Of a DNA stretch of 64,000 nucleotides, positions 1 to 64,000 are shown piece after piece. Numbering within the stretch: position 1 is the first letter of the stretch; every line of letters begins with the position of its first letter. Below the pieces are notes generated by a model. The model saw only the letters and a program-made list of their open reading frames with translations. It did not search any database and was not told the DNA's origin. Location: the NCBI GenBank assembly GCA_027382625.1, contig JAJKFJ010021537.1, positions 1 through 64,000 of the forward strand. Reading direction: 5' to 3'. This DNA comes from Tetmemena sp. SeJ-2015 (taxonomy: Eukaryota > Ciliophora > Spirotrichea > Sporadotrichida > Oxytrichidae). The position numbers and the translations under genes are program-made.

Positions 1-3000
1 TTCTGTCGATCTGAGTCCAATTATTCTGGCACGGGTCTATATTTATCCTGCATATAGGAGAAGACTTTCACTGTCTGAGCTTTGATTTATTTCTCCAATT
101 TTGACTTCACCCCTGATTCTTACAATAATACCAAAAAGTGAGACTTAAAATCACATCTGCTTCTCAATTTAAGAAGGGAGATCAAGAATTTTCAAAAGAA
201 ATATGAATAATAAAGTTTGTAAAATAAAAAGGGAAAGTCTTTTTCTCAATAGACTTGCTTCAATTAGCCTTGTTAACTTATTATGGATCTTAATTAACTA
301 GAATATTATCTTTTAATTAACATTTTAACTCTATTTACTAAAACCATTCTTCAACAGTTGAATTTGTAGATATTGTACGCGTCATAGGTTAAAGATAACT
401 GCTGATGCGATTTATTCCTTCTACTCTCGCTAATTCCATTCAATTTCTTCTTTCTGAGCTTCTTGGGTATCGCATCAGAGTTTTTATTCGTGTGTCTTTG
501 TTTTTTCTCTGCATCTAGAATAACTTTCCTCTAGGATTCCCCGCCTTGATTGAATTCAGCTCCAGATTGATCGAACTGCATCACCTTTTGCATTTCGTCT
601 TCTTATTTGCTCTTGCGAGTCTCCTGAATTTATCTCCTTAGCTTTCTTTTGGCCCTTGTATTTTTCTTTACAGGTATTTCTGAGTCTTATAAAAAGTAAC
701 TATGATTTCATAAAATGCTATTATCTTCTCTGACCCCAGACTAATAGAGCACCCTCTTTTCATTTTAAGGTATGATTGAATTCTCCAGATACTGCTGAAT
801 CTAAATCTAAGAGCCAGCCTCATTTAGGCCTATCTTAGTTTGCTACTACTGCTTTGATTCCATCGCATTTTGAACAGTGCTTTCCTCTTTATTCTATGAT
901 TGTTCTCTTTAGCCAATGAGAACTTGACTATCATCATTTCTTTGATACTTCTCTGCTAGTCCTTAACTGCTCATTTACTACTGAATGGAAACCTACTACT
1001 ACACCTTATCAATAGCCTCTTCTAGTCCCTTGTGGTCTTAAATGCTGTTCCTTGTTATTAACTTTATTACTTTGTTCACAAGCCGTTTCTTATTCTCCTT
1101 AGGTAGAAAATTAATTATAATTATTTTTTGAGTATAGGTCGAGAAGATTATTTGGACTCGTTTTCAAGGAACCTCAGATAATTCACAGACTGCCCTAAAT
1201 CGAACTGCTTTCGAATTTCTGCTCTACGCTTAGACTTTACAGACTTAGCTGACGAGAGAGACTTCTCTATAGCTACTAAAGAAGCTTATAAACTAAAAGC
1301 AGCAACTATTCTTAACTTTAATTTGTAAAGAAGCTCTTTCATTCAATATTATGCATTTTTAATTATACATAAAAATATATAAATTTAGATTGGTTATGCT
1401 TATACTGAGATTCTTAGGATTCCTAGACTGACTTTATTTCTGCTCCTATAAGAATTAAGGTCTTATCTAATATAAAATAGTAAAAAATTCGTCAAAATAT
1501 TTCTATCTTTTTCTTCTGTCTTTTCACAAATGCCATATCCCTATCGCTCTCCTTTGAATTTGAAGTTCCATTCATTTTGCGCTCCTTCTCGTTTGAAAAA
1601 GCCACTCCCCTAGTGATAGGCACAGAATTATCCTGTGCTATACTCTTGGACAATATGGAGTTTTTATAAAAAAAATATAGAAGTTGATCTATTATAATTC
1701 ATTAAAAGTTTTTGTGAGCAGTCCATCGATCCATCTTTCGTTCAACTGATTTAGCCTGTGAAGAGAAGTTTAAAAAAGCTTCAAGATTGCTTTTTAAAAT
1801 TACATTTACAAGCAATTGGAGTTTGATGTCTTTCCATTTTAGCTGGCTTGATTGTTCTTTGCCTCTAAATCCTTAACTCTCCTTCTTAGTTTTTAGTTTA
1901 TGCTAAAAATCTATTAAGGTTGCACCTTTTCACTCAGATACTCATTCACAAATTATAATTACCACTTAAAAATTAAATTCAGCTGATTGCTTGCATACCT
2001 GTGATATAGGGAAATTAATATGGAGAAAAGCATATATGATGAAGGTGTTTGGAGCTAGACTGAAACATAATCTTGCTCTAGGATTCTGAGACGAATTTTT
2101 ACATGGCCACGTTTCTAGTCTCTAATTAGGCATGGCTGGAGTCTTGCCTCTTGGTTTCCCCTTGGCTTGGGATGAGCTCTTCTGTGATGCTTAAGCGGTT
2201 TTGAGAGGAGTTCAAATGCGCTCTATTGAATGGCAGCTTTAATATCAAGTAAAACTTATATGCTGAGTAAGCTTGCTAGTTGGAAGTATTTGACTTGAGC
2301 GGAGAGCGCCAGTGCTATCTAGCCTGATCCGGTTTATCATTCCAGAAGTTATTTTCTGTTTCTCTAGAGAAGATGACTGTCTAGATCTATCCCCCGTATG
2401 ATGGGAGTCTACAGATCTATTAGGTTAGGAAGAATATGCTTATTAAATATACTATATAATAGTATTATTCAATGAATTCCTTAGCAAGTCAACATTAGAG
2501 GGACCATGATGAGTGGTTTGAGCAAAGTTCAATCTACTGTTCAGTCTATTTTGAGATTGAGAGTTCGAGGGCTGATGGAAAGACTGGCTTAAATTAATAG
2601 CACCTATCTTCATCTAGGCTCTCGAAGTAGGAGTGTTCTTAATCTTCTCAAGGTATTTTTCAAAGCCGTCTGAAGAATTGGAAATCACACTTATCTCCCT
2701 TTTCATTTTCTAGTAAAATGAAAATCTTTTGTATCACAGATAATTATGGGAATAAAAGTAGGAAATTGAAGTATACTTAGCATCAACTTCAAGCATTTTC
2801 TAGGAATATTTATCCATTGGGATGTTCTCGATAAGACTAGCTTGCTTACTAAAAATCCACTTCCTAAGTGATAACCTAATTTATAACTCATCTTATAATC
2901 CAAAATAGAAGAAATTTAATTCTATCTAGGCCTGTTGCTCCTTCTTTCCTCCTCTTCTCTTCCTCTTCTTACTCTCTCCTAAAAATCCACTATTAGCGAA

Positions 3001-4256
3001 GAATTTTGAAACTCCTTACTGCTTGATTTGATGGCTCTTCTCTTCGATAATCTTATATAGCTTCTCGTATTTTGGAGCTCTAAGAATTGATTTTGCTAAC
3101 TAGGCCCAATTAGAGTTTCCCTGAACTGCTCCTCCCTCTTATTCAACTTCATCTTGAAATCTCACCATCTAAGTGTACCCGAAATTATACATTCAATACA
3201 ATTATTATCATCACTTACTCACCTCAACTTTTTATTCAAAATCAGGAATGTAAGGTTTCTTCAAATCGCTTAACCCCTTATCTAGAATGATATCTGAGGC
3301 CTTAGGCAGTGAGAAGGGCTCATTCTTCTTAATAAGAGAGTAGTTTTACAATCTCTTCTCGCTTTCACTCCCCTCTCGCCTATCATCTATAGCAGGCAGG
3401 ATGCCTTTCTTCCCCTTCTTCATTTAATCTATAATGAAGTCGTTAATATATAATAACTAAGTCGACTTTATAAAAGTGTTCACTCTTTCCTCAAACTTTA
3501 ATTACCGATTTAATAAATCAGGCTATCTAATTTACAAAGTTTCACTTTTAATGAAAGTGTATTTTAATGATTACCAAATGAAGAAGAATGAGAGTTGAAT
3601 TAAATATTTCAACGCCTACTTACTTGGTCTTTGAGATTGGGTCTGTTCATTTAGAATATTTTGAGATTTTAAAGCCATGGTGAAATTTCTCTACTGTCCT
3701 AGGTACTTTCTTATGTTTCGGCTGGTTCTCTCTTCCCAACCCTGTGCCTGGGAAGTGTTTTCACCGCTGTTTAAATCTGAGTCTTGGAGCAGTTGAGGGG
3801 CTATTGCAAATACAGTTGATATAAAAATACAATGAAGTAGATTATTATAAGATCTCTTTTGAGGGCTTTTAAAGGCTGATTGAAGCTTTCCAAAAATGGG
3901 GTTTAAGTTATTCGCACCAGCTATTGGTGAGGAGTGGTTTGGCAATAGCTTCGGATTCTATCCTTGATTTCTACTGAATGGAGTTTTCTCATCTTCATTC
4001 AAAAAGTATGCTAATCAAATTCATTCTTTTCATATTTGAATAATCTTAATTGAGGGTAATCTGCAAGTCTTTATTATTTTTGGTAGTGAGATTAATACTC
4101 TGTTGAAGATTGTTATTGCTTATTTAATTCTGAATCTGCCGCTTGAAGATAAGTCTATTTCTGGGGAATCTCCCTCCTCTCACATATCGTTTGTATTTTG
4201 AAGATTATTCAAACTATTGGAAATTTATTGCTCCTGCTTTGACTTAGTTGGCACAT
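1..4256 (-). CDS. Large low-complexity basic protein; 3' end beyond the window
   Basis: With TAA/TAG read as Gln, coding-quality sequence runs on the minus strand from an ATG at 4256 to the left edge, in several frames joined by introns and probable IESs. The start region reads MCQLSQSRSN. A GTAAGT intron lies near 3.43-3.63 kb and a GTGAGT intron near 3.19-3.24 kb. The stretch after the first intron reads MKKGKKGILPAIDD and contains KPYIPDF and KYEKLYKIIEEK. Later parts are rich in Ser, Gln, Asn and Lys, with one short coiled coil near 1.9 kb (LRRRVKDLEAKN). A frame reading KLEKQIKAQTVKVFSYMQDK continues through the left edge. I recognise no family. The part below about 1.35 kb starts at an ATG (MKELLYKLKL) and could be a separate gene, but coding-like sequence bridges the two. 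Exact junctions are unresolved. Confidence 0.5.
2849..2991. repeat. Pair of 13-bp direct repeats, pointer-like
   Basis: CTAAAAATCCACT occurs at 2849-2861 and again at 2979-2991, inside the minus-strand coding region. The repeat is longer than the ordinary IES pointers of this window and falls in the size range of the scrambled pointers. The segment between the copies is partly coding-like (a Lys/Arg/Gly run). Confidence 0.4.
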
Positions 4257-4532
4257 AAAAAGTAATATGAGAGAGAGAATAAAAAAAGATGAGTTGGTGA
4301 GATAATAATATGGGGATTCATGTAGTAGCTTTGCGAATCTTGCATTAGCGTCAGTTATAAGCAAACAATTTAATCTGCAAATTAAATCACTATAAAAGTT
4401 TATCGAACTTACATCAAGTCTATCATCTATTCATTTACTTTTACATTTGCATATTTTTTAAGTTCTTAAACCTACATCTAAATTCTTCGATGATAGATGC
4501 ATTCTCAATATAATTACACTGTAAAATTCTTA

Positions 4533-5196
4533 ATGAAACTAAAGAATAACACTAAACTTTCTTCAATAGTAATTATTGTTGCTTGCTAGATTGGTTCCAG
4601 CATGCAAAGTAAATGCAGTTCAAACAGTGAGTGTTCCTACGAGTGCTGCGACAGCAAGAGCAACATATGTATCTACAGACCCTCTAAAATTGACTGCATG
4701 GGCTACATGACCACAGCCTAATTAATTGGAACTATCTTGGGCGGAATTCTAATATCTATCTTGCTTATCATCAGTTTCGTAATTACTATTCTCAAAATCA
4801 ACAGGAAAAGGAAGGAGCAGGCATTCAAATTAAACATAAATAGATGTCTGCTGTCATATTTAGAATTGTTTATTCAATCGCTCAGTTAAATTGTTAGAGA
4901 GCAAGTAGGGCTAGGCTATAGCAGAGCAGCTAAATTTAGCAGAGGAAAACTTTCGAAAAGGGTTATTTGAATAACATGAGCTAGTAGATAAAACTGGACT
5001 CACTTCAAAGCCTAGGTAGAAGTTAACGAAGGAAAGTCATGAAGCTTTTGGCTATGAGTAATTCGTGTCAATAAATAGAGGAGCCTCTGAGTACAGCAAT
5101 ATGAGTGGAAATAATTATATAGAAGAGGAAAGTGAAGAAGAGGGAGAGAGCGAGAAGAGGAGGATAGATAGCTAAATTACTTATGAATCATCATGA
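4533..5196 (+). CDS. Small Cys-rich single-pass membrane protein with acidic tail
   Basis: The ATG at 4533 opens a signal-peptide-like N-terminus (KLSSIVIIVAC). A short ectodomain follows with about eight cysteines (CSSNSECSYECCDSKSNIC), then one membrane segment (LIGTILGGILISILLIISF) and a basic stop-transfer stretch (KINRKRKEQ). After a frame change near 4.9 kb, probably an IES, the cytoplasmic tail continues and ends with a Glu-rich run and a TGA at 5194. I read it as a type I surface or vesicle membrane protein. No family was recognised. It is transcribed away from the minus-strand gene to its left, leaving about 280 bp of shared upstream DNA. Confidence 0.6.
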
Positions 5197-5760
5197 AAAT
5201 ATAAAAATCCATAATTTGATTAACAATAGTTTCATGATGAAATAGAAAGACAGATAGAGTGATTAAGAAATAAAAATTTAAAATGGTAAGAAAAGTAATT
5301 TTGTGCAATTTTATGATATCACATGGCTAATCTATACTTAAACTAACTGCTTTAAATAGGGCTGCTGCATGAATTCCCACACTTAGACTGATCAAAATGG
5401 TTAAGGAGAAATGTAATTGGTACCATAAAGAACTGTAAGATTAAATACAATTGTTTCTATAAGAGTTTTTCTTTTCATGCCACTTCCAAGTTATGATTCT
5501 GATTAACACTTGTAGCAATTCGTGAGTCACTAGACTAATATCTTCCAAACTAGGAATACCTACATCTACTCCTTGAGTTTGAATAATTCGATTAACATAA
5601 ACTCTCTTACGAATCAATCGCATTTCAACACTAACTAAACTGAGCAGCAGTTTCATTCTGATGATGTAAGTTAAGATTGTTTGTGATTTTGTGAATTCTG
5701 ACACAAGAGGAGACTATATATTGCTTTCTTCGTCTGTTATTAAAACTGAATTTCTAGATC
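5197..5760. other. Intergenic; one doubtful minus-strand frame
   Basis: A minus-strand frame of 87 codons (about 5441-5704) looks mildly protein-like (GIPSLEDISLVTHELLQVL). It has no convincing start and no recognisable domain, so I left it unannotated. It could be an orphan MDS or the upstream region of the FHA gene. Confidence 0.35.
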
Positions 5761-7480
5761 ATGAATTTGCTTGCGGAAATTCCAATTTTCATACCCGATG
5801 ATGAAGTTAAATATGCGCCAGTCTTGGAACTCGAAGTCATTGATTCACCTTAAGTTGACTCGATCCAAGTACACTAGAATTCGTCTCCCATTTTCCCCAG
5901 CATTCAAAGCATAAAGAATTGTAATTCCTTTTTATCTTATAGATGCTTTAATTCTAAACTAAATGGGTTAATCATACCGACACCATTTAAAGAAAGGGCA
6001 AATTTTCAAGATCAATGCCCAGGGACTTATCGGCTCAAAGCGTGCAAAGCAAGATGGCTGCGTGTTCTTTGGCAGCTCCTCAGCTACGATTTAATTTGAG
6101 AGAACTAATCAACTAGAATTATTTTATCATGATACATAAATCAAAGAGGAGGACACTCGTGCTCCTAGTATGAGCCATCGAGAGGGAACCAGCAGGCTCT
6201 TTTGGGATTCAATAGCACTCATGATAAGTTATTCCACAACTTGAATCAGAGCAGAAGTGAAATAGGAGGCATTAACAATAACTTAGGAACAGCTGAAATA
6301 CTCATCAAAGACAATACTCATATCGAATCGTGTATACTTTTAATTGCAAGACAATAGCCAAGGTTTAAGTTTCACCTAGGGCTTGGCTGGCTTATTCGGT
6401 TCCACTTCTGGTAATTAAGACAAAAGAGTTGGAGAGAAGATCTAACCGCCTAAGATCTCCTACTATAATGACGTGGTGATCGGGGAGTATGAAGGCAGCT
6501 CCAAGCATCTGAGTTAAAAAGCAGCTCAGAATTCATCAGCAGGACCAGCTAGTGGATCTACTTTTGGCACTCACATAGCTAGTCTTTTCAAAAAGAGCAA
6601 GCTTTAAGATAGTCCTTAGAAGAAAGACCTGATTCTTGAGAATAGAGAAGGTGATTTAGGGGATTTAGAAGTTGAGGGACTAGGAAATGAGCTATTGACT
6701 GATTCTAATCCAGGCAAGCGCAATTTCATGATTAGGTATAAGATAGATACTAAGGGCTACTATCTAAAAGACGCTGGTGAAGGGTCTGGCACCTTTGTTA
6801 GAATTGATAGACCGCTCATACTCAGCAACGGGTTTCTGATATCTCTCAAAATATTTTAATAGAAATAGTTATCCTATATTTATGAATAATTGCACTCTAA
6901 TATTTTATTGAAAGGATAGAAACGCAGAGCTCTTAGAACAAGAGAAGCAACTTCAGAAAAGGGAAAAGCAAATTCTAAAGCCAAAAAGGTTGAGGAAGAG
7001 CTGGAGTCTCGAATCAAGGCAAAAATGTCTCAAGCCATATTCTCCTCGATTATGAAGGGGAGAAACCTTTCCTCTACTAACTCAACTTCTAAGCGAGATT
7101 TCCATCAATTCACTTACAAAGTATTAACTTTAGTTAGATTATTTTTTGGAGTAATTTTTATCACTTAGAATATACTCCATTCCAACAATAGCAAATCCTA
7201 TATCTATGATACTCCAGTTAATTAGCAGATCTTATTCACACAGCCCAAATATAATTTAACAAATGAAACCCAACATAATCATTAGTTTAATAGTACTAAG
7301 TCAGAAGAACAACTCACTATTGCTAAGTATGCTTTTAAATCTTACTCTATATTAAATAGAGTGTGTGTGAGAGAAAATTCCTTAAATAATATTTCCAGAT
7401 TCATCCTATTTACGAAGCACATTATATTTTTACAAATAAAAAATGACTTTTACTTTCCATCATATTCCATTCTATAATGA
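5761..7480 (+). CDS. FHA-domain protein with coiled-coil tail
   Basis: It starts MNLLAEIPIFIPDDEVKYAP at an ATG at 5761. Around 5.99-6.09 kb it reads IGSKRAKQDGCVFFGSSSA, the beginning of an FHA-like fold. The clearest part is near 6.72-6.85 kb (RNFMIRYKIDTKGYYLKD, then GEGSGTFVRID, then PLILSNGFLIS). This matches the FHA pattern of a strand, a Gly-x-Gly-Thr-Phe-Val loop and a final Leu...Gly...Ile strand that binds phosphothreonine peptides. A Lys/Glu coiled coil follows (KVEEELESRIKAKM). The last 300 bp are hydrophobic and AT-rich and may be non-coding. Frame changes near 6.1, 6.25 and 6.4 kb are best explained by IESs. FHA assignment is by motif; partner and pathway are unknown. Confidence 0.6.
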
Positions 7481-7876
7481 AGATTAACAGTCTTTTATAA
7501 CCATGGAGAATTAGCTTGAATAGATAGGCAAAATAGAAAATGATAAACAATTATGACATAAATCTAATTTTATTTATTAATTATAAATTTTTGATTTCTA
7601 TGTTTTGCATAAAACATTTATTGAGATCATCACTGCCAGAAAGGATAGAAAAAATCTTATTATAAACTTACATTCTGGAAAATTAAATTCATTTTCCTCA
7701 GATTAAAAGGATAGATAGATGGTCAGATAGATAGATTGAAGATAAAAATTGTATTTCAAAAAACGAAAAATTATAATCACTGAGTTATACTACTTATTGA
7801 GCTCATATCGCACTCCTATTCTGAAGGTTGCCTTTTATAAATAATTCCAGCAGACTTTTATTTAAGCTTCTTTAAT
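7481..7876. other. AT-rich intergenic stretch with short GATA repeats
   Basis: No coding signal seen. Around 7710-7740 there is a short imperfect repeat of GATA units (GATAGATAGATGG and CAGATAGATAGATT). Confidence 0.5.
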
Positions 7877-9154
7877 ATGGATTATAAGCCCTCCATATTT
7901 ATTTAAAACTTCTTCTGTTTCTATTGAATCTTCTCTTCTTTGTTTATTTTAGAAGAAGTAGCTGGAATTTATGAATCCAATGCGCCAAATTTATTGGAAT
8001 TAGTTGTTCTGATTACTTTATCTTTACCCTCACTGTTTGCCTTAGTAAGCTTTGGCTGCTCTATCTGGAGCTATTCTTGCAGGGAGTTTTTCCTTACTAA
8101 TACTTCAAAATTCAATCCCTACTAATCATCTGAGACTGGCTCTCTCATATCAGAGCTGGTCACTATCAAACTTTGATTAGGGGCGCTCTTCCCCTTAAAT
8201 GATAACTTTTTCTTTAATGAGAATGCTCTGTCCTTGATTGTGAGTAAATACTATGAGCTTTTAACTTTGAGAGAGTCATAGGAGCTGGATTTTTAGAGGA
8301 TGGGGTTACTTTTAGGCACCTCTATATCTGCTATAAAGTTAAGCAGGTCCTGCTCTATCATCTTCAGTCTCTCCTATCTTAGGTGCTCAGACTGGTTCTT
8401 TTTAAACACTATCAGATTTACAAGTAATAAAAGTAAAATCGATGAGTTAATGAGGAAAATACATTTATTTTAGATTTGCGAATTGCTCGATTGCCAAAAC
8501 GAGGAAGAAGTAAAGATCTGCCACACATTTACCAATCTAACTCTGGAGTCATCTCTATATTTGAAACTATCGTCACCTTTATTATATCCAAAGTAACCTC
8601 CATATATGTATAATATGGTGGTCACTGCAGCTATCATCATATCAAAGAGGAGACTTATTGAAAAGCCAATTCTCTTCCTTTGAAACTGTATTGGCTTCAC
8701 TTATTAGGAGGAAAGTGAAAACGCTTATCATATTGAAAAGTGTTAACTGCAAAAGCATGAACATAGGAATCTAGAATTAGTAGAAATAGTGCGGGTGATG
8801 CACTAGCAAGGATTCTTTCTCAGTTTCAAAATAAGGTTCGATCAGGAAGCAAAGAGTTATCGCAATCAGTGCAAGTGCCTTAGTTTGAACAAGTAGAAAC
8901 TTGATTTAGTGTTTAAAATGCTCTTCTTCAAGCTAAATTTCTCTTTTTGTACCTGTTTGAACCTATCAGAAGTTTAGATACCCTTTGGTTTGCTTTTAAA
9001 ACTTCTTATAAACCTCTTTAAGCTTTAGCTAGATAGAAGCTAAAAATTCCTTCAGTTTCTATCTTTTAGAAGTAGAGGATCCACTGCTCTCGGGGGGTTA
9101 AATTTGCATTATAAATTTTATAATAACTATCTTCTACATTCTCTATGTACATGA
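7877..9154 (+). CDS. Unrecognised protein, about 400 aa
   Basis: Long frames free of TGA run from about 7.95 kb to a TGA at 9152. The first exon is tentative (MDYKPSIFIQN at 7877). After a probable intron or IES the frame reads EEVAGIYESNAPNLLELVVL. The middle reads NENALSLIVSKYYELLTLR and LLLGTSISAIKLSRSCSI, and a C-terminal half with several Cys and Lys follows (CKCLSLNKQKLDLVFKM). Frame changes near 8.18 and 8.70 kb suggest IESs. I do not recognise a domain. Start uncertain, reading direction well supported. Confidence 0.5.
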
Positions 9155-9257
9155 TCAATTAGATTCCCATTGAGAAAAGTCATACTCGAATAAAGGAAGA
9201 GAAATATTTTTGGTTTATTTAAATCATCATTTGTTTTATTGTAATTAACCTGCTTTA

Positions 9258-10585
9258 ATGGAGAACCGAGGTAATAATGAATTCCATCTTCAATTTATTG
9301 ATTTCTCTCTGACCCTCATTTGGCTATATATCTCTAATTGCATTTACAGTGACCGTGTATACTCAGTATGGGTATGCATAAGTTGATCTGGATCGCTACA
9401 GGGAGGAGTTGGCTGGCAATGGGAGTGGGGCAGGTTAGAAGGAACAAAATTCAGCACATACTTCGCCTGAGAAGAATAGTACTAGCGAAGATTAGAATGC
9501 AGAATCAAGCACTGATCTTAAGAAGCAAATTAAGATTATCTACGACTCTTAAATATGGTTGTGATCAGTAAATGAAGTAGCAGGATGGAGTGGTGCAACA
9601 AAACTCAGGAGATAAAGTCATCGAGGTTCAGTTCAAATGGGGAGCAGGATTCATTCAGGTAAGTTAAGGCGAGCAGTCTAAAGATGCAGCGAGATCTATA
9701 AGCGCATTAATCATATGATTATCGGGCAATATCTTATGAGTTTGTTGTATAGAGGAGAGAAATTAGGTCGAAGATCAAAGTATTTGTGAAGACATTCCAT
9801 GGCAAGAGGACAGTTTTCGACTTCGTGGTTCTAGTCTCAGATAAGTTGGACAGATTGAGGGAAATGCTGCAGCTCAAGGAACCGGAAGAGATGTCGAGTT
9901 ATCATGTAATCAAGTTGGTGTATCCCATGGGCACGATAAGGCATCTCAATCTAGATTAAACTTTCGAGTAGTTGGAAATTCCTCATGGCGCATAATTGCT
10001 TCTGCTCGGTTAGAAGTCATTTACCTGGGATCTCAATTACAAAGGCTCAAATATCCAACTACTAAATAACTGCCTGACTGCAAACAAGAAATTCGAAATG
10101 GACTATGAAACAGTACTTGCGAGTGTAGGTTTTAACAGTGGAAGGCATTATTGGGAAATTAAGCTTGATGTATTCGTAGAGATGGAGGATATTTTCGTCG
10201 GCGTTGCACGTCGAGGAGTAGATCTCTACACTCGCGCTTGGGACACCGGATCTTTTTGGGGCTGGATTTGTGCGGGAGGAAGAAAGTTTTGCCCCGCCTC
10301 TCCTGGTCCAATGGTGCAAGAGTATGGAGGTTTCTCGAAGATAAATGATGTGGTTGGAGTGCTGTTTGAATTCAAAGAAGGAGTAGGTAGCATTTCATTC
10401 TACAATAACGGAGTAAGTTATTTAGCTGGTGTGATGAACTTTTCTTTTAGCAACCACTAGGAACAGCCTTCGACAACATACCTCCAGGCATCTACTACCC
10501 AGCAGTTTGCTTATACTATGGAGAGTGCTAAGTCACTTTAAATCCTAAGGCTAAGATCCCGGGGCATGAGGAGTCCAAGAACTGA
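9258..10585 (+). CDS. Ubiquitin-like plus SPRY domain protein
   Basis: The ATG at 9258 opens MENRGNNEFHLQF. A hydrophilic, Ser/Gln-rich linker follows. A ubiquitin-like domain sits at about 9.77-10.03 kb (KIKVFVKTFHGKRTVFDFVV ... LNLDQTFEQLEIPHGAQLLL): beta-grasp strand pattern, then an Asp-Gln-Thr hairpin and a final hydrophobic strand. A SPRY domain follows at 10.04-10.56 kb (GFNSGRHYWEIKLD, VGVARRGVDL, WGWICAGGRKF, ending LGTAFDNIPPGIYYPAVCLY). The SPRY frame is complete only when the 38-bp intron at 10413-10450 is removed. Another probable intron starts GTAAGT near 9659. The stop is TGA at 10583. SPRY domains bind protein partners, and with a Ubl this suggests a ubiquitin-system adaptor, which is inference. 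Confidence 0.75.
10413..10450 (+). other. 38-bp spliceosomal intron
   Basis: It starts GTAAGTT and ends TTTTAG. Removal joins ...FYNNG to QPLGTAFDN, the expected SPRY sequence. No flanking direct repeat is needed, so this is an intron and not an IES. Confidence 0.8.
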
Positions 10586-10852
10586 AGCAGCGCAGAAAAG
10601 TGTGTAAATGTCATATGTCTACTATTATATTAAGGACTTTTCTCCTGCCAATTGTTATAAAACTAGCAGTGTATATATATTTCTCATCTTCTAATTTTGC
10701 TCACAATTCGAAATTCACCAACCTATAAATGAAGTCTACTTATACTTTGTGAAGCTATAAATGTCATTTCGTGTTACTGTATCACAATATGAGAAGATTT
10801 TAAATAAATAAATTATATAGCACACAGATACATCTCAAGAGATATTTTTTTA
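10586..10852. other. Intergenic, AT-rich
   Basis: I see no gene here. It includes the likely 3' flank of the SPRY gene and the promoter of the next gene. Confidence 0.5.
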
Positions 10853-13415
10853 ATGGACAATTTTCACAAAAACTTGACTTTGCAGTCTGGTCTGAATCAA
10901 GATTTGCAATAGCTTAAGAACTAGAAATCTAAGCGCAACAAGTCCATGCTTAATAACTATGGCTAACCTAAGGGCAACAATAACTACATGCTGAATCCAG
11001 AAAATAAGAGCCTCATGTTTCCGTAGTCTATAAACGCTTTGGTTTCCCAGCCCACACTTCCTTAAACTGCAGCAGCAGGAGGACAAAAATCCAAGTTCAT
11101 AGAAAATCATCCCTCTCTTAATCATCTTATAACGCCAAAGCGTCCTCAATAGACTGAGAAATAAACCTCCTCAGGATTTTAAAATTTGGAAAAATGAGAA
11201 AGCTTGCTACCTCATCCAAGTAGAAATGCCATTGACCTTAACAAGACTTACCATATCAAGAAGGATATAAATACTTCATCGTTTTAGACCAAGGACATTT
11301 AATTCCCTCGCTTCAGTGACATTCAGCAGCTTAAGTAAAGGATAATAGAATGCCAAGCTTCACTCACAACCAAGCGAAAGAAGAAAATTAGAAATCTCAA
11401 AGAAGAGGGCCTGGGTTAATTACCTGGAAGAGACTTTTAGAATTCTGTCTATGGAAATTTTTCCTCACTGATGAGTGATAAATATGTGGGTAGTTATGGA
11501 AACAGTAAACGACATTTATTAGAGCAAAGCTACCTGAGTAATATACCCTTAGTGGCAGGCTACCAAAACCATTTCAGAAGCGTAAGAGCGCACGGAAATG
11601 AAGACTCAAAAGGTAATAACGCATACCTAGAGCACTCTTTTAATAACAAGTCAAGATAGAAGCTTTTGAAGCTTGAACTTCTAAATAACTCAGAGCACAA
11701 GAATAGCTATCGAAAGCTCACTCAAAGGCACAAGGGTACAACAGATAGTTTGACTAATAATTAAGCAGATACGATGCTGTTAGAGTAGCAGCAAGCTAAA
11801 ACTTTTAAGAATTAGAAAAATGGGATGGGCTATTTAAGTGAGATTCAAAGACACCAAAGCATCTAGCAAATCAATATCCCTTTGCCATAGACTATAACTC
11901 TCTTTGAGAAAGAAAAAGTAGAAATTCAAAATGAAAGCTTTGAATCTTAGAATAACAACTTCTCGAGGTATTAAGAAGGTGGTAGTAGTAAAATAGGTGA
12001 GTAAGACTCTAGGAATCCTGTGAGAGGCTTCAACTAAAAGTTCTTTTCTACTTAGTATTTGAAAGTTAATGGTAAGAATAGAAGGAAGGAAAGGGGGAAA
12101 GTAACAAGAGAGTCTTAATCTTAATCAAGGAATTCAAGGCAGTCTGGTGCCAAAAGCAAGTCTTTGCTAAGATCATCTTAGAATGATAAATTGAAAGATG
12201 CAACTCTATAAATCACTGAAGAGAACTCAGTTTCTTCTCAATTAAAGTCTTATTCAATAAACAAGACATTTGATTAAATAGATGCAAATCAAGGCTCTTC
12301 AAAAATGACCCCTACAAACCAATTCAAAATTTTAAAGAAGAGTAAGCGCCATCAAGTAGCGAACTAGACAACAAATAATTTCAACTAAAACCTCTAGCCA
12401 TAAAATTAAATGGCCAAAATGATTGGAGATGCGGAGATATAGCCCGGCTCTATATCTCTCTTTGACGGGAATCAAACACAGATACTAACGAACTTCCCTA
12501 TAGCAACTGTTTCAATGTTTGATTCCACCACCGTTGACACTAATATGAATCCAAATGGCCATGGCTACCAGGACTCAACAGCAATGTCAGGCTAAGAGAG
12601 CTAAGGGTAGGAACATAATGAGCAGGTTTCGTTTCTTATTGGGTAAAATAAGAAAGCACTTCATTCTTCCTAATCACCAATCTTTCAGAAGTCTAACTCT
12701 TAGATAGGCTAGGAAAACTATGACAATGAGAAAAGCTTCAGTAAGCTTAAGACAGTCAAGAAAGCTAGATTACAGTAAGTGATCATTTCATGCATGTGTA
12801 CTTGTGTTTAATATTTTTTCAGAGCTGAGGTTGAAATGAGCAGAATGGTGAACCGAATTAAGAAATTGACCTAAGACTAGAGCAAGATAGACATCATACA
12901 CGAGAAGAGACAGCATATAGGAACGCCAGTTAGAAATAACGATCAATCTATTAAAAAGAGTCATATAGATTTATAAAATATTTTTACGTAATATCTGTGT
13001 CACCCAAAAAGCAGTCGCTTTCAATAGAGAAACAGCTTAGACTTATCAGGAAGTAGGATAAGCTCAAATTAACAAAAAATAATATACTTTTTTATTATTT
13101 TAAATAAAGCTAGAGCTAATGGAGAAGTTGAAGCGAAATTAGCTTTAAAAGAGTCAAATGGAGCAAACTTTACAGAGCATTAAAATATAGAAACTTTAAG
13201 AGAAATTCAACCAAGGCTAGTAATTGAAAGACGAGAAAAGGAAATTAGAAAAAATGAGAAAGCGTTTCGATCTTGAGGAGCTGCAATAGAAAGTGAGTAA
13301 GCACGATATGATCAAGTTCTATCAAGATAACTTCGCGAAGCAAAAGATTTCACAACACAGGGAGTCCAAGATCATCACAGCCAGAATAAAAAAATAAACT
13401 GAAACCTTTATCTGA
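10853..13415 (+). CDS. Ser/Gln/Asn/Lys-rich protein with C-terminal coiled coil
   Basis: It starts MDNFHKNLTLQSGLNQDLQQ at 10853. From 11.19 to 12.77 kb one frame stays free of TGA for about 1.57 kb while using dozens of TAA and TAG codons, one of the best demonstrations here that UAR encodes Gln. The protein is low complexity and hydrophilic. A 48-bp GT-AG intron lies at 12775-12822. The last part is a coiled coil (QAEVEMSRMVNRIKKL, then KRKLEKMRKRFDLEELQQKV) ending at a TGA at 13413. One frame change near 11.18 kb and others near 13.0-13.1 kb suggest small IESs. Function unknown. Its 3' end faces that of RPC2 with only about 75 bp between the stops. Confidence 0.65.
12775..12822 (+). other. 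48-bp spliceosomal intron
   Basis: It starts GTAAGTGATC and ends TTTTTTCAG. Removal links ...KKARLQ to AEVEMSRMV in frame. Confidence 0.75.
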
Positions 13416-13490
13416 TGAGATAATTTGAAGTGAAATGGCTAATTAAATAAAGAGCTGTCCTTTTACTTTAATTCAATTTCTTGGGGTGAT

Positions 13491-16400
13491 TCACACATCA
13501 GTGAGTTTGATTTGAGCTCTGATGTTCATGGACTAAAGTTCTTGGAGCAAGAGTTTGCAAGCGTAAGGCATTTTTACACTCACCACACTATCATGGTGAG
13601 GGTTACAATAAGTGCAGTGGTTCTCATACCCAAGGAATCCGCATCTCTAACACACATAGACTAAGAACTAGTCTAGAAAGAATTATTTTGAAACTTATAT
13701 TTAATAGTCACTGGAAATCATAAGCCTCTCCATGATGAGGTTTGCAGCTCCGTAACCAATCAGGCAATCTCTCTCCATCTCTCCCAGTCTAAGACCTCCC
13801 TCTCTGGATCTACCTTCGGTAGGTTGGCGAGTGAGCACTGATTTGGGTCCTCTTGCTCTCGAGTGCATTTTGTCTTAAACCATATGTTTAAGTCTTTGAT
13901 AGAAGATTGGGCCTGAGAACACAAAGCAAGAAAGCAGCTCTCCAGTAATTCCAGACATTAGAGCATCCTCATATAAATTTCATTAAACTCTATTAATTTC
14001 TTTAGATCCTTTCCATCGAAACTGTAGCCATGTTTGATAAGGAGCTTGCCCATTTCCTCGACCTTATCTCCTGAGAAGGCAGTTCCGTATTTCAACTCTC
14101 CTGTCAGCACACCAGCCTTGCCTGAGATGAGCTCAATCATCTTTCCTACTGTCATTCTAGAAGGGAAACCATGAGGGTTCATTATCAAGTCAGGACACCA
14201 TCAGTTATAATAAGAACATTTCAAATTGTGACCATCCATTCTTTTCGCTGAAGGGTAAGTCTTCTTGAGGAACTATCAGTCCCACTACTCCCTTCTGTCC
14301 ATGTCTAGAATGATATAATCAATAAAACTTTTTGAATTAGAACTGAACTTGTCTCCTATCTCTGGAACTCTAGATTGTCTGGTGATTACTTTGATAGAGA
14401 AGGGGTTCTCAGGGGAGGATGTCATGATCACTCTATCTACATAAGCAGGGTTAGCACCCTTGTAGGACTATGGCTGTGATTTATACTCGAGCTGAGCCTA
14501 GTCTGCACTACTCATATAGCCCACCTGATTCTCGTTGATAAAAAAAATTTCTTGTCTTATTTCTCTTTCTTTAAAATGATGACTGGAGCATATTTGTTAA
14601 TGAAGACATCTCCAGATGCGAGGCTCTCTCCGATCCTGGCTGTTCCCTCTTCATCAAGCGCGTGGAACTTCTTATTGAAGGGCTTCTTTGCGTCCTTCTG
14701 AGAAACTCCAGGCATAATAAGGTCTGACACGCCGTTGCTGTACTTCTTAATATCGGTCTGATACCTTCTAATGTACATCATACTACTAATTCTACTAAGT
14801 TATAATTAGCTTCCTTAATTTACATGGCTCTTCCGAATCCTCTATCTAGTGAGGCTTTGTTGAGTATGACTGCATCTTCGATATCATAGCCACTGTAACT
14901 CATAATTGCCACTTGGGCGTTCTGACCTGCTGGCAACTCCTCAAAGTTCATAATTTCGATTGTTCTAGTCTTAACCAGTGGCTTCTAAGGGTAAGTCATT
15001 AAGTATAGCAGTGTGTCTACTCGTAAAAATAGCAATTCAAATAAATTACTTGGTTAACTCGATTGAGCTAGTTAAGGCCGATAGAGCCTATGGCTTGCTT
15101 ACCCATGGCGCACTGGTAAGTGTTTCTGGGTGATTGATTGTGATGAGGGTAGGGGATCAAACCAGCCACGCATCCCAGAATAGTTAAAGGGTTATTAAAT
15201 AAAATCTAAAATTTTTGAAAAAGGTCGATTTCCATGTGGGTGTGAGCGGTCGTAAGAGCCTGTTCGTTAAGAGCAATGAGGGCGTTATTCTCCTCATTAA
15301 CATCTAAATACTCTATGATACCTTCTCTCAAGAAGTCATTGAAGTCTCTCAGACCGATTGCCAGATCCTAGATGTGCTGCTACTGTAGCTTAGGTCTGCC
15401 TCTTTCAATCACTACAAGAGGTCTCACAAGTCTGCCTCCATCAGAAGCTATATTATAATGAAATTGATCATAAACAAAGTATATTGATGGTGTTCTGTTG
15501 ATCATTAAGATAGACTGACACGAACTCTTGCACTCTGCCTCTCTTTCTCAAGAACCTAAAGTTCCTTACGAATTAAATTCAATCATTTAAATTCGAGTGT
15601 CTATTGATATTTAGAACTTGTGTGGCTGCTTCACTACTCCAATTGGCTGACCGTTTAAGAAAACCAAGAAATGAGCCTTAGAGTAGAGTTCATCACCACT
15701 CAGGAGAGCTGCATCCTCCATGCCTAGATCAATGCAAATTCTAAGCAGTGGCTACTCTGGAGAATCTGTGGTTACATGAGTTGTCAATCAAAATTAACTT
15801 CATAATCAAAATGTCTTATTTAGTTTAAGATATAGAACGTAATTTTATGAATGCAAGGTTCTTAACTAGACCGCAAGATTCTCCTTCTGGAGTATCTGAA
15901 GGGCAAATTATTCCCCAATGAGAAGGTTGCAACGCACGAGGTCCACTGATTTTTCTTGTCTTCTCGAATTGAGAGTCAAGTAAGACTGATCAATTGATTT
16001 TATGAGAGTTGATTCTAGCCATCATACCCAATGCAGAAATGTAACTGAGACGTGATAGCACCTGAGTCACACTCTTCCTCTCCATCTTAAATCTCTTTAA
16101 AGACCAATTGCCTGATGATATGGACATTTCAAAATTTCTATATAATTATAAACCTGTTAATTTCAAGTCCTTGAGTAATAGTGTCTGGTCTAATGCAAAT
16201 GAGGGCATCGAACTTCTCCTTCTTGGATTTTTAGAGACTGAGATCGATCTGCTTCTTCAAATCGAACTGAAACTTCTTGAACAGATCTTCGAACAACAAA
16301 GATATAGGGAGTTTTTTATCAAGAGGAGATTTATCATACTATGAAAGATATGAGCTGCCCTGAGAGCTCGAGTCTCTTGTTTCCATAGTAGTCCTTATCA

Positions 16401-17405
16401 TCTAGCTTGCTGTTATCGTGAGTGGCTTCAATGATTCTCCTGATCATTAGACCCAGGTAGCGACACTTGGCGAAGTAAGGCAAATGGCGAGCACTCATGG
16501 GGATATGTGCTAAGATAACATTCGTGAGGATGTCTCTAGCTTCTTCCAGCTTAGTCTTTGGGCGTCCATTGAAAGACTTGAGGGATTTCACCTTAGAAGC
16601 TATAAAGTCAAGAGCCTAGGCTTGAGAAAGGATATTCAACTGAGAAGCTTCTTAGAGGGAGAGAGCAAGTCCATCGAGATAAATAGGCTCAGAGCCAATG
16701 ATCTGAGCTATCTCTTAGTCCGTTTCCATACCCATAGCTTTGAAGGCAACAACCACAGGCACATCATCAGAAAAGGTATTGTGACGAAGATAAAACTTGC
16801 CGTTCTTAGTGGCAATGGTAGTCCTACTCTTGCGTTCGTAAGTGGAGGAAGTTACTTGTGCTACTATGTTCTCCTTTGCGTCCTTCTCTACTATTATACG
16901 ATTCTTACTCATCTGCTCTTAAATAAGTAGCACTTTCTCTACTCCACGGATGATGAAATATCCCCTTGGATCGTAGGGGCACTCCTTAATAGCAGCTAGT
17001 TTCTCTTGTGAAAGATTATTAAGCCAGCAGTTGGAAGCTCCAAGCATCATCGGCATTCTTCCAATAAAAAAATGCAATCTCATTAGAGGATATACAAATG
17101 CAAGATATTAATTTTTAAGAACCTGAGGTAGAAGCTGGGATCAACATCTGAAGTAATGAGCTGATTGGCTCTAATAATTTCTTTGATGTCAACATTCAAG
17201 AAGTGATTGAATGAGTCTATGTGTGCTTTTACAAGACCTCTTAATCGCAAGAATGCAGGCACTAGCTTCCACTTGTCCTATAAAACTTATATTTATATCT
17301 TTAATAGTAATGTAATGAGTCTGTGGCTTTAAGGGCACTTACTTCTATGTTTTTAAGTGGTTAATGGAGTTTCATATCATTGAAAAGCTCGCTGAACTCA
17401 TTCAT
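13491..17405 (-). CDS. RPC2: RNA polymerase III second-largest subunit (RPC2), main MDS cluster
   Basis: This encodes the core beta-like subunit of Pol III, which transcribes tRNA and 5S rRNA in the nucleus. Recognised blocks in order: [19 protein letters not shown]; a gap filled by the MDS at 19.7-19.9 kb; [200 protein letters not shown]; and the C-terminal zinc ribbon ([16 protein letters not shown]). Pol III rather than Pol I or II identity rests on [13 protein letters not shown].. and GKAGVL. Start is ATG at 17405, stop TGA at 13491. Expression needs removal of one intron and 14 IESs plus insertion of the displaced MDS. Confidence 0.95.
13669..13709. other. IES in RPC2, pointer GACTA
   Basis: Excised length 36 bp. 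Removal joins ERLMISSD to QFLVYVCQRCGFLGY, bringing the first zinc-ribbon cysteines into frame. Confidence 0.9.
13965..14010. other. IES in RPC2, pointer AGGAT
   Basis: Excised length 41 bp. Removal joins HGYSFDGKD to ALMSGITGE. Confidence 0.92.
14198..14236. other. IES in RPC2, pointer GATGG
   Basis: Excised length 34 bp. Removal restores [20 protein letters not shown]. The pointer contains no TA, which excludes the Paramecium type of IES. Confidence 0.93.
14306..14342. other. IES in RPC2, pointer TTCTA
   Basis: Excised length 32 bp. Removal restores [20 protein letters not shown], an invariant block of the family. Confidence 0.93.
14536..14580. other. IES in RPC2, pointer ATCA
   Basis: Excised length 41 bp. 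Removal joins FINKYAPVI to [15 protein letters not shown] in frame. Confidence 0.85.
14774..14825. other. IES in RPC2, pointer ATGTA
   Basis: Excised length 47 bp. Removal joins LDRGFGRAM to YIRRYQTDI. An alternative GT-AG intron reading is possible here; the exact 5-bp repeat favours an IES. Confidence 0.75.
15019..15061. other. IES in RPC2, pointer CGAGT
   Basis: Excised length 38 bp. Removal joins GLNQLNRV to [16 protein letters not shown], the conserved lobe boundary. Confidence 0.9.
15190..15225. other. IES in RPC2, pointer ACC
   Basis: Excised length 33 bp. Removal joins THMEID to [19 protein letters not shown]. Confidence 0.87.
15449..15485. other. IES in RPC2, pointer AATATA
   Basis: Excised length 31 bp. 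Removal joins NDQQNTINI to [11 protein letters not shown], removing a stop. Confidence 0.9.
15570..15616. other. IES in RPC2, pointer TTC
   Basis: Excised length 44 bp. Removal joins KQPHKF to [11 protein letters not shown] in frame. Confidence 0.85.
15786..15852. other. IES in RPC2, pointer ATT
   Basis: Excised length 64 bp. Removal joins CGLVKNLAL to [11 protein letters not shown] in frame. The pointer is only 3 bp, so its exact position could shift slightly. Confidence 0.82.
15970..16009. other. IES in RPC2, pointer ACTCTCA
   Basis: Excised length 33 bp. Removal joins MMARIN to [15 protein letters not shown]. Length is a multiple of 3, but the insert carries an in-frame family-breaking segment. 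Confidence 0.87.
16126..16166. other. IES in RPC2, pointer TTGAAAT
   Basis: Excised length 34 bp. Removal joins ITQGLEM to [12 protein letters not shown] in frame. Confidence 0.88.
16298..16351. other. IES in RPC2, pointer ATATCTTT
   Basis: Excised length 46 bp. Removal (minus sense) turns an in-frame stop into ...[14 protein letters not shown], the conserved sequence. Both 8-bp copies are exact. Confidence 0.9.
17055..17126 (-). other. Scrambled junction of RPC2: pointer / spacer / pointer
   Basis: In minus sense, MDS 1 ends with TCAGGTTCTT (17117-17126) and MDS 3 begins with ATTGGAAGAAT (17055-17065). Between them are 51 bp of AT-rich DNA. The two pointers differ, so these MDSs cannot be joined to each other; each matches one end of the displaced MDS at 19727-19907. 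Confidence 0.92.
17278..17342 (-). other. Intron of RPC2, 65 bp
   Basis: In minus sense it begins GTAAGTGCCC and ends TTTATAG. Splicing joins ...LKNIE to DKWKLVPAF in frame. Consensus splice sites and the lack of a flanking repeat separate it from the IESs. Confidence 0.85.
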
Positions 17406-17776
17406 AAATTTTTTCCTTCTTTAAAGTTAAGAGATATAGATATATTTATTTATTTATTGTCAACCTGCTCTTAATTTTATTGCTGGTTAGGGAGTGGCGG
17501 CTGCTGCTAGGATTATCTTTGATTATTATTTCGGTCAGACATTTTATTATAATAAGTATGGTCTCTTCATTATGCTAAATATTTTATCAAACCAATCTCC
17601 TCATTCAATTTCCATTACTTGAAGTAACTTCAAAAAATAAGTAAGGGTTTAATTTGAATTAAATAATTTAAGAAATTAGGCTACTTACTCACTTTAGGTA
17701 AATCATTAATTAAAAAACTTCAATCGTCATAATTTAATGCTTATAAAAAATGCAAATGTGTCTTTGTTTATTTATA

Positions 17777-19512
17777 ATGGGAGGCTGCTGCACAGGCACA
17801 AGATAAAATAAGTATGATACAACCACTCAGGGGCAAGGCTCAAGGGCGCCAGGTTTGGGAGGCATTGGAGGCCGCTGGCCCAAGGGACAAATCTACTACA
17901 GATTAGCTCTCCCACCTTAAAACGTCCAACTGATTCAAAAGGTGCAGTTTGCGATTCAGAAATGGAATTAATGGAACTAGCCGCATTGCGTTTTTGTTCC
18001 AGCTGATGCTTATTCAACTTACAGCGTCAGTTTATAAAGATAATTAAAATATTACCTACCTTTCTATTAGTTCATCTCAAAGCTGTGAGTTGAATTTTTA
18101 TGTCAGTTTCATTTAGAACGATATGAGCCCACCTTCATCGCATGTGGGCTGCTGGAAAGATCACACTCAATTCATCTCTCTCCCTTCCCAATATTAGAAC
18201 GGACAACCTCTAAGGGTAGCTTGCATTCTTCATGAGATGATGCATTTAATTCAATTCCTTTAACATGGATATCTTCAGATGAGAATGTTTATATAGATTT
18301 GATTGCTGTGGATTTACTCATGAGGGCTACGACGTTACTACTTTGATAAACATGAATGGAATACCGCTCGGATCTCATGATCCCTACTCCCTAATGCGAT
18401 ACGGTCATCACTCAAGTGGCTTCTACCCCAGTGCAGAAGTTGCCGCCCGAGCTGACTAGGGAGATATTTTCTCTGTAGATGATCTAGGCGCCATTAAGAG
18501 ATTATTAAGTACTAGCATAAAGTGTGAAATTTCTTTTAAATTTATGAGGAGATTATATACCAATCCTAAAAAGCATCATGGAATCTGGCACAAGCCTTGT
18601 GACTTGAGCAAGGGATGCACGCGCAAAGTATGCTACTGTGACAACTGTGGAATCCTGCCTCATGGAATCAATTGTGGATACAAAATTCTCTTATTTCATA
18701 TTATTAAATTAGAAAGTTAAAATTCAGGACGCACACGACCGGCACTAGGCACCGGTCGCCCTTTCCCTGAAGGCTTTCTGGTTTGGTAATCCATTGGCTG
18801 GTGGGTGAGTGCTTAAAAGAGGCAAGGGATAATGGCAGCCGAAGCCCTGGGGAAGGTGGTTGAGCTGCTCACTGGAGAGATAATCAAAGGTGAGTGGTTC
18901 CTACTCACCCTCCTAATCCTTGTAGGCGTGGAGGGATGTGATCTATGAGCAAACACTCATTCATGCAGCTGGACAGCGAAGCCAGACGCTACGGAGCAGC
19001 GACTTGCTCTCGGTCCGAAGCTACCGGATTTTTTTTCTCCTTTTAGGTTTTTTTGGATGGTTTGCAGAAGCCGGGGGCTTCTGCTCAGAGTGTGAGGTGG
19101 CGGGGGTGCCACGTGTTTAATATCCCTATTCGGCTGGTAGGTTTGTGTGCGTCAGATAAGTGCGTCATAGCAATATCATTGACGTCACGGCTATCTTATT
19201 TATGCCGGGGGCCCTTTAATTCCCTTTAATTCCTCTTATTTCATAATAACGAATAATTTAAGAAGTGGTTATGTTGGGGAAATGCAGGGGCATTGGACTT
19301 GCTGTCTTAATGAGCAGTTTGAATCAGATTGCTCGTCTCATGCGGGCTATTGGCATGCGGCTTGCACTGATAGTAGATGCTCCAGATAACGCTGCTACTG
19401 CCAAAACTGTGGAGGGAACTGCTAGTATTAAGGGCAATAGGCGCATTGGAGTTGCTGTGGCAGGGAGAGTAAGATGTCTGAGTGCCCAAAGACAGTATAT
19501 CGCAAAGCATGA
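17777..19512 (+). CDS. Astacin-like zinc metalloprotease A with Cys-rich C-terminus
   Basis: It starts MGGCCTGTRQ. The catalytic domain follows: GRWPKGQIYYRLAL, the helix IQKVQFAIQKWNQWNQPHC, QYQNGQPLRVACIL, then the zinc-binding helix HEMMHCCGFTHEG. That helix fits HExxHxxGxxHE only after a 58-bp IES inside it is removed. A Met-turn-like PYSLMRY follows. After GDIFSVDDLGAIK comes a domain of paired-cysteine units: HHGIWHKPCDLSKGC, CYCDNCG, HWTCCLNEQFESDC, GYWHAACTDSRC, CYCQNCGGNC, HWSCCGRES. The stop is TGA at 19510. Four IESs were resolved, one of 591 bp. It is presumably a zinc endopeptidase like other M12A members. No clear signal peptide is visible. The gene lies entirely between two parts of scrambled RPC2 on the other strand and has a tandem paralogue at 20.0 kb. 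Confidence 0.85.
18026..18109. other. IES in astacin A, pointer GTCAGTTT
   Basis: Excised length 76 bp. Removal joins DAYSTYSVSF to IQNDMSPPSSHVGCW in frame. Confidence 0.85.
18244..18304. other. IES inside the zinc-binding motif of astacin A, pointer ATT
   Basis: Excised length 58 bp. It splits the codon series between HEMMH and CCGFTHE. Without excision the third zinc ligand is lost. Confidence 0.87.
18498..18556. other. IES in astacin A, pointer GAGATTAT
   Basis: Excised length 51 bp. Removal joins DDLGAIKRL to YTNPKKHHGIWHKPC. Confidence 0.87.
18674..19268. other. Long IES in astacin A, pointer GTGG, 591 bp
   Basis: GTGG at 18674-18677 and 19265-19268 flanks the insert. Removal gives PHGINCGYVGEMQGHWTCC, colinear with paralogue B. 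It is more than ten times the usual IES size because it contains a GC-rich insertion (18701-19232). Confidence 0.85.
18701..19232. mobile_element. GC-rich insertion inside the IES; candidate short retroposon
   Basis: About 530 bp, clearly GC-richer than everything around it. It is flanked by a 13-bp direct repeat CTCTTATTTCATA (18688-18700 and 19233-19245), which looks like a target-site duplication. It ends in two copies of CCCTTTAATT, like a SINE tail. It contains three perfect hairpins: CGACCGG/CCGGTCG (18736-18758), GGTGAGT/ACTCACC (18889-18909) and GCAGAAGCC/GGCTTCTGC (19064-19084). No long reading frame was found and I could not place clear Pol III A and B boxes. A structured RNA gene is an alternative. 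Confidence 0.45.
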
Positions 19513-19726
19513 AGTACTTTAATTTAGAAAAGGCAACTTAAATATATTGATATCAGTAATAGCTTAAAGTTTGGTGATGGAGGGGGTTAATTAAGGGCAA
19601 GATATGAGTTTAATGCAAATTTTGCAGAGTAGAAAAAGTTTAGATTTATTAAAATCTTCCCTTCTATTTGAGTTAAACTCCCTTGCATATTTATTCATTT
19701 TTAATAATCGATTGAAATTATTGACT

Positions 19727-19907
19727 ATTCTTCCAATGAGGACTTCATTCTTTCTGAATATTCTATCTCCCTTAGTGTATTCGATGTCTACGTGGATGGG
19801 AGACGAGTAGGTGAGATCTCTCACTCTGCACTCTTGTGGCATCAAATTGTGCTACTCAAAATCTTCCTCCACTTTAGGCATGCCTACATGAATGTCCAAG
19901 AACCTGA
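19727..19907 (-). CDS. RPC2: Displaced RPC2 segment (scrambled MDS 2)
   Basis: This 181-bp piece carries the RPC2 region missing from the main cluster: FLDIHVGMPKVEEDF, PQECRVRDLTYSSPIHVDIE, then TKGDRIFRKNEVLIGR. It belongs between MDS 1 (ending 17117) and MDS 3 (starting 17065). Its right end carries the 10-bp pointer TCAGGTTCTT (minus sense) at 19898-19907, identical to the one at 17117-17126. Its left end carries ATTGGAAGAAT at 19727-19737, identical to 17055-17065. Joining through single copies of both pointers keeps the frame on both sides and reproduces the family sequence. It lies about 2.3 kb upstream of RPC2's start codon, beyond an entire protease gene on the other strand. Confidence 0.93.
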
Positions 19908-20012
19908 TAAATATGTAAACTGAGCATCACATGGAAAAATGACTTTAACTAGTTAAGTGAAATTTAATTAAGTACAAAAGATATTTAGTTAGAAGAGAGT
20001 AAGGCAAAACTA

Positions 20013-21183
20013 ATGGGGAATATATGCGGAGAAGGTGCAAACCAATCAACTTCAGGTGCTTCAAGATCCAATCAGTAGAATTAGATCAAAACCTCAATGC
20101 AAGAGGGTATAGGCGCAAAGTGGCCATAAGGGAAAGTTTATTACCTGAACCTCATAAATCCAGCTAACTAATCTTAAAGAAGATAAGTTAGAGTTTAAAA
20201 TTTATGTCTAATCTCTCTATGCCAAAGTAGAATTAGCAATTTAAAAATGGAACCAGTGGAATGGACCTCACTGCACGTTTGTGATGGCTTCGTTTGACAG
20301 TCCTTATTGTGTGAACTTTGCTGAAAGCCCTAACGGTAAAGTGGAAAGTCAAGTCGGGTGCTGGAGATCGCAACAGCAATACATATATCTAGTAAACAAT
20401 TATCAAAATGGCCAACCTATTAGAGTCGCTTGTAAAATGATTTAAAGTTATGATAAAAAATTCTACCTCAGAATTAATATCCTCTAAGTTTATCTTGCAT
20501 GAGATGATACACTGTATAGGATTTAGACATGAAGGAGAGGACGTACCTTCATTCATTAACTAAAATGCGATTCCTCTAGGTTCAATTGACTAGTTTTCTC
20601 TCATGCATTTGGGCCACTAGCTTCAAGGTATCGTGACACTTAAATTATATTAGAGAAGAGATATACATCAATCTATTTCATAATAGTTATCCTCCCTTAC
20701 CTGAAGTGTAGCTTAGAGCAGACTCTGGCGACATCTTCTCTCTCGGAGATTTGGCAGCAATCAAAACTCTTTACACAACAACGAAACGCCACCATGGCGT
20801 CTGGCACAAGCCTTGTGACCCAAGGAAAGGTTGCACTCAGACCTATTGCAACTGCGATGGATGCCTCACTCTCCCAAGTGGCTTGAACTGTGGCTACACT
20901 GGGAATATGAAAGGCCATTGGACCTGCTGTCTTAATGAGGAGAGAGAAAGTGAATGCAACACTCACTAGGGCTTTTGGCATGCGGAGTGCACTGAAAGAT
21001 CATGCAATTCTTTTTTCCTCTTCATTAAAAAGCTCATTCAACTCTTTAATGTTGAATGATAGATAATGCTATTGCAGAAACTGTTCTAACTAATGTCCGT
21101 ATGTTGGAAGAAAAGGGCACTGGAGTTGCTGCTTCAAAGATTACAAATGGGCTGAATGCATTCATACACCCTTCAAAAACTGA
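20013..21183 (+). CDS. Astacin-like zinc metalloprotease B with Cys-rich C-terminus
   Basis: Paralogue of astacin A. It starts MGNICGEGANQSTSG at 20013 and has KWPQGKVYYLNLIN, VELAIQKWNQWNGPHCTF and YQNGQPIRVAC. The intact zinc motif is HEMIHCIGFRHEG (about 20.50-20.54 kb), the full HExxHxxGxxHE signature of metzincins, followed by the Met-turn SLMHL. The C-terminal Cys-rich region matches A: HHGVWHKPCDPRKGC, YCNCDGC, HWTCCLNEERESEC, FWHAECTERSC, CYCRNCSNQC, HWSCCFKDYKWAEC. The stop is TGA at 21181. Four IESs were resolved. The displaced RPC2 MDS lies about 105 bp upstream of its start codon on the opposite strand. Confidence 0.87.
20168..20214. other. IES in astacin B, pointer CTAATCT
   Basis: Excised length 40 bp. 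Removal joins LINPANQS to LYAKVELAIQKWNQW. Confidence 0.87.
20433..20492. other. IES in astacin B, pointer TA
   Basis: Excised length 58 bp. Removal joins QPIRVAC to ILHEMIHCIGF. A 2-bp pointer leaves the exact edge uncertain. Confidence 0.75.
20638..20687. other. IES in astacin B, pointer GT
   Basis: Excised length 48 bp. Removal joins LMHLGHQLQG to YPPLPEVQLRADSGD. Confidence 0.72.
21006..21057. other. IES in astacin B, pointer AAT
   Basis: Excised length 49 bp. Removal joins AECTERSCN to DRQCYCRNCSNQC. Confidence 0.8.
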
Positions 21184-21381
21184 TATAATCAGCAAAGATC
21201 TTAATATCTTTTATTTAAACAGGAATTTAGTGAGACTCTCTTCTTAAATATCAATTCTGAAGATTAAAACAAATTAATATGCTAAGTTTAAATTACCTAG
21301 ACATTTACAGCTTGGGATTTCTAATGAGAAGTAATTAATTCTTATGTTAGTTGAATCCATTCTATCTCTTACTTATTAAAC

Positions 21382-23400
21382 TCAGTATTCTTCAACTTCT
21401 TCAATGAGATCATATTCCCTTTTCCATTTATTCTTCTTTAAGCCACTAAGAGCCACTATATCATTTAATCCTCCAACTTTGCTTTTAGGGATGTTCTCTT
21501 GTCTCGATTGCTCATTTACTGAAAAAGGTTCCTCTGTAAAGAGAGTATCATCATTTTGGATATTTTAAAAGTGACTCTTATTCTTAGAAGGTATGTGTGC
21601 TTAGTAAACTTTCTCCGCTTCACTTTCTTCTTCTTCACTTTCATCTTAGTCACTATCAGGTACAATTATAGATTAATTGTAGATGTCTTCTCTTTCACTA
21701 ATATAGTTATATATCTCACTCTATCTCCTAGAAGAAGAAGCCAGCAGTTGCTCTCGATTTAAGTCACGTGCAGGTAAATTAGTTTCTCTTTCCTCAACAA
21801 GCTGCTAATTTTATTGATTCTTCTAAGTATTCTAAGCTGATTTGAGAAACATATAAGCAGGTAGCATCATTTTCTTAGATTCTGGGTTTACTTTGTAAAG
21901 ATAGTCTTAGTGAACTTATTCTTTTCTAAGATCCAGACTTGCTTCAGAATACTCTTTATAGTGGCTTTGTGTGTTGAGAATTTTCGAAAAGCCAAGAGGT
22001 CGTTGCTATTGCCAAATTTATTGGCTCTCCTATCGTAATTTTTCTTCTTGATAATCTTGCAGATTTAAAATTGGAAAACACATAAAGGATATAGATTCTC
22101 TATAGTGAGAATCTTCTATGATTAGGTTATTGGCTTTTTAGTAATCCTGGCTGGAGAAAGAACCGTGATTTGGCTATTCTCGTAATCTTCCTCGAAAACA
22201 CTTTCCTCAAAAGCAGGCAGCAATCTTTCTTCTCTGGAATATTTTGCCTCTTCCTCTTGAGAAATGGTGCTTCGTCTTTTGCTTTATCTCCTTTGAGGGT
22301 GATATTTGCTCGTTTCTTGCGCCATCACAGTTATTTTTCTCTTTTATTTCTTAGATTTACCCTTTCTATTCTCTCTTTTCAACTTTAGACTCTTTTTCTC
22401 TGTCAAATTCTCCTCTTCATTAGGTGCGCCTTGTTCATTAATGACTTCTCCTCCCCTCCTGAGTACAGCATTTACGATTATCTCTATGAAGGCATCGTAA
22501 TTGATCTTCTCCTTGAACAAACGATGTTGCTCTTTCTAACTTAGGAGGTATTTTCTAGAGGGCGTTTTGAACCTTCCTTGTTTCTATAAATGTTCCAAAA
22601 TCTACTGCTCTGCAAACGACTAACTATCCTAGCTCTCTAAAGTCTTATAGACCGAATACTCTCGTTCTCTTTTATTATCAACTCCTTCTTCTATATCAAC
22701 TTCACCCTCAGTGACAATTTTCAGAAATGTAAATAAAGTAAATAATTTCATCTCAATTTAATCAGCCACTGGGTTTTAGAATACTTTTGGATCGAAAGTT
22801 TTACTTTCGAAGTACCTGCTTTGAGCTGTGTCGCTCAAAACACTTTCCAGAATTCTTCTGTCTCTCTAATACTTAAGATCAATTCATAGCCATGATTTTA
22901 TAAGCGAGATAATTTAAACTTGAAATCCCCTAAATCAGCAGAGGTCTTCATTATTGCTTTTTGAGTCTCCGCCACTTGGAATATAGATTTTTCCTCTTTT
23001 ATATTTTCTTGCCTATCTTAAGCAGAAGCTTTTCTCTATTTAAAAGTATAACAACTTAATTCAGATACAATGATTTTTATATTTGCTAAGAGGAAAATCC
23101 TTTTTTGGGTTTTTGACTTTTTCCAAAATTACAAGATCTCCTCCTTCATCGTCATCATCATCATGGTCACTACTACTATTTTTGCTTTTATTTCCCTAGA
23201 TCTTCTTATGTAAATTCTCTTTTATGAGTTTGGTCTTTTGTCGTTTATTTAGCTCGTTTACTTCCAACTCGTACAAATGCTCATTTAGGATTCTAAATTA
23301 AAAGAGCAAAGAATAGAAGTATTAATATGTATTGTTTATTATGATTCTGGAGAACCTCTTCCTCAGACTTCGTTTATAGAAGTATTAGTTTATCAATAAA
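21382..23400 (-). CDS. Charged, probably nuclear protein of unknown family
   Basis: About 640 codons, open apart from a few IES-type frame changes. Distal part: KRSLRKRFSRILNEHLYELE, then an acidic run (DDDDDEGGDLV). Middle: FAEQQILEHLQKQGRFKTPS, LFKEKINYDAFIEIIVNAVL, and a basic tract rich in Lys/Arg (RKGKSKKQKRK). C-terminal part: RLLPAFEESVFEEDYENSQ, KSILKQVWILEKNKF, an acidic stretch (SDQDESEEEESEAEK), then GLNDIVALSGLKKNKWKREY. The stop is TGA at 21382. Alternating acidic and basic tracts suggest a chromatin or nucleolar protein, which is inference. The start lies above 23.39 kb and was not found. Confidence 0.55.
23289..23348. other. IES in the charged-protein gene, pointer AGAATC
   Basis: Excised length 54 bp. 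Removal joins KRSLRKRFSR to ILNEHLYELEVNELNKR in frame, although no homologue is available as a check. Confidence 0.65.
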
Positions 23401-24803
23401 ATTATTATGAGCAATTTAAATGATTTTTAATCAAGAGGAGTATGTATTAAGCAAATCCTAAGATAGTTAAATATCAAAATCAAAAATGTAGATCTATCTT
23501 AATTATAAGAATAATTTAAATATCCACCTATCCTAGCAAGCCCTTAAAAATAAGTCTCTGGCGTTATAGTATCTTCAAAATAAAATAGAGATAAGAAAAT
23601 AAGTAAATTCTTATAACAATTGCATAAATAATACAAAGACTGTATTTATTTTGTAATAAATTGACTTAACATTGTTAGAAATTAAATTAAAATGAAATAC
23701 ACTTTGTATTTAATTTAATTTTGAAAAATGCTGGGTGATAATTAGAGTAAAGGGCATATTATTTTAGCCAAAAGTGTAATCTATTATGATAGTTTTATAG
23801 AGACCATCCTTCTCGTAATTAACTATATTTATATTGGTATAGATAATTTGCTTTTATAATGAAATACAGGCTTTGTAAAATACACAGGCCCCGGCTAAAA
23901 GAAGATCTCATAATCGTAATAAATAATTAACAACTAGATAAAATATTTTTGATAATAGTATTTATTTTTTGTTGTTGTAATAGTTATAGAAGAAGTTGAG
24001 TTTGAGTCTCTTGCTCAGTATCGGATTAAGCACTGCCTGATGAATATATTTATACGATAATAAAAAAATTAAATTTCACTTTGATGATTGTTGTCATCTA
24101 TAAAAAAAGGTGAGAATGATGATTTTAAATCTAGATAGGGGTCTGAATAGAAAGTCCTATTTTAGAATTAGTTATTGACAAAGTAGTAGCTGTTGCATTG
24201 GAAACTTGCTTTACAATTTGTGAGCTGAGTTGACTACGATGACACTGTCAAGTTCAAAGAAAGCCTCAGATATTTATTTTAAAAAATAATCTATAAAACG
24301 AAGTAAGTTGGAAAAAATAGGATATAATGCGTATAGGAAATAAATTTTATAATTTTCATTGATTTCAAAATTTAATGGAGGATGACATTTTCTCTATTTA
24401 AATTGAATGCTCCAAATTGAATTTAAATTGCACATTTAAAGGAAATAATTGAAGATTGCTTGCTAAATTGAGACTCTTGCATTGTTCACTAATGGCCTTA
24501 TCATCATCCAGATCTAGCTTAAATTATATCATCCTTGTCAATTTCATAAATTTGGGCTATATTATAGTTTCTAAGTATTAAATTGAGTTAACCCTTAGAT
24601 CAAAGGTATTTAGCAAACTACATCCTAAACAAAAACATTAAACTCCTTGCTCTACTACTATTTAACTCCAGAGAGAGAAGCAATATAATTCCATTCACAG
24701 TAATGCTTAAATACTGACTTCTGCTTAGAGAGTGGATTTTGTAATTTCTTAAAGCTTGAATATCAAGAGTATTATTGCAATTAGAGAGGAGAGAGAGAAG
24801 AAT
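23400..24803. other. AT-rich stretch without recognisable genes
   Basis: About 1.4 kb of very AT-rich DNA with frequent TGA in all frames. I found no domain, transposase or repeat array. Short open pieces near 24.6 kb may belong to the next gene. It could be intergenic, germline-limited DNA or decayed transposon. Confidence 0.45.
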
Positions 24804-25175
24804 ATGTTTTAAACTTACGGCTTAGTTTTCGGGATCACCATTAAAGATGGACATCCTCCCGCCTACCTCCTGTGCTTTCAAATTTACTTAATTACATTAA
24901 GAAAATACAATTTTAATAAAAAGAGAAAAGTGATTTATAAGAAGATACAAATTAAGTGCCTCTGGGAAAGTCTCACTGTCTTTTTAGGTAGTGAGATTGA
25001 AAGCGAAGTCTAAGTCCCTTAAAAAGGAAACTACGCTGATTTACTTGTACTAACTGAATTCAAAGCTCAGGTTGTCAATCTTAGAGGAGATGTTCTTTTC
25101 ATTTGTGATGTCAATCATTCATATAAAATCCTTCTATAAGATATTAATTTCCTAAAGAAAGTAGTTTAATTGTGA
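24804..25175 (+). CDS. Unrecognised protein, 123 aa
   Basis: One uninterrupted frame from ATG at 24804 to TGA at 25173. It reads MFQTYGLVFGITIKDGHPPA, a basic hydrophobic middle (LRKYNFNKKRKVIYKKIQ), then FLGSEIESEVQVPQKGNYAD and LLVLTEFKAQVVNLRGDVLF. Composition is protein-like, but no family is recognised. It may be one MDS of a longer gene. Confidence 0.45.
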
Positions 25176-25203
25176 GCATTGTGATGTAGCAGATTAAATA
25201 TGA

Positions 25204-25690
25204 TCATTTATTCATTAAAAAGAGGATATTTTTCAAGCTTATAAATCCTATAATTTACATCAGGAGATTTATTAAAATAATTCTTCTTTTAAAAAATAAG
25301 CAAATTAAAATAAAAATGAAAGTGAACTCTTAACATTTTTTGTAACTCCTTTCATATTAATGTATATAAATACCTTCATAAAGTGTCAAGTAATTTAAGA
25401 TTGCGAAAAATCCAATCAGACTGAGAATCCCAGTCGTAATCGATGATAGTAGAGCCTTTAATAAAATATTTAAATTTCTTAAATCCTTCCTTTGTAGCTT
25501 AGACCGCCAGTGCTGAGTTACCCAAAAGAGAGGTACTTTAGGACACTCAGACCCTTCTAAGCAATTAATTATTATCAATACTGTTTAAATTTAAACCTTC
25601 TTAGTTTTTCTGCAGCATTTCTTTTTTTAACTCTGATACAAAATTTAAAAAAATGAGATGATTGTGGAGGTGCTGCTGTTCATTGTTCAT
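25204..25690 (-). CDS. Small membrane protein, unrecognised
   Basis: ATG at 25690 opens MNNEQQHLHNHLIFLNFVSE and KKEMLQKNQEGLNLNSIDNN. After one frame change near 25.56 kb, probably an IES, it continues SECPKVPLFWVTQHWRSKLQ, a membrane segment (LSSITTGILSLIGFFAIL) and NYLTLYEGIYIHQYERSY. The first TGA is at 25204, though the true end may be earlier since the last 40 codons are AT-rich. It converges on the + strand gene at 24.8 kb and slightly overlaps it. Confidence 0.4.
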
Positions 25691-26019
25691 TTGTAATTTA
25701 ATTAATCGGATACAGACAACTCACTTAGTTTTTCCTTCTTACTTATTTTGATTACAAACTCTCTCTTAATAATTTATAAACTAGTTAACTTCCTCTAAAG
25801 ATTTAATTTTTAAAAATATGCTTTATAATTCATTTCAAGTCGTCATAAATTAATTAATAAATTATAAGTCAAAAGCTACGAATTTCATTTAATATCTTAG
25901 TGAGAAAGGAAAATTGATTATGATTTGTTTATAGAAATAAAGTTAGTATAAAATTCGATTCATTGCTATGATGTGTGAGAATTAGAGAGAAAACAAAATT
26001 ATTTCAAGGGACTTCCTCT
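25691..26019. other. Intergenic, AT-rich
   Basis: No coding signal or motif seen. Confidence 0.5.
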
Positions 26020-27685
26020 TCAAAGAGTGGAAGTAGTTGGCTTTACGAAAGGCTTGGCACAACCTTGAGCAATGTCTCCCTCGAACTTGATATTTGTGAT
26101 GTGCTGCAGGAAATCGTCGTACCTGCACACTATAGAGTCCAGGCCTCTCAGCTGATTTGCAGTTATACAAGTGTCTACAGTAAATCTTTAAAATTACATA
26201 ATGTTATGCGAATATTAATGATAATGATTTTGAATTAAAGGGCTCTCCGTTGTGAGTCATATGTACGGAGAAGCAGGTGTTATCTGCGGTGGTAGAGAGA
26301 CAATCTTGGTCGTAGAAGAGCTCGAAATAAATGGTGGAGGTGTAGGTAGCATCGATATACTCATGGTTCACAGGTTAGAGCCAATCCAAGACAGCCAAAA
26401 TCTGGGTGTCATGAGCAGAGTAAATGAAGTAAAGTAAAAAATAAAGTAGCATCAGAGTTAGAAATATCTTATTGAAGGTTTATTTGAGCATTTGAGAGGT
26501 ATCTTTCTTTCCGATAAGGCTTTGAACTATGTTGTCCATGGCAGCTAATGGCTTCGAGAAGAACTTGGTCATATACAAAGGTCTAGTTCAAATGAATGTC
26601 TATATACTTATCTCTTAAATTTATATTCTAGCGTATGAGTCTAAGCCTTTATGAAGAACAGTCTTCTAAGAGTTTCTGATGTAGTACCACTTCCTCATTG
26701 GTCCAGCTATTTCTCTTAGGGTCTCCTTCGATATTCTCAGCCATTAGAATATCGCTGTAGAAGTAGAACTTGTTGAAAGTCATACCGTAGTGTCAGGCTG
26801 CGATAAGTTGAAGGACTGGCCTATCTTGTCTCTCATCAAGGGAAGAACGTAGCTGCTCTCTTTAGTGTAAGAGCCTGGGTCGTTGTAATAAAACTCAAAG
26901 CAATCTTTGAATAAATAATTGGACCTAATAAATGATGATGGTCTATAATATTAATCTCTGACATAAGGGCAATCATTGTTGTCTATGTCATCATCCATAG
27001 TCCACTTGTTATAGTTGAAAACTGGGATGAAGGTGTAGCCATCAATCAAGGCATTCACATTATTTAGGATTTCTTTGGTATGCTTCTTAATCCTTAGCTT
27101 ACTAAAAGAAAAGCAAGAATTGATTTTTAGCTTGGGCATTCCCTTTCCAGAAGTTAAGCTTTTGTGTTCACCCTCAGAAAGTTGCGCCATATTAGGTGGA
27201 TATATATTGCTCGTAAATAAATAAATAGTGATGTTCAAAAAAAATTTACCAAATTATTGGAATACCGGGAGGGTATAGCCCCATCAATTCACAATAAGAA
27301 CTCTGAATAGTTCTGAAATAGTTGGTTGACTAGATGTACACCTAATTGGGATTATAAGTAGGGTCCACCAGCCCATATCCATCAATATACTTAAAATGAA
27401 TGTCATAAATATTAAGGATTGGGAATGAGATTTTAACTTTTGACGATTGAGCTTTCCTATAAGTATGCGCTGTCTCATTCCTACTGCAGTGAGCATACCA
27501 GTGGGTACTTTGAAAAAACCTGTAGGCTCTTGCAATAGAGGCGCCCTCGCTCCATGTCTAACAACCTCGAATACATATCCAAGCTTAGCGTTAGTGGCCG
27601 AAGCAGATACATTACTCAAAGTAGATAAGGTTGAGAATAGCAAACCCAGCACAATTGGTGAGGCCAGATGATTTATGCTTTTCAT
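26020..27685 (-). CDS. Histidine acid phosphatase 1, secreted
   Basis: ATG at 27685 opens a signal peptide (INHLASPIVLGLLFSTLSTL). Soon after comes the catalytic loop FEVVRHGARAPLL, the RHGxRxP signature whose histidine forms the phospho-enzyme. The order then follows the family: GMLTAVGMRQRILIGKLN, YGLVDPTYNPNQVYIQSTNY, RTIQSSYCELMGLYPP, the central helical part, and near 26.43 kb the second motif YSAHDTQILAVLDWL, whose His-Asp provides the proton donor. It ends TKFFSKP...(26.5 kb), then HITNIKFEGDIAQGC and TGA at 26020. Frame changes near 27.40, 27.23, 27.1, 26.45 and 26.2 kb indicate IESs. It acts in the secretory or lysosomal path or outside the cell, removing phosphate from monoesters. 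Confidence 0.85.
26548..26569 (-). repeat. 22-bp identity between acid phosphatase 1 and 2, copy 1
   Basis: It is identical to 27782-27803 and encodes TKFFSKP in the same frame in both genes. In copy 1 the gene goes on past it; in copy 2 homology stops here. Confidence 0.7.
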
Positions 27686-27781
27686 TTTCACTTAATTCGA
27701 TATATAAAAAGGATATTTACTATTTAAAGACACTCTATCTATCTGCAATATTATAATCAATCACCTTTGATAGTTTAAGTT

Positions 27782-27803
27782 ATGGCTTCGAGAAGAACTT
27801 GGT
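27782..27803 (-). repeat. 22-bp identity between acid phosphatase 1 and 2, copy 2
   Basis: Last stretch of acid phosphatase 2 homology. Bases on both sides differ from copy 1, so the repeat is sharply bounded like a pointer. Confidence 0.7.
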
Positions 27804-28861
27804 TAGATAAAGTGGCAGAGAGTAGGAGTCTTAGCCCTTGTCAAGTACTTTTCTCTGTGAATTTCTAATGTAGTACCATTCCTCACTCGTGAAGGGATAT
27901 CTCTTCTTGTCTCCTTCAGTATTCTCAGCCAGTAAAACATCGCTAAGCAAGTAGAAGGTGTAATAATCCATGGCTGCAATATCTTCCTTGCTCATTCCAA
28001 AAGCCTATTATAAATATTTTATGATTATAAATGTCTAAAAAAGAGTTTTATATGAATCCTGTCCAATTTGATTTCTGATTGCTGGTATGACATAAGTACC
28101 CTCTTTTATAAATTCACTTGGAGTATTGGTGTAGTACTAATAGCAATCACCTGCATATTTGCAATTCCATTAGCCTATATCATCGTACTCAGTCAGAGAC
28201 ATGTAACTGTATACTGGGATCAAGGTTAAACTATAATTATAGAATGATGATTGATAAAATCTTAATGTTAAATTTAATGCATCGATTGTGGCTGTTGGCA
28301 TATCGAGACTATCCTTAATTAGCTCCTCCCTTATTTTCAATCATTAAATACATGATTTACATTTGAATTAAATCTGGGCATTCCTTTACCAAGGAGACTA
28401 TCCAAATCCTTCTCAGTACCCAGGAAACTTAGATTCTAGCTTTTTGGAGGGTATGGCTCTGGAGGATATAAACCCATTAATTCAGCGTAGGAGCTTTATA
28501 TTGTTCTTAGTACACTTGTTGACTCCATATAAATCTGATTTGGATTGTAAGTTTAGTCTAATAGTCCATACTGTTCAACATATCATTAAAAAAATGTTAA
28601 ATTTTATATATTAAATTTAAATCTCTGTCGGTTGAGCAAGCCAAGCAGCAATCTTTGTCTCATTCCTGTTGCAGTAAGCATCCCAGACGGCACCTTGAAA
28701 AGACTAGGATCATCTTAGAGACCAGGTGCTCGTGCTCCGTGCCTCACCACCTCAAATACAAACCCTAGTTGATTTGGAGATGCAAGTGCGCTGCTTATCA
28801 GATTCAAAGTTAATAGTGCAGCAAGATAAACTTTCTAATTATTTAAGATAATATGTTTCAT
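27782..28861 (-). CDS. Histidine acid phosphatase 2, 3' third missing
   Basis: ATG at 28861 opens a signal peptide (VYLAALLTLNLISSALA). The catalytic FEVVRHGARAPGLQDDPSLF follows, then GMLTATGMRQRLLLGLLN, PNQIYMESTSVLRTIQSSYA, LIPVYSYMSLTEYDD and SKEDIAAMDYYTFYLLSDVL. Sequence homologous to copy 1 stops exactly after YLTKFFSKP at 27782, only about 97 bp before the start codon of copy 1. The part with the second catalytic motif (His-Asp) is absent. The last 22 bp are identical to copy 1 at 26548-26569. Either the missing MDSs lie elsewhere, or this half is joined to the 3' MDSs of copy 1, or it is a truncated paralogue. Confidence 0.78.
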
Positions 28862-29087
28862 GATTTGGATTATAATTTGCTGATATCCTTAAACAAAGAT
28901 GATCTACTAATTGAGAGGTGGGAAATGATGGTAGGTAATTTAATTTAAATTTGAATAATTATAATCGATAAAATTCATGCAGTCGCATTTGAATCCGCAA
29001 AGCAAAATACACATATTATGAATTATAATAAAGCATTTTAAATTAAAGCTCTAGCAATAGCTTTTAGCTTGGGCCATAAGGGTCAAC
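28862..29087. other. Intergenic, AT-rich
   Basis: Upstream DNA of acid phosphatase 2. Nothing else recognised. Confidence 0.5.
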
Positions 29088-29246
29088 TCAGAGCCTTTTC
29101 AAAGCTGGAATATACGGAGGAGGTCCCATCAATAGGTCTTCTTTCATGGACTCAAGCACAGTGTCTGCATGTCTCCAACCACACATATCATACAGCAACT
29201 TGAATATGAGCAACCAAAAAACCGCTAATGAGGCCAGCAATTCCAT
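29088..29246 (-). CDS. Short membrane-anchored ORF, possibly a lone 3' MDS
   Basis: A 52-codon frame from ATG at 29246 to TGA at 29088 with a strong hydrophobic segment (LLASLAVFWLLIFKLL), then CGWRHADTVLESMKED and PPPYIPALKRL. The same frame continues upstream without a stop (VGILLILAQWFEGMELL), so it may be the last coding segment of a multi-pass membrane protein whose other MDSs are elsewhere. No family recognised. Confidence 0.4.
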   Translation of the reverse strand: MELLASLAVFWLLIFKLLYDMCGWRHADTVLESMKEDLLMGPPPYIPALKRL

Positions 29247-29303
29247 CCCTTCAAACCATTAAGCCAAAATCAGTAGTATTCCCACGGCAACTCAGCAGTG
29301 AAA

Positions 29304-32300
29304 ATGCAGAACTCTAATCAGAAAATGGATATGGGATCATTTTTAGGGCAGGGCCTTAGGTTTGAAAAGTCAAGGGAGGTTTCTCCAGAAATTAATAGGC
29401 AGGCGTAGATTGATTAACTCCTTTCTGAAATATATAAAGCATCTCTGCAAATGGCTCACACCTATTAAGTTTGTATGGAATTATAAATTTAATGTCAAAG
29501 AAGCGAAGTATGGAGGATCTAAGTCTAATGGATTTGCTAAATGGTTTTGATGTGGTAGTAGCAGAGAAAAGGCCGAGGACTGACATCGCTAATCACGTGT
29601 ACAGACTCATCCTTAGGAATGAAAGAGAGAAGCAGTATTCAAGCATTTAGGATCTATCTTCAGAGATAAAAGCCCTTAAGTGTAAGCATTAAAATATTGT
29701 TTTCCTTTATTTAAATAAGACAATACATTACAAGCGTAGTTAAATTAAGTTAGCATTTCATGTGAGTTAATTAGATGGTAGAGTTTGAAGTAGAAGAAGA
29801 GAAGCAAAGCCACCTCCCACAATAAATTTTGAAAGACTTAGACAAGAACACTCTCAATACTAAACTATCAAATGAGTTATTATATTTAAGTTTTCTCAGA
29901 CATTATTTACCATGTTTGATTTCCAAGGGTCTTTTGGTGAGGAGGAAGCAAACAAACTTTTCATATAGTAAAAACTCGTTTCAATTAATTTTATCTACAG
30001 AGGAAACTAAGAGACATAGAAAGATAAGTTGAAACTGAAGCATAACTTATCTCAAATGATTAGCACTTTTATTTTTAACTTCCCTAAATTCTCACTAGAC
30101 AGAGTCTTGGAAATGCAAAAACTAGAAACTTTCCAGCAAAGATGCAATAAATGTAAGACGACCTACAACAACCTAAAACTGTTTCACTTATTTTAATCTC
30201 TAATTTAGTGTAAAATATTGAGAATGAGTTGAAGCCCAAGCATAAATTCAAAGCAAGTGAGCCACAATAGAACCACTTTAGAAATGAAACACCAAACTTT
30301 TTGAATAAGGATTTGGAATAGGTCAATTCAAAGCGCTCACCAAATGTGAAGAACAATTTACCCTCTTCGTCTTATAAGGATCAGCCCTATCCACCTCAAC
30401 AGTAGTAAGGAAGGCTAAACTTACCCAAGCTCAACTTCTCACAACTACTGAACTAATCTCCAAATTCAGCTGCCAAATAGAGATCCTAAAGCTAGATACC
30501 AAATCAGTACCAAGGTAGCTTTGTAGGCAACTCGTATGTTAATTTCAACCCACCGAAACGAGAGAGCTCTCAATATAGAGACAGAGCTATTGACTCAGAC
30601 AGAAATGTGGCCTTTGCCTATTATGCAAGGAGGCTTTTACTCACAGCATGGCGCTCTTTGTACAACTACCATCTAGATGCCGAAAACAAGCAACTCTTGC
30701 GGCAACTAGCTTAACAGAAGTATTAGAAAAATGCCAAGAGAAAGATTTTCAGAGGCTTCTATCAATAAGCAAAGCAGCACTATGGGCATGGAAGGGATAC
30801 TAAGAGAGCTGTAGCCTTCTTTTAGCTTAGAGTGGCCACTAGATACCTCAACTAATGGAGATAGGAGACTCATGAGCAAGTTATTGAGAGACAGAAGCTT
30901 ATCATACTTCAAGAGCATCTAAAGAATGTTAAAATACTTTCTTTGCCTTAGTTTTATTGTACGATGTGAGAAGAAGGCAGTGGTTTGAAAAGCTTAGATA
31001 AGCTGTTATGAAGAAATAAATGAGGGAAGTACAAGGCAAAACAGCTCTTCATATTGCTAAGCAAAGAAACTTGAGGAAAGTATTCTTAGGTCTTAAGTTC
31101 CTGGTCAAATTTAGAAGAAACTTGTAGAAGGAGCATCATCTAACAAGGCTCTAAAATAGGAGGAGACTCCTAAAAAAGGGAGTTAGAGGGTTGATTTAGT
31201 ATCGAATTGGTAACTTAAAATATCGATAAGACAATGAGGTCGCTTCCAAAGTGAGAACTTTCAACCTTCTGAAATTGGCCATGAAGCATATGAAGGAATA
31301 CAACCTTAAAAGACTGCAGTATAAAAGTCTTCTTGTGTACGCACTGAACTACTATAAGCTTGGAAAGCTGAAGCAATCTTTGAATGCATGAACAATACAC
31401 TCAACTCATGAAAGGAGTGAACAGATAGATATTTTACATTGATACCTACTATCAGAAGAAGCTTAAGTTCAATCTTTACCAATACTTGCTCGCCTCTAAT
31501 ATGATCTTCCTAGAGAAGGAGGAAAATCTCATGCTTATGAAAAAGAGACAGAAGCAGAGAAAGATTTTTCACCTTCTATCTCAGAACAGAAAGTCAAATA
31601 GAGTTCATAGGTAGCCTAAGGCTTCCTCCTTTTTCTATGCGAGCTACATTTGGCTTTAAATCTCTTTTGACAAATTAGTTGATGAAAATTAGCGAGTACC
31701 TTCAGATGCTCTTGCTTATAACTAGTTCATAATTTGATTATTACTTTTAAGATCAAATTATTCATGTCAAAGAGCAAAGTCTAATATTATGATAAATTAG
31801 GAAAAACTGCCTAATAGAAACTGAAAGCTTATTACCTAGCAAAGATCATGAAAGTATGGAGAGAGAAAACTGAAGAAAAGAGAAGATTCATATTGAGAAG
31901 AGAATCTAAGACCAAGTTTCAAGTTTTAAGAGCACTCAGAATCAGAGGCAGCAGAAATGGGAAATACAAGTTCTTACTCAATAAATGGGTCATGAACAAG
32001 CAAAGTAGTTTGATTGAGGTAACTTTTTCTTATCATCTTAATGCTCACTTTAGAGGATTTTCATTTAGCTTTCAAAGTACTCTAACAAGAGGAAAATGGC
32101 TCGACTTATTTCAATAAAAATGGAGGAGGTTAGAGAAAGTAAAATCTAGGAGAGGATCTTCAACGGCATCAAATTGCATGCAAAGAGGAAAATATTTAGA
32201 AGACATTAAGTTAGTGTTGCAGATGAGCTCTTCTCTTAGAACTCAATCGCCAAACCCTTCAACATGTGGAGGAATTAGTTCTTAAAAATATCTAAGGTAT

Positions 32301-35300
32301 GATTAAAATGAAGCTAGATCATATTTGTAGAGAGCCGATCAGAAGAAGATGTACCTTCAGTTCTTGAGAGGAGCACTTTTGAGAAAATATTTCCTAAAGA
32401 TGCACTCCGAGTTTTCAAAGATCAATATGAAATACGATAAGTAAGCCAAATTCTACAGAGAAAAGCGCAGAAAGACTTTAAAAAGAGCGATGTGTGGTTT
32501 CTTACAGAATATTCTCATTAATCATGAGAAGAGAAACAAGCTTTAAATAGCAGTCGGCTATCTAAAGAACAATCTTTTGCTGAAATCAATCAAGACTTGG
32601 GCTTTCATGATGCCTGAGTTGAGATAAAAGTAAAGGCTTTATCACCTAGTCAGCAGAGATAGAAAGCAGAAGACTTTGACAGCTTGCTTTAATACCTTGA
32701 AAGTGTATCATTCATTCAAGCTAAACTAGAAAACAGTTGATCACTTTATGACTCACAGTTTGAGACTCATCACCTAGAAACGCTTCTTTAAAACTTGGAC
32801 TTCCTCCCTTAATCGCAAGACTTCTCTATCACTCTTAGACAAGCTTTTCACAGAGCACAGATAGAGAGAGTTCTTTTCGAGAGTTCACAAAAAGAGCGTT
32901 TTTGAAGAATCAGTTAACTCTCACATGAAGCTGTTCAAGGAGTTTAAGCTCCTGGAGTTCACGCTGATGAGAGGCTTAAAGAGAAATGTTGACCGCAGAC
33001 TTGAGTGGCTCTAAATCTGGGATAAGGTCTAGCTTAATAAAGTGAAATTCTCCAAGCTTCACTGTATCAGGAGATGGAGAGAGGAGAAACTCAGAATTGA
33101 TAGAGACCAAAGACTTGTGCATTTCATGATAGTGCAAATCAAGAACCAGATCATTAAGAAGTAAACTTTAGTAATATTTTTAATAAGTAAGAAGTATTTC
33201 AACGTGCTATCTCGAAGGATGAGAGAATAAAGAATTCAAAGAAAGGCTGTTACAGATAGAGTCTTAAGTATTAAAACTCTCTATTTCTAGGGCTTGAAGA
33301 AGGTTGCAAAGTCCAGAGTTAACTGCAAGGTTCAGTATAAATATCTGACTAAGAGAAAGAGAAAAGAAATCCTAGGTTAAACTTTAGAGTATTGGATAAA
33401 TGAAATCTAAGACTTGAACATCTTAAGAGGATTCATCTAAAGATAGAGTTTGAGAAAGGAATCTCAGGTAATTGCTTCTTGGAGATAGCAAGTTGAGAAG
33501 AACAAGCTATTTAGTGATTTTATTAATCCTAATTGAAATTAAGCAAGATAGACTTAAGATTCTCAGCTGTTTCTAAATCTCCAACTACCACAGAGCAAGG
33601 CTTTATCTTCGCTTACTTTATCAGAACAAAGAAAAGTAGATCTTACAAAGAAAGCTCTACGAGAATCTTCAAAGCCTTATCTGCGAGAATCTTATGAGGT
33701 CTGTGATTTAGTCAGCCAGACTTTACTTGAGTGAACACAGAGACAAAATTAAGAAGATGCAATACCTTAAGCGTAAGGTGAATCAAAGGATCTTGAGATA
33801 AAGAATAGACTAGTGGTAAAATGAGTGCTTCAGATACTCTCACCAAACTTAGAGTCCTTAAATGCCTTGGAGTGCTTAATAGGAACATAGAATTGAGAAA
33901 CTATGTCCAAAGATGGATAGAGTATACTCAAGAAAGTTAAGAAATAGAAGAGAGGGGAGAGTTCCAATTATAAGTACGCATTTAATAGTCAAAGCAAGAT
34001 GCTTTAAGAGCTCTAAAAGACTTCTAAGAGAGAAAGGCCATGGCGAGGAATAGAATGATAAGCATCCAAGATTATAGAATCAAGAAAGCTCAAATCAAGC
34101 TTATAACTTATCTAAGATGTGCAGTTAGAATAGTCCTCAGAAGGAGAGATAATAAGAGCAGAGGGTATACTTTCTTAAGACACTAGCTTTATAAGAAAGC
34201 CCTTGTTTCATTTGCTATTCAAACTTAGAAGAACGCTAACTTCAAAGCATTAGAGTAGCAGTTTAGGAAAAGTTAAAGGCTTCAAAAGGCACCAGCACTC
34301 ATTCAAAATTTAAGGAACTTTACTTACGCTTCAAAGGAGATAAAGATCAAAAGCAATTTGCATTTGCCTTTATGTCTCACAGATTATATGAGCCCTGCTT
34401 TAAGTCTCTACTTTTGCACAATATAAAGCAAATTAAATGTATTTTATTAGGTTGTTGCACTACCTTTATAAGAGAGAGCAGCGAGTCCGTTATAACAAAG
34501 CCCTCTCCCTTCGAAGTGAGTCGCTTATTAGAAGCGCATTTGAGAGTATGAAAAGTCATACTGTATCTAAAAGACTCTTAAACGAGAAGAGGAATTATTT
34601 GAGGCAAGTAATTTTCAATTTTGATCATAATCAAGCTCTAAGGACAACCTTTGAAAGTCTCAAGGATCAGTGGCAGCACAAGAGAGATCTCTAAATTTAA
34701 TGTAGAGGATCGATAGCTTTGAATTTCTACAATATCTTATACAAATATGGAAAGTATTTATGAAATTTGATGAAGAGGACATTCATGGGAATGAAGTAAT
34801 ACTCTGAGAAAAGGTCAAGTCTGAAAAAGCTTGGTCAAAGAGCCTCGAAAACATTTAAGCTTAGAGAGACGAGGCATATTATGCATAAATGGATGAGAGC
34901 ACTTGGAAATGAGGCGAATATTAAGGTCATGGAGAGAAACAAAGATATCAAGCTAATGAAGAAACTATTCACAGTATTCAAGCGAAAATACCTAGTGAAG
35001 AGGCTGCAATTTAGAAATCTTAATACCAAGGCTCAATCATAAAATTTTATTATGAAAGTCTTCAATCTTATGTAAGCATCGCACTTCAAACATTGCGTAA
35101 GAACGCTCAAAGAAATAGGCATCTGAGAAATGCCTCATCGAATTTACTATTCTTAAACATGAATAGACTACTCTCACGCTCCTTCTTGAGTCTGCGATTC
35201 CAAACTTAGGTGATTAAGAACTAAAGAGTCTTAGAGTTAAAGAGAGCACGCATGCTTGCAATTAAGGCTTTTAGTGGATGGAAATACCAGGCAATCCTCG

Positions 35301-38033
35301 ATAAAACGTATAATTCCTACTCCATTTAGTTTCTTTATTTTTTTATTCCAAATACAAGGAGAATCTAAGCTTGCACTTCACCAATTGGTTCAACCTGTAT
35401 AAATACAACACCACCCAGAAGAGTTTGCTCTCTACTTTGGTCTTCAAGAAAGATACCACTGAGAATTTTTCAAATGAATATGTCTTGGATTTTTATGATG
35501 AGAAGCGGGAGTTCTTTACTAAATGGCGAAAGCAGGCCTATAGATAGAGGTTCTTGGATCTTCTCTAAGTCAATTTTACCTTCCCACACCAGAGATACAT
35601 AGCTGGTAGATGCCTCTCAAACTGGAAGAGATTCACCAAACTCAATCAGCAGAAGGATGAATTGATATGAACTTATTTTGAATACAGACTTCATAATCTT
35701 TGATAGAGCAGTGTTAGGGCATGAGGTAGAGTCTCTTAGCGAGAAGAGTGGTGCGAGAGTGGTACACATAGATATAGCCTTAGTTGCCAGCTAGAGTGCT
35801 GGGCCAAAGGCTAGAGAGGAGCGTAAATAGACTACTCCAGATTAAAGCTCTTTACCTGATAAGCGTACAAGGACATAGGAATGAATACATCCAAGAAAAC
35901 ATTTTTCTTTAATACCATTCATAATGTGTCTGATATTTAAATTAAAACCTCACTGAGATAGTTGGCAAGAAGGAATAAGAGGTGAAGAGAGAATACTTTT
36001 ACTCCTGGAGGAGATAGTTCGCAATCCTTAATCTTCTTGCTATTAGAATAATTGCAGTTCTTTTTTATTTCTCTTGAATTTTTGTGATCTTCAAAAAGTA
36101 ATGATGCTAAAGAATAAGCGAAGAATGATCAAGAATTGCATGCTGGCTTTGCAGCTAAATGCACAGCAGTCTCAAGTAGAAAAGTAGCAGTTCTCAAGTC
36201 TGGGTGATTTTGTGAGATCTGTGTCTCCTCACACTCAGATCTCACTCATGAGAGTCTTCAGTGACAAAGGTAGTAAAATTCAAAGAGAGGAGCTGCTCAG
36301 ACAGTACTTCTTGAGGTTTAAGATTGGAGCTAAGAACTAGAAGAAAATTAACATCCTCAAAGGATAAGCTAATCAATACTATCGAATAATAGAGGCTATA
36401 TTATATTTCACTTAAACTTAAATACTTCAGAGTGAGAACTCAGCAGAAGTTCTTCCCTTGCAAATGGTTCAAACCTTCTTGCAGAGACATAAAGAGAGAA
36501 CGTATGAAGAGCAAGGCTTGAGTTTTTGGAGAGCTCAAGATTTTAAAGAAGTGCATGTGGGCCTTTGTTGACAACACTCTAAAACAGAGAAAGCTTCACC
36601 ATGCGAGAGCTTACTACCAACACTAGATATCACAGTAAGCTATAGATGCTTTGAAAACAGAAGTGCAATTTGCCAAGAAGAAAAGCTAACTGAACACTCG
36701 AATGATGTACTTCCTGAAGAAGAAGTGCATTCTCATCTTCAAGGTCTCATTTACTCAGTGGCGAGTGAAGTTCGAACACAGGAATTATGGCAAGACCGCA
36801 GTTAATGAGTACAACAGCTTCCGCAACATGAAACTTAAGCGCATGGCCTTTGACTATTTCACGGCTATTATCCACTAGAGACTTCAGATCAAGGATATGA
36901 CTGCCAAAGCGCAGAATTATTTCTACAAGAAGGAGCAGCTGAAGGTCCTTCACAAATGTTTCTATGCACTTAGAGAAAGCTCTCTCACCAAGTAAGTATC
37001 AACCTATATCCGCTTCTCTTATTTACCTATTCCCTATAGCAAGCATGAAAGATAGCAGCATTCTGAGAGTGAGATGACAGCCCTGAAGTTCTACGCCTTC
37101 AACTTGCTAACTTCTCACCTGAGAGCTTGGAAGAAGGAAATCAGGATCAATAAGAACAGATAGAAGCGCTCCAAGATGTACTCCCTTTTCTCAGCCTGGA
37201 AGTTCTACACGAAGGAGAGAGTTCTCCTGAAGAAGTACTTGCAAGAGTGCTCTTAAGTTCCCAGTGAGGCAAGTGGGTTGTAGAAAAGCAAAGTCAGACA
37301 CAGGTCTAAGAATGGAGAGAGAAGCGGAAGTAACAATAGACCGCCTGTTAGAGGAGCCTCCAATGGCTCAGAGAATAATGAGAACGCTTATGTCAATGGA
37401 GAGGGCTACCTATCTGCTAGGTCCAACAGCAACAATGCCTATAATTCCAAGATAACTCAAGCTAAGATATTTTATGAGAGTCCATTCCCTTAATATAATT
37501 TAAAGAGACTAGATCCTAACTTCATGACAACTCAAGAGATGAGAGAAAAGGTGGCGAGATTCAGTAACATAAGGAGTGACTTTGTAGATGGAGTAAGCTA
37601 GGAGGGGACACCTTTCGTTACAGCCCAGGATAGAAAAATCTTAGGATCGAATCATAATGTCCTTAACTCTGCAAGTCCAAGTCCCATGACAAGAGTTGGC
37701 TTCAGCGCTGGCGAGAACAGGCGTATTGAAAACAGTGCTGGAGGAGCAGTCGGTTTGAGTGGAGGACTTCAGAATTTCAACCTTAGTAATGTGAACCGAA
37801 TGAGTAGTGACACTTATACTGGCTTCAAGCACCCAGCCTTTGGACTAGGGTCTCAAGGGGATATGGTGAACATCGGTAATGAGATAGCTGGCCAATTTGG
37901 GAGCAACTACAACTCAGCTGTTCAAAGTACAAGTGGGAAGTCACCACTTCAGCAGCAGAGAATGAATTCTGCCTCTAATGCTGGAGCTTACTCGAGCGGT
38001 GGGGATAGATAAATAAGCAGGAAGTATATGTGA
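29304..38033 (+). CDS. Giant Sfi1-like centrin-binding repeat protein
   Basis: It starts MQNSNQKMDMGSFLGQGLRF at 29304; early part includes MEDLSLMDLLNGFDVVVAEK and ANHVYRLILRNEREKQY. From about 30.5 to 37.3 kb the translation is a long series of helical units with a regularly placed aromatic/Trp, for example YYARRLLLTAWRSLYNY, TRYLNQWRQET, SLIRSAFESMKSHTVSKRLL, LLTSHLRAWKKEIR and KMYSLFSAWKFYTKERVLLK. This is the Sfi1 repeat pattern, which binds centrin at basal bodies and striated fibres. The C-terminus (37.3-38.0 kb) is Gly/Ser/Asn-rich (RVGFSAGENRRIENSAGGAV). The stop is TGA at 38031. At about 8.7 kb it is the largest gene of the window. Several frame changes suggest IESs and introns that I did not map one by one. 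Confidence 0.72.
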
Positions 38034-38228
38034 GTGTGTGAGAGAAGCAATTTTATGAACTATATATAATTCAGATATGTCCTTCAATATAAGAAGAGGA
38101 AGTATAGCTTAATATTTTTATAAACTAACATTATGATAAATTTTAAAACATTTTTAGTATGGCTAAGATAAGATAAATCTTAAAGAAGGAATAAAAATAG
38201 AGTTTATTATCTAATGAATATATATTCA

Positions 38229-39986
38229 TCACATTCCAGAGGGGGATTGAGTCTTACCTCCTATCATGCCAGTCCCTCCGAGTGCTGCATTACTCGTCTT
38301 GTTATTCATAAAAAAGGAGCATACTTTATCACTAAAAATTATAAAAGCTCGATTGTTGTGTATCTGAGTACCGCAGACTCCATTTCTCTCTAGTATCTTA
38401 AGCTGCTCCTTCAGTTTCTTAGTGAGCTTCATGGTTTCATGAAGCACCTGCTTGAGCTCCTCCTGTCTCTCCTTCTTGTTAATACGGTTGAGTGAGTATG
38501 AGGAGACGATAGTGTTCTAGGAGATATTTGGTGGCTTGCCTGGTTGACCCCCGGCGCCTGCTCCCTGTGATTGAGTGTAGTTGTTCTTGACCGAGTTTTG
38601 CATGCGCTTGAGCTTCCTATACTCCCTGTAGAACTCCTTCATTGTTATCTCCCTCTTGATCTCCTTCATTCTGGTGTCATGACAATTTAACTGAGGAAAG
38701 TTAAGATAGGTAACTATGACCTTAGTCCTCTTCTTCATCGCCGTTTTTGGGGCCGCCTTCTTCTTCCACGAACTCATAAGTCTATATTTAAGAATGCAAT
38801 CAAGATGTAAACTAGAAGAAGTGGATTTTGAGAGAGCCGTCTGGTCCTTTGAAAGCGCTGAAGCTAACTGGTACGTTGAGGAGTTTAGCAATTTCACAGG
38901 CCTCACCCATCTTATGAAGGCAGTCAAATTCAGTTTCCCTCTTACCCTTGTCGATGGTAAGTGCGAGTGCTCTCTCCTCTTCTTCTTTGCGTTGCTTTGC
39001 AAGCTTCAAGTAGTACTTAGTCTTATCCTCTGGTGGGTTTTGAGCCCAGTTCTTAGTCTCATTACATGTATGCTTTTAAATGTGATCTCATTTCCGTACT
39101 GAGAGTTTTTGTTGGCTGACTCTAGTCTTCCTCCTCCTGGGTTCTTTTGATTCTATAGAGCGCGTAGGTTCTTGGCTCCTGCAACCACCGCAGTAGTTGG
39201 TCGCTTCTTGCTGCCTCCCTCTTTGTCCACCTTGAAGCCGTTAGCTCTGGCTCCTATCTCCTCTAGTCTGTTCCTGTCAATCAGGTTGTTGGCCTGGTCT
39301 CTGAGTGCATTCATTTGCTCCTCTCTCTTGTCTTTGTAGTCCCTCCAGCATCTCAGCTTCTTGTAGAAGTCCTCCATTGGCAGGTAGCCTGTTTTGTGGG
39401 CGTTGTGGTCCTTGTAGATCACCATGACCTCCTCCTAGGTGATTGGGAATCCTACAGTAGCAAAGTTCTGCTCTAATTCCTCGTTAGTTAAGAAGATGTG
39501 GATGGGTCTGCAAAACTCATCTCTCTCCACTCGCTGCTCGATCACGAAGCGAGAGAACCGTTGATATATCTGCTCAGCTTGTTAACCTACTTTGGACTGC
39601 TACTGGTTGGAGTGCTGAGATTGAGAGTGGCTACTGGGCTGTTTGTGAAGTGGCATCTGCTGGGATGAGGAATGCTCCTAGTCATGCTTGTCTTCCTCTT
39701 CTATAATGGCCTGTGAGGTTGTAGAGATGGCTCCGTGTTTAGAGATGGGTCTCAGATCAGAGGGTCTGCTCTTCGCACTCATGAGTCTGTTCCCACCAGA
39801 GCCACTCCCACTTCCATTCACTGCTGCCTAGGCCCCTCCATTATTCTGGGAACTGGAGTCTGGTCTGGAATGGGCGGAGTCTAGTCTCTGTTGGTAGGAC
39901 TGCTCCATACGCTTCTCAATCTCATCGAATTCGTCCCCACTCACGTTCTGCACGAATTCATCTGCGTCGTCGTTTAAAAGTGACAT
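38229..39986 (-). CDS. Coiled-coil protein with degenerate EF-hand-like region
   Basis: It starts MSLLNDDADEFVQNVSGDEF at 39986, then a Ser/Gln-rich linker. Around 39.4-39.5 kb is FATVGFPITQEEVMVIYKDH followed by NAHKTGYLPMEDFYKKL, which has EF-hand spacing but lacks most acidic ligands. Then come KLAKQRKEEEERALALTIDK, MKEIKREITMKEFYREYRKL, and KKERQEELKQVLHETMKLTK, and a Gly-rich end (ALGGTGMIGGKTQ) with TGA at 38229. Frame changes near 39.0, 38.8, 38.7 and 38.35 kb indicate IESs. The next gene upstream ends only 188 bp away with a possible GTATGT donor, so the two could be one long gene. Confidence 0.6.
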
Positions 39987-40173
39987 TGAAATCTCTGTTA
40001 TAATTATTTCAAAGTTTAATGAATAATCTAAGGACTTTTGAAATTCTTAAACTCTATCATTGGTAAATGCGAGTATTAGAATAGTGATAACTAAATATAT
40101 TTGCTTGTTGCGTACTCTATTCATAAAGTTAAGATATATCTTCATATTGCTGCTCAGGTGAGTGTATCCTCAC

Positions 40174-43100
40174 TCACATACCGGATGCACTGCTGTAGAC
40201 ACCCCCTGTTGTAATCCCCTTCGCCTTTATAGAGTTCTTGTCTGATATACTCAGTCCATCATCTTCTTATAACCAATTAATATATTCATTACAATATAAT
40301 TTGATCTTCCTCGTCATCTGAGAAGCCGAACTTGTCCCTGAGCTGTTTCTTGTTGGTGGCCTTGTTGCTCTCCTTCTCTTGTGCCTTCTTCATCAGCTGC
40401 TCGTCCTGCCTCTTGTACACCTCCAGCAGCTGCTCTATCTTCCGGTCGATCTGCTCCTCCTTCTTGCTCTTCTTCTTTCCTAGACCCAACAGCAAACGAG
40501 CCGCCTCGTCATCTCAAAAATAACTCAAGCAGACAAAAAATTAACGATACTATCTTGCATCATGTCCTTGCCAGCCCTCATGAGCGGAGGCAGCTTTGAG
40601 TTAGTACCCATGATGCTGCTCTTCCCACCACCCAGCATCTGACTGTTAAACTCACTCTGCTTACTCCTCATCATTTACTTAAGAAGATAGCATAATAAAC
40701 TAGAGTCACAATGGCTTATAATATTTCATCATTGTGCTCTCTTTGAGCTTAGATATCTCCAGGAAACGATCCCCGTTAACAGCATTCCTGCACATGGAGA
40801 AAGTCATCTTGAGATAACCAGGCTTGTGCTCGCTGCCTGTATTGTGAACCACTGTAGGCTTACGCAGCAGATTCTTAAGATTTTTGTAGCAGCCACCTAG
40901 AGGCACAACTGAGTTTCTGTCATAGTCTATTCCTTGTACTTAGCTGAAAGTGCCATCCGCCTGTAACCCATACAGATCAGAAGCTGAGGCTGGACCTGCG
41001 AAGCTCTGCCCTAGCAAGATCTCTCTCGCCCTCTGCTTGAAGTAGTCCATCTTGGCTCTCCCGAAATCAAAGTTCTCATCCTCAGCCATATTCATGTCCA
41101 TATCGCCTTCGTCCAAGTCTTCATCTTCTCTACTTAAAAAAGAGCTTAAATAGTACAAATCTTTAAATCTTCTAAGCCTTCTAGGTTTTAGTGCATCTCA
41201 TTCGGGCCATCATCCATTTCACTCTCTTGGCTGTGCTCCTCCTAAATGACTCTTGAGGGTCCACCAGGGAAGCCGGAACTTGGGGCGAATTAGTTTACAT
41301 CCTCAGTTATGAAAAACTGGTCATTCTGGCTGCTTGTAGGTTTACAATTATGAGCAAAAGAAAGTAAGTTATTAGAAAGTTTAGAATCGTCATTGCCCTT
41401 ACCAATCAATAAATTCAAACATAAGAGTTGCAAATACTTTAAGTATATTGGAATGAAGCGCATCTGCTTATGATTAGGAGGAGTGAAGATCTCCTTGTCC
41501 ATAGCATCTCTAGTTAATTCTCTGGGGAATATCTCCTTCTCGATGTTTGTATTTGGCCTGATCTCAGCAATCTGCAGAGCAACTCCCTGATTCATAAGCT
41601 CTGCATTCAAGTACTCTCCCTTGATGTCCTTCTGAGCCTCTCTAGAGAACAGCTTTAATTGGGTTAGGGTAGGGGAAGTTAACACCAATGCTACTACAAT
41701 TCTCTAATACATTATAACATATCTATGCCTGGTGTTCTGTCCTTGCGAACTTTCTTGAGGTAACTTTTGTGGTCAGGCACATCCTCGTTTATCAAAGTGG
41801 CAGAGAGTGTGCCTTGCAGAGCTGCCTCTAGCTTGGTATAGTACTGCTTTCCATTTAGTCCTATGGGATTGCCTGTAATGACTAGCAACTGCAGAGACTT
41901 CAAAGAACTGGTGTACATCAAGTCCTCTTCATCTCCCACTAAGTTATATCCAAAGTCTAACTCCTATAGCAACTTAAATTAGCTAACTATCTGTAATGTG
42001 TCATACTTAACTCTAATTAACTTAAAGTCTGTTTAAGTTCCCATGTGCATCATAAGCTCGGCATGAAAGGAGGAAAATCTATTTCTGCTCAAGTTAAGAC
42101 GCTTAAGTCTAGGCATCTACCCGAGGGCTTTGAAAATTATGGCTGGATTGATAATTGTAGAGGAGGAAGAGAAGCTGTTTGAGGAGAGATTCAAGTCCTC
42201 AATCAGCGCTAGTTCTCTCAAATCCTCAGGGAGTGTAACTAGAGCGTTTCCTTGCAAGTCTAGTATTTTCAGTTTTTTCAAGTTATAGAGATTTCTTATC
42301 GAAGAAGGAGTTATGTTATTGTAGCTGAGGTTGAGGATCTCTAGTTTAGGGAAATCCTCTGTAGCAAGCGGGGGGATATTTTGTATCTGATTATACTGTA
42401 GATTCACCTCAGAGAGCGCTTTAAGATTCTTGAGTTGCTCTAACCTCACTCTGTTATCGCTCACATCTATGCTGTTAAGGTTTTAGAAGTAGCACAGGTC
42501 CTCTTCGATGACTTCAACTATGTTTTGAGAGGCGAGTTTGCTCTTAATTGATTCGTGAGGCAGCTTCACTCTGCAAGAGAAAAGGATGAGAAAGCCATCT
42601 AGCAGCTTACCCATCTTCTCTTGTTGATTGGCTTCGGTCTGAAGTTACTGAAGTCGCTGCTCCTAGCTGCTGACTCTCTTCTTTTTACCGTACTTTATTC
42701 CACGCTTGGTGTAGACGGGATAGATGATCCTGTCTATCGTGGTTGTCTTGACAGGGAAGGGCTGACGGTTGTTCTCCTTTTGCTTTTTTAAAGTAGTCCT
42801 CACATCCTTGTAAGGAGATGAACATATGGAAGTAGAATAATGATGTTGTAATGAACCGATTTGAATGCCTGCACTAGAAGTGTCTAGCTCATTCATGGGT
42901 CGTAAGCTATTTCCTCTGAAGTTTTTCTTGCTATTTGTTGAGCCAAAGAATGTGTGATTGTCTGGTTCTCCATTTGTGTTGAGAGGATTCGTCTGGTTTC
43001 CCCAAGTTGTGTCATCTATAATTTTACAACATGTTTAACTTATTGCTCCAATTTAGATCATCAAGGTTTTGATGGATGTTCATCCTAGCATTTGCATCCC

Positions 43101-43898
43101 CGCCTCCATCGTCGTAGTCATTACTTCTCCCAGGTGATTCGTTGAACTAGTTATTGTCCCCATTTTGGGAGAGAGCAGCTTGCGAGTCTTAATTCTCAGA
43201 CATGGTCTCTTAGATGCGATTCCCAATCGATGCTCCATCGTAGTAGGGATCTTGCTAGGATTCCATGTGGCTGTTTTGCAGATGAGCTGCCATTATTTCA
43301 ATCATAAGAATAATCAGCAGATACTATAATCATCTATATATGTGTAATAAAGGGTCTTGGCTGGGGTTTTCCATGAGACTGCGGTCATATAACTGCTAAT
43401 TGAAGAGACTGGTTTCGTCTTTACTGCCCTCGTCCAGTAAGCCCCCGCCATGAGTCGTATCCTGCTAGGATATACCTTCTTGCCTTAAATTTATCATTCT
43501 CATCATAAGAAGTTAAGATGAATTGGATAATGTTGCCCCTTATACATAGCATTCTTGACTGAGAACATTTCCGTGCTCTACACTCCGTTGCCTCCAAAGT
43601 GGCTGCTTTGGTGTTGGTCGATGCTTGCACTTTCCTTCATCACCAGAAGGGAGGAGCCCTATTTCTCGCCCATACTTTCCTGGCCATTTCCCATTCGCTA
43701 GAAGTCCTTCTTATTAGAAGTGAGCGAGTTACTATTAAGCAAACGAACTCCAATTAAAACTAATACTCATTAAGTATTAGTTTCTCTTGCAATAACCAGA
43801 GTGGCAGGTCCTTTTTGCGGAGAGATTTGTGTGAGCGAGGAGCCTTGCGTATTTAATTGGTTCAGCTGTTGCTGTGAGTCGCTGTTTTTATTTGCCAT
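40174..43898 (-). CDS. Leucine-rich repeat protein
   Basis: The true start is probably ATG at 43898 (MANKNSDSQQQLNQLNTQ). A Ser/Asn-rich N-terminus follows, then about 42.8 kb KGVDRIIYPVYTKRG-type basic sequence, and LRRs at 42.48-41.8 kb: LKNLKALSEVNLQYNQIQNI, KLEILNLSYNNITPSSIRNL, KLKILDLQGNALVTLPEDL, LIEDLNLSSNSFSS, RLKRLNLSRNRFSS and LQLLVITGNPIGLNG. After the LRRs: ELTRDAMDKEIFTPPNHKQM, an acidic part (EDLDEGDMDMNMAEDENFDF), LGGCYKNLKNLLRKPTVVHN, then after an IES containing a TGA, a coiled coil (LLLGLGKKKSKKEEQIDRKI) and TGA at 40174. It resembles ciliary LRR proteins of the XRRA1 type in layout, but I cannot confirm that. Four IESs were resolved. Confidence 0.7.
40261..40309. other. 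IES in LRR gene, pointer GAAGAT
   Basis: Excised length 43 bp. Removal joins KFGFSDDEED to DGLSISDKNSIKAKG. Confidence 0.8.
40511..40555. other. IES in LRR gene, pointer AGAT
   Basis: Excised length 41 bp. Removal joins AGKDMMQD to DEAARLLLGLGKKKSKK. Confidence 0.8.
40668..40733. other. IES containing an in-frame TGA, pointer AATGATGA
   Basis: Excised length 58 bp. Unexcised, the LRR frame ends ...MMKYYKPL-TGA and a new ATG follows 31 bp later, suggesting two genes. With the 8-bp pointer used, ISKLKESTMM reads straight into RSKQSEFNSQMLGGG. Confidence 0.82.
43734..43779. other. IES in LRR gene, pointer TAAT
   Basis: Excised length 42 bp. Removal joins LVIARETN to SNSLTSNKKDFQRMGNG, extending the N-terminus to the ATG at 43898. 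Confidence 0.65.
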
Positions 43899-44088
43899 GG
43901 CCAATCCTCCTATTGTAATTATAATTCAACTATTATTTCTCATTTCATCCTCGCTCCTGCTTATTTTATTTCCTCTTTCTCGAGAGAGAGAGTTCTTAAG
44001 TTTTCTTTACACTAAGAGTGGGTTGTGATATCTTTGAGAGAGCAAGAAAATAAGTTAGAATTAAAATACCAGGAAGGAGAATTTAAAA

Positions 44089-46815
44089 ATGCGCATCAGC
44101 AACCGAAAATTCCAGAATCTTCTGCTTTTAACAACATTACAATCAAACTATTCTTATAAACTTATAGGGTATTTAACTTTTGTTGGGGCTCTCAGCGATG
44201 AATGCTTTGATGGCTTAGGCTAAAAAGGGAAGAGCTGCCGACTTCTTCCCTCCAGGCATAGGAGTGAAGCTAAACATGGACGATAGCAAGTTCGAAGATG
44301 AAATTGCCAAACAAGACCAGTTGGTGTTCCTATACGTGTTCGACTCTCAAGGAGAGAGATCCCAGCAGATGAACAACCAGATCATGCACCCCATCATGGA
44401 AGAAATGAAGAACTACTGTGTATGGTATGCCTTCGACTGCAATCATAAGCTATATTAGAGATATTCAATCTAATCTACTATGATGGATGTATGAGAGTGA
44501 ATGACGAGGATGTAAAGGCATCGAAGAGGTTCAGCATGTGTGACAACCCAGACCACACACCCTTCTTCTAGCTGTTGCAGCCTCCAGAGGTCAAAGTCAA
44601 TCCTTATACCAAGCAGCCCATGAAGATGAGCTCAGTCGCCTACCAGGACAGAGAGGTCACAGTCCCCAAGGTCAAGTCCTTCATCCTCAACAACCTTCCA
44701 GACTTCTCCACTAAGATAGACTCCAAGCAAGCACTCCAAGCTTTCATGAGCGAGGAAGACAACCAAGTCAACAAGGTTATTCTCTTCTCCAACAAAACCA
44801 AGACACCCCCAGTATTCAAGGCTTCATTCGTATGTTATGATAGTCATCTTATTATCACTATAATGAAGGCTTTGAATGGGTACTACAGAGATAGAATAAG
44901 ATTCGGCTTTGTGCAGATTAGCAAGCAAGAAGTGTTGGAAGAGTTCAAGGATGACTTGGGCCCTAAGTTCCCACAAGTGCTACTCCTTCAGTCCTTTGAC
45001 GTTGATGCTAACCGCACTAACGAGCAAGTGGTTCGCATCCCCTTCCAGAAAAAGGATATCAAGTTCGATAAAGGATAGGTTTGATTCTAGATGTGCTTGT
45101 TTATAATCGATGACCTGAAGGACTTCTTGCAGGATCATGCAAGGTATGGCAAGTATGAGCCCACTGAGTCATCTCAGAAAGCCAAGACTTCTCAGAGTTC
45201 ATCTTCCTCCTCTTCAGATGACAGCTCTACTTCTTCTTCTTCTTCCTCCTCAAAGAGAGATCGTAAGAAGCCCTACGCAGAGCTATACGACTACAGGTAA
45301 CTTAACAGCAAGATCCTAGAGTAGGAGAAGGCAGCTCTCGTTTTCTATGTGGCCACTCAAAACCTGACCCAGGAGGTACCCCTCTTCGACAAGATCTTCC
45401 AGCAGGTTAACGGGCCTTTGAACGTGGGAGTTTTCTATGTGAACTAGTCAGCACCAGATTATGGTGAGCTCTCCACTAAGCTCAAGCTTGGTAAGAAGCT
45501 GCCTCAGCTGAGACTCTACAAGAACAACATCTTCGGTGAGGACAAGAATGCTAAGAGCTACGAGATCTACTTGAAGTCAGGCAGCAAGGGCCTCGCTTAG
45601 GTAATGGAGGAGCTTAACACCGGCATCGAGCACGACGTCAGGGAGGTCAGCGAGAAGATCTTCAACAACATGGCCGTCACTGCCGCCGTCGAGGAGAAGA
45701 AGAATAATAAAAATAATGATATCTCTAATTGTATATTAATTATTGTGGGTGAAGAATGTGATAGTGTACTTCTACAACGACGAGAAGATCTCCCTCCACT
45801 TCAAGGCACTCAGCTCAGTCCAGTATCTACATGATGACTTCGTCTTCATGTCCATCTTCGACCCCTCTGACCAGATCCTCGAGGCCTTCCAAGTCAAGCA
45901 ACTCCCAGCTGTTGGATTCATCAGAAATATAAAATAAATAAATAATTTTTATATTATATTTTTTATTTTATTTATTTTATGGAGGTATCCTGAAGGCACA
46001 AGGAGACGACACCTCAAGTGCAAGGCAGTTCACCTACGGAGGTCCTATTGTATTCGAAGACCTGCTTAAGAACCTGCTCCACCTGGAGGGCAAGGAGGAC
46101 GACTACGAGATGAAGAAGAAGCTGCAGGCCAAGACCAGGGACAGGAAGTTCGAGGAGATCACCAACCAGTACAAGTTCCAGCAGAACTGCCTCGACAAGG
46201 GCAAGGGCTGCGCCATCGCCTTCCTCTCCGGCAACCAGCAGCTTGACTACGAGGTCAACAACCACAAGGAGTACATCGAGACCCTCGAGCAGCTCGAGAA
46301 GGAAGCCAAGCACCTCCCCCTCTACTACATGTGGGTCAACGCCTCCTGCCATGTAAGCCTTTCCTCTTATAATGTTTAACTCATCTTTATAGACCTATCT
46401 GCTTGAGAAGTTTGAAATAAATCCGATGTTCATCCCCACCGTGATCTTCTACTTGCCTGAGAAGGACAAGTCAGCCCACCTCATCGGCAAGTTCGACAAG
46501 GAGACCATCTAGAAGCACGAGCAGAAGTTCATCAATGGCAAGCTGGCCACCTTCCCCATGAAGGCCAAGGCAGCAGATCTCTTGATTTAGGATCTGGACT
46601 GCCCTAATCTCTAACTTGATATTCCTGCAGGAGTAGATAGCGACTCAGGCGATTCCAGCTTTGACGATGAGATCCTGAAAGAGATCTTAGAAGAGGAGAA
46701 ACAGAGACAGCAAGAACTCAATAAGAAGATGAAAGCAGAGAGGGAATCGAGAGGAGAAGGCGAGAAGAAGAAAAAGAAGAAGAAGAAGGCAGCGCCCAAG
46801 AAGGAAGATCTTTGA
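44089..46815 (+). CDS. ER-luminal thioredoxin-fold (PDI-like) protein
   Basis: ATG at 44089 opens a signal-like N-terminus (MRISNRKFQNLLLL). Main blocks: DQLVFLYVFDSQGERSQQMN, NPDHTPFFQLLQPPEVKVNP, NKVILFSNKTKTPPVFKAL, RFGFVQISKQEVLEEFKDDL, a poly-Ser linker near 45.2 kb, AALVFYVATQNLTQEVPLFD, LPQLRLYKNNIFG, NVIVYFYNDEKISLHFKALS, and LEAFQVKQLPAVGFI, whose Leu-Pro-Ala matches the cis-Pro loop of thioredoxin folds. Several tandem Trx-like domains are likely. I see no CxxC, so redox activity is doubtful and a chaperone role fits better. It ends in a Lys-rich tail with KEDL at the very end, close to the KDEL retention signal. Intron at 46353-46392 and IESs near 44.15, 44.46, 44.82, 45.08, 45.70 and 45.93 kb. 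Confidence 0.72.
44818..44872. other. IES in PDI-like gene, pointer AAGGCTT, length 48 (3n)
   Basis: Removal joins TKTPPVFKAL to NGYYRDRIRFGF. The insert is a multiple of 3 and has no TGA, so it could be retained and translated without a frame change. Confidence 0.78.
46353..46392 (+). other. 40-bp intron
   Basis: It starts GTAAGCC and ends TTTATAG. Splicing joins VNASCH to TYLLEKFEINPMF. Confidence 0.8.
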
Positions 46816-47011
46816 AGCAACAGCAAAGCAGTAGTAGAGTTAAGCTAAGCTGGTTAAGATCATTTAGTCTTTATGATATATAATTTGGAATTCCCTTTCT
46901 CAGAAATATTCAAAGGGGAATATGAAGAGTTGCTTTTAGAGGTGCGATTGATTCATTTGTCAAGCAATCACTCAAATAATAATATAAGCTTAATCATCAC
47001 TCAGCAATAAA

Positions 47012-48001
47012 ATGGAACTCGTTGTAGTCAATGGCTCAAACGCCATCGCCAGAGGAGTCATCTCTCGCCTCGTTGGCAAGCAGTACTCCAAGATCAGACT
47101 CCTCGACTTCAGACCCTATCGTCAATCAGTCTACAACTTCCAGCGCCAACTCCCTCAGGGCGTCACTCTTGAAAAGCGCATGGTTCAGAGTGCAGCAGCC
47201 CTCGAACACGGAATCGAAGGAGCCTCTGAGGTGATTTACTTCACCCACGATTACTCTGCTAACGCAGCTGATAAGAACTCTTTCCTTACTGGAACTGCTA
47301 AACTCGCCAAGAGACAAGGCGTCCAGAAACTTGTCGCAGTTTGCCCAGTTGAGCATGAACTTTACTATACTGAAGACGAGAAGGCTCCCCTTAAGAAGTC
47401 TGCTGAGGCTCAGGCTGAGGCTCTCAAGATTAATTCCAACCTTGCCATCCTCACCACTGACTTGGTGTACGGTCGCTATGCCACTCTCTTGCAATTCGTT
47501 GCTCAATGCGCTGAAGCTGGCCGCATCCCCTCAGCAATTGGAAACGCCTCCTAACATCATTTCAAGCCAGTTTCTGAGTAGGACTTGGCCAACGCAGTTC
47601 AGCACAGTTTGAGCAACTTCGCCTCCGTCAAGGGACAAAACCTTCTTGTGAACGGAGCTCACGAGGCAACTCTTAAAGATCTCCTCAGAGTTATCGAGGG
47701 AGTTGTTGGCAAGGGCGAGGGCACTACCGGCAAACAGGGCTCTCTCCTTGGTCTCAGAATTTCCGACTACATCGAGGAGTTCTTCGTGGGCATCACTGCT
47801 GACAAGAACTTTAGAAACATTGCTGAGGACTTCGAGGCTCACAGAACCAATCTCTCAGAGGGCAGAGTAAACTTCCACGACCACACTGGAGTCAAGAGAG
47901 AATCAAGCGGCATCAGAGAGACTTACCAGGCACTCAAGCTGAGACAGGAAGATCTGATTCTCCCCACATTCACTGACTACAAAATGGCAGGACTCAACTG
48001 A
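47012..48001 (+). CDS. NAD(P)-binding Rossmann-fold protein (NmrA/epimerase-like), IES-free
   Basis: One frame of 329 codons from ATG to TGA at 47999, with only two UAR codons and no IES or intron. The N-terminus MELVVVNGSNAIARGVISRL is a Rossmann strand and turn with a GxxxxxRG variant of the dinucleotide loop. Next come IRLLDFRPYRQSV, LEHGIEGASEVIYFTHDYSA, AKLAKRQGVQKLVAVCPVEH (the usual motif-3 serine is replaced), LAILTTDLVYGRYATL and KPVSEQDLANAVQHSL, as in atypical short-chain dehydrogenases, including NDUFA9-like complex I subunits. Codons are richer in C at third positions than in most neighbours. No YxxxK motif is evident, so a binding or regulatory role is possible. Specific function unknown. 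Confidence 0.75.
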
Positions 48002-48059
48002 GCGATAGAAGTGATTGCAGAAATAGTGGATAATGCAATAATAAAGTAAAGAATATTAT

Positions 48060-49700
48060 TAAATAGGGATCATATTAAACTTACTAGCGAGTGCGATGAG
48101 TGGCTAGCAGGGACCCAAACAGAGAACCTTAACAGAGATTAAAGCTCAAAGCTCCACCTTAACCTAGACTCTAAGCTAGGAATAACAGACCAATAGACAT
48201 CCTGCGATAATTTCAAAGCGGATGTGGTTAATAAAACGTCTGAATCAGTAGACGTTAAAACCATTAACTGGAGCCCAAATGGGAAAACTTACTCAAACCA
48301 ACTTTTATTTAACAATGAGATCAAAGAGATCAACGAGCCTTGACCACATGAACATTTACTAGATAACTCGTATTTCATGAAAAACTAAGGAAAAAGGGAC
48401 AAAGAAAGATCGACGAGCTCTTCCACAAACATTCCTTGTTGGGGGTAGAGATCATTGCTTAACCAAAATGGCACATTAACCCATGAAAAGCTTTGAGGAA
48501 TCCAAAAATCCGGAAATTTAAAACCAGTCAAGCGCTTTAAATGGGACACAATGTAGTTAACTACTTCAATCTTAATCACACCTACCAGTTCCAATCCTCC
48601 ATGGTAAAATCTTTGTTAAAAAAGGAAACCCATTTGAGAGGATCATTGCCGCCATTACTAAATCACCCCCCAACACTAGGGTAATAGTAAACCAGACCGG
48701 ATTCAACTTGACCAAAATCTACCAAATCCATTTTTACTGAAAAAGAACTCCCAAAAATCTTGAGGTAAGATTAAGGACAAGATCAAACTCCAAGTTTATA
48801 ATATGAACTAGATTTAAAAACTAATGAACAATTTGGAGATAAAATTGAATTTGACCTCAAGATAGTCTTAAACAAGCTTTAAGTGGAAAGAAACCTAAAG
48901 AAAAGAAAGATGGAAAAATATCATTTTGGACTAAAGTAATCCAACAAGCCAAATATAAAAAAAATTAAAAAACATTTGCAACTGTTAACGGGAAATTTAG
49001 ATGGCAAGACTTGGGTGAGGGAAATTAAGAGTTTTCAAAAACACCGACAAAGAACATACTGAAACAACTTTAGAACGGGGACAACACAGTTGGTACAAAA
49101 AACCCCAAAAAGATACATAGAACCAAAGTCTATATGACGCTTAAAGTCAAATACGAAAAAGCAACCTTTTTAAACCCCAACTGATGGTGGGCCCACTACA
49201 AAAGAAAACGAGGATATAATCAAGAACCTTCGTTTTTGAAGTTTTAAATTCCCGACTTCAGGAGTCCCCTAATTTAAAACTAATTCGGTAGCTATAAAGC
49301 CTTTTTAAACACCCCTATACAAATCTCCCTGGAGGAAAATATCGAAAGAAGATTTAAATCTCGAGAGGAAACACGACGAACCCACACAAAACAGAAGTAG
49401 GAAAACGAACACCATAAGGGGAAACAAGATCCAGACAAACACGAACAAAATGGACATAGTTTGTTTTATTAATTTATTAAAGGACTAACACGGGGGGGCG
49501 TTGACTTCCCCAAATTAACAATAAACCAAGACCAGATGCTAAAATGCGTTTTATTTTATTTTTAATTTTTTATTAAAATAAAGAGGCAGCTTAGTATGCG
49601 ATTTCACAAGAATAAAACTGGTTTTAATCTATTTAAACCCTACCTTTTATTTTAAATCTAACTTTTTTTTAAAAAAGGGTTTGGTAATAGAGAAGAGTAA
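48060..49700. other. A-rich segment of foreign composition, no intact gene
   Basis: About 1.6 kb in which the + strand is strongly A-rich and has more C than G, unlike both neighbours. Both strands hold open stretches of 100-180 codons broken by TGA, for example + NKTSESVDVKTINWSPNGKT and minus FVEELVDLSLSLFPQ with GFKFPDFWIPQSFSWVNVP. A-rich sense strands are typical of retroelements, so a decayed retrotransposon is one reading. Poor-quality or chimeric sequence is another. I could not identify a domain. Confidence 0.4.
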
Positions 49701-49733
49701 GTGTGTTTGTATATTTGTAATGAGAAAAGTAGA

Positions 49734-50699
49734 TCACTAATTCTTGTCAGTTAGAACTTAAGATATAATCTTGGATAGTGTATCAAGGGAATCTTTCATG
49801 ACTTCATCAATGATCATTTCCTTGAGTTTTGACTTGACAGCCCCACTGCATCTTAACTGAGGCTAAGGAATCTATACAACTCTTTTGGAAAGCTTAATAA
49901 ATTTATGTGATTGATGTTTAACTCCGAGTACTTTCTTCTCTGAAAGAACAGAGTGATCGAAGATAGGGTAGCAAACAAGAGGAAGGTTAGTGGAGATATC
50001 AATGCTTCCGTTAAAAGATCTCTCCTGCTATGGCTGAGCAAATATCACGCCTATCTTTTATTCAGCCACTTCAACTGCTAGTGAGTTTATGGAAGACTTA
50101 ACCTCAGCCGAATAATTTGGAATGGAAGTTTGTTATGAAATTGAATTATAAGAATTGAGAGGGTGATCAAGCTGACTTGAATTAATGTGTTGCGGTCCGT
50201 TAGTTTAGCCAAGTGGATTATGCTCCAAGAGATAGGCTTGCAGAGGATTGGAAGGTTAGGCGCTGCTGCCTGTGTGCTGATACCAGAGAGACTAGCCATC
50301 TCTTATGAAGATGAATCTTGTTTATTGCACTCCAAACATATCCCTAACTAAAATATTGTCATAAGCAAAAGTTTGCTGACTCATCACTTTTTTTAACTAG
50401 GCTTTCAATTTGATAGCTGATAGCAGTCTCCCCATCCCTGGCTGCATCTATCAGTAGTCTGGCCTTCGTGATGATCTTCTTGAGATTCATCTGCTGCTTC
50501 AAGTGGTTCCGAGACTCTTAGAATCTACTCAGCAACAAGCCACACATCTGTGCAAGCCCATCCCCTAAAAAGTAGTCGTCCAAAGATGCCTATCGAAGTA
50601 AGTTTATCTCCAGGATTCCTATGAGTATAGAAGTGCGAGGGTGCTTCACAGGTAGAGCTAGTACAAACTACCTCTCCTTAAAGCCATAAGGATCGATCT
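49734..50699 (-). CDS. Coiled-coil/GAF protein, C-terminal MDS cluster (inverted)
   Basis: It begins at the 14-bp pointer (50686-50699) and continues the GAF domain broken at 62110: IDPYGFKERQFVLALPVKHP, TSILIGILEIN, YFLGDGLAQMCGLLLSRFQ. Then come a helical linker (LKKIITKARLLIDAARDGET), a Gln/Asn/Ser-rich stretch, and a second GAF-like half (NLPLVCYPIFDHSVLSEKKV, LGVKHQSHKF), ending KEMIIDEVMKDSLDTLSK and TGA at 49734. No start codon exists in this cluster, and the DNA just upstream is the start of the kelch gene on the other strand. One frame change near 50.33 kb suggests a small IES. Confidence 0.8.
50686..50699 (-). other. Scrambled pointer, copy in the C-terminal cluster
   Basis: Minus-sense AGATCGATCCTTAT, identical to + strand 62097-62110. 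The two copies are in inverted orientation, so joining needs inversion of one cluster. The frame (ATC GAT CCT TAT, Ile-Asp-Pro-Tyr) is the same in both. Confidence 0.88.
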
Positions 50700-50707
50700 T
50701 AACTCTT

Positions 50708-51971
50708 ATGCTTGAGAGTGAAGATTTGAATTTAGAGTTTTCAGGGTGAGAAGTTAAGCAACACTAACACTGGGAGGTAAAGCAGCAGGGTAATTTAGAG
50801 AGTAGACTCGCTACGCTAAAGTAAACAATCATCGTAGCATCTAGGTGCGAACACACCTTTAAAAAGAGGCAGCTCTTTCAAAAACTAAAAGCCCTTGCTG
50901 ATGCAAAATTATCTCTCAGCTAAGAAAGGAGAAAACTAAGGAGGTGCTTTGAATGCTCGCTCTGGCTAGAAGAAGATAATATGGTTCAGATGGGGTACGT
51001 ATGAGGCTTTCAAGTTTGACGCAAAGAACGATCGGTGGAATCCTATAGATGCCAGGCCTCTATAGCCCTATCTCTACTTCTCATCAGTTGTTCACCTTAA
51101 CTATCACAGAGGGGCGATGCTCATAGGAGGTTCAGATGAAGATGCTAACTACTATCGAAGAGTTGTACACTTTGAGGAGTACAAAATATTCAAGGACAGG
51201 GCACCTATGATTTGCAAGAGGGCTTTCTTCTGCTCCCTTCATTGCTAAAGTACAGACTAGATTTTTGCTTTTGGGGGTAACGACGGTGATAAGGACTTGA
51301 AATAAGTTGAACTCTATGACCTTGAATATAATAACTGGATTGAGCTCCCGAAGATGAACCAAGCTAGAAATGGAGGTAGCTGCATTATTTTTGAGAAGCA
51401 TAGAGCAATATTTCTTCTAGGTGGAGCTAACCTTGAACAAGGGTCTTTGAACAGCATTGAAAGATTCGACATGCAGACTCAAACTTGGGAACTGATAAAT
51501 TTGCACCTGATTGTCCCTTTGCATGATTTTGTGTGCCACTCTATTGGCAAGAATAGGATACTTATACTTGGACAGCCTGACACTAACACTTCTCAGCTTT
51601 TGCTAAACTAGGATTAAAGTTAGTAGCAGTCTTAGAGAGTGGCAGAATAGCCAGTCCAGCTACAGATAATAGACTTCTCCTTTCATCTTCAAAATGAGTG
51701 CAGACTCCCAGATACCCTTGGCTAAACCTATCTGCCTACTTTCTTGGATGCAGCCGGATTCTTATACATTTTCCACGGCTACTTAGATAACAGCCTCAGT
51801 AATCCATCACAAATGTGCAGACCTTAATCCAGCTGCAATCTGTAAATATGCAAGAGTTTATTGATAAGCAGATGCTTGTTTAGCAGTAAATACTGTAGCA
51901 TTAGCAAATAGAGTAAAAGTAGTAATTTTGAATATTTCTTCTAATTGATTCATAGATTCTCTCATGCTTGA
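50708..51971 (+). CDS. Kelch-repeat protein
   Basis: ATG at 50708 opens MLESEDLNLEFSG. A probable small IES (pointer GGG) leads into a Ser/Gln-rich linker (SLRQSKQSSQHLGANTPLKR). Kelch blades then follow: WGTYEAFKFDAKNDRWNPID, HRGAMLIGGSDEDANYY, STDQIFAFGGNDGDKDLKQV, ELYDLEYNNWIELPKMNQAR, AIFLLGGANLEQGSLNSIER, FDMQTQTWELINL. The Gly-Gly pairs and the Tyr...Trp spacing are typical, and five or more blades can be seen. A last part reads PTFLDAAGFLYIFHGYLDNS. The end is uncertain: the first in-frame TGA is at 51969 and overlaps the next gene on the other strand. The gene lies inside the interval of the scrambled GAF gene. Confidence 0.72.
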
Positions 51972-54900
51972 TTTATCGAATTGTGACTCTGAAAACTGCC
52001 CATAGTATTGATAGTTTACTTCATTTTCTCTAGAACCATAATAGTTAATTAAGAGTTTGATCTTACCGACATCTAAGACGAAAGAGTGAGAGGGGACCTC
52101 TAAATTTTGACTGATTAAGAACTACTTGTGATTCTCAATTTGGTGCTTTCCAAGTACCTCTTCAAGGTTATTAATTTTCTGCCATTCCACTAGTACTCTC
52201 AAGTTGTCTCTGCCATCCTCACTATCTAAAAGTTTATGAATAAATTTCTCCTTCTTTTTTATCTTACCTTCATAGATCTTTCGTTGAATTTCTTTAGCCT
52301 AGCTCAGCCACTGATTCTGAGCAAGCTCTTTTTCTAAGATGATGGTCCGATCAGTTTTTAAACTTTCCTCAAGTAATCCAACTTTCTTATGGACCTCTTC
52401 TATCAACTTTGCTTTCCGCTCTTCAAGGGCTAACTGTATTTACCAGAAAGTGAACTTTATCATCTCAAATAGAAAAAAAAATATATTAAAGCATATAGAC
52501 TGTTACTTTATAATTAAAGCTATCTCAATATTTTGATCTTTGAAACTGATAACATCTTCATTTGAAACTTCTAGTTGCTGCTTAGGGAGCAGAGTTTTAG
52601 AAAGCTCAGTCGTGAGCTCTTTAATTATGGATCTTAGTCTTTGCTTGTTCTCAAACACGAACACCTCATTTCAAAATTCATCTTGCATTTTGAATAATAC
52701 ATTTTATTTGAGGTCTTAAAGTTGCACTACTTGTGTCTGATTAAGCACTTTGGGCAAAGCAATCTCTCGTGATCCAAGCATAAATGCCTGTATTCTTCTC
52801 CAGAATGAAAGTATAGAGAACACAACAATATTTGTTATAAGATGAATGTTCCTTGCACTAGAAATCCTTAGTTTCAAAAGCTGGTTGTCTCTGTATCTCT
52901 ATAGTCCCAAGAAGTTGCTATTGCAAGCTCATCCTATAAGCCTGACTAGCATTCAGAGACTTAGGATCAATTTAGATGTCTCTCTTCCCTTGAATCTCCA
53001 CACTCCCATAACTCGCTCTCTGTTGATCTCTACTTTAATTATGCTCCCTAGGTTATTAGACGATAGTTGAGTCTGAGGCTATGAAATCGATGGGAGAGGG
53101 AGATCGACTCTTCTTGCCCTTCTTTTTCTTCTTCTTTTTGCCACTCCCACTCACCATTGAAACCTCATCCACATCTGCAGAGAGAACTTGGCTTCCACTA
53201 CCTTGCATATAAGCTTATCTCTACTGACTAGAGTCTCTCTTCTAATTAGCTTGAAATAAAGAATTAGCTGCTTCATTCATTCATAAGTAGATAAATATTA
53301 GTTAAAGATACTATGAAGTTTAATAATTGAAGGAGCTGAAAGGCTGGGAGGCGAAATTCGACTAATTGTTTTAAGTTAGCTTAGAGACAGAAAAATTTGC
53401 TTGATCCATGGATGGATTAGATTCTTGCCGATTATGGAAAAGAGGAGTGGCTGCTACGTTACTGCTAGATAAATCAGCGATTCCTAGTCCACCCATCGCA
53501 CCTTAAAACTTCATATCATGCTAGAAGCTGGCATAATAAATTATTACGAGTCAGTAGAAATTAAGTAAAGCACTTTAAGATAGCCTGCTTGTTTCATCTG
53601 GCCGAGAGCTATTAAGAATGTTGATGTTGTAATTGCCCATAACTATGGATTGCTTTTTCTAAGTGCGCGGAGGCTTATCTTTGGGGGTGCTTTAATTTGG
53701 TGGTAATGATATCTATGGCCCGCCTGTCGTGGATATACCGTTTATGTTTATAGCTAAGTTGTTCTTTGTAGTAAGTGCCGTTGGTGCAAGGAGTGTAATA
53801 AAACAATAGCATAGTTATATAATGATGCCTTAGAGGGAGAAGAACCTCCTAATGAACCTTTGTTCGGGTAAGATTACATCTGCTATTACTGCTACTACTG
53901 AGCAATCTGATTATAAAGACATTAAGAGTTTAGAATAATAACTCGATTAGCAGAGAAGTTACTTTGAGAAAGTTTGAGACTCTCATTCATACTATTGTTA
54001 ATAGTGTAGAGAGGGTTGTAATTGTGAGAAACATTTGGCTTATAGAGAGATCGCTGGGACTGAGCTCCAGACTTGTCGCCTATGCTTCCACCTCCAATCT
54101 ATGCTACAGCACTTGGAGTGCCCATAACTCCTGCCAGGTCCATATTACCCATTACTGAAACTCGCCTTTCCTCAGGCAGTGACAGTTTTAAATATATTGA
54201 ACGTTAAATTTAATTCAGTTTATGTCCTAAAGGTAGCTCATTTGTTTACTGTATAGACTAACTGCTTGGAGTTCTCGCAACATTAGTATTCAACATCAAG
54301 CACAACCAATATTATAAAATTCAAGGATGGCGGAGTCTTAGAGTTATGAAATGGAATGTTATTGTTTGAGGTAGTCAAGTTACTGTTAGATGAGAATCTA
54401 GATTAACTCCCCTCGGATAAACCTCCTAACTTACATTAAAATACTTATTATACTGCATCATCCTAGCTGATTTATGTTCTGAGTTTGTCCTATCTTTTGA
54501 GAGTTCTACTACTGTATATAGCCATTACTATACTTTGGAGTCGATGATTGCGGCTGCTGTAGACTTTTGGTTATCAACTCATCTGCCTCATTCTAGAAAA
54601 ATCTTTAATTGTGATCTTTCTGTAATGAGCCTTCTCCTGGCGTTCTCTATTTATAGAAACTGCTTTTCTACTCTGGCTCTGCTTTGAACAAAGATATTGA
54701 TACTGCACAAATATCACATTTAGAATGAACGATTGAGGGACAGACTATAGTTTTGACTTCTAGGTTGTAGGAGACTTGTCATGAGATTCTTCCTCCATAA
54801 TAGGATTGAGGCCAGTCTAATCTAGGAATTGCTTTGGATCTTGCAGCATGGACTATAGCAGAGAGCTGTCGCCAGTCTTCCTTTTCTTCTTCTTTTTCTT

Positions 54901-55511
54901 CTTCTTTTTAAACTATAGACAAAATCCCTAATCCAAGTAAATCCCTCTTCATTTAGAGTTTACGTCTCTGTGAAATATTGACATTAGAAATATCTAGAAC
55001 TGCAGAGTCTGACTCGTTTAATTCCCCGTCCTCATCAGGCTGATGCACATTTTTATTGTTGTGGAATGGATTGGACATCATGCTGCTTTCATCGCCCCCT
55101 CCCTCGCTTTGAAGTAGACTCGCCTCCAGCCACTTAGACCCCTTCAGTTTATTGAATCTATGCTCTACTCTCACGCTTATTGAAGTAATATAAAATTTGT
55201 CTGGGGACTTTGGTAGCTCACCTTATTTTTGGCGCTTGAGGATGGCGACTATCTCCATGTTCTTGCTCAGATTTTTGAGTTCACTAAGTTTGAGCACTTT
55301 TTTATCTATTGGGCACATTATTTCTTCCTCCCCGCTGTTTCTTGCCTCACTCAAGCACAGTTTACAAGATGTGTGCTCCCCGCAATTTAAATGAATAATC
55401 CAGCAATATCTGCATTCATTATATTGTGCAAGGGAGGAGGTAGGGTGACTTATCATTAAGATTGAACATTTCATCGCAAAAGATGCAAGTATTCTCCAAA
55501 TGCTAGTCCAT
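51807..55511 (-). CDS. RING-finger protein with coiled coil and Q/N-rich region
   Basis: ATG at 55511 opens MDQHLENTCIFCDEMFNLND. After a 56-bp IES (pointer TTGC) the RING continues LPCGEHTSCKLC, then EEEIMCPIDKKVLKLSELK. The pattern is CxxC, then CxxH, CxxC and CPxD, so it probably binds zinc and acts as an E3 ubiquitin ligase. Then come ASLLQSEGGGDESSMMSNPF, Lys-rich runs, a long Gln/Asn/Ser-rich part (54.9-53.6 kb) with SVMGNMDLAGVMGTPSAVAQ, SADVDEVSMVSGSGKKKKKK, and a coiled coil (LALEERKAKLIEEVHKKVGL, RDNLRVLVEWQKINNLEEVL). The last domain is unrecognised (VPSHSFVLDVGKIKLLINYY). The stop is TGA at 51807. Several frame changes indicate more IESs. Confidence 0.7.
55382..55441. other. IES inside the RING finger, pointer TTGC
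   Basis: Excised length 56 bp. Removal joins NDKSPYLLPC to GEHTSCKLCLSEA, completing the RING signature. Confidence 0.82.
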
Positions 55512-55599
55512 TTTGCAGATTTAATCAAACCACTTATAACCGTGAATTATAAATCAACCGATATGAACTTCTTCTGCAAAAATAATGGCTCAATACTCA

Positions 55600-58500
55600 T
55601 CAGATATTTAATTAATTCCCTTCATCTGTTAACTTCAATTAAAAATATTTCATAGTCTCACTCTCAATATGATGATGGAATGGTAAATGTGTTTCTTAAA
55701 TAAAAATCTTGCAAAGTAGAATTAGAAGTTGAAAAATATAGGTTTGAACCTAGTTTGTGCAAATACATGTATGAGCCACTTCAATAAAGTTTGCTTCTAA
55801 GGGGAGAGTGACCCTATCTTTCATAATTAGCTCTGTTCTAAAGTTCTCTTTGAGGGAATTCTCTCGAAGGTGGGCTGGCTAGGGTTCTTGGATTAAGGAA
55901 TTTTAGTGAAGATGAATTATATTTAATTATATCAAGAGAAACTTTATTTCTTTGACTTTTTTTGAATTAGCAATTTGTTGTTACTGCTGAGAAGCTGGGG
56001 CCTGATAATTAGGTTCTCTCGCATATCTTGATTAGTAAAGCTCTTCATTAGACTTCATGCTTATAATAAAATAAAAAAAATCAAAGACTACCATATTAAA
56101 GCTTCTAGAGACATCATTTATAAAACAAAATTTAAATAGAAGTTTAATGTGATGCATCAAAGTTTTGAACAGGAGGACTAAAAGCGTTGAAGTTGTAAGA
56201 ACTAGTAGGCTTGTACAAGTCATGAAGCTAAGGCTGCAAATTGTGCTGCACTCCTTCGTTTTATCCATTACTCTGTCTAGCATGTTCATAAACCTGAGAG
56301 TAGGGCGAGATCTTCACCTGCTCTGCTGACCTCAGATCAAACATTCTAGATTGCTGGATGCCGTAAGAAGAAGAAGTCTACTCCGGCTCGGGTCTCTGGT
56401 AGGTAGACTATTGCAAGTTTTATCTGGATGCATTATTCAAAGAAGCTGCAGGGTTAAGATTTCTCAAAGGCATGGTTTGAGCATGCAGATTTTGGGTACT
56501 CTATGCCAATCCATTAGAAGCTGTGGGTTTATAATGACTGATGATTGGCGAGAGGTGCCTGTCTCTCTTTTCAAGTGTGCCTACTATGCTATCATCCAGG
56601 TTTACAAAGCTATCCAGCTCCTTTTCAATTTCTCTGTTTGCATCTATAATTCTATCACTGTGTTCCTTGAGCGCATTTCTCTCGACTATCAAGTTCTCAT
56701 ACTTCTCCTTCAATATGTCGTTGTCTCTATTTACGATTCTGAGGTCTGATCCCAACTACTCACTCTCGTCATCCCTTTTTGTAAGCTTAAGTTTCTGCTC
56801 TCTAAATCTGGTGTGTAATTCCTCCTCTTTGATGTTCTCTAAATGCGTCTGCTCTAAAACTTTACTTACTTAGAGTAGTGATTTTATGAAATGATGATAA
56901 AGTTTGGAGATATAGAGATTCAAACATGAAAATTGTATCCTTCTTAGAAGAGCCAATTGGTTTGATCGATGAAGGTAGTTTGCTTTTTGATGAACTTCAT
57001 CTTATCTCTGACTTCCTATTCCCTCTTTAGGAGATCCTACTGCAGTTTGAGATTAGTCTACTCTCTTATAGAGTTGGGGTCTTGATGAGGGTTGCGCCCT
57101 ATTTAGAATTGGCCTTGAAATCTCGTTTCGTTGGAGTGCATAGGATTGAAGACCAGTTATTAGCCAGTGTTTATGTGGGAGGAGGAGGGGAGGGTAAAGG
57201 TAGACTGGGAATGACTGGCCATGAACTAGTTTGCACTGAATTGGGCAGGTCGAGGATTCAAAACCCTTATCTATTTTGCAATAGATATATATCAGAAAGT
57301 ATAATGAGTATTTAAAGGAGGTTTGTAATAATTAATCTCTGCCTCTCTGGAAATAGACTAAGTTTCCACCAGCTGAATTATTTTATAAATTATATTACCA
57401 AATTAAAAATTGCATCCTTATCTTAACTGCAAACCTAATGAATTTATAATGGATTAAAGATTGATAAAGCACTTTCTATGAGAAAATTAATATTTGCTAA
57501 AATAGGAATGAGATATGATATCTTTATCTCATAATTCAGATAGTTTTAATGAGCTTTGATTACTAAAACTATTAGCAGGCATCTGATGGTTGACTTATCT
57601 TTAAGGTTGAGCCATAGTTCCCATCTATACCCCTGGTGGCTATTGAGGAGCTACTGCTCTTTATTAAGATTAGAAATTGTTCCAGGAAGTTGGAACTACA
57701 TATCTGCCCCAGGTCTAAGTAGGTCTCTGCTAAGCATCTTGCTGAATATTTGCAGTCATCTAAATTTATGCACTCGCCTATCTGATGGATTCGGTGGACT
57801 GATTTGATAGCAATGTCAGCTGCTATTGGTTTGCAGTTGTAATTTGTGGCTGACTCATCTGTTAACTGTTAGTTTCCATTAATGTATTTTTAATTTCTAA
57901 AACCGATTTCCAATTTTTGAGTAGGCATGCGTAAGAGCTTTATTTTAACTCGTTTTAAAATGTGTCTGCTCTCTCTGCCTCTTCTGTTATTCTTAGAGTC
58001 AAAATACTTCAAAGCTATAAGAACTGAGTAACTTATATTATGAGAAGAGTCTGTGATTTTCATCCTCTAGCTAGCTCACTTGACTTCTTAACTACACCAA
58101 TCTGGTTTCTTCGCTTGCCTTGCCAGTCTTCTAGAGACTGTGTTTCTAGTCCACATCCATTAACTCTCGATCAAGTCGCTTCAACTTATCTTCAAGCACC
58201 CTCACTTCATTTTCCTTGTCTCTCAGTCTCCTCCCTAACTCCAATTCCTTTTCCACCAGCTGCTCACTATCCTCCGCTCCTCTGTAAAGCTAGTGCGACA
58301 ACTTATCTTTTAAACCCTTGAGTTCCATTGCTCTGCGATTCTCCTCCTGCATCTAATCCTAAAGAGTGGCTATCTCGTCCTTCAAGTGCTTGTTCCTAGC
58401 TACTTGATCATCGTTTTGCTCCCTCAGTGACTTGTACTCTGATTCATGGTTTCTTAGCAGGTCCTTGTCGCTTCTTATCTTGGTCAACAATAAAACAATT

Positions 58501-58928
58501 CCAATATATCCATTTGTCAATGCCTGCGAGCCATCACTCTCATTATTCTTATTGATGCGTTTGACTTCATCTAATTCTCGCTAAGCCATAGCAATCTGTC
58601 TATCCTGCACATCTAACTTGCTTTCATAGTCCTTGAGTGCTAAGTCTTTGTCATCTCTGAGCAGCTTGAGTCTTTCTTCTAGTTGCTGTACTTAGGCCAA
58701 GAGTGATCTGTAGTCATTGTCAGACTGTTTCAATTCATATACCTCCGACTTCAAGTTTATTATACAATGGTAGAATTGGAATTTGCATTTAAAGAAGTGA
58801 ATGATGATGAGGTCTTTCTGCTGTGAGGTGAGTCCTATTATGGATCTCTAGTTGAGTTGGTGTTGGGATCCGCTTCCTTGCAGCTCCCTCTGATTTTAGG
58901 AGGAGTGTGGGCTTAGAGTGCTTCTCAT
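55600..58928 (-). CDS. Long coiled-coil protein with Q/N-rich middle
   Basis: ATG at 58928 opens MRSTLSPHSSQNQRELQGSG. A coiled coil follows: YRSLLAQVQQLEERLKLLRD, DVQDRQIAMAQRELDEVKRI, LRNHESEYKSLREQNDDQVA, QMQEENRRAMELKGLKDKL, LGRRLRDKENEVRVLEDKLK. The middle (57.8-57.1 kb) is Gln/Pro/Ser-rich. A second coiled coil reads LKREQEVRDKMKFIKKQ, then DLRIVNRDNDILKEKYENLI. The tail is QNLHAQTMPLRNLNPAASLN ... NEELYQSRYAREPNYQAPAS, with the first TGA at 55600, 89 bp before the RING gene. IESs are likely near 58.5, 58.0, 57.4 and 56.1 kb. The layout suggests a cytoskeletal or basal-body protein, which is inference. Confidence 0.62.
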
Positions 58929-59133
58929 TTTATTATACAATTTTCTACTGCGAATGTATGTCTTAAGTGCTGTTTGTTATTATAAGATGTATTATGTGTT
59001 GTTATTGTTGTTGTTGTGCTTCCTGTTTGAATTAATAATTTGTGCTGAAATAAATTTTAATCTCTAAATTATTCTAAAGCATGCATCAATCCATATAGAA
59101 TCATCAGTTATGAAAAATAATTTAGTTCTAAAA
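58929..59133. promoter_or_regulatory. Shared promoter region between divergent genes
   Basis: About 205 bp separate the start codons of the coiled-coil gene (-) and the GAF gene (+). It includes a GTTGTTATTGTTGTTGTTG-type stretch near 59.0 kb. No defined motif recognised. Confidence 0.4.
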
Positions 59134-62110
59134 CATGGAAGATAAGCTGCAACATAATATACAAACTGCTGCTAGTAAAAATAGTGAACAAGCCAGTGGA
59201 TCGCTATACACGACAGTCCAGAATAAACTATTCACTCCAACCGGCAGTAGCAATAACCAAGTGCCACTCAAATTTAAAGTGATTGAAGATATTCTGATAT
59301 GTGTTTGATATTACAAACCTAATATGGAAGCGTTAGTAAGAGAGGGAAGTGCGGTGAGTAGTATTCATGGTCCTGGGTTGGGCGGTTTTGGTGCGAGTTA
59401 CTCAAATATCTCAGAGAGCCTTTCTTAATTAATTATGTCTCGTCCCTCCACCACAGCTGCGGGCGCCCTCCAAAATGGAAATCCCTCAGGCTCCAAAAAT
59501 ATAAGGGAAACTTCAAGACTCTAAACAGGATTTGTAAGTTGCTATTCTATTGTCTAGAAGAATGATGATAGAAAAGTTTTCTTTTTTCTTCTTATATTTG
59601 AAAGTGTATGCTAACTAAAATTCTTATAGAATCTTAGGACAGCAAAAACTTCATGTCTTAGAGAAAATAGAGTTAGCAGAATACAGCGAATAAGCAGAGA
59701 GGCTCCAGATTAAGTTAATTTAAATTTTTCCACATAGATATTGTTTATCTTAAGTGATGCAGGCTTGGGTTATGACGGTCTAAAAATGATTGGTAGAGAT
59801 TAGTCTCCTATTGAAGGTGGAGGAGGAGAGCATCTATAAAGCACTTTGAAGTTGAATACAAGAAAATTCACTCCACTGGAGGAGATCCCTAGAATTGACA
59901 GAGGGGATGGGTTCAGGACGATAGCTCTCACTAATCCTCAATCCACACACAATAGATTGAGATAGATGCAATAGAAGACAGTCATAGGTGGAAGCAGAAT
60001 AAGTTCAAGTGGAGATGGCTAGCCATTCATGAACATCATTATTTAAGGAGATATTTTTTATCTGTAGTGATTAATATAGATTTAACATAGGAGACTTTCC
60101 ATAAAGCACTTTAAGCAGAGGCTCAACAAGCGGGACTGTAGGTCAAAATTAGAACATCAATTTCCAGATATCCACCACAGCTGATCCTCTCAACGGGGGT
60201 CAAAGTACTCAGAGTTTAAAATTGGACTTGCAAAGACTAAGTGAGTACAAGAGCCTCATTGATCAGAAAGAAAGGACGATCTCTGATCTCAGGAACAAAC
60301 TAAAGTTTAAATGCTTCTTAAATAATGCAAGAATAGTTTAATGAGAGCAAGTCTTCAACTACGGGAGGAGGATTCTTAATGAAGTCTAATCTGATGAAGG
60401 CAGACTATTTGATGAATTTCCGCCTCAACGAGCACACGGACACCACTGAGTTAACGGTGCTTTTGGGGCTTATTGGAGAAACACAGTAAACTCACGAGCT
60501 GCTAGTACTGAGGTGCAATAAGATAAGAGAGATGCTTGATCTCTTCGAAGCTAGAATCTAATTCGACGACCTGCTCGTTCTCAAGGAATGTTGAAAATGA
60601 ATTGATTAATTATATTCCTAAAATTTTACTTTACAAGGAAAAGGATTAGAGGATGAATTAATCAATGAGTTAATGTAAGTGCTTACATGTGAATGAAATG
60701 AATCTACATTTGAAGAGTCTAACAGATAGTTTGGTGAACACCTCAAAGAACGAGCTACTACTTAATGAGAAGATTAGGGAGACTGCGAAACTCAAGCATG
60801 ACTAGGCCCTTACTCGCTCCAGAAATGAGTTTCTTGAACGACAGAACTCACTCCTTATCATAAAAAATATTTACTTGGGTCTTATCATAAACTTAATCCA
60901 TGGTTTTTGTGTTTTAATATAGAGTGTCTCATTTTATTTAACCTTTCTTAGGAGGTGAAGGACTTGAAGCAGCAGATGGTAAATATGAAGGAGCTGGAGA
61001 TGCAGATGAATAAGTAAAGAGTGGCGACTAAAACTAGTTGCAAGTAATGACTAGAAGACTAGACACACTTGAGAAGGGACTTGAGGTATTCCAAGAGAAT
61101 AGAAGAGCCAAACCTGATACTTAAATATCAGTTCATCTCTTTCATTTATTATCTGATGACGAGTACAAGCTGAAGAACACAGTCAACTTTTTGATTAGAG
61201 AGACTCAAGAACTCAAGAAAGACATCTAACTCAAACGCAAGACCATAGAGAATAAGGAATCATAACAACATCAATATCATTTTGTGGTGTGTTTTACTAG
61301 GACAGAGAGATATAGAAGCTGTTGAGCAAGATACAGAAGTTCTTATCGCAAAAGAATGAAGAGGGCGATGGACTAAACGACGACGAGTTTGAGTAAGACT
61401 ACTAGGGTGCACTTACTGGAAGAGGAGCCAATGGAACAGCAGGAGATCATTTCACAAACGTCACTGGCTCTCAAATATCTCAAGAAGAAGGTATCCTCCA
61501 TCCTAATCTTATCCTCAAATTTCACTACTTATTTAATCTGCCCGCAGTTAATAAATTTGAAGAGATAAAGAAGAACTTGGACTTTAGATTGAAGGCACTC
61601 TCTTCAAACGATCGCTCTACTTAACTGAGCTAGTAGAGTCTGGCTCCCAGTTCTTTGTAGACTACCTCATCAATAAAGGAGACTTGGCCCAAGTAAAAGA
61701 CAAGTTTAAGCTATTGTGTGAGCAACTCCTAAGGAGCAATCGCTTCATAGAGAAAATCAACTACCTGCTCAACCTTCAATATCAACTTTTCAAAAAGAAT
61801 GATGAGAAGCTGGTCATCAACTTTAAAAAAAAAGCAATAAAGCTCATATATGAAGAATTAGTTTAACTCTGTAGCAAATGAAGCAAGTAATTTCATAGAC
61901 AAGACTGCGAGGGTTACATTATGGATAAGAGACACGCTAAATAACGAGCTCTGGACTTACATGGGGGAGAGAAGGCTGCAGGTGGAGAGCAACACAGATG
62001 TTATAGGGTTTTGCTGCCAAGCTCAACAGACAGTAGTCATTCCCAACGTTAAGGAGTCGCATCTCTTTGATACCGAGTTCGATCAGCTATTCCACTAGAT
62101 CGATCCTTAT
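59134..62110 (+). CDS. Coiled-coil/GAF protein, N-terminal MDS cluster of a scrambled gene
   Basis: It starts MEDKLQHNIQTAASKNSEQA. A Ser/Thr/Gly-rich N-terminus (IMSRPSTTAAGALQNG) is followed by coiled coils (SLKLDLQRLSEYKSLIDQKE, then HELLVLRCNKIREMLDLFEA), FKLLCEQLLRSNRFIEKINY, and from about 61.9 kb the first half of a GAF domain: SNFIDKTARVTLWIRDTLNN, DVIGFCCQAQQTVVIPNVKE, HLFDTEFDQLFHQIDPY. It breaks at the 14-bp pointer at 62097-62110. The apparent stop at 62135 lies in eliminated DNA. The rest of the GAF domain is at 49.7-50.7 kb on the other strand. GAF domains bind small ligands or mediate dimerisation; ligand unknown. Confidence 0.75.
62097..62110 (+). other. Scrambled pointer, copy in the N-terminal cluster
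   Basis: AGATCGATCCTTAT at the end of the + strand MDS. A single copy joins ...FDQLFHQIDPY to GFKERQFVLALP without a frame change. Confidence 0.88.
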
Positions 62111-62205
62111 CCATAATAAAGTGAGTATATGGGCTGATATAAATTTTTGAAAATTTCGAATTAAATTAACAGCTTAAAGACTCTGGATTATAAAATTTCG
62201 ATAAA

Positions 62206-63255
62206 ATGAGAGTGGGAAACATCGATGAAGAGGAACTGTAACTAGTTTACCAGTGGGTCGACTCTATTCCTCTATCAAGGCCTAAAAAGAACATTGCAAG
62301 GGATTTCTCAGATGCAGGTAAATTGAGAATTTTATATCACTCTCTCTCACTTTTCTTTGTCCTTCATTCTAGAATAATTCTCTGTATTAGTGTTGATGGC
62401 TGAGGTGGTCCATAATTTCATTCCGAAGCTGGTGGAACTGCATAACTATCAGGGCACTAGCTCAGTCTCACAGAAGGAATATAACTGGTCAACTCTCAAT
62501 TAAAAGTAAGCATCAATGATTTAGGAGTAGTTTTTGCAACTTTGACTATAGTAAGTAAAGTAAAGTAAAGTAAAGTAAAATTTTAGGAATATAATTAATA
62601 ATCAATTTCTTAAAACAGCACTTATCGTACTGAATTAAAGAATCAGTTATCATCCTATGTAAACTTTGACTATAATAACTTGCTAGTAGAGTGTTCAAGA
62701 AGATCGGATTTCAGTTGTGTAAAGAGGACATGGACGCCTTGATAAAGTGTGAGAACGGGATGGTTGAAAAGACTTTGCGTTTCGTACAGCTAAAGATAGC
62801 TGCCTACCTCAAAAATCCCCAAGCTGTCTAATAGCAAATTTTGACTTCTTAGAGCTCCTCTAATGAATAATTCTTATTTAAATTGAAATGAAATGCTATA
62901 TTATGAAGGACGAGGGAAAAAAGGAGCAGCACAAGGATTTAATATAGACTACTATGAAGAGCAACTTTCGTCCAAGGATAAGTAGATAGAGGAGCTCAAG
63001 GAGACAGTAGAAATCATGGATCTCAAAATTAAAAAGCTAGAGCAACTACTTCTTCTTAAAGACTCGAAGATTGAAGCGCTTTAAACATCGCAGAGTACAG
63101 GCAATCAGTAGAATAAGAATCAATAAATTCAAAGTTAAAACTATGGAGGAAGCCAGCAGACAAATTACCCTGGACGATAATAGGACTTGCAATCAACTTA
63201 ATATAATTAAGGCAGTTATTAAAGAGGACTCGGATAGAAACAGTAAATGTACTGA
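62206..63255 (+). CDS. SPEF1: SPEF1 (CLAMP), CH-like microtubule-associated ciliary protein
   Basis: ATG at 62206. The N-terminal CH-like domain is distinctive: EEELQLVYQWVDSIPLSRPK, KNIARDFSDA, VLMAEVVHNFIPKLVELHNY, SSVSQKEYNWSTLNQKVFKK, IGFQLCKEDMDALIKCENGM, VEKTLRFVQLKIAAYL. This follows the SPEF1/CLAMP family block by block. The C-terminal coiled coil is also typical (DKQIEELKETVEIMDLKIKK, then LEQLLLLKDSKIEAL), ending with a Gln/Asn/Tyr-rich tail and TGA at 63253. SPEF1 binds and bundles microtubules in cilia and cortical arrays. Introns at 62318-62390 and 62506-62689 are needed for the domain. A probable IES lies near 62.83-62.95 kb. Confidence 0.9.
62318..62390 (+). other. Intron 1 of SPEF1, 73 bp
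   Basis: It starts GTAAATTG and ends GTATTAG. Splicing joins ARDFSDA to VLMAEVVHNF. Confidence 0.82.
62506..62689 (+). other. Intron 2 of SPEF1, 184 bp, with nested repeat-flanked insert
   Basis: It starts GTAAGCATC and ends GCTAGTAG. Splicing joins WSTLNQK to VFKKIGFQL. It is unusually long because it contains a 13-bp direct repeat (62538-62550 and 62662-62674) around 111 bp. Confidence 0.75.
62538..62674. repeat. 13-bp direct repeats with microsatellite inside intron 2
   Basis: AACTTTGACTATA flanks a segment with about five GTAAA units (62551-62580). Removing the segment plus one repeat would leave a 60-bp intron, the usual size here, so it may be an IES within an intron. Confidence 0.55.
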
Positions 63256-64000
63256 TCAAGCAAAATTTAAGGAGATAATTTTCCATTTTTTTAATTTCTC
63301 TCTCAACGTAATGATTTTTGTGGATCCAAATATTGATATCTGTTTAATTTGAATCACTCCTAGGTAGTTTTTTTTATAGGCTTAATAACTCTGCTTGACA
63401 GCTGTTATGGTTTTTAGTTAGAAGAATTTTTCTATTTTTCATCAAATTTAATAGTCAACAATAAATAGTTCTTCATTTTCATCTTCAAATCTTTAAGATT
63501 GATAATTGAAGCGCGCCTCCTTCTCCATCCTTAATCTCCAATTATAATTTTACAAGATTTGATATTAAGGTTTGAAATATTTAGGGTTACCCCACAAGCA
63601 ACTCATCCAAGGATAAATGTGCTTAGATTTTGTATATCAATCAAATTTATTTATTTTAAATATATACCTCAACTTCTAGTTCTTAAACCAATTCTAAGCA
63701 TAAAATAATTTGAGTATCTAAAATTATCCAAAATATATAGTCTTAGAAGGAAGAAATGATATAGAAGAACAATAAAAACTTAATTTAATTTATTTCTATG
63801 ATTAGTAGTTGTAGTAGTTATTCCTACAGTCTTAATAGATAATATTATTGAGGTACATTATTCCTTAAATATAATCAAAAACTTAAATAAACTAATAAAA
63901 TACATTTTCTCATAAACATAGAGGGAAAGGTGGTCGGATGCCAAATTATTCTATAGTCTAAAAGAATGAACTTAAACTAAATTAAGAATTTTAATTTCTT
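63256..64000. other. AT-rich flank without recognised genes
   Basis: I see no protein-like frame or structured element in the last 745 bp. Confidence 0.45.

What the first reader, a model, noticed from the sequence alone, without database searches (positions are those of the whole stretch)
49734..62110. Inverted, long-range scrambled gene: GAF domain split across 11.4 kb and both strands
A + strand gene (59134-62110) breaks in the middle of a GAF domain, and an orphan minus-strand cluster without a start codon (50699-49734) supplies the second half. Both ends carry the same 14-bp sequence, AGATCGATCCTTAT, in inverted orientation and in the same reading frame. Joining gives ...FHQIDPYGFKERQFVLALP, a normal GAF core. 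Three other genes (kelch, RING, coiled-coil) lie between. Unscrambling would require inversion, not simple deletion.
Basis: partly seen in the sequence, partly recalled or inferred. Interest (0 to 1): 0.95.

Follow-up and report, generated by a model that had tools for sequence, protein, structure and literature searches.

The report
Ciliate gene split and flipped apart
In what looks like the germline DNA of an unnamed ciliate, one gene is cut in two, and its last quarter lies 11.4 kb away on the opposite strand with other genes in between, so the cell must flip and join the pieces to make a working gene, a known trick of these ciliates seen here in a new case.

Summary
The 14-bp word AGATCGATCCTTAT sits exactly where the left part of the gene (59135-62110, +) and the right part (50699-49734, -) break off. 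Two other contigs (C4032, C1666) carry the same arrangement with the word unchanged. Joining the parts at the word, and removing 12 inferred IESs and 2 introns, gives an open frame of 1,070 aa in both of those copies. Two database proteins run straight through the junction: one probably from Oxytricha (55% identity) and one from Stylonychia lemnae (52%). Both parts are under strong purifying selection (pN/pS 0.015-0.067). So this is most likely a functional scrambled gene whose assembly needs a long-range inversion. No macronuclear copy or cDNA of this species was available.

Corrections: the GAF label is only weakly supported. The coiled-coil gene between the parts probably shares a somatic chromosome with this gene, so only the kelch gene and a weak RING-like gene are clearly foreign. 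The window's own copy carries three frame-breaking indels.

Inverted, long-range and nested scrambled genes are already documented in Oxytricha and Tetmemena. This is a clean new member of a known kind.

The parts
59135..62110 (+). Left (5') part of the scrambled gene: 784 codons in C1666, in 13 coding blocks separated by 10 inferred IESs and 2 GT-AG introns; ends with the 14-bp pointer
   Evidence: tblastn of two homologues
62097..62110 (+). Scrambled pointer, left copy (AGATCGATCCTTAT), encodes the end of QIDPY
   Evidence: unchanged in three copies
50686..50699 (-). Scrambled pointer, right copy, inverted
   Evidence: unchanged in three copies
49734..50699 (-). Right (3') part of the gene: 287 further codons including the stop, in three coding blocks (50685-50396, 50346-49920, 49877-49734), ending in TGA
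50347..50395 (-). IES in the right part, pointer TAGTTA
   Evidence: no counterpart in homologues
49878..49919 (-). IES in the right part, pointer GAGTT
59273..59317 (+). IES, pointer CAAA
59534..59629 (+). Intron GTAAG...ATAG
59716..59755 (+). IES, pointer TTAAGT
60037..60088 (+). IES, pointer AACAT
60311..60341 (+). IES, pointer AGTTTAA
60589..60640 (+). IES, pointer CAAGGAA
60659..60703 (+). IES, pointer ATGAAT
60857..60945 (+). IES, pointer CCTT
61119..61157 (+). IES, pointer CTGAT
61259..61302 (+). IES, pointer AGGA
61491..61547 (+). Intron GTATCC...CGCAG
61825..61864 (+). IES, pointer TTTAA in the window copy (C1666 needs a cut at TTT)
50730..51971 (+). Kelch-repeat gene lying between the two parts (nested); open frame, start not settled
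   Evidence: Pfam Kelch_1 E 8.7e-13; homologue P0003 over 54% of the query
51807..55621 (-). Open frames with a weak RING-like stretch, between the two parts (nested); limits are rough
   Evidence: zf-RING_5 E 0.23, below cut-off
55787..58934 (-). Coiled-coil gene, head to head with the left part; probably the partner gene of the same two-gene somatic chromosome (inferred)
   Evidence: homologue P0004 (numbered 403369796, next to P0001's 403369797)
62206..62319 (+). First exon of a gene with a CH_2 domain (SPEF1-like by recall), starting 95 bp after the left pointer
   Evidence: Pfam CH_2 E 1.8e-6

Best explanation
This is a germline (micronuclear) precursor of a functional protein gene in a ciliate related to Oxytricha and Stylonychia, read with TAA and TAG as glutamine. 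The first 784 codons lie on the + strand and the last 286 lie 11.4 kb away on the - strand, with at least two unrelated genes between them. During development of the somatic nucleus, short IESs are cut out at pointers of mostly 4-7 bp, and the two parts are joined in inverted orientation at a 14-bp pointer, of which one copy stays in the coding sequence. Shown here: the two parts, the shared word, the open joined frame in two copies, contiguous homologues, selection on both parts, and the same arrangement on three contigs. Inferred from work on Oxytricha and Stylonychia: that the joining happens in the developing macronucleus, after conventional IES removal and guided by template RNA.
For: Homologues P0001 and P0002, the only two hits among 7,988 scored candidates (a capped list), align with 100% of the searched region (residues 560-1120) and run through the junction without a gap: FHQIDPY|GFKERQFVLALP against FQEIDPYGYKERQFVVAIP and FEQIDPYTYKERTFVMALP. 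tblastn puts their N-terminal parts on the + strand left part and their C-terminal parts on the - strand right part in 3 of 3 copies. The joined frame is 1,070 aa with 0 internal stops in C1666 and C4032. The contigs match the window at 94.7-97.3% in the main blocks, colinear over the interval, with the pointer unchanged. pN/pS is 0.041, 0.015 and 0.017 for the left part and 0.041, 0.067 and 0.045 for the right. In the window copy 12 of 12 inferred IESs have pointers of 4-7 bp. Longer pointers at scrambled junctions are the published rule (PMC9797194, passages).
Against: The joined 31-mer is absent from the assembly (0 with up to 2 mismatches), so no somatic molecule of this species was seen. 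The window's own copy has three frame-breaking indels and 25 internal stops when joined; assembly error and decay are both possible. IES limits were chosen to keep the frame and fit the homologues, so they are not independent of them, and one (61825-61864) needs a 3-bp TTT cut in C1666. In the right part IES divergence is not clearly above coding divergence (0.022-0.077 against 0.038-0.053). In C1666 the left frame does not stop soon after the pointer but runs 93 codons, into the next gene's frame.
Confidence: 0.95

Rival explanations
1. A germline inversion with staggered breaks split and killed the gene; the 14-bp word is the inverted duplication left at the two breakpoints, and nothing is unscrambled.
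For: Staggered breaks do leave short inverted duplications (general knowledge). The window copy has frameshifts. No similarity beyond the 14 bp was seen at either end.
Against: Three copies that differ by 2-5% in coding DNA all share the inversion, yet both parts show pN/pS of 0.015-0.067 and two copies are fully open. DNA searches with 321 bp of the right part and 661 bp around the left end found only these three places. Such an inversion may well be how the scrambled state arose, so this rival may describe the origin rather than the present state.
Confidence: 0.03
2. Misassembly: the contig is falsely inverted and the gene is contiguous in the real germline.
For: The window copy contains small indels that could be sequencing errors.
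Against: Two further contigs carry the same two breakpoints in colinear surroundings; kelch and coiled-coil homologues map between the parts in all three. The DNA next to each breakpoint continues in all three.
Confidence: 0.01
3. Two separate genes, or halves joined by RNA trans-splicing, rather than one gene joined at the DNA level.
For: No DNA product was seen. In the window copy alone the right frame has an upstream ATG, and in C1666 alone the left frame runs on for 93 codons.
Against: The break falls inside a conserved block of single proteins in two relatives. In C4032 and C1666 the right frame has no ATG upstream before a stop. Both ends share a 14-bp word, which pointer-based DNA joining needs and trans-splicing does not, and the word contains no GT that could serve as a splice donor.
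Confidence: 0.01

Closest known systems
Scrambled genes of Oxytricha trifallax and Tetmemena (inverted and translocated MDSs)
   Same: Segments on both strands, pointers at the junctions, a longer pointer at the scrambled junction, IESs within the gene, and a gene readable only after joining (PMC9797194: passages; section 11; part 1 of 2 of the introduction)
   Different: Another, unnamed species whose protein is 52-55% identical in the searched region; only one scrambled junction was found, carrying a quarter of the protein
Nested ('Russian doll') loci
   Same: Other genes lie between two parts of one gene; an 18-bp pointer joins across two other loci in Oxytricha, and a long conserved pointer bridges three. 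1,301 (8%) of 15,811 Oxytricha chromosomes contain nested segments of others (PMC5940158, parts 1 and 2 of 4 read)
   Different: One layer of nesting here, as far as seen; the join here also needs an inversion
Actin I of Stylonychia lemnae
   Same: Assembly requires inversion; conventional IES removal usually comes first (PMC2394655, passages)
   Different: Actin I has three scrambled junctions, including an internal segment out of order
Inversion-type scrambled chromosomes of Strombidium cf. sulcatum and Halteria grandinella
   Same: Inversions make up 69.4% of scrambled chromosomes in S. cf. sulcatum, 37.7% in H. grandinella and 21.4% in O. trifallax (PMC10901763: abstract and outline; section 19)
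   Different: Other lineages; distances between inverted segments were not compared here

Membership tests
Scrambled (inverted) ciliate gene | Consecutive gene segments lie in different orientation or order in germline DNA than in the product | tested here: met
   colinear homologues map to + and - strands, 11.4 kb apart in the window, in 3 of 3 copies (the product is taken from relatives, not from this species)
Scrambled (inverted) ciliate gene | A pointer repeated at the end of segment n and the start of segment n+1, in the orientation that the join needs | tested here: met
   14 bp, inverted, unchanged in three copies; no similarity beyond it stood out from shuffles
Scrambled (inverted) ciliate gene | The somatic chromosome carries the joined product with one copy of the pointer | not testable with these tools
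   no macronuclear DNA or cDNA of this species was found in what I could search; joined 31-mer absent from the assembly
Scrambled (inverted) ciliate gene | Product is a working gene under selection | tested here: met
   pN/pS 0.015-0.067 in both parts, open in two of three copies
Scrambled (inverted) ciliate gene | Ordinary IESs with short pointers in the same gene | tested here: met
   12 of 12 inferred IESs, 4-7 bp in the window copy; limits fitted to frame and homologues
Nested (Russian doll) locus | All segments of another somatic chromosome lie between two segments of this one | tested here: inconclusive
   A kelch gene and RING-like frames lie between the parts, but the limits of their somatic chromosomes were not seen
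GAF domain protein (PF01590) | Match above Pfam's gathering score | tested here: not met
   E 0.0055, 17.7 bits against 22.4, on the joined piece only, neither part alone; DUF5644 is as weak. No GAF in P0001 or P0002 up to E 1, though UniRef names P0002 GAF domain-containing. Model too poor to judge

The most novel reading that the evidence does not exclude
One inversion at the 14-bp pointer would resolve both sides of the locus at once. It completes this gene and would also bring the kelch gene head to head with the CH_2 (SPEF1-like) gene, whose frames open about 30 and 95 bp from the break. [quoted passage not shown] Against the reciprocal part: the DNA just after the left pointer differs strongly in C1666, as eliminated DNA would.
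Probability: 0.2. Interest if true: 0.6.

Novelty: new member of a known kind. Interest (0 to 1): 0.45.

Why it matters
It is a clean one-junction, long-range inverted scrambled gene with its pointer, its ordinary IESs and three diverged copies all readable. That makes it a simple test bed for how far apart and in which orientation pointers can be joined, and for whether scrambling begins with a plain germline inversion. It also shows that raw sequence alone can reveal scrambled genes. The phenomenon itself is well documented.

Tried and rejected
Looked for the joined junction in the assembly: none. Looked for a longer duplication around the pointer, as a paralogy-and-decay model would leave: scores within the range of 300 shuffles for 60-nt and 150-nt flanks; the nearest to a signal was the 150-nt downstream flank of C1666, reached by 30 of 300 shuffles. 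Tested whether the kelch gene starts 8 bp from the pointer: open in C4032, but stops in the window copy and C1666, so dropped. AlphaFold on the Stylonychia homologue with a two-row alignment gave mean pLDDT 37.6 and says nothing about a GAF fold; no fold search was made on it. A protein search of the window's own genome for distant paralogues was asked ten times and never answered, so divergent paralogues are not excluded; the DNA searches used 321 bp and 661 bp and found three places each. A paper search with the terms scrambled, inversion, hairpin, pointer and ciliate found nothing. The species was not identified.

Full report
What is there. I read it with TAA and TAG as glutamine (table 6). 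The + strand gene that starts at 59135 loses its homology after 62110, and 95 bp further on a gene with a CH_2 domain begins. A minus-strand stretch, 50699-49734, carries the rest and ends in TGA. Both broken ends carry AGATCGATCCTTAT, in inverted orientation.

Is it more than chance? In the window the word occurs only at these two places with up to 1 mismatch; 0.06 are expected. It is not unique in the genome: 11 places, 6 of them this locus in three copies and 5 elsewhere, against 4 for the backward control. The window also holds 69 inverted exact 14-mer pairs, 16 of them of mixed composition. The word alone would therefore prove little. Its position at both homology breakpoints is what counts: 1 of 20,000 random pairs of 24-nt stretches shares as long a word.

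Other copies. DNA searches of the same genome with 321 bp of the right part and 661 bp around the left end found the same two further contigs and no other place, C4032 and C1666. The main blocks are 94.7-97.3% identical to the window and colinear with it. The pointer is unchanged in all three copies, while the DNA just after the left pointer differs strongly in C1666, though not in C4032. This argues against misassembly. Whether the three are alleles or duplicates is not known.

The gene. Joining the parts at the pointer, and removing 12 inferred IESs (10 left, 2 right) and 2 introns, gives 1,070 aa and a stop with no internal stop in C1666 and in C4032. In the window copy all 12 IESs have pointers of 4-7 bp. 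Their limits were chosen with the frame and the homologues in view, so they are inferences, and one needs a 3-bp cut in C1666. The window's own copy differs by five indels in coding blocks (+2, -3, -3, -1, -1), giving 25 internal stops when joined as it stands. Whether these are assembly errors or decay is open.

What each side would read alone. After the left pointer the frame meets TGA after 8 codons in the window copy and C4032, but in C1666 it runs 93 codons, into the frame of the CH_2 gene. Before the right pointer the frame runs back 14 codons without an ATG in C4032 and C1666, and 60 codons with one ATG in the window copy. None of these extensions is kept in all three copies.

Contiguous relatives. 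A protein search with residues 560-1120 returned two proteins among 7,988 scored candidates (a capped list), both covering 100% of that region: P0001 (968 aa, 55%, no species given, number 403369797, by recall of such numbers probably Oxytricha trifallax) and P0002 (864 aa, 52%, Stylonychia lemnae). Both run through the junction without a gap. Placed back on the DNA, both map to the left part as far as the residues encoded by the pointer and to the right part from those residues on, in 3 of 3 copies; in the window copy one P0001 hit extends 28 residues further upstream on the right side, which the other two copies do not repeat.

Selection. Synonymous changes far outnumber amino-acid changes in both parts: left 40:6, 55:3 and 97:6; right 29:4, 36.8:8.2 and 40:6 (synonymous:nonsynonymous; uncorrected pN/pS 0.015-0.067). 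The three pairs are not independent, codons are keyed to the C1666 frame, and five codons were skipped in each left comparison with the window copy. In the left part IES and intron DNA differs about three times as much as coding DNA (0.070-0.131 against 0.020-0.044); in the right part this contrast is not seen (0.022-0.077 against 0.038-0.053, on 91-95 bases of IES). A gene broken by the inversion before these copies diverged would not be expected to show such low pN/pS.

What lies between. A kelch gene is clear (Pfam E 8.7e-13; homologue P0003). The RING gene is weak (E 0.23 on one open frame). The coiled-coil gene starts about 200 bp from this gene, head to head. Its homologue P0004 bears the number 403369796, next to P0001's 403369797, and the contig that holds P0002 is 4,671 bp, long enough for both. 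Against this, no Stylonychia homologue of the coiled-coil gene was returned among 7,992 scored candidates (capped list). By inference the two genes share a two-gene somatic chromosome, and only kelch and the RING-like gene are foreign to it.

Protein identity. GAF is only a lead. Pfam GAF matches the joined piece at E 0.0055, below its cut-off, over a stretch that spans the junction, and neither half. P0001 and P0002 have no GAF match in my scan, though UniRef names P0002 so. The structure model is too poor to use.

How it works. The likeliest course, by analogy with Stylonychia actin I, is IES removal first and inversion afterwards (PMC2394655, passages), guided by template RNA as in Oxytricha (PMC9797194, introduction part 1 of 2). 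Neither was tested here. No similarity beyond the 14 bp stood out from shuffles, so there is no sign of the long pointers proposed as an intermediate in Euplotes woodruffi. Undoing the inversion on paper restores this gene on the minus strand and puts kelch head to head with the CH_2 gene, so a single germline inversion is enough to explain how it arose.

What is known. Scrambling by inversion, longer pointers at scrambled junctions, pointers that bridge other loci and nested genes are all published. I did not meet this gene in what I read, but I searched papers only by general terms, so I make no claim that this locus is unpublished.

Verdict. It is a clear new case of a known process; the specialist surprise is modest.

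Noticed in passing
window 48053-49573 and 52467-52515: C1666 lacks about 1.5 kb that the window has before the right part, and has about 630 bp more at 52.5 kb: sizeable indels between copies.
   Followed up: no
C2615:64446-81897 (beyond the window; L014, L015): Repeats, about 72-92% alike, recur several times downstream of the window and on C4032 and C1666; possibly germline-limited mobile elements.
   Followed up: no
window 60605-60634 and 62570-62599: A perfect 30-nt inverted repeat links an IES of this gene with non-coding DNA in the CH_2 gene region; the first arm is altered in both other copies. Origin unexplained.
   Followed up: no
window 57953-56864: About 1.1 kb sits inside the coiled-coil gene, with Q- and P-rich open frames that its homologue P0004 lacks; perhaps a further small nested gene.
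   Followed up: partly
window 59318-59533, 60946-61118, 61548-61824: The window copy has frame-breaking indels (+2, -1, -1) where both other copies are in frame.
   Followed up: partly
C1666, just after the left pointer (equivalent of window 62111-62400): In C1666 the left frame stays open for 93 codons and enters the frame of the next gene; in the other two copies it stops after 8 codons.
   Followed up: partly
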